50,118 bases of DNA, from assembly GCF_001552435.1 (NCBI RefSeq), contig NZ_BCRE01000041.1, positions 1-50,118 of the forward strand, given 5' to 3'. Both the position numbers and the translations under genes were made by a program. Shown here piece by piece: positions 1 to 50,118 of this stretch. The notes under the pieces were generated by a model. It was not told the origin of the DNA, did no database searches, and saw nothing but the letters and a program-made list of their open reading frames with translations. Source of the DNA: Kribbia dieselivorans NBRC 106261. Lineage in GTDB: Bacteria; Actinomycetota; Actinomycetes; Actinomycetales; Dermatophilaceae. Position 1 is the stretch's first letter. Each line of letters begins with the position of its first letter.

Positions 1-821
1 GACATCTCGGCCGCCAGCGTCGCCCGCACCAGCAGGTTGCGGTCCGGGCGCTCGACCCGCGTGTGGGCGTACGCCTCCAGCGCGGCGTGCACCGCCTCGG
101 TCGACGCATCCGCGACGAGCGCGGCGAAGTCGTCGGCGGGGTCACCGACACGGGCGTCCTCCCACCCGGTCAGTGCCTTGACCGTGCCGGTCGCGGCATC
201 GTCCGGGTCGGTGAACGTGACGAGCACGTTCTCACTGCGCAGGCTCCCGTGAACCGGCACCGGGTGGTAGTGCCACAGGGCGGTGTCCTCGAGGGCGGCC
301 TCCCACCGGGTCAGCAACGCCGCCGGGACGTGTCCGGTGGCGGCGGCCCGATCCAGGGCAGCCAGCCGACGTCGGCGGTAGTCGTCGGCGGGGTACGTCG
401 ACAGGCCGGCCTCCTCGGCCAGGGCAGGGTCGACGTTGTGCAGCGTGCCGATCGTGCGCCCGAGCTCGGCCGTGACGCCCGGCCCCGGCGGCAGAGCGGC
501 GAAATCCAGCCGCTCGCCCGGCAGCAGGTGCGACACCGCAGCGCGGCCACCTTCCTTGAGGTCCACCCAGCCGCGGACCAGCGGGACGGCGAAGGGCACC
601 CGTCGCGCCAACAGGGCGAGGTAGGTCGACGCCAGGTCCATCTGCCCGGCGAGGGCTTCGCTCCTCGGCGCGCGGATGACCCAGGTGCGGTCATCGGTGT
701 CGGCGACGATGGCGGTGTCGAAACGATCGTCACCACCGAGGACGGTCTGCACCCCGACCGGGTCGAGGCCGGGGACAGCGGCGCTGGCCAGGGCAGCGAG
801 GGCGAAGGGCGTGCGAGTCAC
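1..821 (-). CDS. APH-family phosphotransferase (partial, C-terminus outside window)
   Basis: The reverse-strand reading gives an aminoglycoside/macrolide phosphotransferase-like fold: an N-terminal lobe, then PVHGSLRSENVLV (the catalytic HGDxxxxN loop, here HGSxxxEN with Ser replacing the usual Asp) and GWEDARVGDPADDFA (the metal-binding DxxxGDP region). The usual role is kinase transfer of phosphate to a small molecule or sugar; the substrate cannot be told. The GTG at 821 is the first start after an in-frame TAG at 842-840. A TACCGT box at 833-828 lies 6 nt before it, so the mRNA is probably leaderless. It is divergent from nudC with overlapping promoters. The Ser in place of the catalytic Asp is unusual and could mean a changed or lost kinase activity. 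The last residues are beyond the window edge. Confidence 0.8.
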   Translation of the reverse strand, partial: MTRTPFALAALASAAVPGLDPVGVQTVLGGDDRFDTAIVADTDDRTWVIRAPRSEALAGQMDLASTYLALLARRVPFAVPLVRGWVDLKEGGRAAVSHLLPGERLDFAALPPGPGVTAELGRTIGTLHNVDPALAEEAGLSTYPADDYRRRRLAALDRAAATGHVPAALLTRWEAALEDTALWHYHPVPVHGSLRSENVLVTFTDPDDAATGTVKALTGWEDARVGDPADDFAALVADASTEAVHAALEAYAHTRVERPDRNLLVRATLAAEM

Positions 822-853
822 AGTGACACGGTATGACGTCTAGGGTGATCACC

Positions 854-1819
854 GTGCGATCCACACCCGAGGCCTTCGACAACCTTCCCCTGCGCGGTAG
901 CGTCCTGGACCGCAACGCCGCCCTGCGGGAGAACCCGGCGGCGCTGCGTGCGCTGTTCACCGCCGACACCACGCGCGTCGCGGCGATCCGTGACGGGCAG
1001 ATGCGCGTGACCCAGTCCGATGGGCGTCCCGCCCTGCTCCACCGCGCTCCGGCCCCCGGTGACGTCGACCGACTGTGGTTCTATCTCGGGCGCGACCACG
1101 AGGAGCAGGACTGGATCGTGGTCTCCGACGCCGAGCCCACCCCGGCCGAGCCGGACCTGACCGGCACCGACACCGGTCTGCACGGCACGGACGCCGACGC
1201 CCCGTGGCACGACCTGCGCCTGATCGGCGCCAAGCTCGACACCCGTGACGCCGAGGTGTTCGTCACCGCCCTGGGCCTGCACAACTGGCACCAGGGCCAC
1301 ACCCACTGCAGTCGGTGCGGCGCGGCCACCGAACCCGACCGCGGGGGCTGGAGCCGCAACTGCCCGATCGATGCCAGCGCCCACTTCCCGCGCACCGATC
1401 CGGCCGTGATCATGTCGGTCGTCGACGCCGACGACCGGTTGCTCATCGCCCGTGGTGCCACCTGGCCCGAGGGACGATTCTCCGTATTGGCGGGCTTCGT
1501 CGAGCCCGGTGAGACGATGGCCCAGGCCGTGGCCCGCGAGGTGGCCGAGGAGGTCGGTATCGAGGTCACCGACGTCGAGTTCGTCGCCGACCAGCCGTGG
1601 CCGTTCCCCTCCAGCCTCATGCTCGGTTTCACCGCTCGGGCGACGAGCACGGACATCCACCTCATCGACGGCGAACTGGCCGAGGCCCGGTGGATCAGCC
1701 GCGACGAGGTCCCGGCGTTCGTCGCCGAGGGCCGGTGGGCCCCGCTGGGGCGGATGTCGATCGCCAGCCGTCTCATCGAGCATTGGTACGGGGGCCGTCT
1801 GCCCCGTGCGCCACGGTGA
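854..1819 (+). CDS. nudC: NAD(+) diphosphatase NudC (Nudix hydrolase)
   Basis: Hydrolyses NAD(H) to NMN(H) and AMP, and in other bacteria removes NAD caps from RNA. About 321 residues. The central zinc-ribbon region reads HCSRCG...NCPIDASAHFPR; the Nudix box GFVEPGETMAQAVAREVAEE is complete; the family signature QPWPFPSS follows directly. The fourth zinc-ligand Cys is replaced by Asp (CPID). ATG 833 is in frame, but GTG 854 is preferred because a TAGGGT box (841-846) sits 7 nt upstream, the leaderless spacing seen elsewhere here. The stop overlaps the uvrD2 start (GTGA), so the two are translationally coupled, as in the actinobacterial nudC-uvrD2 pair. Confidence 0.93.
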   Translation: MRSTPEAFDNLPLRGSVLDRNAALRENPAALRALFTADTTRVAAIRDGQMRVTQSDGRPALLHRAPAPGDVDRLWFYLGRDHEEQDWIVVSDAEPTPAEPDLTGTDTGLHGTDADAPWHDLRLIGAKLDTRDAEVFVTALGLHNWHQGHTHCSRCGAATEPDRGGWSRNCPIDASAHFPRTDPAVIMSVVDADDRLLIARGATWPEGRFSVLAGFVEPGETMAQAVAREVAEEVGIEVTDVEFVADQPWPFPSSLMLGFTARATSTDIHLIDGELAEARWISRDEVPAFVAEGRWAPLGRMSIASRLIEHWYGGRLPRAPR

Positions 1820-3939
1820 TCCCCACTCCTGACGCCATCCTCGACGCGCTCGACCCGGAGCAGCGTGAGGTCGCCGCCCACCCGTCGGGCCCGATGGTCG
1901 TGCTCGCCGGTGCCGGGACGGGCAAGACCCGCGCGATCACCCACCGCATCGCCTACGGCGTGCTGTCGGGGGCGTACCACCCACAGCGGGTCCTGGCCGT
2001 GACGTTCACCGCTCGCGCGGCCGGGGAGATGCGCACCCGCCTGCGCGACCTGGGCGTCGGCGGGGTTCAGGCGCGCACGTTCCACGCCGCGGCGCTGCGC
2101 CAGCTGCACTATTTCTGGCCCAAGGCCATCGGCGGCGCCGCGCCCGAGGTGCTGGCGCACAAGGCTCCCGTGGTCGCCGAGACCGCCGGGCGTCTGCGGC
2201 TGCGACTGGACCGGTCCGAACTCCGCGACGTCGCCGCCGAGGTCGAGTGGGCCAAGGTCAACCTGCTCACCCCGGAGAGCTACCCCGCGGCCGTGCGGGC
2301 CGCGAACCGCGACATCCCGGTCATGGACGCCACCGCCATGGGGCGGCTCCTGTCCGTGTACGAGGACGTCAAACAGGAGCGCGGTGTCATCGACTTCGAG
2401 GACGTCCTCCTGCTCACCGTCGGGATCCTCGCTGAACGCGACGACATCGCCCGCGAGGTGCGTGACCAGTACCGCCACTTCGTCGTCGACGAGTACCAGG
2501 ACGTCAACGCCCTCCAGCAGCGCCTGCTCGACCTGTGGCTCGGCGAGCGGCACGAGGTGTGCGTCGTCGGGGATCCCGCTCAGACGATCTACTCCTTCAC
2601 CGGCGCGACGCCGCGGCACCTGCTGGAGTTCGGCTCGCACCAACCCGGCGCCCGCACCGTGCAGCTCGTGCGCAACTATCGCTCGTCCCTGCAGATCGTG
2701 GCGCTGGCCAACCGGGTCGTCTCCGGCCCGTCGGGCATGCCCCGCTCCGGCGCGGTCACCTTGCAGGCCCAACGCGGCCCGGGCCCGGCGCCGCGCCTGA
2801 TCGCCCACGATGACGACGAGGCCGAGGCCGCCGGCATTGCCGACCTCGTCACCGGGTGGATCGACGCCGGCCGCCCGGCGTCGCAGATCGCCATCCTGTT
2901 CCGCACGAACGGGCAGTCCGAGGCCTTCGAGTCGGCGCTCGCGGCCCGCGGGGTGCCCTACCTCGTGCGTGGCGGAGAACGGTTCTTCTCCCGTCGCGAG
3001 GTGCGCGAGGCGATCGTGTTGTTGCGTGGGGCGGCGCGCTCGGACGACGGCAGCGTCGACCTGCCCACGCTGGTGCGCGACGTCATCCGCGGGACCGGGT
3101 GGAGCGAGACCGCCCCGACCGGCGGGGCGTCCCGCGAACGGTGGGAGTCGCTGCGGGCCCTGGTCGAGCTCGGCGCCTCGTTCGCCGCCGCGACCCCGAC
3201 CGCCCGCCTGCCCGAGTTCATCCGCGAACTCGACGAACGCGCCTCCGCCCAGCATGCCCCGACCGTTGAGGGGGTGACGCTCGCGTCGCTGCACGCGGCC
3301 AAGGGGTTGGAGTGGGACGCCGTCGTGCTCGGCGGGGTCTCGGACGGGTTGCTGCCGATCACCATGGCCGAGACCGCCGAGCAGATCGAGGAGGAGCGCC
3401 GCCTGCTCTATGTCGGCGTCACCCGCGCCCGCGAGGAGTTGGTGCTGTCGTGGGCCCGGGCGCGCAATCCCGGGGGGCGGGCGAGTCGGCGGGTGTCCCG
3501 GTTCCTCGACACCGCCGCGTCGATCCTCGGTGAGGGGGCCCGGTCGCAGCCGAAGACCACCGCGCGCGTGCGCCGCGAGAGCTCGTCGAGCACGGTCAAG
3601 TCGCGCACCTGCCGCACCTGCGGAGCGACGTTGACCACCGCGGTGGAGAAGGGGCAGGGGCGCTGCACGAACTGCCCGGCGACGTACGACGAGGCGACGT
3701 TCGAGCGGCTGCGCCAGTGGCGCCTGGCCACGTCCAAGGCGCAGCAGTTGCCGGCGTTCGTGGTGTTCACCGACGCCACCCTCATCGCGATCGCCGAGAC
3801 GACCCCCGAAGACCTGGCCGGGTTGAGCGTCATCTCCGGGATCGGGGCGCGCAAGCTCGACCAGTACGGCGCCGCGGTGCTCGAGGTCCTTCGCGGCGGG
3901 GACATCGACGACATCGTCGCGTCCCATACGCACACCTGA
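1816..3939 (+). CDS. uvrD2: ATP-dependent DNA helicase UvrD2 (SF1A, with HRDC domain)
   Basis: Superfamily 1 3'-5' DNA helicase of the actinobacterial UvrD2 type, 707 residues. Visible parts: Walker A AGAGTGKT (about residues 31-38), GFTARAA-like motif Ia (VTFTARAA), DEYQD Walker B (about 225), QTIYSFTGA motif III (about 255), and GVTRAREEL motif VI. A tetracysteine zinc-binding stretch CRTCG...CTNC (about 599-624) joins the helicase core to a C-terminal HRDC domain (about 629-707) with the VISGIGARKLDQYG loop. Mycobacterial UvrD2 has the same order. The GTG start overlaps the nudC stop, so expression is likely coupled. The gene is followed by a strong hairpin at 3951-4017. Confidence 0.95.
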   Translation: MIPTPDAILDALDPEQREVAAHPSGPMVVLAGAGTGKTRAITHRIAYGVLSGAYHPQRVLAVTFTARAAGEMRTRLRDLGVGGVQARTFHAAALRQLHYFWPKAIGGAAPEVLAHKAPVVAETAGRLRLRLDRSELRDVAAEVEWAKVNLLTPESYPAAVRAANRDIPVMDATAMGRLLSVYEDVKQERGVIDFEDVLLLTVGILAERDDIAREVRDQYRHFVVDEYQDVNALQQRLLDLWLGERHEVCVVGDPAQTIYSFTGATPRHLLEFGSHQPGARTVQLVRNYRSSLQIVALANRVVSGPSGMPRSGAVTLQAQRGPGPAPRLIAHDDDEAEAAGIADLVTGWIDAGRPASQIAILFRTNGQSEAFESALAARGVPYLVRGGERFFSRREVREAIVLLRGAARSDDGSVDLPTLVRDVIRGTGWSETAPTGGASRERWESLRALVELGASFAAATPTARLPEFIRELDERASAQHAPTVEGVTLASLHAAKGLEWDAVVLGGVSDGLLPITMAETAEQIEEERRLLYVGVTRAREELVLSWARARNPGGRASRRVSRFLDTAASILGEGARSQPKTTARVRRESSSSTVKSRTCRTCGATLTTAVEKGQGRCTNCPATYDEATFERLRQWRLATSKAQQLPAFVVFTDATLIAIAETTPEDLAGLSVISGIGARKLDQYGAAVLEVLRGGDIDDIVASHTHT

Positions 3940-3950
3940 CGTCACACACC

Positions 3951-4017
3951 CCCGCCGAGTGATGGTTTCGGGCCGCCTCAGGTCCCGTGAGGCGGCCCGA
4001 AACCATCACTCGGCGGG
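3951..4017. terminator. 30-bp perfect inverted repeat after uvrD2
   Basis: The arms 3951-3980 and 3988-4017 are perfectly complementary over 30 bp, with a 7-nt loop (ggtcccg). It lies 11 nt after the uvrD2 stop and ends 28 nt before the AT-rich start of the whiB7 promoter. There is no T tract on either side, typical of actinobacterial hairpin terminators. It probably insulates whiB7 from uvrD2 read-through. Confidence 0.8.
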
Positions 4018-4044
4018 CAGGCCCACGCGCGCGGGAGGCGGGAG

Positions 4045-4083
4045 AATAAATGGGTTGCCGCGGTTTGCGCAGGCTCCTACAGT
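4045..4083 (+). promoter_or_regulatory. whiB7 promoter with AT-rich WhiB7 box
   Basis: An AT-rich block aataaat (4045-4051) lies just upstream of a -35 TTGCCG (4055-4060); a 17-nt spacer leads to the -10 TACAGT (4078-4083). WhiB7 acts with the housekeeping sigma factor and its AT-hook contacts AT-rich DNA directly upstream of the -35. The arrangement therefore predicts autoregulation. Confidence 0.8.
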
Positions 4084-4150
4084 GGAGGGACGTCTTGTGC
4101 GGCGGCAACCGGGCCGCTGGGGGAGACCGGACAATGAGAGGAGGGCAGTC

Positions 4151-4303
4151 GTGATCACGTCAACGTTCAACTGGACGCACGCTGACATGCGATTCACCGC
4201 GGTCACGCCTGCCCGTCTGCGCCCGTGGTCTGTCGTCATTCCGACCGACTTTCTCGCGCCCTTTCGTCCCGTCCGCCTGATCCCGGTGGCTGTCACGCTG
4301 TAG
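4151..4303 (+). CDS. whiB7 leader ORF (50 residues)
   Basis: GTG at 4151 is preceded by a good ribosome site (gaggaggg at about 4138-4145) and opens a 50-codon ORF ending at TAG 4301-4303. The peptide (VITSTFNWTHADMRFTAV..., ending VRLIPVAVTL) is rich in Arg, Pro and Val and resembles no enzyme. In mycobacteria and streptomycetes whiB7 carries an upstream ORF whose translation by stalled ribosomes controls an attenuator; here the ORF ends 23 nt before such a terminator. The regulatory role is inferred from position and architecture. Confidence 0.7.
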   Translation: MITSTFNWTHADMRFTAVTPARLRPWSVVIPTDFLAPFRPVRLIPVAVTL

Positions 4304-4326
4304 CACCACACAGTTTGGCCACATGT

Positions 4327-4370
4327 GGAGGCCGCGGACCCCGACCGGGTTCGCGGCCTCCCTTGTTTCT
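4327..4370 (+). terminator. whiB7 attenuator (intrinsic terminator in the leader)
   Basis: The stem arms are 4327-4340 (ggaggccgcggacc) and 4348-4361 (ggttcgcggcctcc): 14 bp with one G-T wobble, a 7-nt loop, then cttgtttct. It lies between the leader ORF and the whiB7 start, so it fits premature termination that is relieved when translation of the leader is disturbed by antibiotics. Confidence 0.8.
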
Positions 4371-4399
4371 GCTCGATCACTCCACATCCAGGAATGCAG

Positions 4400-4672
4400 A
4401 TGTCCACATCAGTAGCAGTGACCCTGCTCGAAGCGTCATCCCCGCCGTGCCACACCGAAGATCCCGAACTCTGGTTCGCCGACACCCCCGACGGAGTCGA
4501 GTTCGCCAAGACCCTGTGCCAGACGTGCCCGCTGCAGAGTGACTGCCTGACCGGCGCGATCGAACGCCGCGAACCGTGGGGCGTGTGGGGCGGAGAACTG
4601 TTCGAGCGCGGGGTCGTCGTGGCGCGCAAGCGGCCGCGGGGTCGCCCGCGCAAACACCCCGTCCGGGTCTGA
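4400..4672 (+). CDS. whiB7: WhiB7 transcriptional activator of antibiotic resistance
   Basis: Small iron-sulfur regulator that works with the primary sigma factor to switch on intrinsic antibiotic-resistance genes. 90 residues. It has four cluster cysteines (C-HTEDPELWF..., then CQTCPLQSDC), the turn motif GVWGGE, and a C-terminal AT-hook RGRPRK typical of WhiB7. ATG 4400 is preferred to ATG 4394 because AGGA (4390-4393) is 6 nt upstream. Its position next to uvrD2 matches mycobacteria. Control is by the autoregulated promoter at 4045-4083 and by the leader ORF/attenuator. Confidence 0.95.
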   Translation: MSTSVAVTLLEASSPPCHTEDPELWFADTPDGVEFAKTLCQTCPLQSDCLTGAIERREPWGVWGGELFERGVVVARKRPRGRPRKHPVRV

Positions 4673-4685
4673 GGCGGCGGCGGGC

Positions 4686-6002
4686 TCAGCCCTGGGCGAA
4701 CCCCGGCAGCCAGCGCTCCATCGGGTTCCACACGTCGACGTTCGCCTCGAGCTGGCACAGGATGCCGATGCCGCCGAGCCACGTGCGGTAGATCAGCAGG
4801 TACTCCGGCGGCAGGTTGAGCTGGAGGTGGACCTTGAACGTCGGTGACGTGAAGTCCTGGGCGTGCGCGCCCACCTGGCGCATCCACGCCCGGGTGAAGT
4901 GGAACTGGCGCGCGACGAGCGGCTCGATGAACGGCCTGATCGCCTCGAGCAGGAGTTCGGGGTCGGGGCGCTGGCTCGGCTTGATGAAGCCCTCGTCGCG
5001 CAACCCCTGCACGACGGTCTCGGCGCTGCCGTCCAGGGCCTGTCGCAGCAGGTGCCCGATCGGCTCCGGGAAGCCCTCGGGCAGCAGGTTCACCGCACCG
5101 AAGTCGATGACGCCCAACCGCCCGTCCGGGGTGATCCGGAAGTTGCCCGGGTGCGGATCGGCGTGCAGCACCCCGACCTCGACCGGCGCGAGCAGCAGGA
5201 ACTCGTAGTACAGCTGCGCGGCCGCGTCGCGCACGGGCTGGTCGCCGGTGGCGATGACCGAGGCCAGCGAGACTCCGTCGACCCATTCGCTGACGAGGAC
5301 CCGCGGCGAGTGGGCGAGCACCTCGGGCACGAAGTAGTCGGGGTGATCGCGGAAGCCGCGCTCGACGACCTTCTGGTGGTGCGCCTCGAGGGTGTAGTCG
5401 AGCTCCTCGGTCATGCGGGCCTGGAGTTCGCGGATGACCGGACCGATGTCCAGACCGGGCACCCACCCGGCGGTGATCCGCGCCAGCCGCCCGAGTTGCG
5501 CGAGGTCGGACTTCAGCGCCTCCTCGGCCCCCGGGTACTGCACCTTGACGGCGACCTCGCGGCCGTCGCGCCACACGGCCCGGTGCACCTGACCGATCGA
5601 GGCCGCAGCGGCGGGCCGGTCGTCGAACGAGAGGAACTTCGAGGAACGCCAGCGTGGCCCGAGTTCCTCGCTGAGGATGCGGTGCACGGCCTCGGCCCGC
5701 ATCGGCGGGGCGCTCTCCTGCAGCCGGACGAGGGCCTCGCGCAGCGGAGCGGCGTACTCCTCGGGGAACGCCGCCTCCAGCACCGACAGCGATTGCCCGA
5801 CCTTCATGGCCCCACCCTTGAGTTGGCCGAGCACGTCGAAGACCTGCTCGGCGAAGGCGCGTTGCGCGTCGGCATCGATCTTTGCGGCATCACCGCCGGC
5901 GACCTTGCGACCCCACCCAACGGCGCTCCGGCCCGCGAGGCCGAGCGGGATGGAGGCCAGCTTCGCGCTGCGGGACAGGCTGCTACGTGGGACATCGCTC
6001 AC
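4686..6002 (-). CDS. ABC1/UbiB-family atypical protein kinase
   Basis: 438 residues, ADCK/UbiB-like kinase fold. Diagnostic features: MKVGQSLS (KxGQ motif), the loop SIGQVHRAVWRDGREVAVKVQYPG region with its Ala-rich start and VAVK lysine, the catalytic loop HADPHPGNF, and VIDFGAV (DFG). Family members act in quinone or lipid metabolism as ATPases or kinases; the actinobacterial whiB7-linked member (Rv3197-like) has no firm role. GTG 6002 overlaps the TGA of the ThiF-like gene upstream, so the two form a coupled operon. It is convergent with whiB7. Confidence 0.9.
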   Translation of the reverse strand: MSDVPRSSLSRSAKLASIPLGLAGRSAVGWGRKVAGGDAAKIDADAQRAFAEQVFDVLGQLKGGAMKVGQSLSVLEAAFPEEYAAPLREALVRLQESAPPMRAEAVHRILSEELGPRWRSSKFLSFDDRPAAAASIGQVHRAVWRDGREVAVKVQYPGAEEALKSDLAQLGRLARITAGWVPGLDIGPVIRELQARMTEELDYTLEAHHQKVVERGFRDHPDYFVPEVLAHSPRVLVSEWVDGVSLASVIATGDQPVRDAAAQLYYEFLLLAPVEVGVLHADPHPGNFRITPDGRLGVIDFGAVNLLPEGFPEPIGHLLRQALDGSAETVVQGLRDEGFIKPSQRPDPELLLEAIRPFIEPLVARQFHFTRAWMRQVGAHAQDFTSPTFKVHLQLNLPPEYLLIYRTWLGGIGILCQLEANVDVWNPMERWLPGFAQG

Positions 6003-6901
6003 CCGGTCATTCTGCCCACCGAGGCTGGGAACGTCGCCCGGACTCGCCCGCAGGCCCGACACGACGGGTGCGCCGCCCAGTCGAGCCGCTCGATCTCGGG
6101 CCCGGGCAGGCGGATCTGCACCGCCGATCCCACGGCGACGAGCCCGTTTGTGGGGTCGCCGCGATCGAGCTGGGTGAGGACGGCCATGGCCGACAAACCG
6201 GTCACCAACGAGCGGAGCGCGGTGTCGCCCTGCACGCGTACCGCCGGACCGATCCCCGTGGGCGAGACCTGGGCACGCAGCCACGGCCAGCTCGGATCCA
6301 GGTCGGTGCGTGCCCACTCGACGCATTCCAGGCACGGGCCCACGCCGGGCACGACCACGGGCCCGACGATGGCCTGGGCGGAGCGCAGTGCGACCGGCAG
6401 ATGGGCGACGTCGCGATCGCGCCACGGCCGGGCGCGGTCCGGGGGCACCGGGCCGGTGTCGGTGAGGACCACCAGATGCGGCAGCCTCGAGGTGGCGGCG
6501 AGGTGCGCATCGGCGCTGCCGGGGCCGTGGTCGACGTGCCCAACCCCGGCGTGGCGCAGGACATCGGCGAGCATGGCCGCGGCCGCGCCAGCGCCGTCGA
6601 TGAGCACGTGGGCGCCGGCCCGGCCACGAGGCTCCGTGCCGGGCCACGGGTGGGTGAGCAGACCGTGCTCCTCGAGGAGGTCGAGCAGGGTGAGCGCGCG
6701 CCCGGCGGTGATCCCCTGCGCCCCCGCGGCGCTGAGGAGCGTGGTGCGGTCGCGGGTGCCGTCCATCAGCTCGAGCCAGCCGTGCTCCGCGTCGGTCACA
6801 CCCTCGATGACGAGGGCATCCGGGGTGTCCAGACCCAACTGGACCGCACCGTCGGCGCGGCGCAACACGCGCAGGTGGGCAGGCAGGCAGGGGTTGGTCA
6901 T
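5999..6901 (-). CDS. ThiF/E1-like protein (cyclodehydratase-type fold)
   Basis: 300 residues. The N-terminal part (LPAHLRVLRRADGAVQLGLD..., LLDLLEEHGLL) resembles the winged-helix leader-binding domain of TOMM cyclodehydratase and ThiF-like proteins. A Rossmann-like stretch follows, and there are two Cys pairs (CLEC and CRAC) as in E1/ThiF zinc sites. The canonical GxGxxG nucleotide loop is poor (LIDGAGAAAAMLADVL), so adenylation is doubtful. ATG 6901 has GGAGAGA upstream. It is the first gene of a two-gene operon with the ABC1 kinase; no peptide precursor gene is seen nearby, so a bacteriocin role is not supported. Confidence 0.7.
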   Translation of the reverse strand: MTNPCLPAHLRVLRRADGAVQLGLDTPDALVIEGVTDAEHGWLELMDGTRDRTTLLSAAGAQGITAGRALTLLDLLEEHGLLTHPWPGTEPRGRAGAHVLIDGAGAAAAMLADVLRHAGVGHVDHGPGSADAHLAATSRLPHLVVLTDTGPVPPDRARPWRDRDVAHLPVALRSAQAIVGPVVVPGVGPCLECVEWARTDLDPSWPWLRAQVSPTGIGPAVRVQGDTALRSLVTGLSAMAVLTQLDRGDPTNGLVAVGSAVQIRLPGPEIERLDWAAHPSCRACGRVRATFPASVGRMTG

Positions 6902-6997
6902 CGTCTCTCCGCGGTTCGGGGTCAGGTCAGCGTGCCAGTGCCGTACCCCTGTGGATTGTCGATATCCACAGGCCCGTCGGCGGCGTAAGGTGCGGAC

Positions 6998-7549
6998 ATG
7001 CCCGGTGAAACCACGTCTGACCAGCAGGTGGAGATCCGTCGCAGTCGCCGCCGCCGTCGTACGGTCAGCGCCTACCGTGACGGTGACCGCACGGTCGTGC
7101 TCATCCCCGCCGGGCATTCCGCTGCCCAGGAGCGGGCATGGGTCGACGGCATGCTCGCCAAGCTCGCCGCCAAGGAGAAGAAGCGTCGACCCAGTGACGC
7201 CGATCTCGTCGAGCGAGCCGCGCACCTCTCCGCGACCTATCTCGGTGGGCTGGCCAAGCCGACGCAGGTGCGGTGGGTGACCAATCAGCGGTCACGGTGG
7301 GGGAGTTGCACGCCGCTGGAGGGCACGATCCGGCTGTCGAGCCGGTTGCAGGGCATGCCGACGTATGTCACCGACTACGTGCTGCTGCATGAACTGGCGC
7401 ACCTGCTCGTGGCCGGGCACGGCGATGACTTCTGGGCGTTGCTGGCCGGTTACCCGCGGTTGGAGCGGGCGCGGGGGTTCCTCGCCGGGGTCACCCATGC
7501 CGAGCACTCCGGCTCCGAGGATCCCGACACCGCCAGCCACGTCGACTGA
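6998..7549 (+). CDS. YgjP/SprT-like M48 metallopeptidase (DUF45)
   Basis: 183 residues. The family core reads RSRWGSCTPLEGTIRLSSRL...YVLLHELAHLLVAGHGDDFWALLAGY: the HELAH zinc motif with a further conserved His in GHGDDFW, as in YgjP/WSS1-like peptidases. The substrate is unknown. The N-terminus is very basic (RRSRRRRR). ATG 6998 is 6 nt after a TAAGGT box (6986-6991), so the mRNA is probably leaderless. The gene is divergent from the ThiF-like gene. Confidence 0.88.
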   Translation: MPGETTSDQQVEIRRSRRRRRTVSAYRDGDRTVVLIPAGHSAAQERAWVDGMLAKLAAKEKKRRPSDADLVERAAHLSATYLGGLAKPTQVRWVTNQRSRWGSCTPLEGTIRLSSRLQGMPTYVTDYVLLHELAHLLVAGHGDDFWALLAGYPRLERARGFLAGVTHAEHSGSEDPDTASHVD

Positions 7550-7556
7550 CGACGGC

Positions 7557-8117
7557 TCAGCCCGCCAGAACCCGCCGGGCGGCCGCCACCAGTGCCGCGA
7601 GTTCCTCACTGCCGGAAGGGAGTTCATCGGCCGGCCACCAGGCGACATCGACCGACTCGGCACTGACCACCGGGGTCGCCGATCGGGCGGCCACCGCCGC
7701 GTAGCGCACGTCGAGGTGGGTGCGGCAGCGCCCGAACCCACCCGGCAGATCGTGCGCATCCAGGTGAACCGGGCCGGGCAGCATGGTCAACGCCGACGGA
7801 GCCTCGAGCCCGGACTCCTCGCGCGCCTCACGTTCGGCCGCGGCCGCCAGGGTCGCGTCCGGAGCTTCGAGGTGTCCGCCGAACTGGAACCAGCGCCGGG
7901 CCTTGGCGTGCAGGGTCAACAGCACGTGCTCACCGGCGGGGTCGATCACCAGGCACGACGCCGTCAGGTGAACCGGTGGGCCCGACTTGGCCACCGCGTC
8001 CGGGTGGGCCGCCAGGTGGTCCAGGTACCGCCGGGCCAGCGCGGCCTGGGCCGCGTCGGGAGCCCTCCACGCACGCAACTCCCGCACGGCGCTCGCGTGC
8101 AGGTCCGCGAAGTTCAC
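7557..8117 (-). CDS. Nudix hydrolase
   Basis: 186 residues with a complete Nudix box: GGHLEAPDATLAAAAEREAR followed by EESGL. The flanks (HLTASCLVIDPAGEHVLLTLHAKARRWFQFGGH) resemble ADP-ribose or MutT-type pyrophosphohydrolases; the substrate is not identifiable. ATG 8117 overlaps the stop of the DUF2342 gene (ATGA), so it is the second gene of that operon. It is convergent with the YgjP-like peptidase, 7 nt away. Confidence 0.87.
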   Translation of the reverse strand: MNFADLHASAVRELRAWRAPDAAQAALARRYLDHLAAHPDAVAKSGPPVHLTASCLVIDPAGEHVLLTLHAKARRWFQFGGHLEAPDATLAAAAEREAREESGLEAPSALTMLPGPVHLDAHDLPGGFGRCRTHLDVRYAAVAARSATPVVSAESVDVAWWPADELPSGSEELAALVAAARRVLAG

Positions 8118-9577
8118 GCGGGCGGGTCGGTGGGGGCGGTGCCGGCGCCGGTGCCGGTTTCGCCACCCTCGCCGCGCAGGATCTTGTCGAGTTCGGCGTC
8201 CATGTCGAGCGACTCCTGGCCCGGACCGGCCTGGACCCGCTCGACGTAGCCGAGCACGTCGTCGAGGTCGGCGGCTGTCGGGGCGACGTCGGGGTGGCCC
8301 CAGGCGGCGTCTCGCGACGACGCTCCGACCGCGTTCTCAAGTGCCGACCAGAGGTTCGCGGCGTCGCGCATGCGGCGTGGGCGCAGCTCCAACCCGACGA
8401 GGCTGGCCATGGCCTGCTCGGCCGGGCCGCCGGCCGCGCGCCGCCGCCGCATCATCTCGGCGAGCGCATCGGCGTGCGGCAGCTTGCCGTTCGTGGCGCG
8501 GGCGGTGACGACCTCGACCCACCCCTCGACCAGGGCCAGCCACGTCTCGAGCCGTGCCAGCGCCGCCTTCTGCGCCGCCGAGTGGTGCGGCGTGAAGAGC
8601 GAGCCCTTGAGCATCTCGCTGAGCCCCTCCGGGTCGGTCGGGTCGATGCGCTCGACCGCCGCCTCGATCGCGTCGGTGTCGATGGTGATGTCCCGGGCGT
8701 AGTCGCGCACCGACTGCAGGATCTGCGGGGCGATCCACGGCACGGCGGTGAAGAGGCGCTGGCGCGCCGACTCGCGCACGGCCAGGAAGATCCAGACCTC
8801 GTCGAGGTCGGCATCGAGCCCCTCGGCGAAGGCGGCGATGTTCGTCGGCAGGAGGACCAGGTCGCCGTCCTCGAGCAGGGGGAGGGACACCTCGGTGCCG
8901 GTGAGCGTCTCGGTGGCCAGGCCGCCGACGGCCTGCCCGAGCTGCATGGTGAACATCGACGTCGACATCTTCGCGATCATCGGTTTCATCTGGTTGAGCA
9001 TCACCGACGGATCCAGGCCGGCGGGCACGCCCATCGCGGCCAACTCCTGCGGCGGCAGGTTGCCCAGACGTGACGTGAGCGCGTCGTTGAGGGCCTCGCC
9101 GACCCCGTCGGCAACCGGTTCGATGAGCTCGACCCACACCGGCATGGTCGCCTCGATCCACTCCGCGCGACTCCACGCCAAGCCGGTCAGGTTCGGGGCC
9201 TCGAGGGTGGTGACCTCGTCGAGCCACAGGCGCGCGACCGTGGCGGCCTGGTCGGCCAGGCGGGCGTCGTGGTCACCCATCGACCGGTCGCCGGATTCGC
9301 TGGCCAGCCGCCGGGCGAGGTCGGTGGCGACGTCCTCGTCGACCGCGGCCTCGCCGCCGCTGAACATCGACTGCATCTGCTGGGCCATCGAGCGGAGCAT
9401 CGTCGGGTCGACGTTGTCTATGCCGAACGCCTTGAGCTGGTCGGCCAGGCCCGGGGGCAGATCGCGCCCACCGGTCAGGTCACGGAACACGTTGAGGATC
9501 TCCTCGGGCACGCCGCCGCTGTCACCGGGCTCGTCGGGCGTGCCGGAGTCGTCTGGGCGGTTCGGGAGGTCGGCCAC
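8114..9577 (-). CDS. DUF2342-family putative zinc-dependent metalloprotease
   Basis: 487 residues, homologous in pattern to actinobacterial proteins annotated as zinc-dependent metalloprotease or 'hydrolase' (Rv3195-like). Supporting stretches are LTGLAWSRAEWIEATMPVWVELIEPVA, QLGQAVGGLATETLTGTEVSLPLL, LPTNIAAFAEGLD, EVWIFLAVRESARQRLFTAVPWIA and LETWLALVEGWVEVVTARA. The N-terminus is acidic and low complexity; the C-terminus ends in a Gly/Thr tail. GTG 9577 has GGTGGAG upstream. Catalysis is not proven for the family. Its place between whiB7 and the PDZ protease matches mycobacterial order. Confidence 0.85.
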   Translation of the reverse strand: MADLPNRPDDSGTPDEPGDSGGVPEEILNVFRDLTGGRDLPPGLADQLKAFGIDNVDPTMLRSMAQQMQSMFSGGEAAVDEDVATDLARRLASESGDRSMGDHDARLADQAATVARLWLDEVTTLEAPNLTGLAWSRAEWIEATMPVWVELIEPVADGVGEALNDALTSRLGNLPPQELAAMGVPAGLDPSVMLNQMKPMIAKMSTSMFTMQLGQAVGGLATETLTGTEVSLPLLEDGDLVLLPTNIAAFAEGLDADLDEVWIFLAVRESARQRLFTAVPWIAPQILQSVRDYARDITIDTDAIEAAVERIDPTDPEGLSEMLKGSLFTPHHSAAQKAALARLETWLALVEGWVEVVTARATNGKLPHADALAEMMRRRRAAGGPAEQAMASLVGLELRPRRMRDAANLWSALENAVGASSRDAAWGHPDVAPTAADLDDVLGYVERVQAGPGQESLDMDAELDKILRGEGGETGTGAGTAPTDPPA

Positions 9578-9736
9578 GGGGCTCCACCTGTCTGTTGTTC
9601 CGTGATGGTCTGTTGATCCGGTTGGGCGTGCGCGAACGGCGATCCGCGCATGGGGGACAACACCCAAGCCTACGGCTGGAGTTCCCCGAGCCACAGGGTC
9701 AGGCATTCCCCAGCCACGCGCGGGTACGGTGTGCGA

Positions 9737-10822
9737 GTGAATTGGTACGAGCAGGCCTACTCCGAGGAGGGGCGTCGACGCCCCAGGTGGGGGGCCAGCG
9801 CGCTGCTGGTCATCGCGTTCATCGTCGTGGCGATCTCGGCGGTGCTGGCGGTCGTGCGCGTGCCGTACGTCGTCATGTCACCGGGGCCGGTCGCCGACAC
9901 CCTCGGATCGCAGAATGGCCAGCCGCTCGTGTCGGTGTCCGGGGCGAAGACCTACCCGACCGAGGGACACCTGTGGTTCACCACCGTCAACGTCCTGGGC
10001 GGGCCGCAGCGGCACATCACCGGGTGGGAGGCGTTGCGGGCCGCGGCCGACCCGAACGCCGACCTGCTGCCCGAGGACCAGGTCTTCCCGCCCGGCACGA
10101 CCGACCAGCAGATCGAGCAGCAGAACGCCGACGAGATGGTCGGTTCGCAGGAGGCCGCCGTGGCGGTCGCCCTGCGCTCGGCCGGCAAGACCGTCAAGGA
10201 GGCGATCCAGGTCGCCGGGGTCTCGGACCTCAGTCCGGGCAAGGGCAAGATCCACGCCGGAGACGTGCTCACCGCCGTCGACGGCACCAAGGTCTCGACG
10301 GTGCAGAACGCGGTCGCGGCGATCCGCAAGCGCAACGTCGGCGACCCGGCGGCGATCACGGTACGCCGCGACGACCAGGTGTTGTCGTTCACGCTGAAGA
10401 CGGTCGACGTCCAGGGCAAACCGGCCGTGGGGCTGCTGCTGCAACCGAAGTACACCTTCCCGTTCACGGTCAAGATCGATGCCGGTCAGGTCGGTGGTCC
10501 GTCGGCCGGGATGATGTTCTCCTTGGCCGTGCGCGACCTCGTCACGCCCGGCGCGATGACCGGCGGTCAACCCATCGCCGGCACCGGCACGATCTCGGAC
10601 GGCGGCGAGGTCGGCCCGATCGGGGGCATCCGGTTCAAGCTCGTCGGGGCGCGGCGGGCCGGAGCGTCGTGGTTCCTCGCGCCGAAGGGCAATTGCGGGG
10701 AGGTCGTCAACAACATTCCCGACGGGTTGCACGTCGTGGCGGTGACGACGCATGCCGAGGCGGCGCACGCCGTCGAGCAGATCGCCGCAGGCAAGGGAGC
10801 GTCGTTGCCCGGCTGCAGCTGA
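9737..10822 (+). CDS. PDZ and Lon-like (YlbL/S16-type) membrane protease
   Basis: About 361 residues. One membrane anchor near the N-terminus (ALLVIAFIVVAISAVLAVV) puts the rest outside the cytoplasm. A PDZ domain follows (KIHAGDVLTAVDGTKVSTVQNAVAAI...). The C-terminal domain carries the Lon-type Ser-Lys dyad: Ser in GGPSAGMMFSLAV and Lys in GPIGGIRFKLVGARRAG. Homologues are Rv3194c and Bacillus YlbL. GTG 9737 is chosen because a TACGGT box (9725-9730) lies 6 nt upstream; GTG 9731 is also in frame. It is divergent from the DUF2342 gene. Confidence 0.9.
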   Translation: MNWYEQAYSEEGRRRPRWGASALLVIAFIVVAISAVLAVVRVPYVVMSPGPVADTLGSQNGQPLVSVSGAKTYPTEGHLWFTTVNVLGGPQRHITGWEALRAAADPNADLLPEDQVFPPGTTDQQIEQQNADEMVGSQEAAVAVALRSAGKTVKEAIQVAGVSDLSPGKGKIHAGDVLTAVDGTKVSTVQNAVAAIRKRNVGDPAAITVRRDDQVLSFTLKTVDVQGKPAVGLLLQPKYTFPFTVKIDAGQVGGPSAGMMFSLAVRDLVTPGAMTGGQPIAGTGTISDGGEVGPIGGIRFKLVGARRAGASWFLAPKGNCGEVVNNIPDGLHVVAVTTHAEAAHAVEQIAAGKGASLPGCS

Positions 10823-10827
10823 GCGCG

Positions 10828-11385
10828 CTAGTCCTCGAACGTCATCCGCAGCGCGTGGACCAGCCCGGGGGCGATGTTCTCGCCGCGCGCGACGCGGTCG
10901 TCACGGTCGTGGTCACGCTGGCGCAGCAGGCACGTGGCCCGACCGTCGCGATGCACGGCGACGAGCAGCCGCACGTCACGGCGATCCGGGTGGGCGGCGA
11001 GGGCATCGACGGCCTGATCCTTGCCGGCCGGGAGGTCGTGTTCGGCATCCGGTGGCACGATGATCCGTTCGACCGCGAGTGCGGCACCGAGCACCGACTC
11101 GGGCCAGGCAATGCGAGCCAGCATCGATTCGAGGTCGCTCGTCGGCGGCAGGCCCTCCTGCTCGATCGCGGTCAGGGCGCCGGGGAGCACGTCCTCCAAC
11201 GACGCTCCGGCACGCAGGTGCGGTTCACGCTCGAGGAGGTCGGCGGAGGCGACCAGGGCGAACAGGCGTGGGTTCTGGTCCCACCCCGAGGCGGCGACAT
11301 GCCGTTCGGTTTCGAGGGCGACGAGGTCGAGGGAGTCGGTCACGGGTTGCACGGCGGGTTCGGACACCGACCCATCGTGCCTCAT
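10828..11385 (-). CDS. PPA1309-family protein
   Basis: 185 residues, a conserved actinobacterial protein of unknown function found beside UPF0182 and the PDZ protease. Typical stretches are LVALETERHVAASGWDQNPRLFALV, ARIAWPESVLGAALAVERIIVP and DVRLLVAVHRDGRATCLLR. No catalytic motif or membrane segment is visible. ATG 11385 is used; GTG 11367 is an alternative. A TATACA box on this strand (about 11404-11399) could drive it with a very short leader. It is divergent from UPF0182 and ends 6 nt from the PDZ protease stop (convergent). Confidence 0.85.
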   Translation of the reverse strand: MRHDGSVSEPAVQPVTDSLDLVALETERHVAASGWDQNPRLFALVASADLLEREPHLRAGASLEDVLPGALTAIEQEGLPPTSDLESMLARIAWPESVLGAALAVERIIVPPDAEHDLPAGKDQAVDALAAHPDRRDVRLLVAVHRDGRATCLLRQRDHDRDDRVARGENIAPGLVHALRMTFED

Positions 11386-11460
11386 CTGTCAGGAAGCGTG
11401 TATAGGGTTGCTCACTCCGGACGGCCTGCCCGGCCGCTCCACCCCTGAGGAAGGATCCTG

Positions 11461-14442
11461 GTGAGCGAGAACGTGTGGCCGCGCGGCCCACAACCGAGCC
11501 GGCCGACACCGCCGACGGCCAGCGCGCCCCGGCGCGGCTCCGGTTGGCGGTGGTTGATCGTCGCCGTCGTGGTCATTGCGGTGCTCTTCCAACTCGTCGG
11601 GATGTGGACCGAGTACCTTTGGTTCGACTCGGTGGGCTTCACCTCGGTGTGGACGACGACGATGGGCACTCGCTTGGGGTTGTTCGTGGTCGGGGCGGCG
11701 CTGACCGGCGGAGCGGTGTGGAGCAGCCTGGTCATCGCGCACCGCTCGCGTCCGTTGCTCGTGCCGATGACCCCCGGCGAGGTGGCGCTGCAGCAGTACC
11801 GTACGGCGATCGAGCCGATGCGCCGGCTGCTGACGATCGGGCTGGTGGTGCTGTTCGCGCTCATGGGTGGAGCCGCGGCGGCGGGTCAGTGGGAGTCTCT
11901 CCTCCTCCTGCTCAACCGGCAGCCGTTCGGGCAGACCGACCCGCAGTTCGGCCTCGACATCGGGTTTTACGTCTTCACGTTGCCGTTCCTGCTGTTCCTC
12001 GTCGGGTTCCTGACCATGGTGTTCGTGCTGGCGCTCATCGCCGCGGCCGTGGGGCACTACATCTACGGCGGTCTGCAGTTGCCCAAGCGGGGCCCGTCGA
12101 CGGCGACGGCGATCGTGCACATCTCCGTGTTGGGTGCCCTGTTGGCCCTCATGCGCGGAGCGTCGTACTGGCTCGACCGGTATGCCCAGACGGCCCGCGA
12201 GACCTCGCTGCTCACCGGTGTCGACTACACCGCGGCCAACGCGGTGCTGCCGACCAAGGCGATCCTGGCGATCGCGGCGCTCATGTGCGCGGCGCTGTTC
12301 CTGTCGGCGATCTGGACCAAGTCCTGGCGCCTGCCGATCCTGGCCACCGCGCTCCTCATCGTGTTGTCGGTGCTCGTCGGATCGGTGTACCCGGCGGTGA
12401 TCCAGGCCGTGCGGGTGACGCCGTCGGCCAAGACCCTGCAGGCGCCGTACCTGGCCAACAACATCGCCGCCACCCGGGCCGCGTTTGCGGTCGATGACGT
12501 CAAGGTCATCCCGTACAACGCCGACCGCGCAACGACGAAGCAGTTGCGCACCGATTCGGAGAACATGCCGAGCGTGCGCCTGATGGACCCCAACGTCATC
12601 TCGCCGAGCTTCCGGCAGCACGAGGCGCGGCAGCAGTACTACGTCTTCCCCGAGACCCTGGACGTCGACCGCTACTCGAACCTCTCGCGCGCCGGCACGG
12701 GCGCGCAGCCGGGCACGGCGGCCGGGCGCACCAGCGGTGACGTCGTCGTCGCCGTACGCGAGTTGAGCCTGGACGGGATCCCGGACGCGAACGAGTCGTG
12801 GCTCAAGGCGCACACGGTGTACACGCACGGGTACGGGCTCGTGGCCGCGCATGGCAACCAGCGCACCTCCAACGGCGATCCGGTGTTCATCGACACCAGT
12901 GCCAAGGGCCCGCTCGGGGAGTTCGAGCCGCGGATCTACTTCGGTGAGCTCTCGCCGAGTTACTCGGTCGTCGGCGCTCCGGAAGGGGCCGCGCCGAGCG
13001 AGTTCGACGCGCCCGACGACGAGGGGCGCGGTGGTCAGCGGCAGAACACCTACGGCGGTATCGGCGGAGTGCCGATCGGCTCGTTCCCGCGTCGCGTCGC
13101 CTATGCGATGAAGTACCGCGAGCCGATGTTCCTGCTCTCGAACGCGGTGAACTCGGAGTCGCGGATCCTCGACCACCGGTCGCCGAAGGAGCGGGTGCAG
13201 AAGGTCGCGCCGTGGCTGACGCTCGATGGGAACACCTACCCGAGCGTCGTCGACGGGCGGGTGCAGTGGATCGTCGATGGGTACACCACGACGGCGCGGT
13301 ACCCGAACTCGCGGCTGGTCGACATGCAGCAGGTGACGTCGGACTCGACGACCGCGGCGTCGCGGACCGTGCAGTCCTCCGCCGGTGGGCGGGTCAACTA
13401 CATCCGCAACTCGGTCAAGGCCACGGTCGACGCGTACGACGGCACGGTGAAGCTGTACGCGTGGGACACCGAGGACCCGATCCTCAAGGCCTGGAGTTCG
13501 GCGTTCGACGGGACGGTGCTGCCGCTGTCGGACATCAAGGGCACGCTGATGCGTCACCTGCGCTACCCCCAGGACCTGTTCAAGGCGCAGCGGCAGATCC
13601 TGTCGCAGTACCACGTCACCGACCCGGGCTCGTTCTTCGACGAGACCGACTTCTGGGAGGTGCCGAAGGACCCGACGCACAGCTCGAACTCGCAGCCGCC
13701 GTACTACCAGTCGCTGGCGATGCCCGACCAGGACAGTGCGTCGTTCTCGCTGAGCAGCCTGTTCATCCCGTTCGGTGGCAACTCGAACCTCCTGCGCGGG
13801 TATCTCGCGGCGGAGGCGGATGCCGGGTCTGAGGATGGGGTGAAGGGCGAGGGGTACGGGCAGTTGCGGCTGTTGGAGCTGTCGCGCCAGTCGAGCGTGA
13901 AGGCGCCCGGGCAGGTGCAGCAGGAGATCGAGACGTCGTCGGAGCGTTCCCAGGACGAGAGCCAGCCGCTGGCGCTGACGCAGTACATCCGCAACGGCGA
14001 GGAACGCCTGGTTCGAGGGAACCTGCTGACGCTGCCGGTCGGGGACGGGCTGCTCTATGTCGAGCCGCTGTATCTGCGGGCGAGCGAGTCGAGCGGGTCG
14101 TTCCCGCAGAACAAGCAGGTCGTCGCGGTGTTCGGTGACAAGTTGGCGTGGGCGGAGACGCTCGACGCGGCGCTGGCGGGGTTGACCGGGCAGGCGCCGC
14201 CGGCCACGGGTGGGACTGGAGGCACGGGTGGTACGGGCGGAACTGGAGGTACGGGTGGGACCGGCTCGGCCGCACTGCGCTCCGCTTTGAAGGATGCTCA
14301 GGATGCCTATGCCGAGGGTCAGGCGGCCCTGCGCAAGGGTGACTTCTCGGGCTACGACGCGGCCCAGAAGAAGCTCAAGGCCGCGATCGACCGGGCCGTG
14401 CGGGCGGCGCCCCAGGGCGGTTCGGTGAAGCTCTCGAAGTGA
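11461..14442 (+). CDS. UPF0182 (DUF490-like) large membrane protein
   Basis: 993 residues, the full length of the actinobacterial UPF0182 family (Rv3193c-like). The first third holds about seven hydrophobic spans (LIVAVVVIAVLFQLVG, LFVVGAALTGGAVW, LTIGLVVLFALMGG and others). The rest is a large hydrophilic, probably extracytoplasmic domain with family stretches such as YLANNIAATRAAF and YTHGYGLVAAHGNQ. Near the C-terminus is a (Gly-Gly-Thr)n linker at about 14210-14265, then an Ala/Lys-rich helical tail. GTG 11461 has AGGAAGGA just upstream. The function is unknown. Confidence 0.93.
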   Translation: MSENVWPRGPQPSRPTPPTASAPRRGSGWRWLIVAVVVIAVLFQLVGMWTEYLWFDSVGFTSVWTTTMGTRLGLFVVGAALTGGAVWSSLVIAHRSRPLLVPMTPGEVALQQYRTAIEPMRRLLTIGLVVLFALMGGAAAAGQWESLLLLLNRQPFGQTDPQFGLDIGFYVFTLPFLLFLVGFLTMVFVLALIAAAVGHYIYGGLQLPKRGPSTATAIVHISVLGALLALMRGASYWLDRYAQTARETSLLTGVDYTAANAVLPTKAILAIAALMCAALFLSAIWTKSWRLPILATALLIVLSVLVGSVYPAVIQAVRVTPSAKTLQAPYLANNIAATRAAFAVDDVKVIPYNADRATTKQLRTDSENMPSVRLMDPNVISPSFRQHEARQQYYVFPETLDVDRYSNLSRAGTGAQPGTAAGRTSGDVVVAVRELSLDGIPDANESWLKAHTVYTHGYGLVAAHGNQRTSNGDPVFIDTSAKGPLGEFEPRIYFGELSPSYSVVGAPEGAAPSEFDAPDDEGRGGQRQNTYGGIGGVPIGSFPRRVAYAMKYREPMFLLSNAVNSESRILDHRSPKERVQKVAPWLTLDGNTYPSVVDGRVQWIVDGYTTTARYPNSRLVDMQQVTSDSTTAASRTVQSSAGGRVNYIRNSVKATVDAYDGTVKLYAWDTEDPILKAWSSAFDGTVLPLSDIKGTLMRHLRYPQDLFKAQRQILSQYHVTDPGSFFDETDFWEVPKDPTHSSNSQPPYYQSLAMPDQDSASFSLSSLFIPFGGNSNLLRGYLAAEADAGSEDGVKGEGYGQLRLLELSRQSSVKAPGQVQQEIETSSERSQDESQPLALTQYIRNGEERLVRGNLLTLPVGDGLLYVEPLYLRASESSGSFPQNKQVVAVFGDKLAWAETLDAALAGLTGQAPPATGGTGGTGGTGGTGGTGGTGSAALRSALKDAQDAYAEGQAALRKGDFSGYDAAQKKLKAAIDRAVRAAPQGGSVKLSK

Positions 14443-14493
14443 TGGGCGGAGCGGCGTCGGGCCCGGGTGTGGTCCGGCGTCGCCTCGCTCGAT

Positions 14494-14522
14494 TTGAGTC
14501 CCACGCGCCGTTCACCTATAGT
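14494..14522 (+). promoter_or_regulatory. tRNA-fMet promoter
   Basis: -35 TTGAGT (14494-14499), a 17-nt spacer, and -10 TATAGT (14517-14522), placed 11 nt before the tRNA 5' end. It is close to the housekeeping sigma consensus. Confidence 0.75.
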
Positions 14523-14533
14523 TAACTCAGCGA

Positions 14534-14610
14534 CGCGGGGTGGAGCAGTTCGGTAGCTCGCCGGGCTCATAACCCGGAGGTCGCAGGTTCAAATCCTGCC
14601 CCCGCTACCA
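14534..14610 (+). tRNA. initiator tRNA-fMet (CAT)
   Basis: A 77-nt cloverleaf with an encoded CCA end. Acceptor CGCGGGG pairs with CCCCGCT, leaving position 1-72 unpaired (C-T), an initiator hallmark. The anticodon stem CCGGG/CCCGG holds the three G-C pairs of initiators around loop CTCATAA (anticodon CAT). The T arm is GCAGG-TTCAAAT-CCTGC. It borders a mobile island, although no integrase or 3'-end duplication is visible. Confidence 0.97.
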
Positions 14611-14612
14611 AT

Positions 14613-14663
14613 GTCCTGAGTCGCGACATCGTTGACACGGTGTCGCGGCTCAGGACTTTTTTT
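14613..14663 (+). terminator. intrinsic terminator after tRNA-fMet
   Basis: The stem arms 14613-14628 and 14641-14656 are 16 bp with one wobble, with a 12-nt loop, followed by seven T residues (14657-14663). The stem wording (gtcctgagtcgcgac, with gttgac in the loop) is strikingly like the terminal repeats of the IS481 remnant at 22636-22798. Confidence 0.85.
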
Positions 14664-14686
14664 GTAGGTTCGCGTGGGTTGTCGTG

Positions 14687-14720
14687 GGTGTCGCGACTCA
14701 TCGGGTCAACGATCACTCGG
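14687..14720. repeat. IS481-type terminal repeat remnant (left side of island)
   Basis: The stretch tgtcgcgactcatcgggtc followed by aacgatcac matches, in the same orientation, tgtcgcgactcaccggtc plus aacgatcac at about 22636-22662 next to the truncated IS481 transposase. No transposase sequence remains on this side. It directly abuts the IS1249-like end at 14728, so an older element was probably cut by it. Confidence 0.45.
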
Positions 14721-14765
14721 GGGTTCAGGGTTATAGGTCAGAAAGTGTGTCTGCTCTCGGGTGTG

Positions 14766-15058
14766 TCATGAGCGGCCTGCCCATCCGCGGCGGTGCCAGA
14801 GGCCTTCGTCGGCGCTGAGGCCGGTGTCGTAGCCGGCGGGGCCGATCGGTTCCTCGATGTGCTGGTGCTTCTCGGCGGGCTTCTGTTCGGGGTGGGTGGG
14901 GATCAGGCTGACCGCGGGCGGTGCCGCGGCGGCGTGGGCGTGGAGCCACCACTCGATCGCGCGTCGTTGGTGGTGTTCGGGCATCCCGCGGTGACGCGCG
15001 CAGGAGGTCACGCAGTCCGGCGTTCACGCCGCCCTCGATCCAGTTCGTGGTCGAGGAG
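14766..15058 (-). pseudogene. IS1249-like transposase, 3' part (frameshifted)
   Basis: This is the C-terminal piece of the transposase whose 5' part is at 17769-18655. It begins SSTTNWIEGGVNAGLRDLL, and its end (RHRGMPEHHQRRAIEWWLHAHAAAAP...) is in another frame, so a one-base shift lies near 14992-15003. The N-terminal and C-terminal parts join in frame only when the IS21 element and one GAGGAG copy are removed. The gene is therefore doubly inactivated. Confidence 0.75.
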
Positions 15059-15208
15059 TGTCGGCGGCCACGAGAAACTGCCCGGAGACGGCCACGAAGC
15101 TGCCCGTTGGCGGTCATGAGAACTGCCCGCTGACGGTCATGGGATCTGCCCGACACGACGTCGTCTGCCTGGCTGCCTTGCGCGGCTGAGGCCCCTTCCT
15201 CGGGTGCG

Positions 15209-16825
15209 ATGAGCGGTGCTGATGCGCCCTATCGCTCCCGAGGAAGGGATGAGTTGAAGTCTGCCGAGGAGATCATGGAAATCCTGAATGCCTACGACCT
15301 GACCGGGTCGTTGCGCGATGCCGGTGAGTTGGCCGGATGCTCCCACCACACGGTGAAGCACTACGTGGAGCGCCGTGCCGCCGGCGGCGAAGTGGACCGG
15401 GCCGCTGCCCGGCCGCAGCTGATCGACGATTACCTGCCGAAGGTCGAGGAGTGGGTCGAGCGCAGCCTGGGCAAGGTCCGCGCCGACGTGGCCCACGAGA
15501 AGCTCGTGGCGCTGGGGTACACAGGTTCGGAGCGTACGACCCGACGAGCGGTCGCCGCGGTCAAGAAGGCCTACCGCGCCGGGCATGTGCGGGTGCACCG
15601 GCCGTGGGTGACCGAGCTGGGGATGTGGCTGCAGTACGACTACGGCGACGGCCCGGTTGTCGACGGCGTCAAGACCGTGTTGTTCGTGGCCTGGCTGGCC
15701 TGGTCCCGGTTCCGGGTCGTGCTCCCGATTCGCGACAAGACGATGCCGTCGGTGTTCGCCGCACTGGACGTGACGTTCCGACGGCTGGGTGGGGTGCCGA
15801 CCTACGTGCTGACCGACAACGAGAAGACCGTCACGACCGAGCACATCGCCGGGATCCCGGTCAGGAATCCGCAGCTGGTGGCGTTCGCCGAGCACTACTC
15901 GGTGACGGTGCACACCTGTGTTCCGGCTGATCCGGCGTCCAAGGGCGGCACCGAGGCGTCGGTGAAGATCAGCAAGGCCGACCTCGTCCCCAAGGACACC
16001 AACCTGCTCGAGGAGTACGCGACGTTCGCCGAGCTCGAGGCTGCGTGCGAGGCGTTCTGCGAGAAGGTCAACACCAGAGCGCACCGGATCACGAAGCGGC
16101 CCCCGGTCGAGATGCTCGCCGAGGAACGCCTCCGGCTGCACCCGGTCGCGTTGAGTCCGCACACGGTCGCGTTCGGCACCACCCGGCAGGTCCCGGTCAA
16201 CACGCCGATGGTGACCTTCGAGTCCGGCCAGTACTCGGTCCCGCACCAGCTACTCGGTCAGACGGTATGGGTGCGCACCTACGGTGTCGGCGCCGATGAA
16301 CAGGTCGTCCTCGTCCACGTCGGCGAGGACGGTCCGGTCGAGGTCGCTCGCCACCACCGGGCCACGCCCGGCACGCCGAGGATCGATGACGATCACTTCC
16401 CGCCCCAGCCCGAGGGGCCGTTGGACCGCCGACCCCGCGCACGAAACGCCGCCGAGGCTGAGTTCCTCGACCTGGGCGAGGGTGCCCGGCTGTGGCTCAT
16501 CGAGGCCGCCGCAGCAGGAACCACCAAGATGCGCGTCAAGATGGCCGAAGCCCTCGCGCTGGCCAAGCTGTTCGACCCCGTCGAGGTCGACTGGGCACTG
16601 GGCCACGCCGCGGTGCACGGCCGGTTCGCCGAGGCCGACCTGTCCTCGATCCTCGACCACCACCACGGTCGGGGAGCCCGCCAGCCCGGTGCCGGTGAGC
16701 ACCGGGCGAGTGAGGATCGCTCGCTGACCCAGGGCACCAGTGCGTGGGCACGACTCGGCCAACAGGTCGGCCAACAGGTCGGCCCACAGGTCGGCCAGCG
16801 TGACGAGGACGAGGTGATCCGATGA
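15209..16825 (+). CDS. istA: IS21-family transposase IstA
   Basis: Up to 538 residues. An N-terminal HTH (LRDAGELAGCSHHTVKHYVERR) is followed by the DDE integrase core: Asp in QYDYGDG, Asp in VLTDNEKT, Glu in GGTEASVK. The C-terminus carries a small tandem repeat GQQVGQQVGPQVGQ encoded by repeated caggtcggcc units (about 16760-16800). TTG 15254, with AGGAAGGG just upstream, is a likely real start; ATG 15209 is the longest frame. The stop overlaps the istB start (ATGA). The gene looks intact, but its helper is not. Confidence 0.9.
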   Translation: MSGADAPYRSRGRDELKSAEEIMEILNAYDLTGSLRDAGELAGCSHHTVKHYVERRAAGGEVDRAAARPQLIDDYLPKVEEWVERSLGKVRADVAHEKLVALGYTGSERTTRRAVAAVKKAYRAGHVRVHRPWVTELGMWLQYDYGDGPVVDGVKTVLFVAWLAWSRFRVVLPIRDKTMPSVFAALDVTFRRLGGVPTYVLTDNEKTVTTEHIAGIPVRNPQLVAFAEHYSVTVHTCVPADPASKGGTEASVKISKADLVPKDTNLLEEYATFAELEAACEAFCEKVNTRAHRITKRPPVEMLAEERLRLHPVALSPHTVAFGTTRQVPVNTPMVTFESGQYSVPHQLLGQTVWVRTYGVGADEQVVLVHVGEDGPVEVARHHRATPGTPRIDDDHFPPQPEGPLDRRPRARNAAEAEFLDLGEGARLWLIEAAAAGTTKMRVKMAEALALAKLFDPVEVDWALGHAAVHGRFAEADLSSILDHHHGRGARQPGAGEHRASEDRSLTQGTSAWARLGQQVGQQVGPQVGQRDEDEVIR

Positions 16826-17642
16826 CGACGAGAGCGGCAACCGTGTCGACCGGGTCCGCGCCACCGCTGCCGACGGAGTTGGAGGACCTGTTGCGCCGGT
16901 TGCGGCTGCCGCACATCCGTCGCCACGCCCCCGAGGTCGTCGCGACCGCGAAGGCCCAACGCTGGGAACCCGCCGAGGTACTCAAGGCGTTGTTCGCCGA
17001 GGAGTACTCAAGGCGTTGTTCGCCGAGGAGGTCGCCGGCCGGGAACGCTCCGCACTCGCGACCAGACGAGCAGCGGCGGGGTTCCCGACCGGGAAGACCT
17101 TCGATGCCTGGCAGCCCGAGGTCTCCTCGATCCCAGCACCAACCCAGCAGGCACTACGCACCCTGGAGTGGGTGCACCGGCGAGAGAACCTCGTCGTGTG
17201 CGGACCGTCCGGGACCGGGAAGACGTTCCTACTCGAGGCACTCGGCCAACAAGCCGTCGAGGAAGGGCTGAAGGTCGCCTGGTTCACCCTGGAACACCTC
17301 GGCGTCCTGCTACGCCGGCATCGCGCCGACGACACCGTGACGAAAGCCATCGCCCGAGTGCTGCGTGCCGACCTGGTCATCGTGGATGACATCGGGCTCT
17401 TGCCGGTCGGGGCCGATGCCGCCGAGGGGCTCTACCGGCTCGTCGACGCCGCCTACGAGAAACGCTCGGTCGCGATCAGCTCGAACCTGCACCCCTCCGG
17501 GTTCGACGAACTCATGCCCAAGACGCTGGCCACCGCCACCGTCGACAGGCTGCTGCACCACGCCCACGTCTGCCAGACCACAGGTGAGTCAGTCCGACTC
17601 ACCCAAGCACTCGCCGGCCAAGGGGTGAGCCCCTTGAGCTGA
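16822..17642 (+). pseudogene. istB: IstB helper ATPase, frameshifted by a 26-bp tandem duplication
   Basis: The 5' part encodes MTTRAATVSTG...EVLKALFAEE and the 3' part continues FAEEVAGRERSALATRR, the Walker A GPSGTGKT, Walker B LVIVDDIGL, and sensor ISSNL, ending VSPLS. Between them a 26-bp unit is present twice in tandem (16978-17003 and 17004-17029). As 26 is not a multiple of three, the frame is broken; removing one copy restores EVLKALFAEEVAGRERSAL exactly. IstB is the AAA+ regulator needed for IS21 transposition, so this copy is probably immobile unless complemented. Confidence 0.9.
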
Positions 17643-17768
17643 GCCCCGGGCCGGTGGTGGCCGCAGCCCCTCTTGGGCAGATCCCATGGCCACCAGCGGG
17701 CAGATCTCGTGGCCGTCAGCGGGCAGGTCTCATGTCCGCCACTGGGCAGTTCCTACTGTCCCTTGACA

Positions 17769-18655
17769 GAGGAGATCCCCAGCCCCTTGTGGGCAGGGTC
17801 GAGGTAGGTGAACAGATGCTCGTTGCGGACGAGTTTCTCGAGGAGTCGGTAGGCCTTGCGGAGTCGTTCGTGGGTGTACCACCAGCTCTTGCCGGGACGG
17901 ACCCACTCGGGCACTGTCCGGGTGCCGGTGAGTTGGTGGCGGTAGGTCCGCTCGCGGGTCAGGTGCCCGTAGAGCGTGTGCCAGTCGTTGAACTGCTGCA
18001 GCCAGGCAACGGCGTCCTCGGCGGTGTCGATCCGGGTGAGCTTCTTCGCCAGCCCCCACAGCGCTTTGCCTGCTTCGGTGCGGGGCCTGGTGGTCAGGTG
18101 GGTCCGCACGTTGCGTTGCACGTGGACCAGACAGCGTTGGACCTTGGTGTCATGCCATGCCTCGGCCACCGCGGGCAGGAGTCCAGATCCGCCGTCGCAC
18201 ACGACCACTCGTGGTGGCGGGACTTGTTCGAGCAGGACCTTCCACGCGACGGTCTTCTCCCGATCGCACCACTGCCAGGCGATGACCTTGCCGCGATGCA
18301 GCGCAATGAGGCAGCACCAGTTCGAGGACAGGTAGATCCCGTCGATCTGGATCTCGTCGTAGATCTCACCGGTCACGGTGATCGTTGGTTCGACCAGCCA
18401 GCACCATGCCGTGCGTCGGCGGAAGGTTCGAGCAGAGCCGGGTGCTGCCGCGGCTTGTCCGGTGGGGCCCAGGAGCCAGTCAATGAACCCGTTGAGTTCG
18501 CGCCGCCGGGTCAGGTCGGGGCGGCGTTTGACCGACGAGGCGCCACAGGTGGTGCAGCGCCATCTGGTCTTGCCCGCAGTGGTCTGGCCGTTGCGTTTCA
18601 GGCGGCCGCCGCATAGCTCGCAGGTGCCCGGATGTCCATCACCACGGCCAGTCAT
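17769..18655 (-). pseudogene. IS1249-like transposase, 5' part
   Basis: Starts MTGRGDGHPGTCELCGGRL with two zinc-ribbon Cys pairs (CELC and CTTC), then a DDE-type core: QIDGIYLSS, VVCDGGSGLLPAV, CLVHVQRNVRTH. The reading is cut at HKGLGISS by the IS21 insertion; the frame then runs into IS21 sequence and stops at KGQ. Joined with 14766-15058 it would give the usual transposase length. Confidence 0.85.
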
Positions 18656-18805
18656 ACCCTCATCGGAAAGACTGAGCCGCGGAATGCCGTGCTGACCTGC
18701 CGGAACACCATCCAGCCGGACACACTTTTTGGCCTATAGCCCCGAAAGACCGAAGGGGCGGTATCGCAAGGTCGGACACGATTCCGGCGCGCCGATGGGC
18801 GAACG

Positions 18806-19705
18806 TTGGTCGCCGACATGGTGGCTGGGAGCGAGCTGCTTCGCGCACGTCCGCAGCCCGACGCTGATGGGGCGCCCTGGCGGGCACGGTTGGAGCAAGT
18901 CTCGAGGCTGTGGGGAGACGGCTGGGTGCTCCGGCAGGCCGTCGCGCTAGTTCCCATTGCGCTGGATCTCGACGCGATTGCACGCGTGGTCGTGAAGGCG
19001 GACCCGACGCTGGCCGCGGTGCTGCGCGGCGAGAGCGAGATGCGCGGCAACCGCAAGAAGGTCGACTGGTGGCGCCAACAGTGGGGCGCGACAACGAACG
19101 ACTTCGAGAAGCGCTGTTGGCTGTTCCGAATCCTCACCGCCGCACAGACTCAGGCCGTACTGGACCTCGGTGCAGAGATTGACTCGGCCACGGCTGGATT
19201 GAACCCGAAGCACTACCGGGCAATGGAAGCCGCGGTTCAAGCGTTTCAGCAGTCTTTTCTCGCCCGCAAGCTCGTGCTGCATGAGGCATTCCGACGCGCC
19301 CTGGTGACGTACTCGGGACGCACACTGTGGTTGCTTCGTTTGGTCTCGACAGAGGGGTCAATCGAGCAGATTGACAAGAAGTTGCAGGGCACCTTCGCTG
19401 AACTGCAGGCTCCCGGAATGGGCGATCAGCGACCGCTCATGCGCGCGCTCGGGAATCGCAAGACTATCCCTATCAACTCCCTGGAGAACGCCCGTGGCGT
19501 GCTGCCCGCCGGAGGCTGGGCCGATTGGGTCAAGCTCGGAGCCATGAACGGAGCGACAGCGAAGCGCGTCCTCGAACACCCCGAAGCCTGGCCGCTGGAA
19601 GTCGCGGACCACGCCATCCAGCAGTCTGCTGCACAACTCGCCAAACTATCGCCCGTCAGTGAGTTGGCAGTGCGGTATCGCTGGTTCGTCCCTGCGGACG
19701 GGTAG
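18806..19705 (+). CDS. unrecognised protein, probably 5'-truncated by the IS1249-like element
   Basis: The frame is open without a stop from the IS boundary at 18743 (RKTEGAVSQGRTRFRRADGRTLVADMV...). The only early starts are TTG 18806 and ATG 18818, without a good ribosome site. The encoded C-terminal part is mostly helical and hydrophilic, with Trp-rich stretches (VDWWRQQWGATTNDFEKRCWLF, RTLWLLRLVSTEGSIEQIDKKL). I recognise no family or catalytic motif. Position in an island of defence and toxin genes hints at a defence component, but that is inference. The intact form would have a longer N-terminus. Confidence 0.55.
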   Translation: MVADMVAGSELLRARPQPDADGAPWRARLEQVSRLWGDGWVLRQAVALVPIALDLDAIARVVVKADPTLAAVLRGESEMRGNRKKVDWWRQQWGATTNDFEKRCWLFRILTAAQTQAVLDLGAEIDSATAGLNPKHYRAMEAAVQAFQQSFLARKLVLHEAFRRALVTYSGRTLWLLRLVSTEGSIEQIDKKLQGTFAELQAPGMGDQRPLMRALGNRKTIPINSLENARGVLPAGGWADWVKLGAMNGATAKRVLEHPEAWPLEVADHAIQQSAAQLAKLSPVSELAVRYRWFVPADG

Positions 19706-19858
19706 GGGTCGACCTCGCAAGCCGCGCAAACGAGGACGCCACCCGCGGTCCGGTCAGCGCCGATGGACCAACGATTCGCTCGCAGCCCGAGCGCTGACAG
19801 CCTTATCTGCTGATCAGATAACAGAATGCAACTGCTCAGGCTGGGGTATGCTGGCGTT

Positions 19859-20191
19859 ATGAGGAACGCACTGCGGGTTGACCCGGCCGATATGTCGCCG
19901 AGCACTTGGGATGAGATCAAGGACTACATCGCCGCTGCTGAGGCAGCCGGTGAGGTCGTCGAGATCACCTCTCGCCTGGAGTTGCTCACCCCTGCGCAGG
20001 CAGCCGCCCGGCTGGGCATTTCCCGCGCCACCGTCGCCCGGCGCATCGAATCCGGCGACATCCACGCCATCAAGGTCGGCTCCCACCACAAGATCCCACT
20101 GCGTGAGTTCGAGCGGTTCCGCGACGAGCGCATGGCCAAGTTGATCCGCGCGACCAGCGAGGAGATCGAAGCCGACCTGTATGGCGCGTAG
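19859..20191 (+). CDS. MerR/excisionase-type HTH protein (antitoxin of a PIN pair)
   Basis: 110 residues. The centre holds a helix-turn-helix of the excisionase type, LLTPAQAAARLGISRATVARRIESGDIHAIKVGSHHKIP, followed by REFERFRDERM. Such proteins often precede PIN-domain ribonucleases and act as antitoxin and repressor. ATG 19859 lies 6 nt after a TATGCT box (19847-19852), so it is probably leaderless. It overlaps the PIN gene start by 11 nt, and the pair is surely co-transcribed. Confidence 0.82.
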   Translation: MRNALRVDPADMSPSTWDEIKDYIAAAEAAGEVVEITSRLELLTPAQAAARLGISRATVARRIESGDIHAIKVGSHHKIPLREFERFRDERMAKLIRATSEEIEADLYGA

Positions 20192-20867
20192 CACCCGAAC
20201 GATCTTCCTCGATGCCAACGTCCTGGCAGCCCCCGTTACCCGCACCCTGCTGCTGGTCGGCATCGAGCCCATCGACATCGTGGCGACCTGGAGTCAGCAC
20301 GCCGAGGCCGAGGCCAACAGGCACCTGCGGTCCCGCGCCATGTCGGTCACCGACCTGCGCACGACCATCTTGGAGTCCGACCTCTCACCGACCGGTGAGA
20401 ACCCGTCCAGGTTCGTCGGCACCAAGGGTGCCGACCGGCAGATCCTCGCGGACGCGATCGCAGCCGAGGCGGCGTTCCTGATCACGACCGACGTCGACGA
20501 CTTCGCCGAGGCCGACCTGGTGTCCGAGAAGGTCGCTGCCGTGAACCCCGACCTTTTCATGGCGTCGCGATTCACCGCAGAGGCGTACCAGCGCGCCCTG
20601 ATCCAGCTCGTCACCAGTCTGAGAAACCCGCCGAAGACCGTCGCGCAGATGCACACCCTCATCGGCCGCAAGCACCCACGCCTCCACCACCGGTTCACTG
20701 CGCTCTACCCCGACGGCGCACGGGACACGTCGCTGGAGCAGGAGCCGCGCGTGCTCTACCGCGGCGCGCGATGCATCATTTGCGGACGAACAGTCAAAGA
20801 CCCCGGCCGTCTGACCTCAGGAAGCCACCCGGCCTGTCTCGCTCGGCTGGCGCCACCGACCCCCTGA
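20181..20867 (+). CDS. PIN-domain ribonuclease-like toxin with C-terminal Cys/His motif
   Basis: 228 residues. PIN acidic residues are visible in IFLDANVL (first Asp), WSQHAEAEANRHL (Glu), GTKGADRQILADAIA (Asp) and LITTDVDDF (Asp). Family members cleave RNA, often tRNA or rRNA. It is longer than a plain VapC: the extra C-terminal part has CIICGRTVKDPGRLTSGSHPAC, a possible small zinc-binding module, after a helical region. It pairs with the HTH gene just upstream. Confidence 0.8.
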   Translation: MARSTRTIFLDANVLAAPVTRTLLLVGIEPIDIVATWSQHAEAEANRHLRSRAMSVTDLRTTILESDLSPTGENPSRFVGTKGADRQILADAIAAEAAFLITTDVDDFAEADLVSEKVAAVNPDLFMASRFTAEAYQRALIQLVTSLRNPPKTVAQMHTLIGRKHPRLHHRFTALYPDGARDTSLEQEPRVLYRGARCIICGRTVKDPGRLTSGSHPACLARLAPPTP

Positions 20868-21043
20868 ACCACCCGATATCGCAACGAACTGTCGGACCGA
20901 TGTTGGAGGATGGTGAGCAAGACAAGGCACTCGTCCGGGAAGACCGGCCGCGATCGCACCACTCCGGGGCGCTGCGCGTTCGCCCGTCGTTCTGCCGATA
21001 GCCTTGCGGCGGTGACCGCAGAACAGGACTGGGAGGAAGCGAC

Positions 21044-21319
21044 GTGTTGCTGACGCCCAACTGGCTTGAGTGGTATCACCTGCGGCACCAGCAGGAGTGC
21101 TTCAAGTCGGGGGCGGCCTTCGAGGACTACGCCACCAGCGTCCTGGGTCGGTTTCACGAGGACTTCACGAACCCCGCTCCCGCCGGGACGCTTGGCGATG
21201 GAGGTTGCGACGGACTTGCCGATGCTGGGCAGGTTCTCTATGCGTGCTACGGACAGCGGCCCGACCGGAACGCAGAACGCGAGACTCAAGCGAAGCTCGC
21301 ATCCGACTTTGTGCGCGGC
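21044..21319 (+). pseudogene. truncated effector-like protein (ABC-3C/restriction-like N-terminus)
   Basis: GTG 21044 with GGGAGGAAG upstream opens MLLTPNWLEWYHLRHQQECF...FEDYATSVLGRFHEDFTNPAPAGTLGDGGCDGLADAGQVLYACYGQRP...KLASDF. The pattern FEDY...GD...DG...QVLYACY resembles nuclease-like N-terminal domains of ABC-three-component defence effectors (GDWKNDGF...YYQVYAP). It stops abruptly at the junction with the second IS21 fragment (about 21315-21325), so most of the protein is missing. The family assignment is tentative. Confidence 0.5.
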
Positions 21320-22203
21320 TGAGACTCGTGGACGCGACTGGCGATGGCGGCCTTGAGGTCGGGCAGCGTCGCGAACCGTTCATCACGTAGGTCCGCGATG
21401 ATCCGCATCGTGACGTGCCACACGGTGTTCTCCATACTCGCCTTGTCCTTGGCCTTGCGGACCCGACCCGGCAGCACCGCGGCCGAGTAGTGGCCAGCCA
21501 TCTCCCGGTAGGCGTCGTTGAGCACGATCTCACCGTCGCGGGGATGTTTGATCACCCCGGTCTTCAGGTTGTCCGGCACGATCCGTGGCACCGAACCACC
21601 GAAGGCTTCGAACATCGCCACATGCGCCCGCAGCCAGGTGTCCTGCTTCATGTCCAGGGTCGGCTCCACGAACGCGTACCTACTGAACGGCAGACACCCC
21701 ACGAACATGTACACCGTCGTGGTGGTACCGCTGATCGGGTCGGTCAACGCCATCGTCGGGCCGGACCAGTCAACCTCGACCGTCTGGGCGGCCTTGTGCC
21801 CCACCTGGGATGCGACCCCGGTGACCAGCACATGCCGCTGGTAGGTCCGGCAGAACCGGTCGTAACCCATCGCCGGCTCACCAGCGGCAGCCCGCGAGTC
21901 GGTGTACTCACCATGCAGCAACTTCAACGTCACCCCGACCCGGGCCATCTCCTTGTGCACCTGGTCCCAGTCGGGCTGCGCGAAGACGCTCTGGTGCTCA
22001 CCACGTCCGGGGAACAACAGCGCGTACACCTCACCCTCCGGGCGTTGCGCGACGTCATCCCAACCGATGCCGGCCGTGTCCGCGGCCTCCAGCACCGCCG
22101 TGATGCTCTTGCGCGACATCCCCTGCGAGGCTGCGATCGCTCGCCCCGACAGGCCCTCGGCGCGCAACTGCAGCACCAACTTCGCCTTGATCTTCCGTAC
22201 CAT
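21286..22203 (-). pseudogene. IS21-family IstA (second element), C-terminally truncated
   Basis: ATG 22203 opens MVRKIKAKLVLQLRAEGLSGRAIAASQGMSRKS (HTH). The DDE core is partly present: Asp in VEVDWSGPTM and Asp in IVPDNLKTG, with Glu in KASMENTVW. It ends about 306 residues in, at VHESQPRTKS, where about 500 is expected; istB and the right end are gone. The sequence is unlike the IS21 element at 15059-17768. Confidence 0.82.
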
Positions 22204-22212
22204 TGACAGTCC

Positions 22213-22255
22213 GCTCCTTCCGCCGTGCGCCCTATACGCGCACGGCGGAAGGAGC
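22213..22255. repeat. 18-bp perfect hairpin upstream of the second istA
   Basis: The arms 22213-22230 (gctccttccgccgtgcgc) and 22238-22255 are perfectly complementary with a 7-nt loop (cctatac). It lies 10 nt upstream of the istA fragment's start codon on the minus strand. It may limit read-through into the transposase or hide its ribosome site. Confidence 0.7.
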
Positions 22256-22375
22256 CTAAAAACGGTGGCCCCCAACCACGCCACCACCGGCCCCCACGAC
22301 CACTAGCAACCGATCACACCGCCGGCCCCCCGACACCCCGACAGCGGACCCCAGTAAGGCCAATATTCAACTGGT

Positions 22376-22607
22376 GCTGGCGCAGCTCGACGATCCGCTC
22401 ACGCACCGCGTCAACGGTCTTGCCCGGCTGTGAGTGCGGCGCGCGGCTACGTGGCGCCAGCCCGTCGGGTCCGTCGGCCTCGTAGCGGCGTAGGAGGGTG
22501 TAGACCCACTGGCGGGTGACACCGAAACGGGCGGCAACGTGGGCTGCGGGCATTTCCTGATTGACCACGGACCGGACGATCACCACGTTCTTGTCTCGAG
22601 ACGTCAT
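22376..22607 (-). pseudogene. IS481-family transposase, N-terminal fragment
   Basis: ATG 22607 opens MTSRDKNVVIVRSVVNQEMPAAHVAARFGVTRQWVYTLLRRYEADGPDGLAPRSRAPHSQP..., the conserved N-terminal HTH half of actinobacterial IS481 transposases. It breaks off after RERIVELRQHQ at about 22376, where the end of the second IS21 fragment begins; the DDE domain is lost. Confidence 0.85.
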
Positions 22608-22635
22608 GACCGATCGTCGAGGCCGCAGCGGTGTC

Positions 22636-22798
22636 ACCGATGTCGCGACTCACCGGTCAACGATCACCGCCGCGAATGTGTCAACGATGCCCCGACTCAC
22701 CTGTCAACCATCAGCGCCACCAGCCGCCTGCCCACCTGTCAACGATGTGGTGCACTCAGACACTGCACCTGCCACCAGTGCGATGTCTCAAGACATCA
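22636..22798. repeat. IS481 terminal region with repeated binding-site motifs
   Basis: Read toward the right there are four copies of a g/tgtcaacgat or gtcaacca core (about 22653, 22681, 22705, 22737), mixed with tgtcgcgactca and ccgactcac. The region ends with the near-palindrome gatgtctcaagacatc (about 22780-22795). These are typical of IS481 ends in actinobacteria. This is the transposase-proximal end of the truncated element at 22376-22607. Confidence 0.6.
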
Positions 22799-22800
22799 CG

Positions 22801-22834
22801 AAGGACCGAACCCACAGATGTGGGTTCGGTCCTT
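22801..22834. terminator. 15-bp perfect hairpin at the edge of the IS481 remnant
   Basis: The arms 22801-22815 and 22820-22834 (aaggaccgaacccac and its complement) are perfect with a 4-nt loop, followed by cttcgtt on the plus strand. It may terminate transcription entering from either side. Confidence 0.65.
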
Positions 22835-22929
22835 CTTCGTTCAGCGGGTGGGGCCGGGTGGGCGTCCGGTGCCTGGGTGGCGCTTGGATGTGTCGAGGAC
22901 GAGTGCGCGGATCAGCTTGCCGGTGAGAG

Positions 22930-22957
22930 TTGGCGTACGTATCTGATCGGATACGTT
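22930..22957 (+). promoter_or_regulatory. promoter and palindromic operator of the XRE gene
   Basis: -35 TTGGCG (22930-22935), a 16-nt spacer, and -10 TACGTT (22952-22957). The spacer and -10 are covered by the palindrome acgtatc-tgatcg-... with arms acgtatc (22936-22942) and gatacgt (22950-22956). A repressor bound here would block RNA polymerase, so autoregulation by the downstream XRE protein is likely. Confidence 0.7.
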
Positions 22958-22963
22958 GGTGAT

Positions 22964-23485
22964 GTGAGTTCTGGGAACATACTCGAAGAGGCCCGCGAAG
23001 CCGCGGGCCTCTCGCGGGCTGCCTTGGCGCTCCGGGCCGGGACGTCCCGGCCCACGCTCTCGGCGTACGAGCACGAGCGGAAGTCGCCCACTCTGGCGAC
23101 GGCGGCCCGGATCGTCGCCGCGGCTGGATTCGACCTCGCCATTACCCCACGAATCGAATTCCGAGAAGGGGCGACCGACCGTGGCCGCTCGATTCAGGTG
23201 CCCAACGTGTTGCCCAGGTTGCCGATCGATCAGGCACTCGCCACGGTGGAGCTTCCGCTGCACCTGAACTGGTCTGACCGAGGCCGCCGCTATGACCTTC
23301 GTGATCGCCGTCAACGCGCCCGCGTGTACGAGATCGTCCTGCGCGAGGGCGGACCACAGGATGTCCTCGCCTACATCGACGGAGCCCTGCTCGTCGACCT
23401 GTGGGAGGACCTCGTGCTACCCACCACGGTCCGCGCGGCATGGCAGCCGATGGTGGCCGGTCAGAGCGCGGGGCAGGTCGCCTGA
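22964..23485 (+). CDS. XRE-family HTH regulator (antitoxin-like)
   Basis: 173 residues. The N-terminal HTH_XRE reads NILEEAREAAGLSRAALALRAGTSRPTLSAYEHERKSPTLATAARIVAAAG. A C-terminal domain of about 110 residues of unknown function follows (LPIDQALATVELPLHLNW..., ALLVDLWEDLVLPTTVRAAW). GTG 22964 is 6 nt after TACGTT, indicating a leaderless mRNA. The stop shares an A with the next start (TGATG), so the small downstream gene is coupled. The layout is that of a two-gene toxin-antitoxin or abortive-infection operon. Confidence 0.8.
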   Translation: MSSGNILEEAREAAGLSRAALALRAGTSRPTLSAYEHERKSPTLATAARIVAAAGFDLAITPRIEFREGATDRGRSIQVPNVLPRLPIDQALATVELPLHLNWSDRGRRYDLRDRRQRARVYEIVLREGGPQDVLAYIDGALLVDLWEDLVLPTTVRAAWQPMVAGQSAGQVA

Positions 23486-23667
23486 TGGAACGCCCCGAAC
23501 AGCTCAGCAACCTCAAGGTGCTCGCACAGATGGTCCGGGCCCTCAACCGTTTCGAGGACCACGAGATCCCGTCGCGGCGGATCAACTCGCAGATCTTCGG
23601 TGCGCAGACTGGGCCAGCGAGCACGCTTAGACCGGCGACGACCGGTGCGTCACATCACCCGCAGTGA
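23485..23667 (+). CDS. small ORF coupled to the XRE gene (60 residues, probably truncated)
   Basis: MERPEQLSNLKVLAQMVRALNRFEDHEIPSRRINSQIF is well-behaved coding sequence; the rest (GAQTGPASTLRPATTGASHHPQ) is low complexity and looks like run-on after a break. ATG 23485 overlaps the XRE stop. I do not recognise the family. It may be the first part of a partner such as a nucleotidyltransferase-type toxin, lost by deletion; this is inference. Confidence 0.5.
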   Translation: MERPEQLSNLKVLAQMVRALNRFEDHEIPSRRINSQIFGAQTGPASTLRPATTGASHHPQ

Positions 23668-23700
23668 CTCGGATTGAGTACGTCCACCGGCGGCAGGGCT

Positions 23701-23730
23701 AGGTCTGGGACCACGGTCCAGATCAGACCT
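23701..23730. terminator. hairpin between the XRE operon and the methyltransferase gene
   Basis: The outer arms aggtctg (23701-23707) and cagacct (23724-23730) are perfect, and an inner ggacc/ggtcc pairing adds to them. A weak ttctgg tail follows. The remaining gap to 23818 shows nothing else clear except the short leader ORF noted under findings. Confidence 0.45.
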
Positions 23731-23818
23731 TCTGGCGGGGCGGCGCACTCCCACCCACGAGCGTTGTCTCACCCGTGCGGCAGGATGGGCGCATGGGTCG
23801 AGCAGCGCAGGTGCACCG

Positions 23819-24466
23819 ATGACGCTGTCGCTTGTCGAGGAGCAGGTTGTGAAGTCGCGTGACCGGGTCAAGGCCTATGGCGAGGTCTTCACCCCGAAGC
23901 ACATGGTCGAGCAGATGCTCGACCTGGTGGCTGAGGACCTGGAGACCGGGCCCGACTTCGTTGACAAGACCTTCCTCGAGCCGTCGGCCGGCGACGGCAA
24001 CTTCCTGGTGGCGATCCTGCGGCGCAAGCTGGCCGCGATCGAACGGCGTTTCCCTGCTGACGAGTGGCGGAATGAGAGTCTGTTCGCTTTGGCCTCCATC
24101 TACGGCATCGAACTGCTCGAGGACAACCACGAGGACGCCAAGGCGAACCTGCTGGCCGAGTTTGTGGGGTTCCACCAGGCTCATGGCACCCCTGCTGATC
24201 CAGGCACCGGTCTGCACCGGGCGGCGGAGTTCCTCATCGGCACCAACATCGTGCGCGGCAACACCCTGACAGCGCAGACGCCTGAGGGTGAGGGCATCCA
24301 ATTCTCCTGGTGGCATCGCGTTGAGGGGCAGCCCGGGGTGGTGCAGCGCGAGCCGTTCACCCTCGCCTCGTTGCGTGATGACGCCGGTTTCGACTTCACC
24401 GTGTACGCCACGTACGAGCCGTGCCCCATCGACGAGGTTCACGAGCAAGGGGGATCCGATGCCTAG
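23819..24466 (+). CDS. DNA adenine methyltransferase, SAM-binding half (motif I protein)
   Basis: 215 residues. It holds KAYGEVFTPKHMVEQMLDLV, the FTP region of Eco57I/type I-like N6-adenine methyltransferases; then motif I FLEPSAGDGNFLVAIL (SAM binding), IYGIELLEDN (motif II position) and NIVRGNTL (motif III position). The catalytic NPPY motif is absent; it is found in the separate protein at 27748-28779. The protein is thus half a methyltransferase and probably works in a complex. It is the first gene of a tight three-gene operon: its stop overlaps the next start by 8 nt. Confidence 0.85.
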   Translation: MTLSLVEEQVVKSRDRVKAYGEVFTPKHMVEQMLDLVAEDLETGPDFVDKTFLEPSAGDGNFLVAILRRKLAAIERRFPADEWRNESLFALASIYGIELLEDNHEDAKANLLAEFVGFHQAHGTPADPGTGLHRAAEFLIGTNIVRGNTLTAQTPEGEGIQFSWWHRVEGQPGVVQREPFTLASLRDDAGFDFTVYATYEPCPIDEVHEQGGSDA

Positions 24467-27400
24467 TCCGAAGATCAGCACGTTCCGGGAGATCGTCCCC
24501 GTCATCTACTCGTGGTCGACGCCGGACGTCCCCAAGTACAACGGCTGGGAGAAGATCGGATACACCGAGCAGGAGAGCGCCGATGTGCGCATCAAGCAGC
24601 AGGCTTCCCAACTGTCGTTGACACAGGAGAAGCGTTGGTCGAGGAGGGCACTGTTCACCACCGAGGCCGGTGGGCGGTTCAGCGACCACGACTTCCACGC
24701 GTACCTCAAGCAGCAGGGCATCACGCGCGAGACCTCGCCGAGGCGGACGGAGTGGCACGATTTCAACGGCGCGGCGAAGAAGTCACTGGAGTACTTCAAC
24801 GACTTCGCCGGTCAGGACTACTCAGACCTCCAGTCCACGGGTGCGGAGTACTACGTGCTGCGGGCCGAGCAGCAGGCGGCCGTGGACATGGCGGTGGAGG
24901 CCTTCACTTCTGGCAAGACCGAGGTGCTGTGGAACGCCAAGCCGCGATTCGGCAAGACTCTGTCGACGTATGACCTGATGCGTGGGCTCGACGTCAAGCG
25001 CGTTCTGGTCGTCACCAACCGACCGGCGATCGCCAACTCCTGGTACGACGACTTCATGCGCTTCATCGGCCACCAGACGACGTTCAAGTTTGTTTCGGAG
25101 TCGGCCTCGTTGGCGGATCGCGCACCGATGTCGAGGGATCAGTGGCGGGACTACTCCAACGCCCACCAGAACGAGGACCCGCGGATCGTGGAGTTCCTCT
25201 CGCTGCAGGACTTGAAGGGCTCGCAGTACTTCGGGGGCCAGTTCAACAAACTCAAGCACGTCGCGGACTTCGACTGGGACCTGCTCGTCATCGACGAGGC
25301 GCACGAGGGCATCGACACCACCAAGACCGATGTCGCCTTCGACCACATCACGCGACAGTGGACGCTGCACCTGTCCGGCACCCCCTTCAGGGCGCTGGCG
25401 GCGGGCAAGTTCGACCAGGATCAGATCTTCAATTGGACCTACGAGGATGAGCAGACGGCCAAGGCCCAGTGGCCGGACAGTGGTGAGGAGAACCCCTACG
25501 CCGCGCTGCCGACGCTCAACCTGCTGACGTACCAGATCTCCCGGATGATCAGCGATCGCCTGGCCGAGGGCGTGGCCATTGACGAAGATTCGGCCAACAT
25601 CGACTTCGCCTTTGACCTCAACGAGTTCTTCTCGACCAAGGACAATGGCTTCTTCGTGCACGGGGACGACGTGTCGCGCTTCCTCGACTCGATGACGACG
25701 CACGAGAAGTACCCGTTCTCGACGCCCGAGCTGCGTGACGAGATCCGCCACTCGTTTTGGCTGCTCAACCGTGTCGCGTCAGCCAAGGCCCTGGAACGGA
25801 TGTTGAAGAAGCACGAGGTCTTCAAGGACTACACGATTGTTCTGGCGGCCGGCGACGGCAAGAGCGAGGACGACACTGACGATGTCGCTGTCGGCAAGTC
25901 CCTCGACAAGGTGCGCAAGGCCATTGCGGAAGCCGAGGCCACCGGAGGCAGGACCATCACGTTGTCGGTGGGGCAACTGACCACGGGTGTCACGATCCCC
26001 GAGTGGACGGCGGTCATCATGCTGTCCGACCTGACCTCACCGGCGCTGTACATGCAGGCGGCGTTCCGGGCGCAGAACCCGTGCACCTTCGAGCGTGGGG
26101 GCCAGGTCTTCCAGAAGGAGAACGCCTATATCTTCGACTTCGCGCCCGAGCGGACGCTGACGATCTTCGACGCCTTCGCCAACAACCTGCACCCCAACCC
26201 CTCGGGCGACCCTGTGGCGCGGCAGGGCAACATCCGCTCTTTGCTCAACTTCTTTCCCGTTCTGGGTGAGGACACAGAGGGTCGGATGATCGAACTCGAC
26301 GCGGCCCAGGTGCTGACCTTCCCGCAGGTGTTCAAGGCCCGTGAGGTCGTGCGCCGCGGATTCCTGTCGAACCTGCTGTTCGCCAACGTCGCGGGGATCT
26401 TCCGCTACTCCGAGCATGTGAAGGAGATCCTCGACAAGCTGCCGGTGGCCAAGCAGGGCAAGATCAAGAACGGCGAGCCGGTCGAGATTCCGCAGCCGCC
26501 GCCGGTCACCGACCCCTACGGCAACGTCAAGGTCGATGTCGAGACCGTGATCAACCCGAAGATCGCCCAGCTCGGCAAGCCGGTCTACCGAGTCGAGGAC
26601 CTTCCGGCCATCCAGCCGGCAGCCCCTCCTCAGATCGCGGCGAAGCAGATCGCGGAGGCCGTGACCGAGCAGACCCGCCAGAAGCGCGAGGAGTTGAAGA
26701 AGGCCTTCGGACTGACCGACGCGCAGGTCAAGCGCGATGAGAAGCGGACCGAGCAGGTCGTGAGGGGAGAGGTCGAGCGCGCCTACGTCGAACACAAGAT
26801 CGCGAGCAAGCACCTCGAGGACGAGCTGAAGAACGCGGCCACGGAGGCCGTGGCAGAGGACGTGCAGGCCAAGAAGCTCGAGCAGGATGGGGCCTTCCAC
26901 GCGAGCATCTTGGCCATCGTCGACAAGACGATGGAGGAGATCGTGCCCGAGGTGGTCATCCGCGAGGAGACCAAGAAGGAGCAGAAGCGCGCCGACCAGA
27001 CGATGGACGACACCCGATCCCATCTACGCGGTTTCGCCCGCACGATCCCGATGTTCCTGATGGCCTACGGCGACCGTGACCTGCGCCTGTCGAACTTCGA
27101 CGACTACACGCCCGACGACGTTTTCGAGGAGATCACCGGCATCACCGAGGCCGAGTTCCGTATCTTGCGCGACGGTCAGGAGGTCACCGAGAAGGACGGC
27201 GCGGTCGTACAGATCCCAGGCATGTTCGACGAGGCCGTCTTCGACCGGTCCGTGCAGGAGTTCCTCGACAAGAAGGAGGCCCTGGCCGACTACTTCGACG
27301 ACGCCCAGACCGAGAACATCTTTGCGTACATTCCGCAGCAGAAGACCTCGCTGGTCTTCACCCCGCAGCCGGTGGTGAAGATGATGGTCGACACCCTGGA

Positions 27401-27746
27401 GGCCGAGAACCCGGGCATCTTCAGTGACCAAACCAAGACCTTCGCGGACCTGTTCTCCACCGCGGGGTTGTTCTTGATGGAGCTCGTGCGACGCCTCGAC
27501 GCTGGCTTGGCCGACACCTACCCGGACCTGGGGGAGCGACTCAAGCACATCCTGACCTCACAGGTGTTCGAGATGAGCCACAACCAGATTCTGCACCGCA
27601 TCACCATCGAGGCGGTCTCTGGCGGTGTGCCCGAGCGCAAGGCGTGGCTCCAGGACTCAGGCCACTTCAAGGTGGGGAACCTGGCACGAATGAGCCCCGA
27701 GGAACGGCAGAAGATGGTCGACGAGATGCTGACGGAAGGCAACTGA
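24459..27746 (+). CDS. nuclease-helicase of a restriction-like system (GIY-YIG-like, SF2 helicase, MTase-like C-terminus)
   Basis: 1095 residues. Residues about 10-130 (VPVIYSWSTPDVPKYNGWEKIGYTEQESADVRIKQQ) look like a GIY-YIG/T5orf172-type nuclease. The SF2 helicase core has motif I NAKPRFGKT (about 160), DEAH in LLVIDEAHEGID (about 276), motif III LHLSGTPFRA (about 305) and motif VI-like MQAAFRAQNP (about 532). A long charged helical region follows (about 730-860). The C-terminus (about 960-1095) reads SLVFTPQPVVKMMVDTL...FADLFSTAGLFLMELVRRL, a second, degenerate FTP/motif I methyltransferase block. The likely role is DNA translocation and cleavage of unmodified DNA. ATG 24459 follows aagggggatcc and overlaps the upstream gene. 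Confidence 0.85.
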   Translation: MPSPKISTFREIVPVIYSWSTPDVPKYNGWEKIGYTEQESADVRIKQQASQLSLTQEKRWSRRALFTTEAGGRFSDHDFHAYLKQQGITRETSPRRTEWHDFNGAAKKSLEYFNDFAGQDYSDLQSTGAEYYVLRAEQQAAVDMAVEAFTSGKTEVLWNAKPRFGKTLSTYDLMRGLDVKRVLVVTNRPAIANSWYDDFMRFIGHQTTFKFVSESASLADRAPMSRDQWRDYSNAHQNEDPRIVEFLSLQDLKGSQYFGGQFNKLKHVADFDWDLLVIDEAHEGIDTTKTDVAFDHITRQWTLHLSGTPFRALAAGKFDQDQIFNWTYEDEQTAKAQWPDSGEENPYAALPTLNLLTYQISRMISDRLAEGVAIDEDSANIDFAFDLNEFFSTKDNGFFVHGDDVSRFLDSMTTHEKYPFSTPELRDEIRHSFWLLNRVASAKALERMLKKHEVFKDYTIVLAAGDGKSEDDTDDVAVGKSLDKVRKAIAEAEATGGRTITLSVGQLTTGVTIPEWTAVIMLSDLTSPALYMQAAFRAQNPCTFERGGQVFQKENAYIFDFAPERTLTIFDAFANNLHPNPSGDPVARQGNIRSLLNFFPVLGEDTEGRMIELDAAQVLTFPQVFKAREVVRRGFLSNLLFANVAGIFRYSEHVKEILDKLPVAKQGKIKNGEPVEIPQPPPVTDPYGNVKVDVETVINPKIAQLGKPVYRVEDLPAIQPAAPPQIAAKQIAEAVTEQTRQKREELKKAFGLTDAQVKRDEKRTEQVVRGEVERAYVEHKIASKHLEDELKNAATEAVAEDVQAKKLEQDGAFHASILAIVDKTMEEIVPEVVIREETKKEQKRADQTMDDTRSHLRGFARTIPMFLMAYGDRDLRLSNFDDYTPDDVFEEITGITEAEFRILRDGQEVTEKDGAVVQIPGMFDEAVFDRSVQEFLDKKEALADYFDDAQTENIFAYIPQQKTSLVFTPQPVVKMMVDTLEAENPGIFSDQTKTFADLFSTAGLFLMELVRRLDAGLADTYPDLGERLKHILTSQVFEMSHNQILHRITIEAVSGGVPERKAWLQDSGHFKVGNLARMSPEERQKMVDEMLTEGN

Positions 27747-27747
27747 C

Positions 27748-28779
27748 ATGAGCAAGAAGTTCGACGTCGTCATTGGCAACCCGCCCTACCAGGAAGAGGC
27801 CCAGGGTGGGGGAACCCGGGATACCCCCGTCTACCACCTGTTCATGGACGCCGCCTACGAGGTCGGCAAGAAGGTCGTGCTCATCACCCCGGCACGCTTC
27901 CTGTTCAACGCCGGGTTCACCTCGAAGACGTGGAACGAGAAGATGCTCGCAGACCCACACCTCACGGTGCCGATCTACGTCCGAGACAGTTCGGAACTCT
28001 TTCCCGGCACGAAGATTCGCGCAGGAATCGCTGTGACATATCGCGACGACTCCCGCGCTGGCGCTCCAATCGGGACATTCACGGCATACCCCGAACTCAA
28101 GACGATCCTGCACAAGGTGCGTGAGTCCGGCGCGACGTTCGTCGACGGTGATGTGTCGAGCGGACGGGATTACGCATTCACGCAGGCGATGCACGACGAC
28201 CACCCCCACGCGGCGAGCAAGATGTCGAGTGATGCGCAGTTCCGGGTCAGCACGAACACCTTTGAGCAGCTTGAGTTCCTCTTTCATGCGACACCGCCAG
28301 CCGAAAACGGCACTTATGTGCGTCTCCTCGGTGTCATCAAGAACAAGCGGATCTACCGCTGGATTCGTAGCGCCTACATAACCTGTCCGGGGAGTTTCGA
28401 CAAGTACAAGGTTGCTGTTCCTGCCGCGAATGAGTCCAACCAGTTGGGGCAGATGGCAGCTCCCCAGGTGCTCGGCCCCGGTGTGGGGGTGACGCAGACG
28501 TTCCTGACCATTGGTGCGTTCGACACCGAAGGTGAAGCACTGGCCTGCTTCGCCTATGTCAAGACCAAGTTCGCTAGAGCGATGCTCTACGTGTTGAAGG
28601 TGACGCAGCACAACCCGCGAAGCACCTGGAAGTGTGTCCCTGCCCAGGACTTCACCTCGGCATCAGACATCGACTGGTCCAAGTCGATCCCGGAGATCGA
28701 CCAACAGCTGTACGCCAAGTACGGACTCGACGATGACGAGATCGCCTTCATCGAGGAGAAGGTCAAACCGATGGACTGA
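27748..28779 (+). CDS. Eco57I-type adenine methyltransferase, catalytic NPPY half
   Basis: 343 residues. It starts at once with MSKKFDVVIGNPPYQEE, the catalytic motif IV of N6-adenine methyltransferases, then YHLFMDAAYEVGKKVVLITPARFLFNAGFTSKTWNEKML, as in Eco57I/type IIG enzymes. The rest (about 170-343) is probably a target-recognition region. The SAM-binding motif I is missing here and is supplied by the proteins at 23819 and/or 24459. It begins one base after the helicase stop, so it is in the same operon. Confidence 0.87.
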   Translation: MSKKFDVVIGNPPYQEEAQGGGTRDTPVYHLFMDAAYEVGKKVVLITPARFLFNAGFTSKTWNEKMLADPHLTVPIYVRDSSELFPGTKIRAGIAVTYRDDSRAGAPIGTFTAYPELKTILHKVRESGATFVDGDVSSGRDYAFTQAMHDDHPHAASKMSSDAQFRVSTNTFEQLEFLFHATPPAENGTYVRLLGVIKNKRIYRWIRSAYITCPGSFDKYKVAVPAANESNQLGQMAAPQVLGPGVGVTQTFLTIGAFDTEGEALACFAYVKTKFARAMLYVLKVTQHNPRSTWKCVPAQDFTSASDIDWSKSIPEIDQQLYAKYGLDDDEIAFIEEKVKPMD

Positions 28780-28856
28780 CGGAGTGTTCCGGCCGAACCG
28801 ACGCGCGGGCGGTCCATCGGTGGAGGCGACCACTCCTACAAGCCAAGGAGGAGCGC

Positions 28857-29127
28857 ATGATGAGCAAGGCATGGGTGGTCCGTGCAGGTCGTGACGGAGA
28901 GCAGGAGCAAGCCAACCTCGTCGCGGACACAGCGACGATTGGATGGGGCATCGGCAACCTCACCGGGGTGTCGTCTCGCGAGGAGATGCGCTCGCTGATG
29001 GACGCCGCGTACCCCGAAGACTCCCCGGGTCGCCTGGCCAACCTCACTGGACAGGCTTGGGCATTCCGCAGCCAGATACGACCTGGCGACATCGTGATCA
29101 TGCCGTCGAAACTTCGACCCCGGAAGA
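28857..29127 (+). pseudogene. Mrr-like restriction endonuclease, 5' part (interrupted by IS3 element)
   Basis: AAGGAGGAG precedes ATG 28857/28860. The product MSKAWVVRAGRDGEQEQANLVADTATIGWGIGNL...AFRSQIRPGDIVIMPSKLRP is the N-terminal domain of a family of Mrr-like endonucleases. After CGA CCC (to 29120) the frame enters the IS3 element. The same frame resumes at 30636 as CCC GGT TAC, so the original protein probably read KLRPGYLYLGKSSGPYRY. It follows the methyltransferase operon closely and may have belonged to it. Confidence 0.75.
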
Positions 29128-29153
29128 TGTCAAGCAGTCTGAGACACGTCTCG

Positions 29154-30155
29154 TTACGCGGTCTGTATGAGGGCCTCCGGTGATGGCTGGTTGATCCAGG
29201 CGGCCTTGGGCAGCTGGGGGGCCTGGGGTCGGCGGTTGCCGAACCGTTCGGGGTGGGCGGCGTGGGCGGCATCGAGCGTGGTCTGGCGCTGGGCCCGGAT
29301 CTCGGTTGCGGTGCCGTGGTGCACTGAGGCGGGGGTGTGCAGCCCGATCCCGGTATGACGGTGCTCATGGTTGTAGTAGCCGAAGAAGCCCTCGCAGAAC
29401 GCCCTCGCGTCGGCCAGGGATCCGAACGCCTCGGGGAAGACCGGCGCGTACTTGAGGGTCTTGAACGCGGACTCGCTGTAGGGGTTGTCGTTGCTCACCC
29501 GCGGCCGGGAGTGCGACCGGTCCACCCCGAGGTCGAGCAGGAGCTGCGCGACGGGTTTGGAGGTCATCGAGGTGCCTCGGTCGGCGTGGATCGCTTCGGG
29601 GATGCCGTGGACGCCCATGGCTTCTTCGAGCATCGTCTTGGCGATCTCGGAGTCCTCGCTCGCCTGGACGGTCCAGGCCACGACGTAGCGGGAGAAGATG
29701 TCGAGCACCACGTAGAGCTGGAACCAGATGCCGCGGCCGGGGCCGCGGAGTTTGGTGATGTCCCACGACCACACCTGCCCGGGCCCGGTGGCCAGCAGCT
29801 CGGGCTTCTTCTTCGCCGGATGGGTGGCCTGCCGGCGCCGTTCGCCGGCCGCGCCGTGGGCGCGCAGTAGCCGGTGCATCGTGGACATCGAACACAGGTA
29901 GGTGCCCTCGTCCAGCAGCGTGGCCCAGGTCTGGGCCACCGACTTGTCGCAGAACCTCTCCGAGGTCAGCACCTGCAGAACCTGCGCCTGCTCGGCGGCA
30001 GCGAGTGCGTTCGGGGGTGTCGGCCGCGGCCGGGGGTCGCGCGCCCGTGGGGGCTGCTTGGCGCGGTAGTGACTGCCCCTGGCTCGGCCCAACAGTTCGC
30101 ATGCCTTCTTGACCGAGGTCAGCTCGGCGAGCTCGTCGACCGCCGGGTTGATCAC
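29154..30155 (-). CDS. IS3-family transposase OrfB (DDE integrase)
   Basis: 333 residues. An HTH_21-like N-terminus (VKKACELLGRARGSHYRAKQP) is followed by the rve core: Asp in WSWDITKLRGPG, Asp in IHADRGTSMTSKP, Glu in NPYSESAFKTLKY. Its ATG 30155 overlaps the OrfA stop (ATGA), so it is expressed by coupling or frameshifting. The gene looks intact. Confidence 0.9.
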   Translation of the reverse strand: MINPAVDELAELTSVKKACELLGRARGSHYRAKQPPRARDPRPRPTPPNALAAAEQAQVLQVLTSERFCDKSVAQTWATLLDEGTYLCSMSTMHRLLRAHGAAGERRRQATHPAKKKPELLATGPGQVWSWDITKLRGPGRGIWFQLYVVLDIFSRYVVAWTVQASEDSEIAKTMLEEAMGVHGIPEAIHADRGTSMTSKPVAQLLLDLGVDRSHSRPRVSNDNPYSESAFKTLKYAPVFPEAFGSLADARAFCEGFFGYYNHEHRHTGIGLHTPASVHHGTATEIRAQRQTTLDAAHAAHPERFGNRRPQAPQLPKAAWINQPSPEALIQTA

Positions 30156-30559
30156 CGCTGCGACCGCCTCGGCGTGTCCGTGCTCTCGGAGAGCGTCTCC
30201 AAGAGCGCGTGTGCTTTTCCCACCAGGTCCAACGCGGCCTGGGTCTTGGCCACCTCGGCCTCAGCCTTCTCCGCCCGCGCCCGCAGCTGCTCGATCTCCC
30301 GGTCCCGGCGGTCCTTGGCCTTGGGGCCGAGCGCGGCACTCGCGCCGGCCTCGGCGGCCTTGCGCCACTCCGCGATGTGGGAGGAGTACAGACCCTCCCG
30401 GCGCAGGATCGCGCCACGCTCGTTACGGTCCGCGGCGTCGTACTCGGCCAGGATCTGCGCCTTGTACTCCGCGGTGAAGGTGCGCCGCTTCGGACGGTCT
30501 GCTCGAGGGGTCACCACCCCATCATCGATCCGGGCAGCATCGGCCAACGTCATCGTCAT
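30152..30559 (-). CDS. IS3-family transposase OrfA (HTH protein)
   Basis: 135 residues: RRTFTAEYKAQILAEYDAADRNERGAILRREGLYSSHIAEWRKA is the HTH_Tnp_1 domain, followed by a leucine-zipper-like coil (REIEQLRARAEKAEAEVAKTQAALDLVGKAHALLETL). It forms the DNA-binding part of the transposase with OrfB and looks intact. Confidence 0.88.
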   Translation of the reverse strand: MTMTLADAARIDDGVVTPRADRPKRRTFTAEYKAQILAEYDAADRNERGAILRREGLYSSHIAEWRKAAEAGASAALGPKAKDRRDREIEQLRARAEKAEAEVAKTQAALDLVGKAHALLETLSESTDTPRRSQR

Positions 30560-30632
30560 CCGGTGTCTCGCTTCTCGCCCCGTGCAGAGGGAAGGAACTC
30601 AGCAGTGGTGTCTCACCTCAGCCTGACGCACA

Positions 30633-31439
30633 GGGCCCGGTTACCTTTACCTCGGCAAGAGCTCCGGGCCGTACCGCTATCAAGCCAACGAGTCGGACAC
30701 TGAACGTCGACATCAGCTCCCCGTGGTGTGGCAGGACGAGCCGGTCTCCAAGTCCGCAGTCAAGGACGACCTGCTGTACTCGCTCAACTCGATCATGACG
30801 GTGTTCAACCCTACGCGGAACAATGCAGGTCAGCGCGTGCTGGCGCTGTTCAACACCGGCGAGGATCCCGGCAACATCGGGTCCTGGCCGAAGTTGCCCG
30901 AGCCGCGAAAGTCCGACGCGAGTCCAGACTCAACCGAGGTGTCCGACCCCGACCCCACGCCAAGTCTGGAAGCGATCAGGGACCAGATCCGCACGCATCT
31001 GGTTGAGAACTTCGCGGGCCACAAACTCACCGCTCTGGTTTCCGACATTCTGGAAGCCCTGGGATTCCACTGCGAGGTCTCGCCCCCTGGCCCTGACGGC
31101 GGTGTCGACATCCTCGCTGGCAGGGGACCCCTGGGCCTCGACTCACCCACCCTGATCGTCGAGGTCAAGAGCGAGCCCACCGCGATCGATGTCAAGGTCG
31201 TGCGCGGACTGCATTCAGCGATGACCCAGCACCGAGCTGACCAGGGCCTCCTCGTGGCATGGGGCGGAGTGACCACCGCAGCCACGCGTGAGTTCCTCCG
31301 CGACCGGACCTCCTTCCGGATCTGGGACTCGGAAGAACTCCTCAATCGTCTCTTCGAGACCTACGACCGTCTGCCGGCAAGCACCCGGGCTCGGATCCCT
31401 TTGAAGCAGGCCTGGGTCCTCGATCCGGAGGGTTCATGA
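30633..31439 (+). pseudogene. Mrr-like restriction endonuclease, 3' part
   Basis: An open frame from the IS3 border reads GYLYLGKSSGPYRYQANESDTERRHQLPVVWQDEPVSKSAVKDDLLYSLNSIMTVF..., then a PD-(D/E)xK nuclease domain: FAGHKLTALVSDILEALGFHCEVSPPGPDGGVDILA...LIVEVKSE and VKVVRGLHSAMTQHRADQGLLVAWGGVT. The catalytic Asp (GVDI) and ExK (EVK) are intact. GTG 30723 could still start a nuclease-only fragment, but no clear ribosome site is seen. The pair with 28857-29127 is one split gene. Confidence 0.8.
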
Positions 31440-31489
31440 ACGGTGCGCGCCGGATGCAGGAATGAACCGCCCGAGGTTGCTGGCCGCTC

Positions 31490-31725
31490 TCATACGGGCT
31501 GCGACTCGAGGTTGAGGGGAGCGTAGTGGGCGGTGCGGTACTCCACGGGGGTCATCATTCCAAGGGAACCGTGGAGGCGCCGGTTGTACCAATCGACCCA
31601 GCCGGCGGTGCCGTATTCGACGTCGGCGAGGGTCTTGTAGGGGACGTCGTGGACTACGGTGGTGCGGACGCATTCGGTCTTGTTCAGCCCGATGATGCAC
31701 TCCAACAGGGCGTTGCGGATCGCCT
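31490..31725 (-). pseudogene. IS3-family transposase, C-terminal remnant
   Basis: The reverse strand reads NALLECIIGLNKTECVRT...PYKTLADVEYGTAGWVDWYNRRLHGSLGMMTPVEYRTAHY, the conserved end of an IS3 OrfB that differs from the copy at 29154. The start of the gene, OrfA and the inverted ends are absent. The rest of the gap from 31726 to 31823 holds a small ccggcagtgctgccgg hairpin and nothing else that I can name. Confidence 0.75.
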
Positions 31726-31835
31726 GTGGCAACGCGACCGCTGATCGGCCACGGCGAACCGGCAGTGCTGCCGGTAGCGCTGCGGCGGCGGTCTGCCTGA
31801 CTGGGACGTGCCCGCGATCCCCATAGCATTGGCGC

Positions 31836-32516
31836 ATGGATCTGCAGCTCACGGAGCACGTCATTCTCGTCGTCGGTGGTCGCGGCCTCGTCGGCAGCGC
31901 CATCGTCGATAGGCTCCGGGCGGAGGGTGCAACGGCGATCCCGGCCTCACGTCGCGCCGGGGACGGGCTCGTGATGGACGCCTCCGACGACGCGTCGGTC
32001 GCCGCCGGGTTTGCGCGTGTCCACGCCGAGCATGGCCGCCTCGACGGGGTCGTGGTCGCCGCCGCCCCCAGCGCGCAAACGCTGGATCCTGCGCGGAATG
32101 CGGATCCCGATCAGGTGTTGGAGGCGTTCGAGGGAAAGGCGTTGACGTTTCTGCGGGTGGCGAATGCGGCGATCCCGAGCATGCGCGAGGCGGGGTACGG
32201 GCGCATCGTCGGGCTGAGCGGGCAGAATGCCTTCCTTACCGGGAACCTCGCAGGATCGGTGCGGAATGCTGCGGTCATCATTGCCGCCAAGAACCTCGCC
32301 GACTCCCTCGCCGGCACGGGTGTCACCGTCAATACGGTCAGCCCCGGCGCCGTCACGACCGAACCGTCGGCCGAGGTTGCCGTCGCCAGGGGCGGGGACT
32401 CGACCCCCGCGGATATCGCCCACCTCATCGCGTTCCTCGTATCCCCTTTGGCCGGTGCCATCTCGGGAGAATCCATCGCGGTCGGCCACCGCGTTCGAGG
32501 GGTGACGAGCCTCTGA
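31836..32516 (+). CDS. SDR-fold protein lacking the Tyr-Lys catalytic pair
   Basis: 226 residues. The Rossmann start is VILVVGGRGLVGSAIVDRL (GGxGxVG), with a D in VMDASDDASV and the SDR helix order kept: GRLDGVVVAAAP, GRIVGLSGQNAF (Ser kept), and VNTVSPGAVTTEPS. Where active SDRs have YxxxK (for example YSASKAAVI) this protein has GSVRNAAVI, so both residues are gone. It may bind NAD(P) for regulation or stability rather than catalyse. ATG 31836 lies 6 nt after TAGCAT (31824-31829), a leaderless start. Confidence 0.82.
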   Translation: MDLQLTEHVILVVGGRGLVGSAIVDRLRAEGATAIPASRRAGDGLVMDASDDASVAAGFARVHAEHGRLDGVVVAAAPSAQTLDPARNADPDQVLEAFEGKALTFLRVANAAIPSMREAGYGRIVGLSGQNAFLTGNLAGSVRNAAVIIAAKNLADSLAGTGVTVNTVSPGAVTTEPSAEVAVARGGDSTPADIAHLIAFLVSPLAGAISGESIAVGHRVRGVTSL

Positions 32517-32582
32517 TGTCCTTTCATCCGCTCCATAACGCTGACATGCACCAGTAGTCTTGGGGCTTGGAGGTGCATCGAG

Positions 32583-32912
32583 ATGACCGCAGTTGCGATC
32601 GAGCCAGACCAGGTCCCCCTGATCAGGGACGCGGCGGGTCGCCTCATGGTCATGGGTACTCGCGTGCCCTTGGACACCCTGGTGTCGGCGTTCAAGCGGG
32701 GCGACTCGCCCGAGAGGATTCAAGAGTCCTACCCCACGGTGGCACTCGCCCATGTCTACGCCGTGCTGGCCTACTATCTGAACCACCGCGCCGAGGTTGA
32801 GATTTACCTCGCCGATCAAGAACGGCGCGGTGCCGAGATCCAGGCGCGAATCGAATCCCAATACCCGCCCGAAGGTCTCCGGGCGAAGTTGCTGGCCCGG
32901 TTGGACACGTGA
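32583..32912 (+). CDS. DUF433 antitoxin-like protein (partner toxin lost)
   Basis: 109 residues. The DUF433 pattern is clear: LIRDAAGRLMVMGTRVPLDTLVSAFKRGDSPERIQESYPTVALAHVYAVLAYYLNHRAEVEIYL. DUF433 proteins usually precede a DUF5615 PIN-like toxin. ATG 32583 has GGAGG (32568-32572) upstream. The stop overlaps a GTG (GTGA), exactly as if a toxin gene began there, but that frame reads V-T-I-R-stop. Confidence 0.85.
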   Translation: MTAVAIEPDQVPLIRDAAGRLMVMGTRVPLDTLVSAFKRGDSPERIQESYPTVALAHVYAVLAYYLNHRAEVEIYLADQERRGAEIQARIESQYPPEGLRAKLLARLDT

Positions 32913-33023
32913 CCATCCGGTAGGGCTCGGTTCGCTACCTGCCGCTGCGCTAGTGGACTGACCCGCCAGGTTGGAGTTCTTCGGTCTGGGAAGCCCGTCA
33001 GGCGTGGCTCTCGCCCCGAGGTC

Positions 33024-33668
33024 TCAAAAGTCGTCCACGATCTGCTCGAACTGGCTGAAGTCCGGCCCGGGCCCAGGCAGCGGGGTGTTGCCGCCGCGCT
33101 CCCAGATGCTGTCGAGGACCAGGATGAGGTAACGCCGCCACACATCCGACCCGGCGGGGCCGTGGAGCCGGCCGAGCAGGTGAGTGAGCACCATCAGGTC
33201 GCCGCCGCTGAAGCCGTCGCGCAGAACGCCGGCGTCGTGGCCGCGCTGGACGAGCGCGTTGATCCGACTGCCCATCTGCCGGCCCATCTCCTCGCGCCGA
33301 TCGAGAAGCCGTGGATTCGACTCTCCTTCTCGCATCATCACAGCGGGCAGAGCGCGGTCGCTGTGCATGGCCATTGCCATGCGCTCACAGAAGGAGGCGA
33401 TGCCCGCGCGGACGTCATGCTCGGCCAGCGCCGCATCGGCGATGGCGACGATCTCGTCGAGCTTCTCCTCGAAGAGGGCGTCGATCAGCGCGTCCCGACA
33501 CGGGAAGCGTCGGTACACCGTGCCGGTACCCACCCCGGCAGCACGGGCGATCTCGTCGAAGCCGACGCTGATGCCCCGGTCGGCGAGCAGCTCCTTGGCT
33601 GCGGTCAGGATGCGTTCGCGGTTGCGCTGGGCATCGGCACGGAGCGGGGTGGCATCAGGGGTGGTCAC
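33024..33668 (-). CDS. TetR-family repressor of the divergent MFS exporter
   Basis: 214 residues. The N-terminal HTH reads RERILTAAKELLADRGISVGFDEIARAAGVGTGTVYRRFPCRDALIDALF, followed by a ligand domain like SbtR/TetR_C. GTG 33668 lies 6 nt after TACGGT (33680-33675), suggesting a leaderless mRNA. It is divergent from the exporter gene, and two GGAA-N6-TTCC palindromes lie in the 109-nt gap; the inferred role is repression of both genes until a drug binds. Confidence 0.9.
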   Translation of the reverse strand: MTTPDATPLRADAQRNRERILTAAKELLADRGISVGFDEIARAAGVGTGTVYRRFPCRDALIDALFEEKLDEIVAIADAALAEHDVRAGIASFCERMAMAMHSDRALPAVMMREGESNPRLLDRREEMGRQMGSRINALVQRGHDAGVLRDGFSGGDLMVLTHLLGRLHGPAGSDVWRRYLILVLDSIWERGGNTPLPGPGPDFSQFEQIVDDF

Positions 33669-33686
33669 CCGACCACCGTAGCAAGT

Positions 33687-33745
33687 GGAAAACAACTTCC
33701 GGTTAGTGCTACTCTGGCGACGGCTTGAAACGGAAACATTCTTCC
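33687..33745. promoter_or_regulatory. paired TetR operators between tetR and the MFS gene
   Basis: Two matching palindromes are present: GGAA-aacaac-TTCC (33687-33700) and GGAA-acattc-TTCC (33732-33745). The first lies next to the TetR -10 and at the -35 position of a TACTCT -10 (33710-33715) facing the exporter; the second lies in the exporter leader. The centre-to-centre distance is 45 bp. Confidence 0.7.
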
Positions 33746-33777
33746 GCTTGTGATCGCCGAGGTGAAAGGCCCCACCC

Positions 33778-35328
33778 GTGTCCACGCTCGAAACCCAGAC
33801 CAAGCTCCGCCTGGTCTTCTCCGGACTCCTGGTCGCAATGCTGCTCTCCAGCCTCGACCAGACGATCTTCAGTACCGCCCTGCCCACCGTGGTGGGTGAA
33901 CTCGACGGCGTCGACCAGATGATGTGGGTCCACACCGCATACATCCTCGCGGCCACCGTGACGATGCCGGTGTATGGCAAGTTCGGTGACCTGTTGGGCC
34001 GCAAGTGGCTCTTCATCGGGGCACTCGGGCTGTTCATCGCCGGCTCCGTCGTCGGCGGGTTGGCCCAGGACATGACCTGGCTCATCATCGCGCGCACCAT
34101 CCAGGGTCTCGGCGGCGGTGGCCTCATGCTGCTCAGCCAGGCGATCGTGGCCGACGTCGTCCCGGAGCGGGAGCGCGGCAAGTACATGGGCGTCATCGGA
34201 GCGGTGTTCGGACTCTCGGCGATCGCCGGCCCGCTGCTCGGCGGCTGGTTCACCGAGGGCATCGGTTGGCGCTGGGCCTTCTGGATCAACATCCCGCTCG
34301 GCCTGCTCGCCGTCGCCGCCGCCTGGGCCTTCCTGCCCAAGGGCACCCGGCACGCGTCCTTCCGACCCGACATTGCCGGCATCGTCTCGATGGCGGTCTC
34401 GGTGACCTCGGTCATCCTGGTGACCTCGTGGGGCGGGAACACCTACGACTGGACCTCGGGGACGATCCTCGGGCTCATCGCGCTCGCCGTCGTCGCCGCC
34501 ATCGTCTTCGTGCGGGTCGAACTCCGCGCGGAGCACCCCATCATCCCGATGCACCTGTTCGCGGACCGCAACTTCACCCTCTCCACCGCCGTCGGGCTGA
34601 TCACGGCCATCGCGATGTTCGGCACCATCGGATACCTGCCGACCTATCTGCAGATGGTCGAGGGCCTCGGCGCCACCCAGGCCGGTCTGATGTTGATCCC
34701 GATGATCGCCGGCATGATGATCACGTCGCTGTCCACCGGTCAGTTGGTCTCGAAGTACGGCCGGTACAAGTGGATGCCGATCGCCAGCGGGGTGGTCATG
34801 GCCGTGGGCCTGTTCCTCCTGTCGACCATCACGCCGGAAACGAGCCTGTGGGTGCTGTCAGCCTGGCTCTTCATCCTCGGCGCCGGCATGGGTCTGGGCA
34901 TGCAGATCCTGGTCCTCGTCGTCCAGAATGCCTTCCCCGGCAAGGAGGTCGGTACGGCCACCGGTGCGAACAGTTTCTTCCGTGAGGTGGGTGCCTCCAT
35001 CGGCGCCGCGGCCGTCGGCAGCCTGTTCACTGCGCGACTGACCAGCGAACTCACTTCGCGTCTGCCCAACACCGGCCAAGGCGGCATGGACACCAATGCG
35101 CTCACCCCTGAACTGGTCGGGCAGCTCCCGTCGGCCATCCACGACGCGGTCATCACGGCCTACTCCGAGGCGCTCACGCCGGTGTTCGCCTACCTCGTCC
35201 CGGTCATCCTGGTGGGCGTGGTGATGGCCTGGTTCATCCAGGAGCGCCCGCTGGCCGTCGAACTGCCCGGAGGGAACGTGCCACCGGACGCCACCGAGCC
35301 CGTCCTGGCGGACGAACGCCTCGGCTGA
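33778..35328 (+). CDS. DHA2-family (14-TM) MFS drug exporter
   Basis: 516 residues. It shows DHA2 features: motif D1-like LLSSLDQTIFSTALPTVVGEL in TM1, motif A GKFGDLLGRK between TM2 and TM3, motif B-like ARTIQGLGGGGLM, and motif C GPLLGGWF in TM5. Fourteen hydrophobic spans fit a proton-driven multidrug exporter. GTG 33778 has AAAGG upstream with spacing on the long side. Substrates are unknown; control by the adjacent TetR is likely. Confidence 0.93.
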   Translation: MSTLETQTKLRLVFSGLLVAMLLSSLDQTIFSTALPTVVGELDGVDQMMWVHTAYILAATVTMPVYGKFGDLLGRKWLFIGALGLFIAGSVVGGLAQDMTWLIIARTIQGLGGGGLMLLSQAIVADVVPERERGKYMGVIGAVFGLSAIAGPLLGGWFTEGIGWRWAFWINIPLGLLAVAAAWAFLPKGTRHASFRPDIAGIVSMAVSVTSVILVTSWGGNTYDWTSGTILGLIALAVVAAIVFVRVELRAEHPIIPMHLFADRNFTLSTAVGLITAIAMFGTIGYLPTYLQMVEGLGATQAGLMLIPMIAGMMITSLSTGQLVSKYGRYKWMPIASGVVMAVGLFLLSTITPETSLWVLSAWLFILGAGMGLGMQILVLVVQNAFPGKEVGTATGANSFFREVGASIGAAAVGSLFTARLTSELTSRLPNTGQGGMDTNALTPELVGQLPSAIHDAVITAYSEALTPVFAYLVPVILVGVVMAWFIQERPLAVELPGGNVPPDATEPVLADERLG

Positions 35329-35332
35329 CCGC

Positions 35333-35370
35333 ACGAGAGCCCCGGAGCGCGTCCACACCGGGGCTCTCGT
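35333..35370. terminator. terminator after the MFS gene
   Basis: The arms 35333-35345 (acgagagccccgg) and 35358-35370 are perfect over 13 bp with a 12-nt loop. It starts 5 nt after the exporter stop and lies between the convergent MFS and AraC genes. There is no T tract. Confidence 0.75.
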
Positions 35371-35465
35371 CGAGCAGGGGATCGGTCAGGTAGCCTCGCA
35401 CAGGCCCGGCAGATGACCGTCGTCACGCGCAACACGCGACGCTTCGCGCCTCTCGGCGTCACCTG

Positions 35466-36377
35466 TCACGACCCTTGGGGCCCCGCCGGTCCTTGACCGG
35501 CACCGGATCGGAATTGTGCCCGAAACGCGGTCGGCGTCGCGTTGGCCCGTAGCGCGAAGTACTTGACGAAGTTGCTCGCGTCGGGAAACCCGAGCCGTGC
35601 GGCGATGGACGCCGCCGGGTCGTCGGTGTGCGCGAGCAGCCGCTTGGCCTCGAGGATCACCCGCTGGTCGATGAACTCCTTTGCACCGACCCCGGCCGCC
35701 TCGATGGTGGCCCGGGTGAGGGTGCGCGGGGCGTACCCGAGGCGCCGGGCGTAGTGGGCGACGTCACGATGCTCCGCGAAGCCCTTCTCGACGGCGGCGC
35801 GAAAGCGGAGGAACGTGTCGTCGGCCGGACCGCGTGGCGTCCCGGCCGAGGTGGTCAGGTTGGTCACGCGGAGGACCAGCACGGCGAGCAGGTGGCGCAG
35901 GATCGCCGATCGAGCGGGTTCGGGCACATCGCCGGCGCCGTATTCCTGCGTCAGGTGCGCCAAGGCCTGCCGCACCGCGTCGCCCTCGGCGCCGGCGGGG
36001 GTCCAGAGCATGCGTCCGAAGGGATCGTCGAGCGAGGCCTCGGCGGCGGTCGTCGCCGGCAGCGTGCCGGCGGGAAACATCACGACGGACCCGGATGCCG
36101 ATGATAGATCCCCGAAGCGCTGCACCTGGCCGGGCCGAACCAACAGCCACGCCCCGTCGGCGACGACATGGTCGTGGAAGTCGACCATGTGCACGATCAC
36201 GCCGCGATCGACGGTGAGCAGGAGGTGGAAGTCGGGTCGTTGTGCCCGAGGTGAGGATTGGTGCTCCTGCATCCGGCGGTGCAGTTCGGCGAGGGTGACC
36301 ACCTCGACACCGGCCGCATCACCGGCGGGCGGCGCGTACTGAACTCCGGGAATGACTGCGTGACCGTTTTTCACCAT
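35466..36377 (-). CDS. AraC-family transcriptional regulator
   Basis: 303 residues. The N-terminal half is a cupin-like sensing domain (HLLLTVDRGVIVHMVDFHDHVVADGAWLLVRPGQVQRF). The C-terminal HTH pair is GYAPRTLTRATIEAAGVGAKEFIDQRVILEAKRLLAHTDDPAASIAARLGFPDASNFVKYFALRANATPTAFRAQF, with the family's second-helix signature. ATG 36377 is used. It is divergent from the DsbA-like gene by 91 bp and may control it; the ligand is unknown. Confidence 0.9.
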   Translation of the reverse strand: MVKNGHAVIPGVQYAPPAGDAAGVEVVTLAELHRRMQEHQSSPRAQRPDFHLLLTVDRGVIVHMVDFHDHVVADGAWLLVRPGQVQRFGDLSSASGSVVMFPAGTLPATTAAEASLDDPFGRMLWTPAGAEGDAVRQALAHLTQEYGAGDVPEPARSAILRHLLAVLVLRVTNLTTSAGTPRGPADDTFLRFRAAVEKGFAEHRDVAHYARRLGYAPRTLTRATIEAAGVGAKEFIDQRVILEAKRLLAHTDDPAASIAARLGFPDASNFVKYFALRANATPTAFRAQFRSGAGQGPAGPQGS

Positions 36378-36468
36378 GATGAGACCCGAGCGTACCTCGT
36401 GGACCCGGGGTTTGCTGCGTAGTTTGGAGTCACAAACAACCAGCGATACCGATCCGAACGGAGATCCC

Positions 36469-37107
36469 ATGAACGACCGTGTCCAGCTCACCTACGGTTT
36501 CGACGCCTACTGCGGTTGGTGCTACGGCTTCGGCCCGGCGCTGCACGAGTTCGCCGAGCAGAACGCCGATCGCATCGACCTCCAGGTGCTCTCCGGGGGC
36601 CTCTTCACCGGGCCTCGCGCCCAGCCGATCGGCGACTTCCCGCACATTCCGGGGGCCAATGACCGGATCGCCACGCTGACCGGCGTGACCTTCGGCGATG
36701 ACTACCAGCAGGTGCTCACCGACGGCACGCGGGTGATGGACTCCACCGACGCGGCGACGGGTCTGGTCGCCCTGCGGCGGCAGGCGCCGGAGCGTCAACT
36801 CGAGTTCGCCGGCGCCCTCCAGCGTGCGTGGTACGTCGACGGTCGGGACCTGTCCGACGCCGAGGTCTACCGCGACCTCGCGGCCGAACTCGGCCTGGAC
36901 CCCGACGCGGTCGTCGCGGCCTACCTCGACCCGGCCAGCCGCGCCGAGGCGGAGCGCGAGTTCCGCGAACTGCGCCAGCTGGGTGTCGACTCCTACCCGA
37001 CACTCCTGCTGCACACCGACCGCGGCGCCGTCCGGCTGGGTGGCCCCGTCTCCAGCGCGGCCACCCTGACCGAGGCCCTCGATCAGTACTTGGCCGTTCG
37101 GGCCTGA
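36469..37107 (+). CDS. DsbA/FrnE-family thioredoxin-fold oxidoreductase
   Basis: 212 residues. The N-terminal active site is DAYCGWCYGFGP (CxxC in a thioredoxin fold), followed by the DsbA helical insertion (QRAWYVDGRDLSDAEVYRDLAAELGLD) and the cis-Pro strand VDSYPTLLL. There is no signal peptide, so it acts in the cytoplasm like FrnE or 2-hydroxychromene-isomerase relatives. ATG 36469 has GGAG upstream; TAGTTT (36419-36424) is a possible -10. It is divergent from the AraC regulator. Confidence 0.88.
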   Translation: MNDRVQLTYGFDAYCGWCYGFGPALHEFAEQNADRIDLQVLSGGLFTGPRAQPIGDFPHIPGANDRIATLTGVTFGDDYQQVLTDGTRVMDSTDAATGLVALRRQAPERQLEFAGALQRAWYVDGRDLSDAEVYRDLAAELGLDPDAVVAAYLDPASRAEAEREFRELRQLGVDSYPTLLLHTDRGAVRLGGPVSSAATLTEALDQYLAVRA

Positions 37108-37122
37108 CCCCATCCCGCGCCG

Positions 37123-37158
37123 CTCCGGCCCCTGCCCCTTCGTGGTCAGGGGCCGGAG
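37123..37158 (+). terminator. terminator after the DsbA-like gene
   Basis: The arms 37123-37134 (ctccggcccctg) and 37147-37158 (caggggccggag) are perfect over 12 bp with a 12-nt loop, 16 nt after the stop codon. Confidence 0.75.
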
Positions 37159-37270
37159 TCGTGTGTGCTCGCGCTCTCCTGCGCGGCATCAGTCGCATTA
37201 CACTCATGAATCAGTTGATGTGTACATGTAATACTCGTGGGGTGAAGAGCGCCACCTCGGCCGGTCATCG

Positions 37271-38032
37271 ATGACCGCCATCGACGAGTTGATCTCGCCC
37301 CTCAGTGCCCGATCCGTGGCGCTGAGCCTGCTGCTGGGCTCGCACCCGCCGCGCATGAGCGCACGCGACCTGACCACGCTCGGCGAGCACTTCGGCATCG
37401 CCCCCGCGACGACACGCGTGGCCCTCTCGCGCATGGCCTCCGCCGGTGACCTGGTCCTGGCCGACGGCACCTACGCCCTGGCCCCCCGTCACCTCGAACG
37501 ACGCTCCGTCACCGAAGAACTCATGCGACCGCGTTGCCGGCCCCACAGCGGCATGTGGCGCATGGCCGTCGTCGTCGACCGTGGGCGATCGGCCGCGCGC
37601 CGCGCCGCGCTGCGGACCGACATGATGCGCCACCGCTTCGCCGAACTGCGCGAGGGTGTCTGGCTGCGCCCGGACAACCTCGCGAGTCACGACGCTCCGC
37701 AACCCGAGGAGGTGCGCTCGTTCGTCACCCTGCCCGATGACGAACGTCGTCTCGCCCGAGAATTGTGGGATCTCGACAACTGGGCCGAGACCGCCCACCT
37801 CCTCCTCGACACGCTGCGCTCCGACGGCGAGGCGATGCTCCGCCTCGCCGCCGCGGCCGCTGCCGTGCGCCACCTGTGCACCGACCCCGCGTTGCCCGAC
37901 GAACTCGCCCCCGAGCACTGGCCGGCCGACGAGTTGCGCTGGACCTACGACGACTACCGAGCCGAGCTCGCCGAGACCCTCACCCGTATCACTGCGTCAA
38001 CCCCAGCCACCACCACCCAGGAGAAGCGATGA
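37271..38032 (+). CDS. PaaX-family transcriptional regulator
   Basis: 253 residues. The N-terminal winged helix (SLLLGSHPPRMSARDLTTLGEHFGIAPATTRVALSRMASAGDLVLADGTYALAPRHLERR) and the central and C-terminal domains follow PaaX. PaaX represses phenylacetate genes and binds aryl-CoA; here it probably senses a CoA thioester made by the operon. Its stop overlaps the start of the acyl-CoA dehydrogenase gene (ATGA), so it is the first gene of that operon. AT-rich sequence upstream (37200-37240, with TGTACA and taatact) is a likely promoter and operator. Confidence 0.88.
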   Translation: MTAIDELISPLSARSVALSLLLGSHPPRMSARDLTTLGEHFGIAPATTRVALSRMASAGDLVLADGTYALAPRHLERRSVTEELMRPRCRPHSGMWRMAVVVDRGRSAARRAALRTDMMRHRFAELREGVWLRPDNLASHDAPQPEEVRSFVTLPDDERRLARELWDLDNWAETAHLLLDTLRSDGEAMLRLAAAAAAVRHLCTDPALPDELAPEHWPADELRWTYDDYRAELAETLTRITASTPATTTQEKR

Positions 38033-39657
38033 TCACCCACGAGGTCTTCAACCAGGCCCCATTGTTGGTTGACTACAACACTGCCGAGTACCCGGCAATC
38101 CGCGAGGCGCTGATCCGCGAAGGCGCGAGCGACGCCCTCGACGAGGTCGACGAGGTCGGCATCGCCGCCGGCACCGCCCACGCCCTCGACCTCGGCGACC
38201 TCGCCGAGGAGCACCCGCCGGTGCTCAAGACCCACGACCGCTACGGCAACCGCGTCGACGAGGTCGTCTACGACCCGGCGTATCACGAGCTCATGCGCAC
38301 CGCGGTCGGCTTCGGGCTTCACGGAGCGCCGTGGCGAGACCCGCGCCCCAACGCCCACCTCATCCGCGCGGCCAAGTTCAGCCTGTGGCAGGCCGTCGAC
38401 GCCGGCCACGGCTGCCCGATCTCGATGACCTACGCGGCCGTGCCGGCGCTGCGCGTCGACCCCGAGCAGGCCGCGCTGTACGAGCCGCTGCTCACCACCG
38501 ACGTCTACGAGCCCGGGCTGCGGGCGCCGGGCACGAAGGCCGGCCTCATCGCGGGCATGTCCATGACCGAGAAGCAGGGCGGCTCCGACGTGCGCGCCAA
38601 CACCACCACGGCCACTGCGCAGTCGGACGGCAGCTACCGCATCGTCGGGCACAAGTGGTTCACCAGCGCCCCGATGTCGGACATCCTGCTCACCCTCGCA
38701 CAGGCCCCCGGCGGCCTGACCTGCTTCGTCCTGCCGCGCGTCCTGCCCGACGGCACGCTCAACCCGATCAAGATCCAGCGGCTCAAGGACAAGCTCGGCA
38801 ACCACTCCAACGCCAGTAGCGAGGTCGAGTACGAGAACGCCCTCGGGTGGCGACTCGGTGACGAGGGCCGTGGCGTGCCGACGATCATCGAGATGGTCAA
38901 CAACACGCGACTGGACTGCACCCTGGGCACCGCGACGCTGATGCGACAGAGCGTCCAGCAGGCGATTCACCACGTCGCCCACCGCGCCGCGTTCGGCGCG
39001 ACCCTCATCGACCAGCCGCTCATGCGCAACGTCGTCGCGGACCTGGCCGTCGAGGCCGAGGCGTCGACCACCGTCGCGCTGTGGCTCGCCGCGCTGACCG
39101 ACCGCGCCCACGCCGGAGACGAGCACGCTGCGCTCCTGCGCCGCATCGGACTCGCGGTCTCCAAGTACTACGTGTGCAAGCGCGGGCCGGTGCATGTGGC
39201 CGAGGCGCTCGAGTGCCTCGGCGGCAACGGGTACGTCGAGGAGTCTCGGATGCCGCGGCTCTTCCGCGAGTCGCCCCTGGCGTCGATCTGGGAGGGCACC
39301 GGGAACGTGGCGGCGCTCGACACCCTGCGTGCCGTGGCGAAGCAGCCGGAGACCCTCAATGCCCTCTTCGACGAACTCGACTCCGTCGCCGGCGCGGACG
39401 CGCGACTCGACCGTTTCGTCGCCCAGGTCAAGACGCAGTTCGCGAACCCCGAGACGCTGGAGTTCCGGGCCCGCACGGTGGTCGGCGATCTCGCCCTCGC
39501 CCTCCAGGGTGCACTGCTCGTGCGCTTCGGTCACCCGGCCGTGGCCGACGCCTTCACCGGCTCACGACTCGGCGGGGAGTGGGGCACCGTCTTCGGCACC
39601 CTGACCCCGGGCATCGACACCGCCGCCATCATCGAACGCTCCGTCCCGAAGGCCTGA
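38029..39657 (+). CDS. acyl-CoA dehydrogenase, AidB-like
   Basis: 542 residues, the long AidB-type. Markers: MSMTEKQGGSDVRANTTTA (FAD/substrate loop), YRIVGHKWFTSAPMSDILLTLAQ, GWRLGDEGRGVPTIIEMVNNTRLDC, ALECLGGNGYVEESRMPRLFRESPLASIWEGTGNV. Members oxidise acyl-CoA or protect DNA (AidB); operon context with a CoA ligase favours catabolism. The ribosome site ggagaagc precedes ATG 38029, which overlaps the PaaX stop. Confidence 0.93.
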   Translation: MITHEVFNQAPLLVDYNTAEYPAIREALIREGASDALDEVDEVGIAAGTAHALDLGDLAEEHPPVLKTHDRYGNRVDEVVYDPAYHELMRTAVGFGLHGAPWRDPRPNAHLIRAAKFSLWQAVDAGHGCPISMTYAAVPALRVDPEQAALYEPLLTTDVYEPGLRAPGTKAGLIAGMSMTEKQGGSDVRANTTTATAQSDGSYRIVGHKWFTSAPMSDILLTLAQAPGGLTCFVLPRVLPDGTLNPIKIQRLKDKLGNHSNASSEVEYENALGWRLGDEGRGVPTIIEMVNNTRLDCTLGTATLMRQSVQQAIHHVAHRAAFGATLIDQPLMRNVVADLAVEAEASTTVALWLAALTDRAHAGDEHAALLRRIGLAVSKYYVCKRGPVHVAEALECLGGNGYVEESRMPRLFRESPLASIWEGTGNVAALDTLRAVAKQPETLNALFDELDSVAGADARLDRFVAQVKTQFANPETLEFRARTVVGDLALALQGALLVRFGHPAVADAFTGSRLGGEWGTVFGTLTPGIDTAAIIERSVPKA

Positions 39658-39662
39658 TCACC

Positions 39663-41234
39663 ATGACCACACAGACCCTCTCCTCCACCGACGCGCCGGC
39701 GCCGGCCACCGGCGGGGCACCCACGCTCTACGAGATCCTCCAGCGACGGGCGCGCCTCACTCCCGACGCCGAGGCCTACGTCGACGGCGACCTCCGCGTC
39801 ACGTACGCCGAGGCGGAGCAGCGTGCGGTCGCCCTGGCCGCGCACCTCGCCTCCCTCGGGGTCACCCCGGGCGACCGGGTGGCGATCCTGGCCAAGAACG
39901 GCGAGTTCTTCGCCACCGGCCTGTTCGCGGCGGCCCGCCTGGGTGCCATCGCAGTGGCGGTCAACTGGCGCCTGCCCGTTCCCGAACTCGTCCACGTGCT
40001 CACCGACAGCGACCCCGTCGTGATCCTCCATGACGACGACTTCACGGCCAATGTCGACGGCTTCGTCGACGCGACCGGTCGCGCGATCCCGCGACTGGTG
40101 CACACCGCTTCGGGTCAGGGTGGGTACGCGGAGGCCATTGCCGGCCACACCGGGGAGGTGACGCCGCCCGCGGACGTCGCCCTCGACGCTCCGGCTCTCA
40201 TCATGTACACGTCGGGCACGACCGGCCGCTCGAAGGGCGCGGTCATCACCCACGCGAACCTGTTCTGGTCCACGGACGGCATGACGGTCACGATGCCGTG
40301 GGAGGCCTCGCACCGCTTCCTGCTCGTCGCGCCGATGTTCCACATCGGCGGGCTGGCGCCGTTGATCGCCGATGTGTTCCGGGGTTCGGCCACGGTCTTC
40401 ATGCGCGACTTCGACCCGGTCGCCGTGTGGCAGACCATCAAGGCCGAGCGCATCACGACGATGATGACGGTACCGCTCATGGCCCAGGCCATGCTGCATG
40501 TCGCCCGCAACGCGGACGTCGACGCCTCGAGCCTGATCAACATCACGTGCGGCGCCTCGCCGGTTCCGCCGGAGCTCGTCGATGCGTTCGCCGAACTCGG
40601 AGTGGTCCTGCAGGTCGTTTACGGTTCGACGGAGTTCAGCGGGCAGATGACGCTCGCCGGCCCGCACATCGGGCCGGACTATGTTCGCGGTCAGGGGCGT
40701 GCGGTCTTCCACAGCGACCTGCGGATCGTCGATCCCGTCACCGGTGCCGACCTCCCGCCGGGGGAGGCCGGCGAGGTGTGGATGCGAGGCCCGCAGCGGT
40801 TCGCGGGGTACTGGAACAACCCGGTGGCGACGGCCGGCGCGATCACGGCCGATGGCTGGTACCGCAGTGGTGACCTCGGCCACGTGGACGAAACCGGTGT
40901 TCTCGTGCTCGTCGACCGCCTCAAGGACCTGATCATCAGCGGTGGGGAGAACGTCTATCCCGCCGAGGTCGAAGCGGTGCTGCGCCAGCACCCCGCCGTG
41001 CAGGACGTGGCCGTGGTCGGTACACCGGACAGCACGTGGGGCGAGATTGCCGTGGCGTATGTCGTCGCGACGAGTCCCGAGGGCGAGTCGGCCGACGAGA
41101 TCGTCGCCTTTGCGCGCGAGCGACTGGCCGGGTTCAAGGTCCCCAAGCAGGTCACGTTCATCGGGCAGCTTCCCGTCAACTCGGTCGGCAAGGTGCTCAA
41201 GGGGCAACTGAGGGACGCGGCCGTCGCGCACTGA
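39663..41234 (+). CDS. AMP-forming acyl-CoA synthetase (long-chain/aryl type)
   Basis: 523 residues. ANL-superfamily motifs: P-loop MYTSGTTGRSKGAVITHAN (A3), VVYGSTEFSG (A5), GWYRSGDLGHVDETGVLVLVDRLKDLIISGGENVYPAEVE (A7/A8) and the catalytic Lys in NSVGKVLKGQLR (A10). It activates an acid to acyl-AMP and then CoA. It starts 5 nt after the dehydrogenase stop. Together with PaaX and the dehydrogenase it suggests uptake and oxidation of a fatty or aromatic acid. Confidence 0.93.
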   Translation: MTTQTLSSTDAPAPATGGAPTLYEILQRRARLTPDAEAYVDGDLRVTYAEAEQRAVALAAHLASLGVTPGDRVAILAKNGEFFATGLFAAARLGAIAVAVNWRLPVPELVHVLTDSDPVVILHDDDFTANVDGFVDATGRAIPRLVHTASGQGGYAEAIAGHTGEVTPPADVALDAPALIMYTSGTTGRSKGAVITHANLFWSTDGMTVTMPWEASHRFLLVAPMFHIGGLAPLIADVFRGSATVFMRDFDPVAVWQTIKAERITTMMTVPLMAQAMLHVARNADVDASSLINITCGASPVPPELVDAFAELGVVLQVVYGSTEFSGQMTLAGPHIGPDYVRGQGRAVFHSDLRIVDPVTGADLPPGEAGEVWMRGPQRFAGYWNNPVATAGAITADGWYRSGDLGHVDETGVLVLVDRLKDLIISGGENVYPAEVEAVLRQHPAVQDVAVVGTPDSTWGEIAVAYVVATSPEGESADEIVAFARERLAGFKVPKQVTFIGQLPVNSVGKVLKGQLRDAAVAH

Positions 41235-41277
41235 CGGCTGGCCCGGTCCCATTTCGCCCATACATCCAGGAGCCACG

Positions 41278-41841
41278 ATGCCCGCGTTCACCATTCCCGA
41301 ATTGCCCGCCGAGTCGAAGGCACTGCTGGAGCAGGTGGTCCCGCCGCCGAACCAGCCCCCGCTGCTGTATTTGGCGATGGGTGCCAACCCGCGGGTGCTG
41401 GAGGGGTACGCGCGCGGCCCGATCCTGGGGCTGCACGGCCTGCTTCACACCGGTCAGCTCGACCCGGCGGATCGCGAACTCGTGATCCTGCGGGTCACTG
41501 GCCGGTGTGGGGCCGAGCACGAGTGGGGTGTGCACGTCGCGTACTTCGGCAAGACCTCCGGGCTCACGCCGAGTCAGGTGGCCGCGACGGTGACGAACGA
41601 CGCTCCGGAACCCGGGTGGACGCCGCATCAAGGGGCGATCATCACCATTGCCGATGCGGTGGCGGATCGTCGTGCGCTCACCGACGAGCAGGACGCGCAG
41701 GTTCGCCAGCAGCTCACCGACGCCGAACGGGTGGAGTTCCTGGCGGTGGCGTCGTTGTACCTCGGCATCAGCGCGCTGTGCCAGGTGCTCGAGATTCCCG
41801 CCGAGCCGGGGGCACCGACGTTCCCCACCGGCGCTGGCTGA
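41278..41841 (+). CDS. carboxymuconolactone decarboxylase-family (AhpD-like) protein
   Basis: 187 residues. The CMD fold is seen in LHTGQLDPADRELVILRVTGRCGAEHEWGVHVAYFGKTSGLTPSQVAAT, with Cys, Glu and His of the proton-relay patch in CGAEHEWGVH; the second CxxC Cys of AhpD is missing. The gene ends the PaaX operon, with a ribosome site aggagcc before ATG 41278. Confidence 0.88.
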   Translation: MPAFTIPELPAESKALLEQVVPPPNQPPLLYLAMGANPRVLEGYARGPILGLHGLLHTGQLDPADRELVILRVTGRCGAEHEWGVHVAYFGKTSGLTPSQVAATVTNDAPEPGWTPHQGAIITIADAVADRRALTDEQDAQVRQQLTDAERVEFLAVASLYLGISALCQVLEIPAEPGAPTFPTGAG

Positions 41842-41862
41842 CCGCGTCGCAACCAGGCGGGA

Positions 41863-42035
41863 TCAGGCGTCGCTCTCGCCACTGTGCTGGAAGGCGTCGA
41901 GGAAGACGTGGGCCACGTGATCGTCGGCGATGCGGTAGACGATCTGGCGACCGTGCCGTTCTCCGAGGATTCCCTGCCGATGGAGGACGGGCGCTTTGCG
42001 GCGGTTGTCTGGTTCGAGGGAGGTGGCGTTGGAAG
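41863..42035 (-). pseudogene. ArsR-family HTH regulator, C-terminal remnant
   Basis: The reverse strand reads KAPVLHRQGILGERHGRQIVYRIADDHVAHVFLDAFQHSGESDA and stops at 41863: the wing and last helix of an ArsR-type winged-helix protein. Upstream the frame loses similarity (ATSLEPDNRR) and no start with a proper first half exists. The region between 41842 and 42109 holds nothing else that I can support. Confidence 0.6.
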
Positions 42036-42109
42036 AGGCTGTTCGCGTCGAGTTGGAGCGCGTGCTGCGCTCCGATGGCTGCTTGGCTCGGCTCTGATAA
42101 GGTTCACTT

Positions 42110-42583
42110 ATGGACCTGACGGATCAGTATCTCGGAGCACGTCGGGCGGAAGAATTCGCACGGCTTCGCCGGATCTTGGTGCTGCGCGCCATGCAGGGTG
42201 AGGGCATGAGCCAGCGTGAGATCGCGAATGCCGTTGGGATTTCCCAGTCGGCGGTGAGTCAGCAGTTGGCAGCCGCACCCGACCTGGCGGCAGTTGACCC
42301 AGAAACCCTCGTGAACGCCGCCGCTCCGGTGCTCAAGGAACTGGCCGCGGTGCGTGGCTACACGAACTTGGCGGTGTTCGGATCGGTGGCGCGTCATGAG
42401 GCCCGGCCTGATTCTGATATCGACCTGCTCGTCGACGCTCCGGTCGGGACGAGCGGTTTCGATTTCGTCCGGTTCAAGGAGACGCTGGAGGTGGTGCTGG
42501 GCAGGGAAGTCGATCTCGTGTCTCGCGGTGGTCTGAAGCCAAGAATCGATGACGACATCCGGCGCGAGGCGGTCCTTCTCTGA
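42110..42583 (+). CDS. HTH-MNT nucleotidyltransferase (antitoxin of a HEPN/MNT pair)
   Basis: 157 residues. The N-terminal HTH MSQREIANAVGISQSAVSQQL is fused to a minimal nucleotidyltransferase: LAVFGSVARHEARPDSDIDLLVDAP (GS...DxD) and REVDLVSRGGLKPRIDDDI. MNT proteins neutralise HepT toxins, in known cases by adenylylating them. ATG 42110 is 6 nt after TAAGGT (42098-42103), a leaderless start. The stop overlaps the HepT start by one base (TGATG), confirming a two-gene operon. Confidence 0.88.
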   Translation: MDLTDQYLGARRAEEFARLRRILVLRAMQGEGMSQREIANAVGISQSAVSQQLAAAPDLAAVDPETLVNAAAPVLKELAAVRGYTNLAVFGSVARHEARPDSDIDLLVDAPVGTSGFDFVRFKETLEVVLGREVDLVSRGGLKPRIDDDIRREAVLL

Positions 42584-42795
42584 TGGATCGACGCACAGCC
42601 AAGGAGTTGCTCCACGTTCATGGATGGCTCACACGCGCAACTGAAATCGTCGCTCGCGGCAAGGGTGAGTATCTGGATGACCCGCTGCTTCAGGAGGCGG
42701 GCGACTCGCTCATGATGAAGCTTGGCGAGGCCGCGGGACGCCTGGACCGTTTGGGTGTCGTCGTTCTTCCAGTGGCCCTCTTGCGTGGGCCGTAG
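42583..42795 (+). pseudogene. HepT-like HEPN toxin, 3'-truncated
   Basis: ATG 42583 opens MDRRTAKELLHVHGWLTRATEIVARGKGEYLDDPLLQEAGDSLMMKLGEAAGRL, the first half of a HepT/DUF86 toxin. The catalytic RxxxxH region and the rest are absent. After GRLDR (about 42750-42785) the DNA belongs to a different, oppositely oriented gene, and the frame ends at 42795. The toxin is therefore dead while its antitoxin is intact. Confidence 0.8.
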
Positions 42796-42881
42796 AACGA
42801 CGAGACCAGGACGGTCTTTCCAGATCCGGACTCGCCGAACATTGCGACGTGCTGTTGCCGGACGCGCGGGTAGTTCGCCAT
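42786..42881 (-). pseudogene. P-loop ATPase, N-terminal fragment
   Basis: ATG 42881 (minus strand) opens MANYPRVRQQHVAMFGESGSGKTVLVSSFYGP, a clear Walker A (GESGSGKT) start. After SSFYGP the frame enters HepT sequence. Only about 32 residues remain. The family is not identifiable beyond a P-loop NTPase. Head-to-head with the HepT fragment, it marks a deletion junction at about 42786. Confidence 0.55.
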
Positions 42882-42918
42882 GCCCTGAACGTCTCCCAAG
42901 TCGGGGACAGCGTTTCGG

Positions 42919-43356
42919 TCAATCGAGACAGAACTCGTTGCCCTCGGGGTCGGCCATGACGAGGTGTCCGGCACCCATGGGCGGCGCGGGCTCGAAGCGG
43001 GCCAGTCGCGTCGCGCCCAACGTCTGCAGGCGAGCGGCTTCGAGTTCGAGCAACTCCATCCGCGAATCTCCCTGTAACCCAGGTGCAGCGCGCACGTCCA
43101 GATGCACCCGGTTCTTGACCTGCTTGCCCTCGGGCACCCGCTGGAAGAACACGCGTGGTCCGGCGCCGTCCGGATCGATGATCGCCGAGGCGTCGTTGTG
43201 ACGCTCCGGCGGCACGCCGAAGGCGGTGAGCGCCGCCTCCCACGTGGCGAAGCCGGCGGGCGGCTCCTGAACGCGGTAGCCGAGCGCCTCGGCCCAGAAG
43301 GCGGCCAGTGCAGCCGGGTCGGCGCAGTCGAACGTCACTTGAACGGTGCGACTCAT
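42919..43356 (-). CDS. VOC-superfamily (glyoxalase-like) protein
   Basis: 145 residues of the glyoxalase_6 type: VQVTFDCADPAALAAFWAEALGYRV, RVFFQRVPEGKQVKNRVHLDV, HLVMADPEGNEFCLD. Metal-ligand positions (His in VHLDV, Glu in GNEFCL) are present. The substrate is unknown. ATG 43356 overlaps the stop of the DUF385 gene (ATGA), so it is the second gene of that pair. Confidence 0.88.
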   Translation of the reverse strand: MSRTVQVTFDCADPAALAAFWAEALGYRVQEPPAGFATWEAALTAFGVPPERHNDASAIIDPDGAGPRVFFQRVPEGKQVKNRVHLDVRAAPGLQGDSRMELLELEAARLQTLGATRLARFEPAPPMGAGHLVMADPEGNEFCLD

Positions 43357-43757
43357 TCGGCTGACATCATCGGCGTCACCCGGAAGACCGGGTGGTCGGC
43401 TGGATCGGGCAGCATGCGGAATGGCGCCTCAACACCGCGGGCCTCCTTGCGGTACGCGGCCAGGATGGGTCCCCGCTCGGTGACCGGAACCTCCTGGGCA
43501 CGAACGGACCGGTGGTGACCGTGGTGGGTGAGTTCGCCGATGCCGCTGGCACGCAGGTTGCGGCTCCATTGCGTATCCCCGTAGACCGCGACGAGGTACT
43601 CCGAGCCACCTACGACGACCGGTTGGATCGGCGTGTGATGCGGGCGATTGGATCGTCGCCCAATGACGCTGAGGTCCTCGATCGCACCCGGAGTGAGTCT
43701 CCCCATGATCGGGTTGAACACGCGCCGCGTGAACGCTGACGGTTTGAGGTAGGTCAT
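43353..43757 (-). CDS. F420/FMN-binding nitroreductase-like protein (DUF385)
   Basis: 134 residues. The pattern LSVIGRRSNRPHHTPIQPVVVGGSEYLVAVYGDTQWSRNLRASGIGEL...VRAQEVP is that of the Ddn/DUF385 split-barrel family, which binds deazaflavin F420 in many actinobacteria. It reads as full length for a short member. ATG 43757 has AAGGAG upstream. It forms an operon with the VOC gene. Confidence 0.82.
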   Translation of the reverse strand: MTYLKPSAFTRRVFNPIMGRLTPGAIEDLSVIGRRSNRPHHTPIQPVVVGGSEYLVAVYGDTQWSRNLRASGIGELTHHGHHRSVRAQEVPVTERGPILAAYRKEARGVEAPFRMLPDPADHPVFRVTPMMSAE

Positions 43758-43875
43758 GACCGAGGCTCCTTCGGTCGTCGAGGGGCGCGACTCGCCCGCC
43801 GCGCTCCTTCCAGTGGAGCACCGCGGCTGAGGCCGGTCAATGCCCGCACGCCAGGTCGATCGAACGACGTGACCG

Positions 43876-43986
43876 CTATCGCACGGGCTGGCGCAGGATC
43901 GTCCGCAACTTCTCCGGCGCGCGAAACTCGCCCGCCCGGGCGCGGTACGCAGCGAGCGTTCTCTTGAAGTCGACCTTGTCGGCCAC
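43876..43986 (-). pseudogene. short ORF resembling the N-terminus of a GyrI-like protein
   Basis: GTG 43986 opens VADKVDFKRTLAAYRARAGEFR, close in form to the start of GyrI-like/DUF proteins (KVDFKKTLDSYRAR.GEFR). It then leaves that pattern (APEKLRTILRQPVR) and stops at 43876. It is probably a remnant. The rest of 43758-44018 shows no other coding signal. Confidence 0.4.
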
Positions 43987-44018
43987 CGTGTCCCTCCACT
44001 TGGGCGCTGACAGTCCGA

Positions 44019-44122
44019 GCGTACATTTGAGGTACACAAAGTCGCGGGTCCTTCTTGGCGAACCCCGGTTTCATGCGGATCTGCCAGAGACCGAATCGAC
44101 TTTGTGTACCTCAAATGCACGC
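44019..44122. repeat. inverted-repeat element of about 104 bp
   Basis: The left arm 44019-44044 and right arm 44097-44122 are complementary over 26 bp with one mismatch; the perfect core is atttgaggtacacaaagtcg. A 52-bp centre without coding potential separates them. It lies between the remnant at 43876 and cobG, and could be a small non-autonomous element or a bidirectional structured RNA. Confidence 0.75.
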
Positions 44123-44173
44123 CTGCCCGGCCGTCAACGTCCCCGAGACGCACGAGCGGTACCCTGTGTGACC

Positions 44174-45022
44174 GTGCCACCAGTCCTGCGTGATCGCCAA
44201 GATCGTTGTCCCGGGGTGCTGCGGCCGTGGCCGGCCGACGACGGCCTCCTCGTGCGCCTGCGCCTCATCGGCGGTCACGTCACCGCCACGCAACTCACGG
44301 ACCTGGTGGGGGTGGCCGAGCGGTACGGCGACGGGCGCATCCACGTGACGAGCCGCGCCAACCTGCAACTGCGCGCCTTCCCCGGCACCGACGGCCACCT
44401 CGACGAGGCCGCCCTGCTCGCGCTCGAGTCCACCGGACTCCTCCCGACGCGCACCCACGAACTCATGCGCAACGTCATGATCTCCCCCCGGACCGGCATC
44501 GCCGGTGGCCGCGCCGACCTCACCCCGCTCGGCCGCGACCTCGACGCTCGACTCTGCGCCGACCCGGCCCTCGCGCACGTCCCCGGCAAATTCCTGTTCG
44601 TCCTCGACGACGGCCGCGGCGACCTCCTGAACCACACCTGCGACCTGGGCCTCGTCGCGCTCGACGACACCACCGCGCAACTGCGGATCGGCGATGGGTG
44701 GGGTGAGATCGTCGACCTCAACGACGCCTCCACCACCCTCGTCGAGCTCACCGTGCGGTTCCTGCAGATCCGCGGCACCGGCCCCACCGCCGCCTGGCAC
44801 GTGCAGGAATGCGCCACCCCACTGGCCGACGCGCACCGGCCCGACCCGCGCCTGCCCACACCGATCGACCCGCTGCCGTACGGTGACGTCCCGGGCGGCC
44901 GGCACGTCGAGGTCCCCGCCACCGGCCTCGACCGCGCCGCCATCGACACCCTCACCGCCGATTCCGACCGCCTGATCGTCACGCCGTGGCGCGGCATCTA
45001 CCTCCCCAAGGACCCCGCATGA
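44174..45022 (+). CDS. cobG: CobG-like precorrin-3B synthase, short form without Fe-S cysteines
   Basis: About 282 residues. It matches the sulfite-reductase-like N-terminal two thirds of CobG: CPGVLRPWPADDGLLVRLRLIGGHVTATQLTDLV, GRIHVTSRANLQLRAF, HELMRNVMISPRTGIAGG, GKFLFVLDDGRGD, and LIVTPWRGIYLP. Normal CobG (about 360-400 residues) continues after the last motif with the cluster cysteines (CTGxPGC...C), which are missing here; the stop lies inside the cobH start. CobG oxidises precorrin-3A in the aerobic pathway. GTG 44174 is preferred (TACCCT at 44160-44165); GTG 44168 is in frame. Confidence 0.75.
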   Translation: MPPVLRDRQDRCPGVLRPWPADDGLLVRLRLIGGHVTATQLTDLVGVAERYGDGRIHVTSRANLQLRAFPGTDGHLDEAALLALESTGLLPTRTHELMRNVMISPRTGIAGGRADLTPLGRDLDARLCADPALAHVPGKFLFVLDDGRGDLLNHTCDLGLVALDDTTAQLRIGDGWGEIVDLNDASTTLVELTVRFLQIRGTGPTAAWHVQECATPLADAHRPDPRLPTPIDPLPYGDVPGGRHVEVPATGLDRAAIDTLTADSDRLIVTPWRGIYLPKDPA

Positions 45023-45681
45023 CCCCGAAACGCCCCGCACGCCACTACGAGTACGTCGACAACGGCCCGGCGATCTACGTCGACTCGTTCGCCACGATCC
45101 GCCGCGAGGCCGACCTGGGCGGTATCCCGACCGACGCCGAGAAGCTCGCGGTGCGCATGATCCACGGCAGCGGCCAGGTCGACCTCGCGAAGGACCTCGT
45201 CGTCCACCCGCAGATGGTCGCCGCCTCCCGCGCCGCCCTCGAGGCCGGAGCGCCGATCCTCTGCGACGCGACGATGGTCGCCACCGGCGTCACGCGCGCC
45301 CGCCTGCCCCGGGACAACGACGTCATCTGCCTCCTCAACGACGAGCGCGTGCCCGGCCTGGCCCGCGAGTGGGCCACCACCCGCACGGCCGCGGCCGTCT
45401 CCCTCTGGGAACCCCACCTCGAGGGCGCCCTCGTCGCCATCGGCAACGCCCCCACGGCGCTGTTCCACCTGCTCGAGATGATCCTCGACGGCGGCCCGCG
45501 CCCGGCCGCGATCGTCGGATGCCCGGTCGGCTTCATCGGCGCTGCCGAGTCGAAGGAGGCTCTCATCGACTTCGACACCACCCACGGCATCGACATCCCG
45601 TTCGTCACGGTCCGTGGCCGGCGCGGCGGCTCGGCCATGACCTCCTCGGCCCTCAACGCCCTCGCGCAGGAGAAGGAGTGA
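45019..45681 (+). CDS. cobH: precorrin-8X methylmutase CobH
   Basis: 220 residues, full length. It moves the C-11 methyl group to C-12 to give hydrogenobyrinate. Signature stretches: ESFATIR-like VDSFATIRREADL, AVRMIHGSGQVDLAKDLVVHP (with catalytic His), PILCDATMVATGVTRARLP, AIGNAPTALFHLLEMI, and IVGCPVGFIGAAESKEAL. Its ATG overlaps the cobG stop (ATGA) and its stop overlaps the cobIJ start (GTGA). Confidence 0.96.
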   Translation: MTPKRPARHYEYVDNGPAIYVDSFATIRREADLGGIPTDAEKLAVRMIHGSGQVDLAKDLVVHPQMVAASRAALEAGAPILCDATMVATGVTRARLPRDNDVICLLNDERVPGLAREWATTRTAAAVSLWEPHLEGALVAIGNAPTALFHLLEMILDGGPRPAAIVGCPVGFIGAAESKEALIDFDTTHGIDIPFVTVRGRRGGSAMTSSALNALAQEKE

Positions 45682-47201
45682 GCGGCCGTTTCACCGTCGT
45701 CGGCATCGGCCCGGGCGACCCCGAACTCATCACGCTCAAGGCCGCCCGCATCATTGGCCAGGCCGCCGTCGTGGCCTACCACGCGGGCGTCAACAAGGCC
45801 TCGCACGCCCGCCGCATTGCCGCCGACCTGATCCCGGCCACGGCGATCGAGGAGGAGTTGCGCTACCCGATCACCACGGGTGTGACCGATCATCCGGGCG
45901 GCTACGTCGGCGCCATGGCCGACTTCTACGAGGACTGTGCCGTACGACTCTCCGCCCATCTCGACGACGGCCGTGACGTCGTGCTGCTCGCCGAGGGCGA
46001 CCCGCTGTTCTACGGCTCGTCGATGTACCTGCACGACCGGTTCACGGGTGTCTACGACACCTCCGTCGTGCCGGGCGTGCCCGCCTTCGCCGCCGCCACC
46101 GCCGCGATCTCGACACCGCTGGTGCGGCAGAACGACGTGCTGACGGTCCTGCCCGGCACGCTGCCCGAGCCCGAACTCGCGCGCCGTCTGGCCGACACCG
46201 ACGGCGCGATCATCATGAAGCTGGGCCGCACGTTCCCGGCCGTACGTTCGGCCCTCGCGCAGGCCGGCCGCCTCGACGGAGCGTGGTACATCGAGCGCGC
46301 GTCGCAGGCCGAAGAACGCTGGTTGCCGGTGTCCGACGTCGACCCCGCCTCGGTGCCGTACTTCTCGCTCATCGTCGTCCCCGGCGACAGCGCGGCCGAC
46401 CCGAGCGCGGAGCGTCTGCGCAACGGCGCGGCCGCAGTCGCGAACGGCTCCGGGGCGAACGGCCACGTCACCCCCGCGGAGCTGCTCGTCGTCGGTCTGG
46501 GCCCCGGTCCCGACCAGTGGCTCACCCCCGAGGTCTCCGCCGCGCTCGCCGAGGTCGACCACATCATCGGGTACGGCCCGTACGTCGAGCGCGTGCCCCA
46601 ACGGGCCGGCCTGACCCGGCACGCCACCGGCAACACCGTCGAGGTCGACCGTGCCCGGCACGCCCTCGACCTGGCCAAGGCGGGCGAGAAGGTCGCGGTC
46701 GTCTCCGGCGGGGACGCGGGCGTGTTCGGCATGGCCGCCGCGGTGTTCGAGGCCGCCGAGGACCCGACGTACGCCGACGTCGCCATCCGCGTGCAGCCGG
46801 GTGTCAGCGCGGTCCAGGCCGTCGCGGCCAAGGCCGGAGCGCCGATCGGCGCCGACTTCGCGGTCATCTCGCTCTCCGACCGGCTCAAGCCGTGGGAGGT
46901 CGTCGAGAAACGCCTGCGCGCCGTCTCCGAGGCCGACCTCGTGCTCGCGATCTACAACCCCGCGTCGCGCTCGCGCACCGAGCAGATCGCCACCGCGCGG
47001 CAGGTCCTGCTGGAGCATCGTGCGCCCGAGACCGTGGTCATCGTCGGCCGGGACGTGGGCCGGGCCGAGGAGTCGCTGACGCTCACCACGCTGGGTGACC
47101 TCGACCCGGCGACGATCGACATGAAGTGCCTGCTCATCATCGGAGCATCGTCGACGCGGGTCAGCGCGGCCGGCGTGTGGACGCCGAGGTTCGTGCAGTG
47201 A
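45678..47201 (+). CDS. cobIJ: fused precorrin-2 C20- and precorrin-3B C17-methyltransferase CobIJ
   Basis: 507 residues made of two SAM methyltransferases. The CobI part (1-250) has VVGIGPGDPELITLKAARII, LAEGDPLFYGSSMYL and VVPGVPAFAAATAA. A short Ala/Gly linker (about 250-270) follows. The CobJ part (270-507) has VVGLGPGPDQWLTPEV, IIGYGPYVERV, VVSGGDAGVFGMAA, and VQPGVSAVQAVAAKAGAPIGADFAVISLSD. It methylates C-20 and then C-17 with ring contraction. The GTG start has GAAGGAG upstream and overlaps cobH. The fusion is common in actinobacteria. Confidence 0.96.
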   Translation: MSGRFTVVGIGPGDPELITLKAARIIGQAAVVAYHAGVNKASHARRIAADLIPATAIEEELRYPITTGVTDHPGGYVGAMADFYEDCAVRLSAHLDDGRDVVLLAEGDPLFYGSSMYLHDRFTGVYDTSVVPGVPAFAAATAAISTPLVRQNDVLTVLPGTLPEPELARRLADTDGAIIMKLGRTFPAVRSALAQAGRLDGAWYIERASQAEERWLPVSDVDPASVPYFSLIVVPGDSAADPSAERLRNGAAAVANGSGANGHVTPAELLVVGLGPGPDQWLTPEVSAALAEVDHIIGYGPYVERVPQRAGLTRHATGNTVEVDRARHALDLAKAGEKVAVVSGGDAGVFGMAAAVFEAAEDPTYADVAIRVQPGVSAVQAVAAKAGAPIGADFAVISLSDRLKPWEVVEKRLRAVSEADLVLAIYNPASRSRTEQIATARQVLLEHRAPETVVIVGRDVGRAEESLTLTTLGDLDPATIDMKCLLIIGASSTRVSAAGVWTPRFVQ

Positions 47202-47998
47202 GTGCGCAGGCTTCCGTGACATCGGCCACGGTCCACTTCGTCGGCGCCGGGCCGGGCGCGGCCGACCTGCTGACCGTGCGGGCCACGCGCCTGCTCGGCG
47301 CCGCCGACGTCGTGCTGTATCCCGGCACGTACCTCGACCCCGAGGTGCTCAGCCACGTCAGCCCGAGCGCGACGCTGATCGACACCCAGGACCTCGACCT
47401 CGACCAGATCACCGCGCACCTTGTCGACGCCCACCGCGCCGGCCAGGAGGTCGTGCGGCTCGCGTCGGGGGACCTCACCGTGTACTCCGCGCTCTCGGAG
47501 CAGACGCGCCGACTCGACGCGGCCGGCGTGACCTGGGACGTCACCCCCGGCGTGCCTGCCTACGCCGCGGCCGCCGCGCTCGTCGGGCGCGAGCTCACCG
47601 TGCCGCTCATCAGCCAGTCCGTCGTGCTGACGCGCACCCAGGCCCGCTCGACGGCGATGCCCGCAACCGAGTCGTTGGCCGCGTTCGCGGCCACGCGCGC
47701 CACGCTCGTGCTCCACCTGGCGATCCGGCGCACCCGCGAACTCATGTCCGAGATCGAGCCGGAGTACGGCCCGGACTGCCCGGTCGTCGTGGTCTACCGC
47801 GCCAGCCAGCCCGAGCAGCAGATCCTGCGCGGCACGGTCGGCACGATCGCCGACCAGGTCGAGCAGGCGGGTCTGACCCAGGCCGCGGTGATTCTCGTCG
47901 GCCGCGCGCTCGACCCGGCCAGCGGCGGAGAATCGTTCCTCTACGACGCCTCCCGCGACCGACGGCTCAAGCGCCGGGCCTCATCAGAACCGGCCTAG
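47198..47998 (+). CDS. cobM: precorrin-4 C11-methyltransferase CobM
   Basis: 266 residues. It has VHFVGAGPGAADLLTVRATRLLGAADVVLYPGTY, ASGDLTVYSALSEQTRRLD, VTPGVPAYAAAAALVGRELTVPLISQSVVLTR, and VYRASQPEQQILRGTVGTIAD, all standard for CobM. The GTG start overlaps the cobIJ stop. Its TAG stop shares the palindrome CTAG with the cobL stop on the other strand. Confidence 0.95.
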   Translation: MSAQASVTSATVHFVGAGPGAADLLTVRATRLLGAADVVLYPGTYLDPEVLSHVSPSATLIDTQDLDLDQITAHLVDAHRAGQEVVRLASGDLTVYSALSEQTRRLDAAGVTWDVTPGVPAYAAAAALVGRELTVPLISQSVVLTRTQARSTAMPATESLAAFAATRATLVLHLAIRRTRELMSEIEPEYGPDCPVVVVYRASQPEQQILRGTVGTIADQVEQAGLTQAAVILVGRALDPASGGESFLYDASRDRRLKRRASSEPA

Positions 47999-49224
47999 AC
48001 AGCACCCCGCGTGAACGCCCACTGCGTCACCGTACGCAGTGGCGTCCACCCGGTGTAACCGCCGATCGGGGCGGACACCTCGACGGCGATCCGCGTCAGT
48101 TCGCCACCGTGCTCCGCGTGCGCCTGCCCGAGCAGCCGTTCGGTCTCCACGGTCACGCCGTGCACGACGATCCGACCGCCGACGGGCAGCGCCGCCAGGC
48201 ACGCGTCGAGCACGCCCGGCCGCGTCGCGCCGCCACCGATGAAGATCGCGTCGGGCGTGGGCAGCCCGGCCAGGGCCTCGGGTGCGGGGCCATTGACGAC
48301 GACCAAGCCGGGCACCCCGAGGGCCGCCGCGTTGCGCGCCACCCGGGCGGCCCGGTCGACGTTGGCCTCGATCGCCGTCGCCGTGCACGTCGGGTGCGCG
48401 CGCATCCACTCGATGCCGATCGACCCGGCGCCGGCGCCGACGTCCCAGAGGTGCTCACCGGGCACGGGCGCCAGACGAGACAGCGCGGAGGCGCGCAGAT
48501 CACGTTTGGTCAGCTGACCGTCGTGGTCGAACGCCTCATCCGGCAGGCCCGCGACCCACCCACCTCGCGGCGGGCCGACGAGTTCGAGGCCCAGCACGTT
48601 CAGCCGCGGCGACTCGCCCGACCAGGTGGCGGCCACCCCATCCCGGCGCAGGAACGCCCCGGAGCCCAGGTCGCCGAGCACGTGCATCGCGCTCGAGCCA
48701 TACCCGGCCTCGCGCAGCAGCCCGGCGACCTCACCGGGGGTCGACTCGTCCGACGACAGCACGATGATCCGCCGCCCCGGCGCCAACTCGCGCAGCACCA
48801 ACGCGCTGTCGCGACCCACGAGCGTGACGACGGCACACGACTCCGCGGCCCAGCGCAGCTCCGCCCGGGCCAGCGTGACCGACGAGAGCGCCGGGAGCAC
48901 CCGCACGTGGGAGGCTCCGAGCACGTCGATGAGCGTCGACCCGATACCCGAGACGAGCGGGTCGCCCGAGGCCAACGCGACGATCGTGCCGTCACCCAGG
49001 CTCGCCAGGAACGCGGGCAGGGCCTCGCGCAGGGGCGAGGGCCACACCTCCCGACGCTGGCCGGAGCGCGGTGGCACGAGATCGAGATGACGACGCCCAC
49101 CGACGAGCACGGTCGCCTCCAGGACGAGTGCGCGGTGCGCGTCGGGCAGGTCGGACCAGCCCTCGGCCCCGATCCCGACGACCGTGACGAACGGCTGGCT
49201 GGTGGGCGGCATCGTGTCGGACAC
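47995..49224 (-). CDS. cobL: precorrin-6Y C5,15-methyltransferase (decarboxylating) CobL
   Basis: About 409 residues. The N-terminal half is CbiE-like (VVGIGAEGWSDLPDAHRALV, VALASGDPLVSGIGSTLIDVLGA). The C-terminal half is CbiT-like, a different methyltransferase fold (LTKRDLRASALSRLAPVPGEHLWDVGAGAGSIGIEWMR, AIFIGGGATRPGVLDACLAALPVGGRIVVHGVT). It does the double methylation and decarboxylation before CobH. GTG 49224 is preferred (TAGCGT at 49237-49232, 7 nt upstream); GTG 49233 and ATG 49212 are in frame. It is convergent with cobM and divergent from the riboswitch gene. Confidence 0.94.
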   Translation of the reverse strand: MSDTMPPTSQPFVTVVGIGAEGWSDLPDAHRALVLEATVLVGGRRHLDLVPPRSGQRREVWPSPLREALPAFLASLGDGTIVALASGDPLVSGIGSTLIDVLGASHVRVLPALSSVTLARAELRWAAESCAVVTLVGRDSALVLRELAPGRRIIVLSSDESTPGEVAGLLREAGYGSSAMHVLGDLGSGAFLRRDGVAATWSGESPRLNVLGLELVGPPRGGWVAGLPDEAFDHDGQLTKRDLRASALSRLAPVPGEHLWDVGAGAGSIGIEWMRAHPTCTATAIEANVDRAARVARNAAALGVPGLVVVNGPAPEALAGLPTPDAIFIGGGATRPGVLDACLAALPVGGRIVVHGVTVETERLLGQAHAEHGGELTRIAVEVSAPIGGYTGWTPLRTVTQWAFTRGAV

Positions 49225-49248
49225 CCTGCGCACGCTATCGTGAGGGTC

Positions 49249-49414
49249 GGCGCGAGGTGCCTCGCAGGCTCAACCATCGGAAACGGTGGGGTCGGCCGAT
49301 GAGGAGAATCTGGGAAACCGGTGCGAATCCGGTACAGGCCCGCTGCGGTGAATCAGGCCCCTGACCGACGTTCCGGCCCGGGGATCTGACCAGTCCGAAG
49401 ACCGGCCTCGCGCC
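49249..49414 (+). promoter_or_regulatory. cobalamin riboswitch
   Basis: A closing P1 helix is formed by ggcgcgagg (49249-49257) and cctcgcgcc (49406-49414). The conserved core gggaaaccggtgcgaatccg with acaggcccgc lies at about 49311-49345, and the B12 box agtccgaagaccggcc at 49392-49407. It lies 32 nt before the chelatase gene, so adenosylcobalamin would lower that gene's expression. Confidence 0.93.
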
Positions 49415-49446
49415 CGATTCATTCGTGCAGCGAGCGGGAGCCTCAC

Positions 49447-50118
49447 ATGTCGGTGCAGTACCCCTTTTCAGCGATCCTCGGCTGCGAGGTCGCGTCGGAC
49501 GGCTCGTCGGGCCACGGTCTCGACGACATGGGGCTGGCCCTCATCCTGACGACGATCGCCCCGGAGATCGGTGGCGTCCTCATCCGCGGGGAGAAGGGCA
49601 CGGCGAAGTCCACCGCGGTGCGCGCGCTCGCGACCGTGCTCCCACCGATCGACGTCTACGCCCGCGATCGCTTCTCCATCGACCCCGCCGACACGTCGGC
49701 GATCTCACCCGACGGTCCGTTCACCGGCGCCGAGGTGCTGACCAGGCCGGTGCGCCTGGTCGAATTGCCGGTCGGCGCGACGGAGGATCGGGTGCTCGGG
49801 TCGCTGCACCTCGAGCGTGCCCTGGCCAAGGGCAAGGTCGAGTACGAACCCGGTTTGCTCGCGCGCGCCCACCGCGGGGTGCTGTACGTCGACGAGGTCA
49901 ACCTGCTGCACGACCATCTCGTCGATCTGCTGCTCGACGCGGCCGCCATGGGGCGGGCCACGGTCGAGCGCGATGGCGTCTCGGTCGAGCACGCGGCGCG
50001 GTTCGTCCTCATCGGCACGATGAACCCGGAGGAGGGTGAGTTGCGCCCGCAACTGCTCGACCGGTTCGGGCTGACGGTGGAGGTGGCCGCGCCGCGCGAG
50101 CCGGCGCTGCGGGCCGAA
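49447..50118 (+). CDS. chelatase AAA+ subunit (ChlI/BchI-like, cobalt/magnesium chelatase; partial)
   Basis: The first 224 residues are visible: [21 protein letters not shown]..., Walker [16 protein letters not shown], a long insertion with [47 protein letters not shown] (Walker B with the chelatase insertion), and [18 protein letters not shown]. These are typical of magnesium chelatase I/D subunits, which in cobalamin operons energise cobalt insertion with CobN. Many actinobacterial copies fuse I and D parts; the rest is outside the window. ATG 49447 follows gcgggagcc. It is under the cobalamin riboswitch. Confidence 0.9.

What the first reader, a model, noticed from the sequence alone, without database searches (positions are those of the whole stretch)
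23819..28779. Restriction-like operon with a methyltransferase split over three proteins and a nuclease-helicase between the halves
Seen: the SAM motif I (FLEPSAGDGNF) is in a 215-residue protein without NPPY; NPPY is the first motif of a separate 343-residue protein without motif I; between them a 1095-residue protein carries a GIY-YIG-like N-terminus, a DEAH helicase and a second degenerate FTP/motif I block (FADLFSTAGLF). All three are coupled or one base apart. Known: Eco57I-type enzymes keep motif I and NPPY in one chain, and type I/III systems keep helicase and methyltransferase subunits separate. Inference: the three proteins assemble one modification/restriction machine in which the helicase subunit may complete the methyltransferase. 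This is the best candidate here for an under-described system.
Basis: partly seen in the sequence, partly recalled or inferred. Interest (0 to 1): 0.75.

Follow-up and report, generated by a model that had tools for sequence, protein, structure and literature searches.

The report
Split methyltransferase restriction system, DrdVI type
Three adjacent genes encode a restriction-modification system whose DNA-methylating enzyme is divided between proteins; it belongs to a little-studied family, and the spare half-enzyme carried by its DNA motor suggests how one recognition part could serve both marking and cutting.

Summary
P0001 (215 aa) carries methyltransferase motifs X-I-II-III. P0002 (1095 aa) is a GIY-YIG-like nuclease plus SF2 translocase ending in a second X-I-II-III block. 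P0003 (343 aa) starts at motif IV (NPPY) and carries the recognition domain. The same genes, order and split recur in 13 of 13 loci found through P0001, so this is not decay or an assembly error.

The family is known: the DrdVI type ("split methylase/RM genes"), with DrdVI (GCAGCC) and MaeIV (GCACY) methyltransferases cloned by others. The window has a variant layout: the spare SAM half sits on the translocase, not on the methyltransferase.

Natural fusions give P0003 two partners: P0001-like halves in some loci, the translocase's block in others. A 9.9-kb phage contig carries a P0001/P0003 pair with no helicase on it. So P0001+P0003 most likely make the m6A methyltransferase, and the translocase's block, whose motif I lacks its first glycine in 49 of 49 rows, most likely ties P0003 to the motor. 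That the two halves exchange on P0003 is inferred, not shown.

The parts
23819..24466 (+). P0001: SAM-binding half of an m6A methyltransferase (motif X EVFTP, motif I EPSAGDGNF, II GIELLEDN, III NIVRGNTL); counterpart of the 212-aa protein on pDrdVI
   Evidence: (39.6% to the pDrdVI protein)
23978..24004 (+). canonical motif I EPSAGDGNF of P0001
   Evidence: EPxxGxGxF in 40 of 46 P1 rows
24459..27746 (+). P0002: nuclease-translocase chain with a C-terminal second SAM-half block
24498..24758 (+). GIY-YIG-like (T5orf172/MUG113) nuclease domain, residues about 14-100
   Evidence: window copy sub-threshold, 7 of 7 relatives pass the T5orf172 cut-off
24846..26258 (+). SF2 RecA-type ATPase/translocase, residues about 130-600
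   Evidence: ResIII 6e-14; model matches RadD (Z 19.5, rmsd 4.0, 330 aligned), SNF2-type motors, LlaBIII/LlaGI
26556..27320 (+). mainly helical region between motor and C-terminal block, residues about 700-954 (coupler-like by position)
   Evidence: secondary structure of the model; residues 701-850 at 0.50-0.61 mean pairwise identity, among the least conserved of P0002
27321..27743 (+). second X-I-II-III block ('psMT') at the end of P0002, residues 955-1095
27441..27473 (+). non-canonical motif I FADLFSTAGLF (first glycine replaced by threonine)
   Evidence: K or T at that place in 49 of 49 rows
27748..28779 (+). P0003: catalytic half (motif IV NPPY onward) plus target recognition domain
27778..27789 (+). 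motif IV NPPY
   Evidence: invariant in 13 rows
28048..28467 (+). variable region of P0003 (residues 101-240), probable specificity-determining part
   Evidence: mean pairwise identity 0.37-0.52 here against 0.63-0.84 at residues 1-100 and 241-340; exchange tracts in relatives

Best explanation
An ATP-dependent restriction-modification system of the DrdVI (split Type IIG) family, working much like a Type ISP enzyme cut into pieces. P0003 holds the catalytic half of an adenine methyltransferase and the target recognition domain. P0001 supplies the SAM-binding half; together they put m6A on an asymmetric site (m6A at such sites is reported by others for the DrdVI and MaeIV relatives; for this locus it is inferred). 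P0002 is the restriction motor: GIY-YIG nuclease, SF2 translocase, helical coupler and, at its end, a copy of the SAM half that has lost the first glycine of motif I. I infer that this block pairs with P0003 and so hands the recognition domain to the motor, which, on an unmethylated site, translocates and cuts. The pairing of P0001 with P0003, and of the P0002 block with P0003, are each supported by natural fusions; that they are alternatives on the same P0003 is inference.
For: Family: P0001 has matches on 72 plasmid records and P0003 on 82 (the overlap was not counted, and only ten of these records were opened). One is pDrdVI of Deinococcus wulumuqiensis, whose three genes match the P1, block-plus-P3 and helicase profiles; M1-2.DrdVI is listed as 6mA, GCAGCC, Type IIG, methyltransferase genes cloned and expressed; DrdVI is described as a fused translocase and REase, with a relative bearing a GIY-YIG domain; MaeIV is called the same split family, GCACY. 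P0001+P0003: one chain in L095, L097 (broken after the catalytic part), L109, L110, L111. The L109 fusion models as one adenine methyltransferase plus recognition domain: Foldseek best CamA, E 2.8e-8; by VIA-align BrxX Z 15.4 (rmsd 5.9, 434 aligned), CamA Z 15.1 (6.5, 393, model 85-655), LlaGI Z 14.1 (7.1, 399), DrdV Z 13.5 (7.1, 385), LlaBIII Z 13.4 (7.1, 379). Pair overlapping by one base, no nuclease or helicase match on the 9,946 bases, in phage contig L117. P0002 block+P0003: one chain in E. faecium L126 and in every DrdVI-type locus examined, with Pfam Eco57I covering the junction (3-171 of 171, E 1.1e-18; 1-171, E 6.4e-37 on pDrdVI). P0002 as motor: RadD Z 19.5 (rmsd 4.0, 330), LlaBIII second in Foldseek (E 1e-9). 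Specificity in P0003: in L106/L107 the sharpest drop in DNA identity (0.36-0.79) lies inside P0003; L107/L108 have P0002 97.0% but P0003 30.6% identical.
Against: No activity data for this locus. The P0002 block may still bind SAM: loss of the first motif I glycine is not fatal in all methyltransferases (M.TaqI, recalled). In DrdVI-type and E. faecium-type loci the block is covalently joined to P0003, so P0001 would have to displace it or bind another P0003 copy; nothing here shows that. The published DrdVI and MaeIV clones carried both methyltransferase genes, on pDrdVI P1 plus block-P3, so they do not separate P0001 from the block. The L109 model is of middling quality (pLDDT 66.9, pTM 0.60; 16 rows, 3 of them full-length fusions) with high rmsd values, and its P1 half (LEVTCGEAPF) is diverged from P0001. 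The block did not fold with confidence in the lone P0002 model (residues 997-1004 under 50). In the Agromyces pair L004/L008 P0003 changes (62.2%) while P0001 hardly does (93.5%), so P0001-P0003 co-adaptation is not evident there.
Confidence: 0.62

Rival explanations
1. The P0002 block plus P0003 form the active methyltransferase (as a split Type ISP enzyme), and P0001 is an accessory or activating subunit.
For: In-frame fusions block-P0003 in L126, pDrdVI and others, with Pfam Eco57I running across the junction; the block is strongly conserved (0.82 and 0.75 mean pairwise identity at residues 951-1050); D997 and G1003 of its motif I are invariant in 22 rows.
Against: First glycine of motif I is K or T in 49 of 49 rows whereas P0001 is canonical; P0001-P0003 fusions and the pair in L117; a P1 lies with P3 in 16 of 16 genomes with a P0003 match.
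Confidence: 0.2
2. One fixed heterotrimer: P0001-P0003 is the methyltransferase and the P0002 block is only a structural adaptor that binds the P0001-P0003 unit without replacing P0001. (This shares most of the best explanation, so the odds are not exclusive.)
For: Gene order P1-P3-P2, or P1-P3 fused with the block left on the motor; block conserved but motif I altered.
Against: Block-P0003 fusions place the block exactly where a SAM half belongs in the chain order X-I-II-III-IV.
Confidence: 0.25
3. Decayed or fragmented Type IIG/ISP enzyme without function.
For: Parts that form one chain in relatives are separate here; the neighbouring PDC-S02 gene is interrupted by transposase genes; some relatives are broken (L097, L098, L114).
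Against: Same split and close spacing in 13 of 13 loci, invariant catalytic motifs, all three window frames open and full length.
Confidence: 0.03

Closest known systems
DrdVI (M1.DrdVI, M2.DrdVI, DrdVI translocase-REase; Deinococcus wulumuqiensis pDrdVI) and MaeIV
   Same: Homologous P1 subunit, NPPY/recognition protein and GIY-YIG translocase, all adjacent on pDrdVI; called a 'split methylase/RM' family. MaeIV was not compared by sequence here.
   Different: On pDrdVI the second SAM-half block is fused to the NPPY protein (539 aa) and no block was found on the translocase (851 aa); in the window the block is on the translocase (1095 aa) and the NPPY protein starts at motif IV.
Enterococcus faecium plasmid system L126 (NZ_LR135198) and lactic-acid-bacteria relatives
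   Same: P1 gene followed by nuclease-helicase-block-NPPY-recognition parts in the same linear order as window P0002-P0003.
   Different: P0002 and P0003 are one chain of about 1450 aa there.
Type ISP enzymes LlaGI / LlaBIII
   Same: Domain order nuclease, SF2 ATPase, helical coupler, methyltransferase, recognition domain; structural matches of both models (domain description read in passages).
   Different: Type ISP is one chain with an Mrr-family nuclease; here three chains, GIY-YIG-like nuclease, and an extra SAM half.
OspHL35III-type Type IIG-like systems
   Same: Separate methyltransferase and translocase, GIY-YIG endonuclease (figure legend read in a passage; no sequence comparison made).
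   Different: There the methyltransferase is one MmeI-like chain and the GIY-YIG protein is separate from the translocase.

Membership tests
DrdVI-type split Type IIG systems | Small separate SAM-half protein (P1) next to the NPPY protein | tested here: met
   P0001 aligns to the pDrdVI 212-aa protein, 39.6%, E 5e-32, profile E 2.8e-44
DrdVI-type split Type IIG systems | NPPY protein with C-terminal recognition domain homologous to the pDrdVI 539-aa protein | tested here: met
   P3cat 1.5e-16 and P3trd 6.1e-20 on the pDrdVI protein
DrdVI-type split Type IIG systems | Fused GIY-YIG nuclease-translocase | tested here: met
   P2hel 1.5e-62 on the pDrdVI 851-aa protein; T5orf172 4.4e-7 on its N-terminus; the window N-terminus gives only sub-threshold MUG113, its link being the conserved N-terminal profile
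DrdVI-type split Type IIG systems | Gene layout P1 | block-NPPY protein | translocase as on pDrdVI | tested here: not met
   Window layout is P1 | translocase-block | NPPY protein; the window layout is one side of a fully supported branch, 14 rows of 39, in the helicase tree. I treat layout as variable within the family
DrdVI-type split Type IIG systems | m6A methylation of an asymmetric site | not testable with these tools
   No methylome or activity data for this locus
Type ISP (LlaGI, LlaBIII) | All domains in a single polypeptide | tested here: not met
   Three chains
Type ISP (LlaGI, LlaBIII) | N-terminal Mrr-family nuclease | tested here: not met
   No Mrr_cat match on P0002 at E 0.1; T5orf172 in the relatives' N-termini
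Type ISP (LlaGI, LlaBIII) | SF2 ATPase-coupler-methyltransferase-recognition order | tested here: met
   P0002 model and L109 fusion model both match LlaBIII/LlaGI; for P0002 against LlaBIII rmsd is 20.2 over 492 residues, so order only, not one rigid body
Classical Eco57I-type IIG | Motif I and NPPY in one chain, no helicase | tested here: not met
Type I | The set consists of HsdR, HsdM and HsdS | tested here: not met
   None of the three proteins matches an S-subunit family; weak type I matches only (PADLOC MTase_I E 0.0018 on P0001; NCBIfam HsdR-like 15.4 bits against a cut-off of 729 on P0002). Not every other ORF of the window was scanned

The most novel reading that the evidence does not exclude
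Two homologous SAM half-domains, one on a free protein and one on the restriction motor, compete for the same catalytic-plus-recognition half. With P0001 it is a methyltransferase; with the motor's block it is the targeting part of the nuclease. One recognition domain would thus serve both activities by exchange of half a Rossmann fold, and a single swap of P0003 would change both specificities together.
Probability: 0.35. Interest if true: 0.75.

Novelty: new variant of a known kind. Interest (0 to 1): 0.48.

Why it matters
Restriction systems must keep marking and cutting aimed at the same sequence. If a single recognition protein is shared by exchanging half of its methyltransferase fold between a marking partner and a cutting partner, that is a simple and testable way to do it, and a ready-made natural split adenine methyltransferase for engineering. 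Relatives occur on plasmids, in genomes of the window's phylum and in viral-collection contigs, yet the paper search made here found three papers that name DrdVI.

Tried and rejected
PDB sequence search with the three proteins gave nothing useful (best E 0.91 and 0.43, none for P0003). Pfam on P0002 alone sees neither the C-terminal block nor the nuclease. The viral scan with the P1 profile gave 3 loci: L117 is used; L118 is only noted; L119 (a weak P1 match inside a 1019-aa frame) was dropped. The scan with the L095 fusion gave 2 loci: L120 is used; L121 (a P1 part at a contig end) was dropped. The scan with the pDrdVI 539-aa protein gave 4 loci, all of DrdVI layout, three of them alike. An alignment that mixed free P1 rows into the fused P1-P3 rows misplaced P1 C-termini and was replaced; alignment A5 was made but not used. 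Csp12AI is FokI-like, not related. The archaeal survey has none of the six terms looked for. CglI appeared only in a search listing. BrxX is a structural relative of the methyltransferase; other BREX genes were not looked for beyond the family scans.

Recombination: in L107/L108 the exchanged tract takes in about the last two thirds of the P1 gene and all of P3, which could be co-adaptation or simple linkage, so it is not used as proof; in L106/L107 part of P2 also differs (0.79-0.91 at 7900-9299). The P2psMT profile did not match the Lactobacillus/Lactococcus chains L046, L051, L052, L127; I read the block there by eye (LTPWRVV, EINSKTG). In the tree two long branches (L103, L120) are flagged, L047 was labelled before its upstream P1 had been seen (seen), and L097 was counted as fused although its frame is broken. 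I considered 'P1 is never fused to the block', but the Bibersteinia ORF described (M1-like N-terminus, M2-like C-terminus) may be such a case, so I do not claim it.
Full report
What is there. Three genes on the + strand, 23819-24466, 24459-27746 and 27748-28779, encode proteins of 215, 1095 and 343 residues. The first pair overlaps by 8 bases and the second pair is separated by one base (TGA C ATG). The first protein has motifs X, I, II and III of an amino-methyltransferase and stops before motif IV. The third begins with motif IV, NPPY at residues 11-14. The second has a GIY-YIG-like start, a ResIII ATPase (6e-14) and, in its last 140 residues, a second X-I-II-III block with FADLFSTAGLF in the place of motif I. 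Pfam Eco57I fits the third protein only from profile position 72 to 171 of 171, so the gene border runs through that domain. The motif names are recalled knowledge; no call labels them.

It is conserved. A pattern scan of the genome-contig collection with P0001 gave 13 loci at 58-77% identity; in 13 of 13 the three genes stand in the same order and strand (L011 and L013 give the same figures, so 12 distinct). P2 stop and P3 start are one base apart in 11 of 13 and overlap by 4 bases in 2 of 13. In the 13-row alignments EPxAGDGNF, FSTAGLF and NPPY are invariant. P0003 is the least conserved protein (0.59 mean pairwise identity against 0.67 and 0.73), and its residues 101-240 fall to 0.37-0.52 between flanks at 0.63-0.84.

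The family is known. P0001 has matches on 72 plasmid records and P0003 on 82 (overlap not counted; ten records opened). One is pDrdVI of Deinococcus wulumuqiensis, where a 212-aa protein, a 539-aa protein and an 851-aa helicase match the P1, block-plus-P3 and P2hel profiles. [quoted passage not shown] coli; [quoted passage not shown] A search for DrdVI with 'restriction' found these three papers and no other in the held library. Further searches listed no paper that I recognised as describing the window's layout; of the listed papers I opened passages of PMC10609329, PMC4752239, PMC12707154 and PMC4872093 only.

Layouts. In one and the same draw of 396 genomes of the window's phylum the P2, P1 and P3 profiles matched 17, 17 and 16 genomes (4 of the 17 P1 matches, G167, G253, G263 and G380, are weak, E 1.8e-9 to 9.3e-11, lie in genomes without a P2 or P3 match, and are not counted further). 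Of the 16 with P3, 12 have a strong P1 match and the other 4 (G012, G142, G196, G291) have a diverged P1 (profile E 1.7e-7 to 1.3e-4) fused to or just upstream of P3, so 16 of 16 have a P1. By layout the 17 P2 genomes are: window type, 2 (G000, G268); P1 | block-P3 | helicase as on pDrdVI, 11 (G298 and G025 cut by contig ends); P1 fused to or beside P3, with helicase-block, 4 (G012 and G142 with broken frames) (and coordinates for G178). In viral contigs, 12 loci were found through P2 (L113 and L116 repeat L106); 11 could be tested for neighbours (L112 begins inside the system) and 11 of 11 have P1 and P3 beside it, one of them (L114) broken by stops. Enterococcus faecium L126 has the window's order with P2 and P3 as one chain. 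On a helicase tree of 39 rows the layouts need at least 8 changes, 5 being the least possible for six states; the window layout is one side of a fully supported branch (with two long branches flagged).

Two partners for one half. P1-P3 fusions occur in L095, L097, L109, L110 and L111. Block-P3 fusions occur in L126 and in every DrdVI-type locus examined, and Pfam Eco57I spans that junction (3-171 of 171; 1-171). The P1 and block profiles are homologous (probability 97.9, E 4.6e-13 over 60 columns). In 49 of 49 block rows the first glycine of motif I is K or T, while 40 of 46 P1 rows keep EPxxGxGxF; one more reads EITCGEAPF and in five the matched stretch did not include the motif (counted from the printed list, rows not made non-redundant). 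A phage contig (L117) carries P1 (138 aa) and P3 (279 aa) overlapping by one base; on its 9,946 bases no nuclease or helicase profile matched, and the block profile matched only the P1 protein, more weakly than the P1 profile did. A helicase beyond the contig is not excluded; that it is a phage contig rests on its collection and on terminase- and tape-measure-like ORFs that I recognised by eye. From this I take P0001+P0003 as the methyltransferase and the P0002 block as a probably non-catalytic SAM-half copy that joins P0003 to the motor.

Structure. The L109 P1-P3 fusion (pLDDT 66.9, pTM 0.60) matches adenine methyltransferases with recognition domain over both halves: BrxX Z 15.4 (rmsd 5.9, 434 residues), CamA Z 15.1 (6.5, 393, model 85-655), LlaGI Z 14.1 (7.1, 399), DrdV Z 13.5 (7.1, 385), LlaBIII Z 13.4 (7.1, 379); Foldseek puts CamA first, E 2.8e-8. 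The P0002 model (pLDDT 77.0, pTM 0.63) matches RadD (Z 19.5, rmsd 4.0, 330 residues) and many SNF2-type motors over residues 128-601; LlaBIII is second in Foldseek (E 1e-9) and aligns from residue 130 to 1095 with its residues 174-1011, but with rmsd 20.2 over 492 residues, so as a domain order, not as one rigid body.

Specificity. L106 and L107 are 97-100% identical in DNA through P1 and into P3, fall to 0.36-0.79 at 5200-5999 within P3, and are 0.79-1.0 in P2. L107 and L108 have P2 97.0% identical, P1 77.0%, P3 30.6%, with the exchanged tract running from inside P1 to the end of P3. In L004/L008, with the window's gene order, P1 and P2 are 93.5% and 88.9% identical and P3 62.2%. So P3 is the part that is swapped, and recognition most likely lies there.

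Verdict. A real, conserved, three-gene split restriction-modification system of the DrdVI family in a variant layout. Family membership is near certain (about 0.95); P0001+P0003 as the methyltransferase is likely (about 0.75); docking of the P0002 block on P0003 in place of P0001 is the boldest step (about 0.35). These odds are judgement.

Noticed in passing
window 28857-31439: A PDC-S02 (phage defence candidate) gene with an Mrr-type nuclease part is cut in two: N-part 28857-29183 (profile 2-87) and C-part 30723-31439 (profile 116-343), with transposase-type ORFs between them (29154-30155 rve above cut-off; 30152-30559 HTH_Tnp_1 just below). The ends of the insertion and any short target duplication were not determined. 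A weak relative of the N-part (37%) lies just downstream of the system in viral contig L115.
   Followed up: partly
window 21286-22287: Integrase/transposase-like ORF on the - strand upstream of the trio (rve E 4.9e-6, below its cut-off).
   Followed up: no
window 22631-23485: HTH_3 regulator-like protein upstream of the trio; no relative at E 1e-5 in the other loci held.
   Followed up: no
window 19826-20867: HTH_17/excisionase-type DNA-binding protein followed by a protein with a PIN-family match far below its cut-off (41.5 of 170 bits), a possible toxin-antitoxin pair.
   Followed up: no
L117:1999-3254: Phage contig with a split methyltransferase pair (138 + 279 aa) and no helicase match, and upstream at 530-988 an ORF with a sub-threshold SegE GIY-YIG match.
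   Followed up: partly
L046:1720-2280: Lactobacillus-type chains carry an extra N-terminal part of about 190 residues before the GIY-YIG part, weakly like DUF4145 (E 0.017, below cut-off).
   Followed up: no
L045:3525-6891: E. faecalis pTEF3 carries only the rear of the chain (612 aa: middle region, block, P3); an IS256 transposase gene lies just upstream.
   Followed up: no
L118:4399-8519: Viral contig with a 1185-aa chain carrying methyltransferase matches of its own, followed by a P1-like 188-aa protein: perhaps a further layout.
   Followed up: no
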